From positions 1 to 15,590 of the forward strand of contig JAVCCG010000090.1 of assembly GCA_030765605.1 (NCBI GenBank): 15,590 nt of DNA, read 5' to 3'. The notes beneath the pieces were generated by a model, which worked only from the letters and a program-made list of their open reading frames with translations, did not search any database and had not been told where the DNA came from. Each line of letters begins with the position of its first letter. Position 1 is the stretch's first letter. Positions 1 to 15,590 of the stretch are shown piece by piece. The translations under genes were made by a program, and so were the position numbers. The DNA comes from Candidatus Alcyoniella australis. GTDB lineage: Bacteria; Lernaellota; Lernaellaia; JAVCCG01; Alcyoniellaceae.

Positions 1-648
1 ACCGCGTTCCCCGACCTCAAGACGCTCTATTCGAGCAACGGCAACCCCGAGCTCGATGCGGAGCACGCCTACAACCTCGACGCCGGAATCAGCGTGCGCG
101 GCCTGGGGCCGCTATGGGCCGACGTGACCTACTTTCGCTGCGACGCCTTTGATCTGATCGGCAAGAAGGATCTTGGCAACAGCTATACCTTCGAGAACGT
201 GGACCGCGCGCTGATCAGCGGCGTGGAGAGCGACCTGAAGCTGCAACTGTTCGACGAGCTGCTCTATGCCAAAGTGAGCCACACCTGGATGCAGACCCAG
301 GACCGTCGCGGCGAACGCAAACTCAAGTCGCTGGACTTCCGGCCCGAGCAGCGCCTGGCCGCGGACCTGCGCCTGAACTTCGGCTTCGGCTTATCCCTGG
401 CTGCCCAATATTTCTACACCGGCGAACGCCGCTACGAGCTGCAAGGGCGCGAGGCCACTATCGAGACTATGCCCGAATACGGCCTGACCAACGCGCGCGT
501 GGCCCAACGCTTCAACTGGCGGGGCGGCCGCTACGCCCTGGAGCTGTTCGTACAGGGACGCAACCTGTTCGACGTGTACTACGAACAGTCGCCGCAAAAA
601 GCCGCCCCCGGCCGCAACCTCTACGGCGGCCTCTCGCTGGAGTTCTGA
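1..648 (+). CDS. TonB-dependent outer-membrane receptor, C-terminal part (5' truncated)
   Basis: The reading frame is open from the first base and codes for 215 residues before a TGA stop, so the N-terminal plug and most of the barrel lie outside the window. The start of the visible part, FPDLKTLY followed by SNGNPELDAEHAYNLDAGI, matches the conserved segment of TonB-dependent receptor barrels (usually FP-x-L-x-x-LY...GNP-x-L-x-PE). After it come alternating polar/aromatic strands typical of the barrel, a late GRNLFDVYYEQSP segment and a terminal LSLEF. The final Phe is the usual C-terminal signal for outer-membrane assembly. The family imports siderophores, cobalamin or glycans using TonB-ExbBD energy; the substrate cannot be told from this fragment. 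The internal GTG at 94 is not a true start because the homology extends upstream of it. The gene is convergent with the GH13 gene. Confidence 0.9.
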   Translation, partial: TAFPDLKTLYSSNGNPELDAEHAYNLDAGISVRGLGPLWADVTYFRCDAFDLIGKKDLGNSYTFENVDRALISGVESDLKLQLFDELLYAKVSHTWMQTQDRRGERKLKSLDFRPEQRLAADLRLNFGFGLSLAAQYFYTGERRYELQGREATIETMPEYGLTNARVAQRFNWRGGRYALELFVQGRNLFDVYYEQSPQKAAPGRNLYGGLSLEF

Positions 649-650
649 AG

Positions 651-673
651 AAAGATCGATCTTTGTGTGTAGG
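651..673 (+). repeat. Perfect palindrome plus GTGTGTAGG tail, copy A
   Basis: Three bases after the receptor stop codon lies AAAGATCGATCTTT (651-664), identical to its own reverse complement, followed by GTGTGTAGG (665-673). The same arms and the same tail recur at 13159-13189 behind carB, where a GAAA loop separates the arms. Both copies sit in convergent gaps. The palindrome may end transcripts (arms end in CTTT) or be part of a larger mobile repeat; the T-tract is poor for a classical terminator. Confidence 0.6.
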
Positions 674-745
674 TGGGGCACCTTTGAGGTGCCCGCAAAA
701 CTCGCGCAGCACGACCATCATTGTTCAACGCTAAGCCCCGCGTCG
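669..745 (+). repeat. REP-like extragenic palindrome, copy A
   Basis: A GTAGG head (669-673) is followed by an 8-bp stem GGGCACCT (676-683), a TTG triloop, and AGGTGCCC (687-694), then GCAAAAC. Together with the less conserved sequence up to CCCCGCGTCG (736-745) this matches a segment just after carB (13060-13139). At least 47 of about 70 positions are identical and the internal blocks (TTCAACG, CCCCGCGTCG) keep their spacing within one base. A GTAG foot beside a short stem is the signature described for REP elements mobilised by REP-associated tyrosine transposases (RAYTs). No RAYT gene is present here, so membership of that class is inferred. Confidence 0.6.
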
Positions 746-777
746 CGGCGAGCATCGTTGGTCAATGATTATGGTCG
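712..777. repeat. Imperfect inverted repeat pair in the receptor/GH13 convergent gap
   Basis: The left arm CGACCATCATTGTTCAACG (712-730) faces the right arm running from CGTTGGTCAATGATT to ATGGTCG (756-777). They are imperfect reverse complements with a 2-3 base insertion. The small palindrome CCGCG-T-CGCGG (738-748) lies between them. Read on the minus strand, the right arm continues into CACGCGAGCGACCA, which resembles the repeat tail after carB (ACACGCGAGCGAACCA). The gap therefore seems to hold two repeat units in opposite orientation. No gene is visible in 649-804. Confidence 0.5.
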
Positions 778-804
778 CTCGCGTGCCATACCGTGTCCGG
801 CAGT

Positions 805-2424
805 CTACTCCTCGATAATCAGCACCTCGTAGGGTTCGAGGGTAATCGCGCCCTTAAGCGCCTCAGGGCGTTGGGCGCTGCTCAGCAACAGGCGTCCGTC
901 CACGGGCGCATCCAGGGCCTGCGGCTTTCCGCTGAAGTTCAGCGTCACGAGCACCGACTGATCCTGCGTAGTGCGCCTAAATGCGAACAGCCCGGGCCGC
1001 GGATCGCCCAGCGGCTGATAGTCGCCGGATTGCAGTGCCGTCGTGCGTTTGCGCAGCCAGATCAGCCGTCGATAGAAGCTCAGCAGCGAGTTCGGATCAG
1101 CGGACGCGCTTTGTACGCAAAGCTCGTCGGCCTGCTGATCGATGGGCAGCCAGGGCTCGCCCGCGCTGAACCCCGCGCCCGCTCCGGGCTGCCAGAGCAT
1201 GGGCGTGCGGCTGGCGTCGCGCCCCTGGTACAGCGGCCAGGCCAGATGGCCCAGCGGGTCGCGTACTGCCGAGCGCGGCCACCAGCGGTTGGTCATGCCC
1301 AGCTCCTCGCCGTAGTACATAAACGGCGTGCCGCGCAAACACAGCAGCATCGCGGCGCAGACTCGGGCGCGGTCAAAGGCGTGGGGCCGGTGGTTGTAGA
1401 TCGCGTAGCCGCCCAGGCGGCCGATATGACGCGGCACGTCATGGTTCGACAGCACGTAGGCCGGCCAGCCGTCTTCGGGGCAGCGCGATTCAAAACGATC
1501 GACCACCGCGCGAAAGCGATCCGCGCCAAAGCGCGCTACGGCCAGGAATTCCATGTTGAACGCCAGGTGCAGCTCGCGCGAGTTGGTGTAGGACGAGGCC
1601 GGCGAATCCTCCCAGGGGAACGAGACCACCTCGCCGACCATCATCCGCGCGTCAAAGGCATCGGTCAGCTCGCGGAACTGTTCGAGCACGCCGTGGGTCT
1701 GGGGCAGGTCGCGCGTGTGGCGGCAGTCCTGGAGCTTGCCCATGTACCAACCGCTGAGCGAGCGCTGATTGTCGCGTAGCGACTCGTCCTCGAGCAAATA
1801 GTTGACCAGGTCGAGGCGGAAGCCATCCACGCCGCGCTCGAGCCAGAAGCGGATGTCGCCGAGCACCGCCTGTTGCACCTCGGGGTTGCGCCAGTTGAGG
1901 TCGGGCTGAAAGTCGAAGAACGCGTGGTAGAAATACTGGCCCGTTGTCGGATCGAACTTCCAGGCCTTGCCCCCGGGCGCGGCGGTCCAGTTGTTGGGCT
2001 CGCGGCCGTCGCGCGGATCGGCCCAGACATACCAATCGCGTTTGGGATTGTCGCGCGACGAGGCCGACTCGAGAAACCACGGGTGCTGATCCGATGTGTG
2101 GTTGGGCACAAAATCAAGGATCACCTTGATCCCGCGCTTGTGCGCCTGCTGGACCAGCTCGTCGAAGTCGTCCAGCGTGCCGTGTTCGGGGTGCACCGAG
2201 CGGTAGTCCGACACGTCGTAACCAAAGTCGCGGTTGGGGCTGTTGTAGAACGGCGTTAGCCAGATCGCGTCCACGCCCAGCGAGTTCGGCGTGCCGTCGT
2301 TGAGGTAGTCGAGCTTGGAAATGATCCCCGGCAAGTCGCCGATGCCGTCGCCGTTGGAGTCGGCGAAACTGCGCACGTAGATCTGATAGATCGCCCCGGT
2401 CTTCCACCACGGTTGCTCGGCCAT
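805..2424 (-). CDS. GH13 alpha-glucosidase (oligo-1,6-glucosidase / trehalulose-hydrolase type)
   Basis: This 539-residue protein is a complete GH13 enzyme that hydrolyses alpha-glucosidic bonds of short oligosaccharides. It opens with WWKTGAIYQIYVRSFADSNGDGIGD; the D22-x-N-x-D-x-x-x-D30 loop is the calcium site typical of the oligo-1,6-glucosidase group. Conserved region I is DFVPNHTS (104-111). The catalytic nucleophile is D205 in GFRLD, the acid/base is E265 in MMVGE, and the transition-state stabiliser is D329 in LSNHD, so all three are intact. Domain B (about 110-180) carries the long loop usual for exo-acting members, and a beta-sandwich domain C ends the protein. There is no signal peptide, so it is cytoplasmic. 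The ATG is backed by a perfect AGGAGG (2431-2436) with 6-base spacing. Isomaltose, sucrose or trehalose-type activity cannot be separated from sequence alone. Confidence 0.93.
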   Translation of the reverse strand: MAEQPWWKTGAIYQIYVRSFADSNGDGIGDLPGIISKLDYLNDGTPNSLGVDAIWLTPFYNSPNRDFGYDVSDYRSVHPEHGTLDDFDELVQQAHKRGIKVILDFVPNHTSDQHPWFLESASSRDNPKRDWYVWADPRDGREPNNWTAAPGGKAWKFDPTTGQYFYHAFFDFQPDLNWRNPEVQQAVLGDIRFWLERGVDGFRLDLVNYLLEDESLRDNQRSLSGWYMGKLQDCRHTRDLPQTHGVLEQFRELTDAFDARMMVGEVVSFPWEDSPASSYTNSRELHLAFNMEFLAVARFGADRFRAVVDRFESRCPEDGWPAYVLSNHDVPRHIGRLGGYAIYNHRPHAFDRARVCAAMLLCLRGTPFMYYGEELGMTNRWWPRSAVRDPLGHLAWPLYQGRDASRTPMLWQPGAGAGFSAGEPWLPIDQQADELCVQSASADPNSLLSFYRRLIWLRKRTTALQSGDYQPLGDPRPGLFAFRRTTQDQSVLVTLNFSGKPQALDAPVDGRLLLSSAQRPEALKGAITLEPYEVLIIEE

Positions 2425-2459
2425 CTGCGCCCTCCTAAGGCTTGTCGAGTCTGCACGCT

Positions 2460-2489
2460 ATGATATGTAGCGCACGACCCTGGGCACAA
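2460..2489 (-). promoter_or_regulatory. Putative sigma70 promoter for the GH13 gene
   Basis: On the minus strand TTGTGC (2489-2484) and TATCAT (2465-2460) are separated by 18 bases, each matching the sigma70 consensus at four or five of six positions. The predicted start near 2453 leaves a leader of about 30 bases that includes the AGGAGG ribosome site. This is pattern matching only. The rest of the 117-bp divergent gap shows no equally good promoter for the plus-strand hydrolase gene. Confidence 0.4.
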
Positions 2490-2541
2490 GGCCGCGGCGC
2501 GGGATGGGGTTCGCTCGCGCGATCGAGTAGGATTGCAAACG

Positions 2542-3603
2542 ATGCCGGTTCTGCGACGGATCACACTCACGGCACTGGCCGCGCTGCTGGCGCTGGGCGC
2601 CTGTGATCGCCGGCCGCCGCCGGACTGGCGTCTCGATCGCGGCTGCGTGATCGACGCGCCGTCGACCGACGAGACCTGCAATCCGGGACAATGCCTGCAA
2701 CTGCTCGATTACCCTTACAGCCCGGGCGGCTGCGATGAGTACGGCCTGCCGGTGGACGACTATTGCGAATTCATCGCGCTGGCGACCCGCCACGCCCAGC
2801 CGATGGGGCGCAAGCGCCTCAAACAACGCCTGCTGTCGCGCAGCCCGGCGCAAACAATGCGGCAGATCGACGGGCCCCTGCTGGCCGACACGATCGTCGA
2901 CGCGCTGAACATCGGTTTTTTACTCGAAGGCCTGGAGCGCCGCCCGCTGCACGTCTACCTGCTGAAACAGGAGCTGCACTGGGAATACGAGCGCAGCGAC
3001 CTGCTGTTCGTCGACCCCTACGTCGGCGCGTTCCATTGCCTGCTGCTGATCCCGCGCGGGCCGGGCCCGTTCCCGGCGTTGATCGCCCTCCACGGGCACG
3101 GCGAGAGCCCGGAGCTGTTCGTACACGAGCACTACGGCGGCCAGCTCGCCGCGTCGGGCTACATTGTGCTCATTCCCGAGCTGCGCTGCTCGGACGCGGA
3201 CGCCTGGGAGGACCTGGCCGCGAGCGAGCTGCTGCTGCAGGGCTTTTCGCTGCTCGGGCTGCACGCCTACGAGGCGTTGCTCGGCCAACGCTTTCTCGAG
3301 ACCCTGGCCGAGCTCGATCCGGGCCGCGTGGGCCTGGTCGGCCACTCCGGCGGCAGCGTGCTGGGCAACCTGCTGGTCTGGATCGATCCGCGCATCGGCT
3401 GTTACGTCAGCGACTGCCAAGGAAGCTACCTCAGCCTCGAGGCACGCAGCGGCCGACTGCTCGACGAGATGCTCCCGGCGCTGCACCCCTTTGCCGAAAA
3501 CATCAACCGGCTACAATCCTGCCCGGCCCGCGTTTACGAGGCGCCCTACGGATTTGCCGACAACGGCGAGGACCTCTTTGAGTTTTTAGGTCGATGTCTG
3601 TAG
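2542..3603 (+). CDS. Alpha/beta-hydrolase lipoprotein (esterase-like)
   Basis: The 353-residue product starts with a lipoprotein signal: MPVLRR, a hydrophobic stretch and the lipobox LGAC, with Cys21 as the lipid anchor. The segment at about 35-75 holds five cysteines (C35, C46, C51, C64, C75) and may be a disulfide-bonded cap. The hydrolase core begins near 165 (HCLLLIPRG). It contains ALHGHGE (183-189), which could form the oxyanion hole, and the nucleophile elbow GHSGGS (267-272) with Ser269. After that serine the only histidine is H315 in LHPFAENI, so it is the sole candidate for the catalytic His; the acid is uncertain. The substrate is unknown; the fold resembles dienelactone hydrolase and acetyl-esterase families. 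I prefer ATG 2542 over TTG 2533 because AGGA (2529-2532) is 9 bases from the ATG but abuts the TTG. The gene lies 47 bp before wHTH-FeS paralog 1. Confidence 0.8.
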   Translation: MPVLRRITLTALAALLALGACDRRPPPDWRLDRGCVIDAPSTDETCNPGQCLQLLDYPYSPGGCDEYGLPVDDYCEFIALATRHAQPMGRKRLKQRLLSRSPAQTMRQIDGPLLADTIVDALNIGFLLEGLERRPLHVYLLKQELHWEYERSDLLFVDPYVGAFHCLLLIPRGPGPFPALIALHGHGESPELFVHEHYGGQLAASGYIVLIPELRCSDADAWEDLAASELLLQGFSLLGLHAYEALLGQRFLETLAELDPGRVGLVGHSGGSVLGNLLVWIDPRIGCYVSDCQGSYLSLEARSGRLLDEMLPALHPFAENINRLQSCPARVYEAPYGFADNGEDLFEFLGRCL

Positions 3604-3650
3604 CTTGGTCATCGTCGGCAACAAATAGGAAAAACTCAAAGGACAGGCCT

Positions 3651-4859
3651 ATGACCCTACAGAAGCAGGGCCCGAGGACAATCAGGCTCGATGTGGACGC
3701 CGCGGCGCGGACCATCGGGTTCAATACTGCATCGAGTCCGACCCAGGCGCACTTGCGATTGGCGCGCTACTACTCCTCGCCGCTGTTGATGGGGCCACCG
3801 CGCTCGGAGCTGCTGTTGCAGATGTTGGCGCAGATGTTCGACGAGAACGAGGCCGACCTGGTCCAGCACCTGCCGCCGCTGCGACCGCGCAGCGCACAGA
3901 AGGTCGCGGCCAAGTCCGGCCGTCCGCTGCACGAGGTCGAGGCGCTGCTGGACAGCCTGGCGCTGACCAAAAAAGTGATCCTTGCCGCGGGCAGCCCGCG
4001 CAAATACACGATCCTGCCCATCGTGCCCGGGACCTTTGAGATGGCGCTGATGACCTCCGACATCGGCTCGTACAACTCCTGGCACCAACGATTTGCCGAG
4101 CTATTCGAGGAGCTGTTCGAGACCCGCTACTACGTCGATTACCCAGGCTCGCGCCACTCGTCGCTGGTGCGTTACCTGCCTGTGGGACAGGTGGCGCCCA
4201 GTTTGCGTTCGGCCTGGCCCAGCGACCTGCTCGAACAGGTGCTCGAACCCTTTGACGACTTCGCCGTGGGCCACTGCCAGTGCCGAATCGCAATGCAGCT
4301 GGTGGGCAAGGGCTGCGGCAAGCCTACCGAGAACTGCACGGTGTTCGGCCCGATGGTCAAGCCGATGGTCGAGCGCGGAATGATGCGCCGTATTGACCGC
4401 GACGAGCTGATCTCCATTAAACGCGAGGCCGAGCAGGCAGGCTGCGTAACCTGGATGATGAACTCCGGCGACATTGACAAGGGGAACGGCAGCTGCTCGT
4501 GCTGCGGCTGCTGTTGTCACGCGTTACGCATGGTGCGCGACTTCAACACGCCGGGCCTAATCAGCGTGCCGCACTTCCTGCCCGCGCTCGATGCGCAAAG
4601 CTGCAACTCCTGCGGTTCGTGCGTGCGGATCTGCCCAATGGACGCCTGGACCCTGGCCGACGGCCATCCGCTGTTCGATCGCGCGCGCTGCATCGGCTGC
4701 GGCCTGTGCGTCACCGCCTGCAAGCAAGACGCGCTGCACCTCGAGCCGCTGGACGAGGCCAAGCCGCCCACGGGCTCTTGGAACGGCCTGCTGCTTAAAG
4801 GTCTGCCCAGCTATCTGGGCAACAGCGTGCGCGTCTGGGCCGGACGGCTGTTCGGCTGA
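3651..4859 (+). CDS. Winged-helix/multi-[4Fe-4S] ferredoxin-like protein, paralog 1
   Basis: This 402-residue protein has three recognisable parts. Residues about 77-130 read as a winged-helix fold ending in the conserved YTILPIVPGTFE. The middle carries a four-Cys set (C209, C211, C222, C229 in HCQCR...GCGKPTENC...FGP) and then a six-Cys cluster motif CSCCGCCC (282-289). The C-terminus has two ferredoxin-type [4Fe-4S] sites: C318/C321/C324/C328, and C347/C350/C353/C357 in CIGCGLCVTACK, where Lys replaces the usual Pro. It is probably a cytoplasmic electron carrier or redox-responsive protein; the true partner is unknown. The same architecture is encoded at 8684-9769. ATG 3651 is chosen over ATG 3594 because AAAGGA (3638-3643) sits 7 bases upstream and the extra N-terminus is not shared with the paralog. 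It probably shares a transcript with the hydrolase lipoprotein. Confidence 0.82.
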   Translation: MTLQKQGPRTIRLDVDAAARTIGFNTASSPTQAHLRLARYYSSPLLMGPPRSELLLQMLAQMFDENEADLVQHLPPLRPRSAQKVAAKSGRPLHEVEALLDSLALTKKVILAAGSPRKYTILPIVPGTFEMALMTSDIGSYNSWHQRFAELFEELFETRYYVDYPGSRHSSLVRYLPVGQVAPSLRSAWPSDLLEQVLEPFDDFAVGHCQCRIAMQLVGKGCGKPTENCTVFGPMVKPMVERGMMRRIDRDELISIKREAEQAGCVTWMMNSGDIDKGNGSCSCCGCCCHALRMVRDFNTPGLISVPHFLPALDAQSCNSCGSCVRICPMDAWTLADGHPLFDRARCIGCGLCVTACKQDALHLEPLDEAKPPTGSWNGLLLKGLPSYLGNSVRVWAGRLFG

Positions 4860-4921
4860 GGACTGAATCCCGCAGTGGGCCGTGCTATGCTGCGGCCGAA
4901 CTCAGAACGGGAGAGCGAGCA

Positions 4922-6364
4922 ATGATCGAGCGACTTAGATCCCTATCGATATTTCTGCTGATAATATTGGCCGTCGTCCTGCTGTCGGTTGCCTGCGATG
5001 GCGACGACGATGACGACGATGCGTCCGACGACGATTCGACGGATGACGATGACGAGCAGCCTGTTGACCCCTACCAGGGCATGGCGCCCTCGGGTCCGCC
5101 CCTGGACGATATCCTGGGGATCTCGAGCCACTTAAGCCGCGGCACGGGCTACAGCTGGACCCGCGAGTTCGAGCTCGAGCGCCTAAAACGCGCGGGGGTG
5201 GACATCGTACGCACCGACTTCCACTGGAGAACCATCGAGGCCCAGGACGACGTCTGGTACTTCGACGGCTACGACACGATGGTCGATCTGGTGAACGACA
5301 GCTCGATGCGGGTCAACGCGATTCTCGATTTCGGCGTGGACTGGGCCATGCCCGGCGGCAGCCACAACGAGATCGACCCGGCGAAGTGGGCCGACTACAC
5401 CGGAACCCTGGCCGCGCATTATGCCGATCGCATCGACCTCTACGAGGTCTGGAACGAACAAAACACCGGGCGCTTTTGGAAGCCCGAGCCCAATCCGCAA
5501 CATTATGGACTGCTGCTCGAGGCGGCTTACGACGCGGTACACGAGGCCGACGACTCGGCCACGGTGATCTTCGGCGGCATAGCGGCCTGGATCGACGGTA
5601 CGCTGAGCCCCGACGGGATGTGGGAATTTCTGCTACAGGTCTGGCAGGAACACCCCGATGTCTGCGAGCACTTCGACGCCTTGGCGATTCACCCCTATGC
5701 TTTCTTTCAGCAGTCGCGTCCCGAGCATGAAGTGCCGCTGCTGGGCATCAGCTACCCCAGCCTGCACCGACTGCTGGACCAGGCGTATTGGACCCTCGAT
5801 CGCGTGGGCTGCCCGGACAAGCCGATCTATCTGACCGAAATGGGCTGGCCCGACTACTTCCTGACCAAAGAATGCCAGGCCGCGTATTTGGCGCGCAGCG
5901 TGATGATCAGCGCCAGCCGCGGTGTGGTCGGCTACTACTGGTATACGTTCTGGGACGGCTCGGGCAACTCCGAGCTGATCACCGAGGACTTCTTCGGACT
6001 CTACACCTGGCCCGGCGACGATCCGCAGCCCAAGCCCTCGTACTCCGCGCTGATGGGTCTCCACCAGGCGCTGGGTGATCAAAGCTACGCCGGCGACCTG
6101 GCCGCGGCCCTGGATTGGCCCGAGAACCTCTATGCCCATGCGTTCGCAAACGAGAACGGTCAGTGGGCCGTGGGCCTGTGGCGCTCGGACTTCGACCTGT
6201 TCAAGTCCGAGATCGTCAGCGTGCCACTGCACCCCGACGCGAGCGGAACCTGGTGGCTCTACGACCAGATGGGGAACTTGATCGGCTCGGGCGACGCGTC
6301 CGCAGGGGCAGTCGAGGTCTTAATCAGCGGCGAGGTGAGCTACCTGAAATTCACGGTCGAGTAG
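4922..6364 (+). CDS. Glycoside hydrolase lipoprotein, clan GH-A (GH39/GH5-like), with poly-Asp linker
   Basis: The 480-residue product has a signal anchor ending in the lipobox LSVAC (Cys25). It then has an Asp-dominated stretch (26-45) that probably acts as a flexible acidic spacer from the membrane. The rest is a (beta/alpha)8 hydrolase: VRTDFHWRTIE (96-106), the acid/base Glu179 in YEVWNEQN, HPYAFF near 257, and the nucleophile Glu306 in YLTEMGWPD. This pairing of WNE with TEMGW on strands 4 and 7 is the clan GH-A signature. The FWKPEPNP-x-x-Y segment resembles GH39-like cellulase-fold enzymes. A small beta-rich tail (about 400-480) follows. The likely substrate is a beta-linked polysaccharide, unspecified. 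The ATG has GGGAG (4909-4913) 8 bases upstream; a weak -10-like TATGCT lies at 4886-4891 in the 62-bp gap. The stop codon overlaps a hairpin shared with the next, convergent gene. Confidence 0.83.
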   Translation: MIERLRSLSIFLLIILAVVLLSVACDGDDDDDDASDDDSTDDDDEQPVDPYQGMAPSGPPLDDILGISSHLSRGTGYSWTREFELERLKRAGVDIVRTDFHWRTIEAQDDVWYFDGYDTMVDLVNDSSMRVNAILDFGVDWAMPGGSHNEIDPAKWADYTGTLAAHYADRIDLYEVWNEQNTGRFWKPEPNPQHYGLLLEAAYDAVHEADDSATVIFGGIAAWIDGTLSPDGMWEFLLQVWQEHPDVCEHFDALAIHPYAFFQQSRPEHEVPLLGISYPSLHRLLDQAYWTLDRVGCPDKPIYLTEMGWPDYFLTKECQAAYLARSVMISASRGVVGYYWYTFWDGSGNSELITEDFFGLYTWPGDDPQPKPSYSALMGLHQALGDQSYAGDLAAALDWPENLYAHAFANENGQWAVGLWRSDFDLFKSEIVSVPLHPDASGTWWLYDQMGNLIGSGDASAGAVEVLISGEVSYLKFTVE

Positions 6365-6401
6365 CGGCACCTTTTAGGTGGCTCGAAGCCGCCTACCCTA
6401 C
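6361..6401. repeat. Facing hairpins at the 28-bp convergent junction (REP-like, degenerate copies)
   Basis: On the plus strand GTAG (6361-6364, containing the glycosidase stop) is followed by CGGCACCT-TTT-AGGTGGC, a degenerate form of the GGGCACCT-TTG-AGGTGCCC hairpin found after the TonB receptor and after carB. Overlapping it is AGGTGGCT-CGA-AGCCGCCT (6376-6394), an 8-bp stem with one G-U pair in the plus-strand RNA. On the minus strand this second hairpin is preceded by GTAGGGTAGG, which includes the stop of the dehydratase gene. There is no T-tract on either side, so intrinsic termination is not well supported. Confidence 0.45.
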
Positions 6402-7805
6402 GAGCTCGGCGCGTTTTCGCGGGCGTCTGGTGCGGGACGAGTCGTCCTGCAGCACGTTGCGCACGAAGCTCTGGATCTCGTCCTGGACCACGCCGATGGG
6501 GGTCATGCGTCTGATCCAGGAGTCGGTCTGCAAAACCAGCAGCGGGATTCCCGCGCGACGCATCAGCTCCTTGCGTAAAATCTCGACCACGCTCCAGGTC
6601 TGTTTACAGGCGTGGTGTCCGCAGTAGATCACCGAATCCGCGCCCAGGTCGTGCACCGCGTGCAGCACGTCCTCGACCCAACACTGGGACATCGATGACC
6701 CACCCATCTGCCTGGTCATCGGCATGTTGGAGGCCTCGAGGGCCATGCCGCGCACCATTGAGTCCAGCGACGTGGTGTCGATCGGCTGCGGACAGAACAG
6801 GTCGAGGATATCGCCCATGTGGCTAATCCCCTGCTCCTCGGACCAGTTGAACAGTCCGGAGAAGTCAAAGTAGATGCTGGTGTAGCCCCACAGACAGCGC
6901 GCCCGTTCGCGCTTGGCCGGGTACTCGCCGCGCCTCAGCCGATCCTTGGCCACGTCAACGAGTTTTTGCAGCATCTCGATCCCCTGGTCCGTGCCCCAGG
7001 TGCTGAAGCGCACGCCGTAAATCAGCATTGAGAACAGGTTGGGCACAGGCGAAGGCCGGGCCTTGCGCAGTTCCCACAGCTCCCAGTACAGCTCGGTGCA
7101 GCGGTTGGAGCGCTGCACCACCGGCCGCAGCATCTCCTCGGTCAGCTTCCGGCCGCACAGGTTCTCAAGTCCCCTGATCAGCGAGCGATAGTTCGCCACG
7201 TACAGCTCGCGTCCGCGCGGAGTATCGTCCACCGGCTTTTCCAAGATCAGCTGCGGGATATCCAACTGCACTGACACGAACTCGTGGATCTTGGCGTTGG
7301 CGTCGCAGCCGCCGGGTCCGGCTGAGATCAACGCGTCGGGCCGCAGTGACGCGCCGGAGAGCAGCGAGCCCAGCTCGATGCTGCTCGAGCTGCAGATGTG
7401 GTCGGGCAGACCCAGGCCGATGGCCGCGTCAAAGTAGCGTTCGCCCTGCCCCTCGAGGCCGACCACGCCGATGGTGGTCAGCAGCTCGCAGGTCAGCACC
7501 CGGGCATTGTCAAAGACTGTAACCAGCTCCGGCGGGAAGTTAAATGGCGCCAGAATCACGTACTCATCGCCCTGTGACGCGCGCCGCGCGTCGATCAGCC
7601 AACGGCCGATCATCTTCAAAAACGGGATGCTCGCCTCGCGTACGTGCGGCGCGAGGAATGCGCCCAAGCCGGCGGCCGGATCGCGCGGCAGCAGGCTCAG
7701 CAGCCCCTCGAGCTCCTCGTCGCTGATCGAATCGCCGATGCGTAGCGTCAGGCCGAACAGATCGGACGCGCGCTCGAACAGCCCGGTGCTATACGGATCG
7801 TTCAT
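6393..7805 (-). CDS. 2-hydroxyacyl-CoA dehydratase-family subunit (HgdB/BcrB/C-like)
   Basis: The 470-residue product has the layout of the dehydratase D-component family (PF06050), which performs radical dehydration or reduction of acyl-CoA thioesters with a [4Fe-4S] cluster per subunit. Cysteines in the expected contexts are C138 (LPDHICSSSS), C167 (GPGGCDAN) and C400 (YCGHHACKQTW); the last is followed by the family-typical EILRKELMRRAGIPLLVLQTD. C395 adds a further potential ligand. The usual second subunit and the ASKHA activator ATPase are absent from the window, so the substrate and even dehydratase activity are uncertain. A double-cubane-type reductase is an alternative. The ATG at 7805 lacks a good ribosome site. 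TTG at 7829 overlaps the stop of the upstream TPR gene (TTGA) and could give translational coupling. Either way the two genes form one operon. Confidence 0.75.
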   Translation of the reverse strand: MNDPYSTGLFERASDLFGLTLRIGDSISDEELEGLLSLLPRDPAAGLGAFLAPHVREASIPFLKMIGRWLIDARRASQGDEYVILAPFNFPPELVTVFDNARVLTCELLTTIGVVGLEGQGERYFDAAIGLGLPDHICSSSSIELGSLLSGASLRPDALISAGPGGCDANAKIHEFVSVQLDIPQLILEKPVDDTPRGRELYVANYRSLIRGLENLCGRKLTEEMLRPVVQRSNRCTELYWELWELRKARPSPVPNLFSMLIYGVRFSTWGTDQGIEMLQKLVDVAKDRLRRGEYPAKRERARCLWGYTSIYFDFSGLFNWSEEQGISHMGDILDLFCPQPIDTTSLDSMVRGMALEASNMPMTRQMGGSSMSQCWVEDVLHAVHDLGADSVIYCGHHACKQTWSVVEILRKELMRRAGIPLLVLQTDSWIRRMTPIGVVQDEIQSFVRNVLQDDSSRTRRPRKRAELVG

Positions 7806-7825
7806 CGACTGAGATTGAGCGACCG

Positions 7826-8560
7826 TCAATCTTTGATCTGCGGCTCGAGCGCCTTGGTCTTGCCGATATAGAAGCGGTCCTCCCACAGCGCCTGTGGGTC
7901 GGGGCTCATCGCCACGGTCTTGTTATAGATCGCTCGCGCCTTGCCCCACTGTTCCTCTTCGATGTAGAGCTCGAGCAGGTAGAAATTGGTGCGCGGGATG
8001 CTCTGCGACTTGAGAAAATTCTCCTCAGCCTTTTCCGGATCGTACTTCGGCCAGGGCAGGCTCTGGTAGTAGCGCCCCATGGCGCGGTACGGGCCGCCGC
8101 GGTCGAAATCGCCGTTGATCGCGATGGCGCGGTTGCACGACTGCTCGTAATTTTTGCCCAGTCCCTGAGTCAAGGCGCGCAGGATGCCGATCCCCTTGCC
8201 CTTCTCTCCAAGACAGATGCACTTGTAGTAGTGCCCCTCAACGCCGCCGGGATTGAGCGCCGCGGCCTTTGTGCCCCAGTCCTCGCCGATCTGGCCCCAC
8301 TGCTTGTCGACCTGCTTATCCTCGGTGCGGTCGCAGACCCAGAAAGCCGCGCGCGATGCGCGCCACGCCGCGTCGTACGATCCGTCGACGTCGAACGCCG
8401 ATTGGGACATCCCGAACATCTTCTTTCCGCTGTCCATGCTGCCGATGCGGTCAACCCACAGTTGGTCGACCGTTGCCAATATCGACGCCGCGTCCTGAGA
8501 AACCACGGCCGCGGAAGTAAGCAGCACTGCGACCGCCAGAATGATCATCAGCTTGCGCAT
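7826..8560 (-). CDS. Exported TPR-like protein of unknown function
   Basis: The 244-residue product begins MRKLMIILAVAVLLTSAAVVS, a Sec signal peptide without lipobox, so it is probably periplasmic. The rest is predicted helical. ALNPGGVEGHYYKCICLGEKG, a following block of the type AIAINGDFDRGGPYRAMGRYY, then DPEKAEENFLKSQ and EQWGKARAIYNKTVAMSPDP look like degenerate tetratricopeptide repeats. The spacing recalls periplasmic TPR proteins loosely related to the TRAP-transporter TatT component, but no transporter gene is adjacent and I do not assign that role. ATG 8560 is chosen over the one at 8590 because a purine-rich GGGGGGAAG lies just upstream and the signal peptide then begins properly with MRK. 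It is the first gene of a two-gene operon with the dehydratase-like protein, 20 bp apart or overlapping. Confidence 0.7.
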   Translation of the reverse strand: MRKLMIILAVAVLLTSAAVVSQDAASILATVDQLWVDRIGSMDSGKKMFGMSQSAFDVDGSYDAAWRASRAAFWVCDRTEDKQVDKQWGQIGEDWGTKAAALNPGGVEGHYYKCICLGEKGKGIGILRALTQGLGKNYEQSCNRAIAINGDFDRGGPYRAMGRYYQSLPWPKYDPEKAEENFLKSQSIPRTNFYLLELYIEEEQWGKARAIYNKTVAMSPDPQALWEDRFYIGKTKALEPQIKD

Positions 8561-8683
8561 CGGTCTTCCCCCCATGTTCAATACATTCATCCGATAATTT
8601 TATCACAGCACGAATACGATTTGGCAGCCCGCGTGCAGTGCGGCGAGAGCTGGGTTAGAATCCCGCGAAATAATCGGAGAACA
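8561..8683. promoter_or_regulatory. Divergent intergenic region with possible back-to-back promoters
   Basis: This 123-bp stretch separates the TPR/dehydratase operon (-) from wHTH-FeS paralog 2 (+). It holds an AT-rich island unlike the flanking GC-rich DNA. On the minus strand TAAAAT (8602-8597) could be a -10 box, with only a weak CTGCCA 19 bases upstream. On the plus strand TAGAAT (8656-8661) could be a -10 box with no clear -35. Because paralog 2 carries a winged-helix-like domain, regulation of this shared region by its product is possible but purely inferred. Confidence 0.3.
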
Positions 8684-9769
8684 ATGATGGACGTTTACGA
8701 ACAACTACGGCAGGTGCTCGACGCCCACCCCTCCAGCGCACCGAGTTCTCCGGCTTTCGACGAGATCCTGCGCATTCTGTTCAGCGAGGACGAGGCCGCC
8801 CTGGCCGCGGCCATGAGCTTTCGGCCCCAGCCAGTGGAAAAAATTGCCACGGCCGCGCAGCTCGATCCGGACACTACCGGCCAGATGCTCGAACGCCTGG
8901 CCGACCGGGCGCTGGTTTTTTGCCGCCGCAAGGAAGGCCGCGCGCTATACGGTCTGCTGCCAACGATCCCCGGGCTGTTCGAGTTCCCGTTCATGCGCGG
9001 TAAAAATACGCCCGAGCTCGAACGGCTGGCCGAGCTGTGGGAACGCTACCACCACGACGGGTTGGGCGACCAGTTCTGCGGCAATCCTACTCCGCCGATG
9101 CGAGTGGTGCCCGTCGAGAAATCGGTAAACGCCGAGCTGCACGTGCACCCCTACGAGGTGGTGGCCAATCTGGTGCGCGGCGCGGATTACATCGCGCTTA
9201 CCAAATGCGCCTGCCGCGTAAGCGTGGCCAAGTGCGAGCGCCCGCTGGAGGTCTGCATTATCTTCGGCCCGCCGGCCGAGTTCCTGGTCGAACGCGGCTA
9301 CGCGCGCCATGTTGACCACGACGAGGCGCTGCGCGCCCTGGAGCTGTCCGAGGCCGCGGGCCTGGTGCACACCAGCAACAACAGCGCCGACCGCGCCAAC
9401 CTGATCTGCAACTGCTGTTCGTGCTGCTGTACGGTGCTGCGCGGCCTGACCCAGGTGGGCAATCCTCACGCCATCGCCACCAGCGCATTTGTCGCCGCAA
9501 TCGACGCGCAAGCCTGCACCGGCTGCGCTGTTTGCGCGGACGACCGCTGCCCGATCGAGGCGATCGTTGTAACCGACGGCACGGCGTTGGTCGACGCCGA
9601 GCGCTGCATCGGCTGCGGCCTGTGCGTCTCGACCTGTCCGGCAAATGCGATCCGCCTGCGCGAGCGCGAGCAGCGTCCGGCGATCTGCGAAACGGTGCAA
9701 CAGATGGGCCTGCAGATGGCCCAGGAAAAAGGTCGGCTGGAACGATTGATCGAGATCATGTCGCGCTGA
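8684..9769 (+). CDS. Winged-helix/multi-[4Fe-4S] ferredoxin-like protein, paralog 2
   Basis: The 361-residue product mirrors paralog 1 at 3651-4859. It has a winged-helix-like region at about 46-100 (VEKIATAAQLD... ending LYGLLPTIPGLFEF), a four-Cys set C175/C177/C184/C191 (KCACR...KCERPLEVC..FGP), the six-Cys motif CNCCSCCC (242-249), and two C-terminal [4Fe-4S] sites. The first of these, CTGCAVCADDRCP (C278, C281, C284, C289), has one residue more than usual before the last Cys. The second, CIGCGLCVSTCP (C308, C311, C314, C318), is canonical. LVERGYARHVDHDEA (201-215) matches MVERGMMRRIDRDEL in paralog 1. The protein is likely cytoplasmic, an electron carrier or redox sensor. The start is ATG 8684 or 8687 (MMDVYEQ); GGAG at 8676-8679 is better spaced for 8687. 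The long upstream open frame overlaps the TPR gene and is not credible. Confidence 0.82.
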   Translation: MMDVYEQLRQVLDAHPSSAPSSPAFDEILRILFSEDEAALAAAMSFRPQPVEKIATAAQLDPDTTGQMLERLADRALVFCRRKEGRALYGLLPTIPGLFEFPFMRGKNTPELERLAELWERYHHDGLGDQFCGNPTPPMRVVPVEKSVNAELHVHPYEVVANLVRGADYIALTKCACRVSVAKCERPLEVCIIFGPPAEFLVERGYARHVDHDEALRALELSEAAGLVHTSNNSADRANLICNCCSCCCTVLRGLTQVGNPHAIATSAFVAAIDAQACTGCAVCADDRCPIEAIVVTDGTALVDAERCIGCGLCVSTCPANAIRLREREQRPAICETVQQMGLQMAQEKGRLERLIEIMSR

Positions 9770-9788
9770 GGCTTCGCGCCGGCCGGGA

Positions 9789-9817
9789 TTGCCCCTTGCG
9801 CGTCGAGGATGTAAATT
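9789..9817 (+). promoter_or_regulatory. Putative sigma70 promoter for carB
   Basis: TTGCCC (9789-9794) and TAAATT (9812-9817) are separated by exactly 17 bases, lying 20-50 bases after the ferredoxin-like gene's stop. Transcription would start near 9824 and leave a leader of about 42 bases with GAGG at 9853-9856. The leader contains a loose inverted pair (GTAAATT at 9811-9817, AATTAC at 9841-9846), too weak to call an attenuator. It suggests carB is transcribed separately from the gene before it. Confidence 0.45.
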
Positions 9818-9865
9818 CTCATGAGCTGATTTCGATCCATAATTACATCTGCGAGGTTGACTTCG

Positions 9866-13059
<3,194 letters not shown>

Positions 13060-13063
<4 letters not shown>

Positions 13064-13139
13064 GCGCAGGGCACCTTTGAGGTGCCCGCAAAACACGCGA
13101 GCGAACCAGGGCCGTAATTCAACGACCCACCCCGCGTCG
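13060..13139 (+). repeat. REP-like extragenic palindrome, copy B
   Basis: GTAGG (13060-13064) overlaps the carB stop codon. The 8-bp stem GGGCACCT (13069-13076) with TTG loop and AGGTGCCC (13080-13087) is identical to copy A after the TonB receptor, as is the following GCAAAAC. TTCAACG (13118-13124) and CCCCGCGTCG (13130-13139) keep the spacing of copy A. The hairpin could act as a 3'-end stabiliser for the carB message. A terminator role is doubtful because no T-tract follows. Confidence 0.6.
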
Positions 13140-13158
13140 AAAGATATGGGAAGTGGGG

Positions 13159-13189
13159 AAAGATCGAGAAATCGATCTTTGTGTGTAGG
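13159..13189 (+). repeat. Nine-bp hairpin with GAAA loop plus GTGTGTAGG tail, copy B
   Basis: AAAGATCGA (13159-13167) and TCGATCTTT (13172-13180) form a perfect 9-bp stem closed by GAAA, a GNRA-type tetraloop, followed by GTGTGTAGG (13181-13189). The arms and tail match 651-673, where the loop is absent. The loop difference with retained pairing suggests that stem formation, not primary sequence alone, is what is kept. Confidence 0.6.
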
Positions 13190-13204
13190 CTCGCCTGGGA
13201 CGGA

Positions 13205-13231
13205 CGCGGCAACATGCAGCACGTTGCCGCG
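13205..13231. terminator. Strong GC-rich hairpin in the carB/FHA convergent gap (possible terminator)
   Basis: CGCGGCAAC (13205-13213) pairs perfectly with GTTGCCGCG (13223-13231) around a 9-base loop. On the plus strand it is followed by TTGCCGTTTCTCCC, a short T-poor tail. It may end carB transcription about 140 bases after the stop, or act with the two hairpins before it. No gene is visible in 13064-13286. Confidence 0.35.
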
Positions 13232-13286
13232 TTGCCGTTTCTCCCTCCTATCGCGAGCAGAGGCGGCCTAGACCCGCAACCACCGG

Positions 13287-15554
13287 CTACGGCACCAGGC
13301 GCGGACGGCCGTCCTGGTCGTAAAGCCGGGCCAGCACCTGCCAGTCCTCGCGCGCCAGGTGGCCCGAGGCCCAGGCCACGAACATCTCGCCGCGTCTGCC
13401 CAATGCCACGCAGGGCCAGCTCTGGTCGCCAAGGTATTGCAGGTTGACCTGCTGCTCGTTGCCCAGCGGTTCGCCCGTGGAGTCGAAGCGCCGCACGAAC
13501 ACACCCCAGCTCGAGCGGTCCTGATGAAACGAGGCGTAGCTAATCGCGATCGAGCCGTCGTTGCCTACGGCCACCGCGGGCCAGTTCTGATCCCACCAGC
13601 AATAGCGGTTGACGCGGAACTCCTCGTCCAGCGGTTTTCCCTGCGCGTCGAACAGCCGGGCGAAAATCCCGCAGCCGAAGCCGTCCTGGCCCACCGAGGT
13701 CCAGGTCACGGCCAGGGTGCCGTCGGCCGCCAGGGCTGTGGACGGGTTGCCCTGGTCGCCCGGCGCGTGTTCGTTGACAACGAACGCCGAACCCAGCGGC
13801 GCAGCCTGGTCGCCCAGCATCCGCGCCATCACTGCCCAGCCCTCGCCGTCCGCTCCCAGACTCTGCCAGACCACGGCAATGCGTCCGTTCTGGGTGGCGC
13901 TGATCGCCGGGTTGCTTGCCCACAACCCCTCGCCCTGGTCCACGCGCTGGGGATCGCCCAGTTCCTCGCCCGCTGCTGAGAAGCGCCGCAGATAGATCGC
14001 GGCGTGACCGTCGGCCGCAAAATCCTGGTACACAACCAACTGCTCGCCGTCGCGGGTCACGGCGATCGAGTTGCGGCCCAGCTCGAGCGGCTCGTCGAGC
14101 ACGAATTTCTGGCGCTCGCCCAGGGCCAGGCCCGAATGATGGAACGTGCGGCTAAACACGTTGCGGCCGTCGATCCAGTAGACGGTAAATGAGCCGTCCT
14201 CGCGCGGCAGCACAGCGCGCAGGCCGCCGTTGGGCAGCAGGTAGTCGCTGACCTCGAGCTCGCAGCGCAGCATGCGCGGACGCTTGACCTGCCCCTCGCC
14301 TGGCGTGTAGCTGATGCTGACCGAACCGCCCCCTGCGGTAGCCTGAGGTACGGGCGGGGGCGGCGCAGGGTCCGCAGGATCGGGTTTGGGATCCTCCTCC
14401 GGGAGATCGTCAAACGCGGCCAACGCCTTGCGCAGTTCCTCGCGGTCCTCCTCGGACATCCCCTCTTCGTCCATGTTGTCCGGGTCCCACTCCTCGTGTT
14501 CGACCTCCGGCTTGGGCAGCATCGGCATGCCGCTCGCGGCCGCACCTCCTCCGGCTCCATCCATCATGCCGGCCATGTCCGGCATCGGCGCGCCGGAGTC
14601 GAGCTTCGAGGGTGGCGGCGGGGCGCCTGACCCTCCCGAGGGCATGGACGGGGCTGCGCTTCCGCCCGCGCTGCCGCCGCTTTGGCGTATGGCCATGTTC
14701 GGCTTGCGCGGCGTGCCCGCGATCTCGATGCTCGCCCGCATGTTGCTCGATCCCGCTGATCCGCCGCCCATGCTGCGGCCGCCGCCCGCGCCGCCGCCGC
14801 CCGGCGCGTTGAGCACGATCTTCTTGCCGCTGCCCACATCGTTGCCGCCCTGGCCCAAGTCGAGCTTGATCCGCACATCGCGCGGCGTGCCCTCGACGCG
14901 CGGAGGCGCCTGGGCCGTGCGCGTATGGACCTGGTCGGGCCGTTGCGGGTTGGTGCGATGCGGTGCGTAGTGCGCGATCAGGCTGAAGAGAAACATCGCC
15001 GCCAGCAGCGCGCAGGCCATCAGTGCGATCTGCATCGTGCGTTTGCTCGGCAGATGGAACTTGATCTTCTTATCACTAAGCTGCCGCTCGCTCTCCTGTT
15101 TGTAGTCGGAAAGCGCATTACGCACAGCTTTGCCGATGTCGAGGTCAATGTCGTCCTGTTCCTTGACCTGTGGTTTGGTTCGAGCTTGGCCCGGTGTCGG
15201 CATGATGCCCGCGTCCGACCGATACACCGGCCGCGTCTTCTCCTTGGCTTTGGTGGTCGGCTTTTCCAGGTCGAAATGAAACGTCAGCGTGGCCTTGCCC
15301 AGCTTGAGTGTGCCGCCCTCGTGCAGCTCGCCGATCTTTATTCGCTTGCCCTCGAGATACGTGCCGCGCTTGGACCCACGATCCTCAACCATATAGCGAT
15401 CGCCCCTGCGTCGAATTATCGCATGCAGATCGGCTACACCCGGATCGTCGATGCGGACTTGTGCGCGCGGATTGCTGCCGAGGCGGATTTCGTCGGCGTC
15501 GATTTCGATCCTGCGTCCCTTTTGCGCACCGTGTTTGAACACCAGGTATGCCAT
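13287..15554 (-). CDS. FHA-domain membrane protein with Gly/Pro-rich linker and 55-residue repeat array
   Basis: The 755-residue product starts with a cytoplasmic FHA-like domain (about 4-95: LGSNPRAQVRIDDP, VADLHAII, GSKRGTYLEGKRI). A charged linker follows, then one membrane helix (174-197, MQIALMACALLAAMFLFSLIAHYA), then about 200 residues rich in Gly, Ser, Pro and Met with an acidic patch near 350-390. The C-terminal part (about 440-755) repeats a WDQ/GDQ-x-x-P...DG-x-x-VVW motif. The conserved prolines fall at 549, 604, 659 and 714, an exact 55-residue period, suggesting a beta-propeller-like fold outside the cytoplasm. The usual FHA phosphothreonine contacts are altered (GR to GS, S to A before LH, NGT to RGT). 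It may be a surface or signalling adaptor; the function is unknown. ATG 15554 has GGGAGA upstream and is preferred over TTG 15575. The gene is convergent with carB. Confidence 0.72.
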   Translation of the reverse strand: MAYLVFKHGAQKGRRIEIDADEIRLGSNPRAQVRIDDPGVADLHAIIRRRGDRYMVEDRGSKRGTYLEGKRIKIGELHEGGTLKLGKATLTFHFDLEKPTTKAKEKTRPVYRSDAGIMPTPGQARTKPQVKEQDDIDLDIGKAVRNALSDYKQESERQLSDKKIKFHLPSKRTMQIALMACALLAAMFLFSLIAHYAPHRTNPQRPDQVHTRTAQAPPRVEGTPRDVRIKLDLGQGGNDVGSGKKIVLNAPGGGGAGGGRSMGGGSAGSSNMRASIEIAGTPRKPNMAIRQSGGSAGGSAAPSMPSGGSGAPPPPSKLDSGAPMPDMAGMMDGAGGGAAASGMPMLPKPEVEHEEWDPDNMDEEGMSEEDREELRKALAAFDDLPEEDPKPDPADPAPPPPVPQATAGGGSVSISYTPGEGQVKRPRMLRCELEVSDYLLPNGGLRAVLPREDGSFTVYWIDGRNVFSRTFHHSGLALGERQKFVLDEPLELGRNSIAVTRDGEQLVVYQDFAADGHAAIYLRRFSAAGEELGDPQRVDQGEGLWASNPAISATQNGRIAVVWQSLGADGEGWAVMARMLGDQAAPLGSAFVVNEHAPGDQGNPSTALAADGTLAVTWTSVGQDGFGCGIFARLFDAQGKPLDEEFRVNRYCWWDQNWPAVAVGNDGSIAISYASFHQDRSSWGVFVRRFDSTGEPLGNEQQVNLQYLGDQSWPCVALGRRGEMFVAWASGHLAREDWQVLARLYDQDGRPRLVP

Positions 15555-15590
15555 CTGGTCTCCCGCAATTGACAAGCAAGGGCCACGGCC

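Follow-up and report, generated by a model that had tools for sequence, protein, structure and literature searches.

Two cysteine-rich ferredoxin proteins of Candidatus Alcyoniella australis share a winged-helix-like and cysteine module with the putative isoprene reductase IsrA

We analysed a stretch of 15,590 nucleotides (hereafter the window) from Candidatus Alcyoniella australis, which carries two genes, P0001 and P0002, of similar architecture. The features discussed below are the following, in positions of the window except for the last line, which refers to another contig of the same genome.

3651..4859, plus strand: P0001, 402 aa; winged-helix-like N-terminus, four-cysteine set, CSCCGCCC and 2[4Fe-4S] ferredoxin domain
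4275..4337, plus strand: first cysteine set of P0001, C209-x-C211-R...C222...C229
4494..4517, plus strand: CSCCGCCC of P0001, cysteines 282, 284, 285, 287, 288 and 289
4602..4721, plus strand: two Fer4 sites of P0001, cysteines 318-328 and 347-357 (eight Fer4 cysteines)
6393..7805, minus strand: P0003, HGD-D family (PF06050, E 6e-50); a neighbour, not a conserved partner
7826..8560, minus strand: P0004, exported protein or lipoprotein, weakly matching TPR; precedes P0003 in the divergent operon
8684..9769, plus strand: P0002, 361 aa; architecture as in P0001; AlphaFold2 pLDDT 94.1, pTM 0.90
8750..8956, plus strand: predicted winged helix of P0002, residues 23-91 (AlphaFold2 secondary structure; Foldseek)
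9206..9256, plus strand: first cysteine set of P0002, C175-x-C177-R...C184...C191
9407..9430, plus strand: CNCCSCCC of P0002, cysteines 242, 244, 245, 247, 248 and 249
9515..9637, plus strand: two Fer4 sites of P0002, cysteines 278-289 and 308-318 (eight Fer4 cysteines)
Contig C126 (L129), ~4557-6700, minus strand: operon of the third family copy, which is the last gene after hypA-hypB

Both reading frames are open over these coordinates, with a possible alternative start for P0001 at 3594. The two products are homologous (104 identities over 321 aligned positions, 32%, E 9e-41) and contain the cysteine sets that the original prediction had described for the pair. The same prediction had called the two copies unlinked, a loose description: only 3.8 kb separates them, and at least two further genomes (L045, L057) carry a P0001-type and a P0002-type gene on a single contig. 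Directly downstream of P0001 lies a gene (4922-6364) for a lipoprotein with an Asp-rich linker and a weak glycosyl-hydrolase match.

The cysteines follow the same order in P0001 and P0002: C-x-C-R...C...C, then C-x-C-C-x-C-C-C, then two [4Fe-4S] sites, the first of which has one extra residue in P0002 (C284-C289). Shuffling of each protein gave an expected number of chance CxCCxCCC motifs of about 4e-6 for P0001 and 1e-5 for P0002. All 18 cysteines were invariant or at least 90% conserved in an alignment of 29 rows, the most distant of which is 26% identical to P0002; seven of the ten module cysteines were invariant, the remaining three were conserved at 90% or more, and Asn233 was also invariant. 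The Fer4 sites passed the curated cut-off (Fer4_6, 45.1 and 38.1 bits versus 25), and no Pfam or NCBIfam model scored above cut-off outside the ferredoxin sites of the two proteins. PDB sequence matches were likewise centred on the Fer4 part, leaving the winged helix and the four-cysteine set uncovered, and the likeness to clostridial 2[4Fe-4S] ferredoxins and to Fer4 domains of the HdrA, FwdF and RnfB type was confined to the C-terminal ferredoxin domain. The four-cysteine set, the dense six-cysteine motif and the two C-terminal [4Fe-4S] sites are all present and conserved in relatives, and up to four metal or cluster sites, as had been proposed, can be predicted from the sequences. We also considered membership in the double-cubane [8Fe-9S] proteins, but neither P0001 nor P0002 matched HGD-D, the fold carrying that cluster.

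We then looked at the distribution of the family. It was found in 36 of 290 sampled genomes (E < 1e-40), one genome containing 13 copies (E < 1e-25). Scanning some 85,000 species genomes with a single motif yielded at least 540 relatives, in bacteria and Asgard archaea; a scan of viral contigs with P0002 returned none. Gene neighbourhoods were analysed at 80 loci kept from these relatives, a sample drawn with a narrower alignment and biased to members with ICNCCxCC. These loci came from Desulfobacterota, Chloroflexota, Spirochaetota, Bacillota, Bacteroidota, Poribacteria, Nitrospinota, Lokiarchaeota and others. The genome of Ca. A. australis itself encodes three full copies, namely P0001, P0002 and the one on contig C126, together with a protein with a reduced module on contig C124 (L128:2420-3244), which has CAC...C and then CHCSSATC, the latter replacing CxCCxCCC. 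The literature was searched for the CxCCxCCC-type motif in several spellings, which returned only unrelated papers on DNA sequences, and for winged helix, ferredoxin and dehydratase combined, which returned nothing. The earlier statement that no characterised member is known still holds: none was found, and the family is also devoid of a curated model. In Cetobacterium somerae (L146, NZ_CP092520.1, 4974-11119) a family member immediately precedes a Pel-type polysaccharide cluster with genes for polygalactosaminidase, DUF2194 and PelF. A general link of the family to Pel polysaccharide genes was discarded, as these were absent near the other loci examined.

The fold of P0002 was modelled with AlphaFold2 on the 29-row alignment. 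A winged helix had been suspected at the N-terminus, and the model predicts one with high confidence (pLDDT 94): Foldseek matched the N-terminus to ArsR/MarR-type winged helices with a probability of 1.00, and the C-terminus to ferredoxins. Matches of the full model were dominated by Fer4. When the cysteine module was modelled alone (P0002 residues 96-262, pLDDT 85), Foldseek returned no match with E < 1, and the best VIA Z score was 3.0. The isolated module, as modelled, has no recognised known fold, which does not by itself prove a new one. The four- plus six-cysteine module and the ferredoxin domain are also found behind different N-termini, or with hardly any N-terminal part (L130-L139); this comparison of sequences marks the winged helix as an accessory part and the redox core as the conserved one.

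To look for distant relatives, we used a profile built from the winged-helix and cysteine module alone, with the Fer4 part removed and the database size set to 1e6. It matched an 899-aa protein of Desulfoluna limicola (L052:1153-3849; model positions 27-256, E 3e-47) and a 925-aa protein encoded on a Subdoligranulum plasmid (L145:4932-7706; model positions 30-256, E 4e-35), which are 49% identical to each other. Beyond the module, the Desulfoluna protein contains Fer4, Fer4_20 and Pyr_redox_2 domains, which is the published layout of IsrA. IsrA is a putative isoprene reductase of 901 aa from Acetobacterium wieringae ISORED-2, with 'clade 9' homologues; the assignment is putative and is supported by induction in proteomics (PMC10134865). 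Its 'cluster V' involves six cysteines including Cys180-x-Cys182 and Cys254-x-Cys256, 74 residues apart, the ferredoxin cysteines beginning at 289; the substrate tunnel ends at this cluster, where nickel has been proposed (PMC10134865). In both the Desulfoluna and the Subdoligranulum protein, 74 residues separate the first from the second CxC and 35 the second CxC from the Fer4 part, and in the alignment the two CxC motifs fall on C175/C177 and C242/C244 of P0002. IsrA was compared through its published layout and spacing, the profile matches being to the two IsrA-type proteins. The winged-helix and cysteine module of P0001 and P0002 is therefore homologous to the N-terminus of IsrA-type proteins (about residues 1-270 of IsrA), with which it shares the winged-helix-like part, the paired CxC and a ferredoxin site about 35 residues past the second CxC.

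The two kinds of protein nevertheless differ in two respects. IsrA-type proteins have an Nfn-like FAD/NAD(P)H domain after the ferredoxin, whereas P0001 and P0002 stop after the 2[4Fe-4S] part, for which reason we do not count these two among the IsrA members. The cysteine site is not identical either, because C-x-C-x4-C (Subdoligranulum) or CNCCGCGC (Desulfoluna) replaces CxCCxCCC; the Subdoligranulum spacing is also that of the reduced module on contig C124. The module has ten cysteines in P0001 and P0002, compared with six to nine in the reduced and IsrA-type versions observed. We also searched 280 sampled genomes at E 1e-200 for close IsrA-type proteins; this search, run without a positive control, found none.

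A stand-alone relative may already be on record. The isr operon encodes a '4Fe-4S ferredoxin' with no family affiliation, the first ~270 residues of which align with IsrA (PMC10134865). By description this protein (VUZ27135.1, 350 aa, ENOG4105DQ9) is close to P0002 in length, with an IsrA-alignable N-terminus and a ferredoxin-type C-terminus in which the paper infers one [4Fe-4S] cluster (PMC10134865). Judged by that published description, it probably belongs to the same family as P0002. In two related genomes, the core ferredoxin without the winged helix seems to share an operon with a CrtI-like FAD oxidoreductase (L045:4474-6882, L046:4220-6625). This arrangement, the sole case of its kind, fits a split form of the IsrA fusion.

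Genes for the nickel chaperones HypA and HypB were found near a part of the family. hypB was present at 10 of the 80 loci and hypA at 6, while about 0.3-0.9 hypB genes would be expected in the 1.15 Mb covered if a 4-Mb genome carries one to three of them. Both tallies ranked HypB first among the neighbour families; around the P0002 clade, HypA came second. The hypAB loci came largely from that one clade; cases outside it are in Poribacteria (L065), in Nitrospinota (L066) and at the C126 copy of Ca. A. australis. On C126 hypA is followed by hypB and then by the family gene, with a stop-start overlap, and this operon is separate from contig C95, where the [NiFe]-hydrogenase and another hypA lie. 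Neither P0001 nor P0002 adjoins hypA, hypB or a flavoprotein gene. The chaperone genes are also associated with IsrA-type genes: hypB, the IsrA-like 925-aa gene and hypA are consecutive on the Subdoligranulum plasmid (OY725877.1, 4355-8058), and hypA lies near the IsrA-type gene of Desulfoluna. The gene table of the plasmid lists no gene in that interval. For the orthologous group of the isr ferredoxin, Kronen et al. reported no association with HypA/HypB (PMC10134865). In some clades HypA and HypB probably load nickel into the cysteine module.

The winged helix had raised the possibility of a DNA-binding redox sensor, that is, a redox- or iron-sensing transcriptional regulator with a DNA-binding winged helix and clusters that respond to the redox state. 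The ArsR/MarR-type matches at full Foldseek probability agree with such a role, as does the observation that most family members are monocistronic or found in varied gene contexts. P0002 shares its predicted N-terminal fold with ArsR, MarR and TrmB regulators but scores below every curated cut-off; the helix-turn-helix models that fell short include TrmB for P0001 (12.5 bits versus 25.6) and DUF7342 and DprA_WH for P0002. Close upstream of each of the two divergent genes, an imperfect 11-nt inverted repeat with one mismatch brackets the promoter region (8590-8600 / 8668-8678); by our estimate it is within chance for 161 bases, and it may include ribosome-binding sequence. The presumed recognition helix (residues 61-75) had a mean net charge of -1.0 over 29 relatives, position 70 was acidic in 22 of the 29, and no conserved basic face was seen, these figures having no control on true regulators. 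In addition, the winged helix also forms the N-terminus of IsrA-type NAD(P)H/FAD enzymes, and the cysteine module exists without any winged helix. We favour a redox protein over a regulator because the winged helix occurs inside an enzyme and the presumed recognition helix leans acidic. This evidence amounts to a lean and not a proof, and we regard a regulatory function as quite unlikely.

A second proposal was that the protein is a dedicated low-potential electron donor to the adjacent P0003, which is similar to 2-hydroxyacyl-CoA dehydratases. P0002 does diverge from an operon consisting of P0004 and then the HGD-D gene P0003, as had been noted, and at the genome level the family and HGD-D co-occur (23 of 36 genomes with the family versus 71 of 254 others, Fisher p 4e-5), also among POR-positive genomes (p 2e-4), kinship being ignored in both tests. 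Both are traits of anaerobes, however, so that this co-occurrence may merely reflect shared lifestyle and kinship. HGD-D genes were found near just 2 of the 80 family loci, and G006, the closest genome with orthologues (55% and 59% identical), has neither an HGD-D nor a TPR gene nearby, including at its 55%-identical orthologue. HGD-D dehydratases normally receive their electrons via an ATP-dependent activator. These observations do not support the proposal, which we consider very improbable. The hypA-hypB-family operons of Ca. A. australis and several other genomes, together with ten cysteines and a CxCCxCCC that looks exposed, could instead point to a cofactor scaffold or a nickel or Fe-S insertion factor that acts with HypA/HypB and passes a cluster to a client enzyme. 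Most members, including P0001 and P0002, are nevertheless away from hypAB, and in Subdoligranulum the chaperone genes flank the IsrA-like enzyme itself, which suggests that the cysteine module is the client. Two permanent ferredoxin clusters would also be unusual in a scaffold. We give this explanation little weight, about as little as the regulator.

Taken together, these results make it rather probable that P0001 and P0002 belong to a large IsrA-module family of anaerobic redox proteins and are not regulators, and the redox role in anaerobes contained in the original prediction is supported. The family is best described as a stand-alone version of the cluster-V module of IsrA that is enriched in cysteines, and a P0001/P0002-type protein is perhaps a flavin-less reductase. 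As to cluster types, metals, electron direction and catalysis, we infer the following scheme. Electrons from a separate flavoprotein or ferredoxin would enter the C-terminal 2[4Fe-4S] domain and move on to the cysteine module, which would bind an equivalent of cluster V through the paired CxC motifs together with further ligands. Ten module cysteines may hold a larger cluster or one more [4Fe-4S]; judging from the alignments, the extra cysteines 245, 247 and 248, missing in the Subdoligranulum IsrA-type site, could ligate it. A substrate or partner would then be reduced at the module, the substrate bond in IsrA being a conjugated C=C, and the winged helix would act as a structural or docking domain, not as a DNA reader. 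That the cysteine module itself is the catalytic site is a tentative suggestion, which we think somewhat unlikely. The stand-alone proteins have no FAD domain and no partner enzyme recurs at family loci, both of which speak against the explanation as a whole, as do the putative status of IsrA, the cysteine site that differs from that of IsrA-type proteins and the position of P0001 and P0002 away from hypAB. A bolder and still less likely version is that the ten-cysteine module holds an Fe-S or Ni-Fe-S cluster of an undescribed kind, within a fold for which no solved relative is recognised, the family consisting of widespread flavin-less reductases, some of them matured by HypA/HypB, that act on unactivated C=C bonds and have diversified by paralogy like the reductive dehalogenases.

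An extreme and conserved cysteine motif is thus present at no fewer than 540 loci of anaerobic bacteria and Asgard archaea, and no curated model or paper that we found describes it. What is new here is that the family bearing this motif is tied to the proposed active site of the putative isoprene reductase. This tie, and the occurrence of nickel chaperone genes apart from hydrogenase genes, make two questions testable: which metal is present in cluster V of IsrA, and which anaerobes hydrogenate unactivated alkenes.
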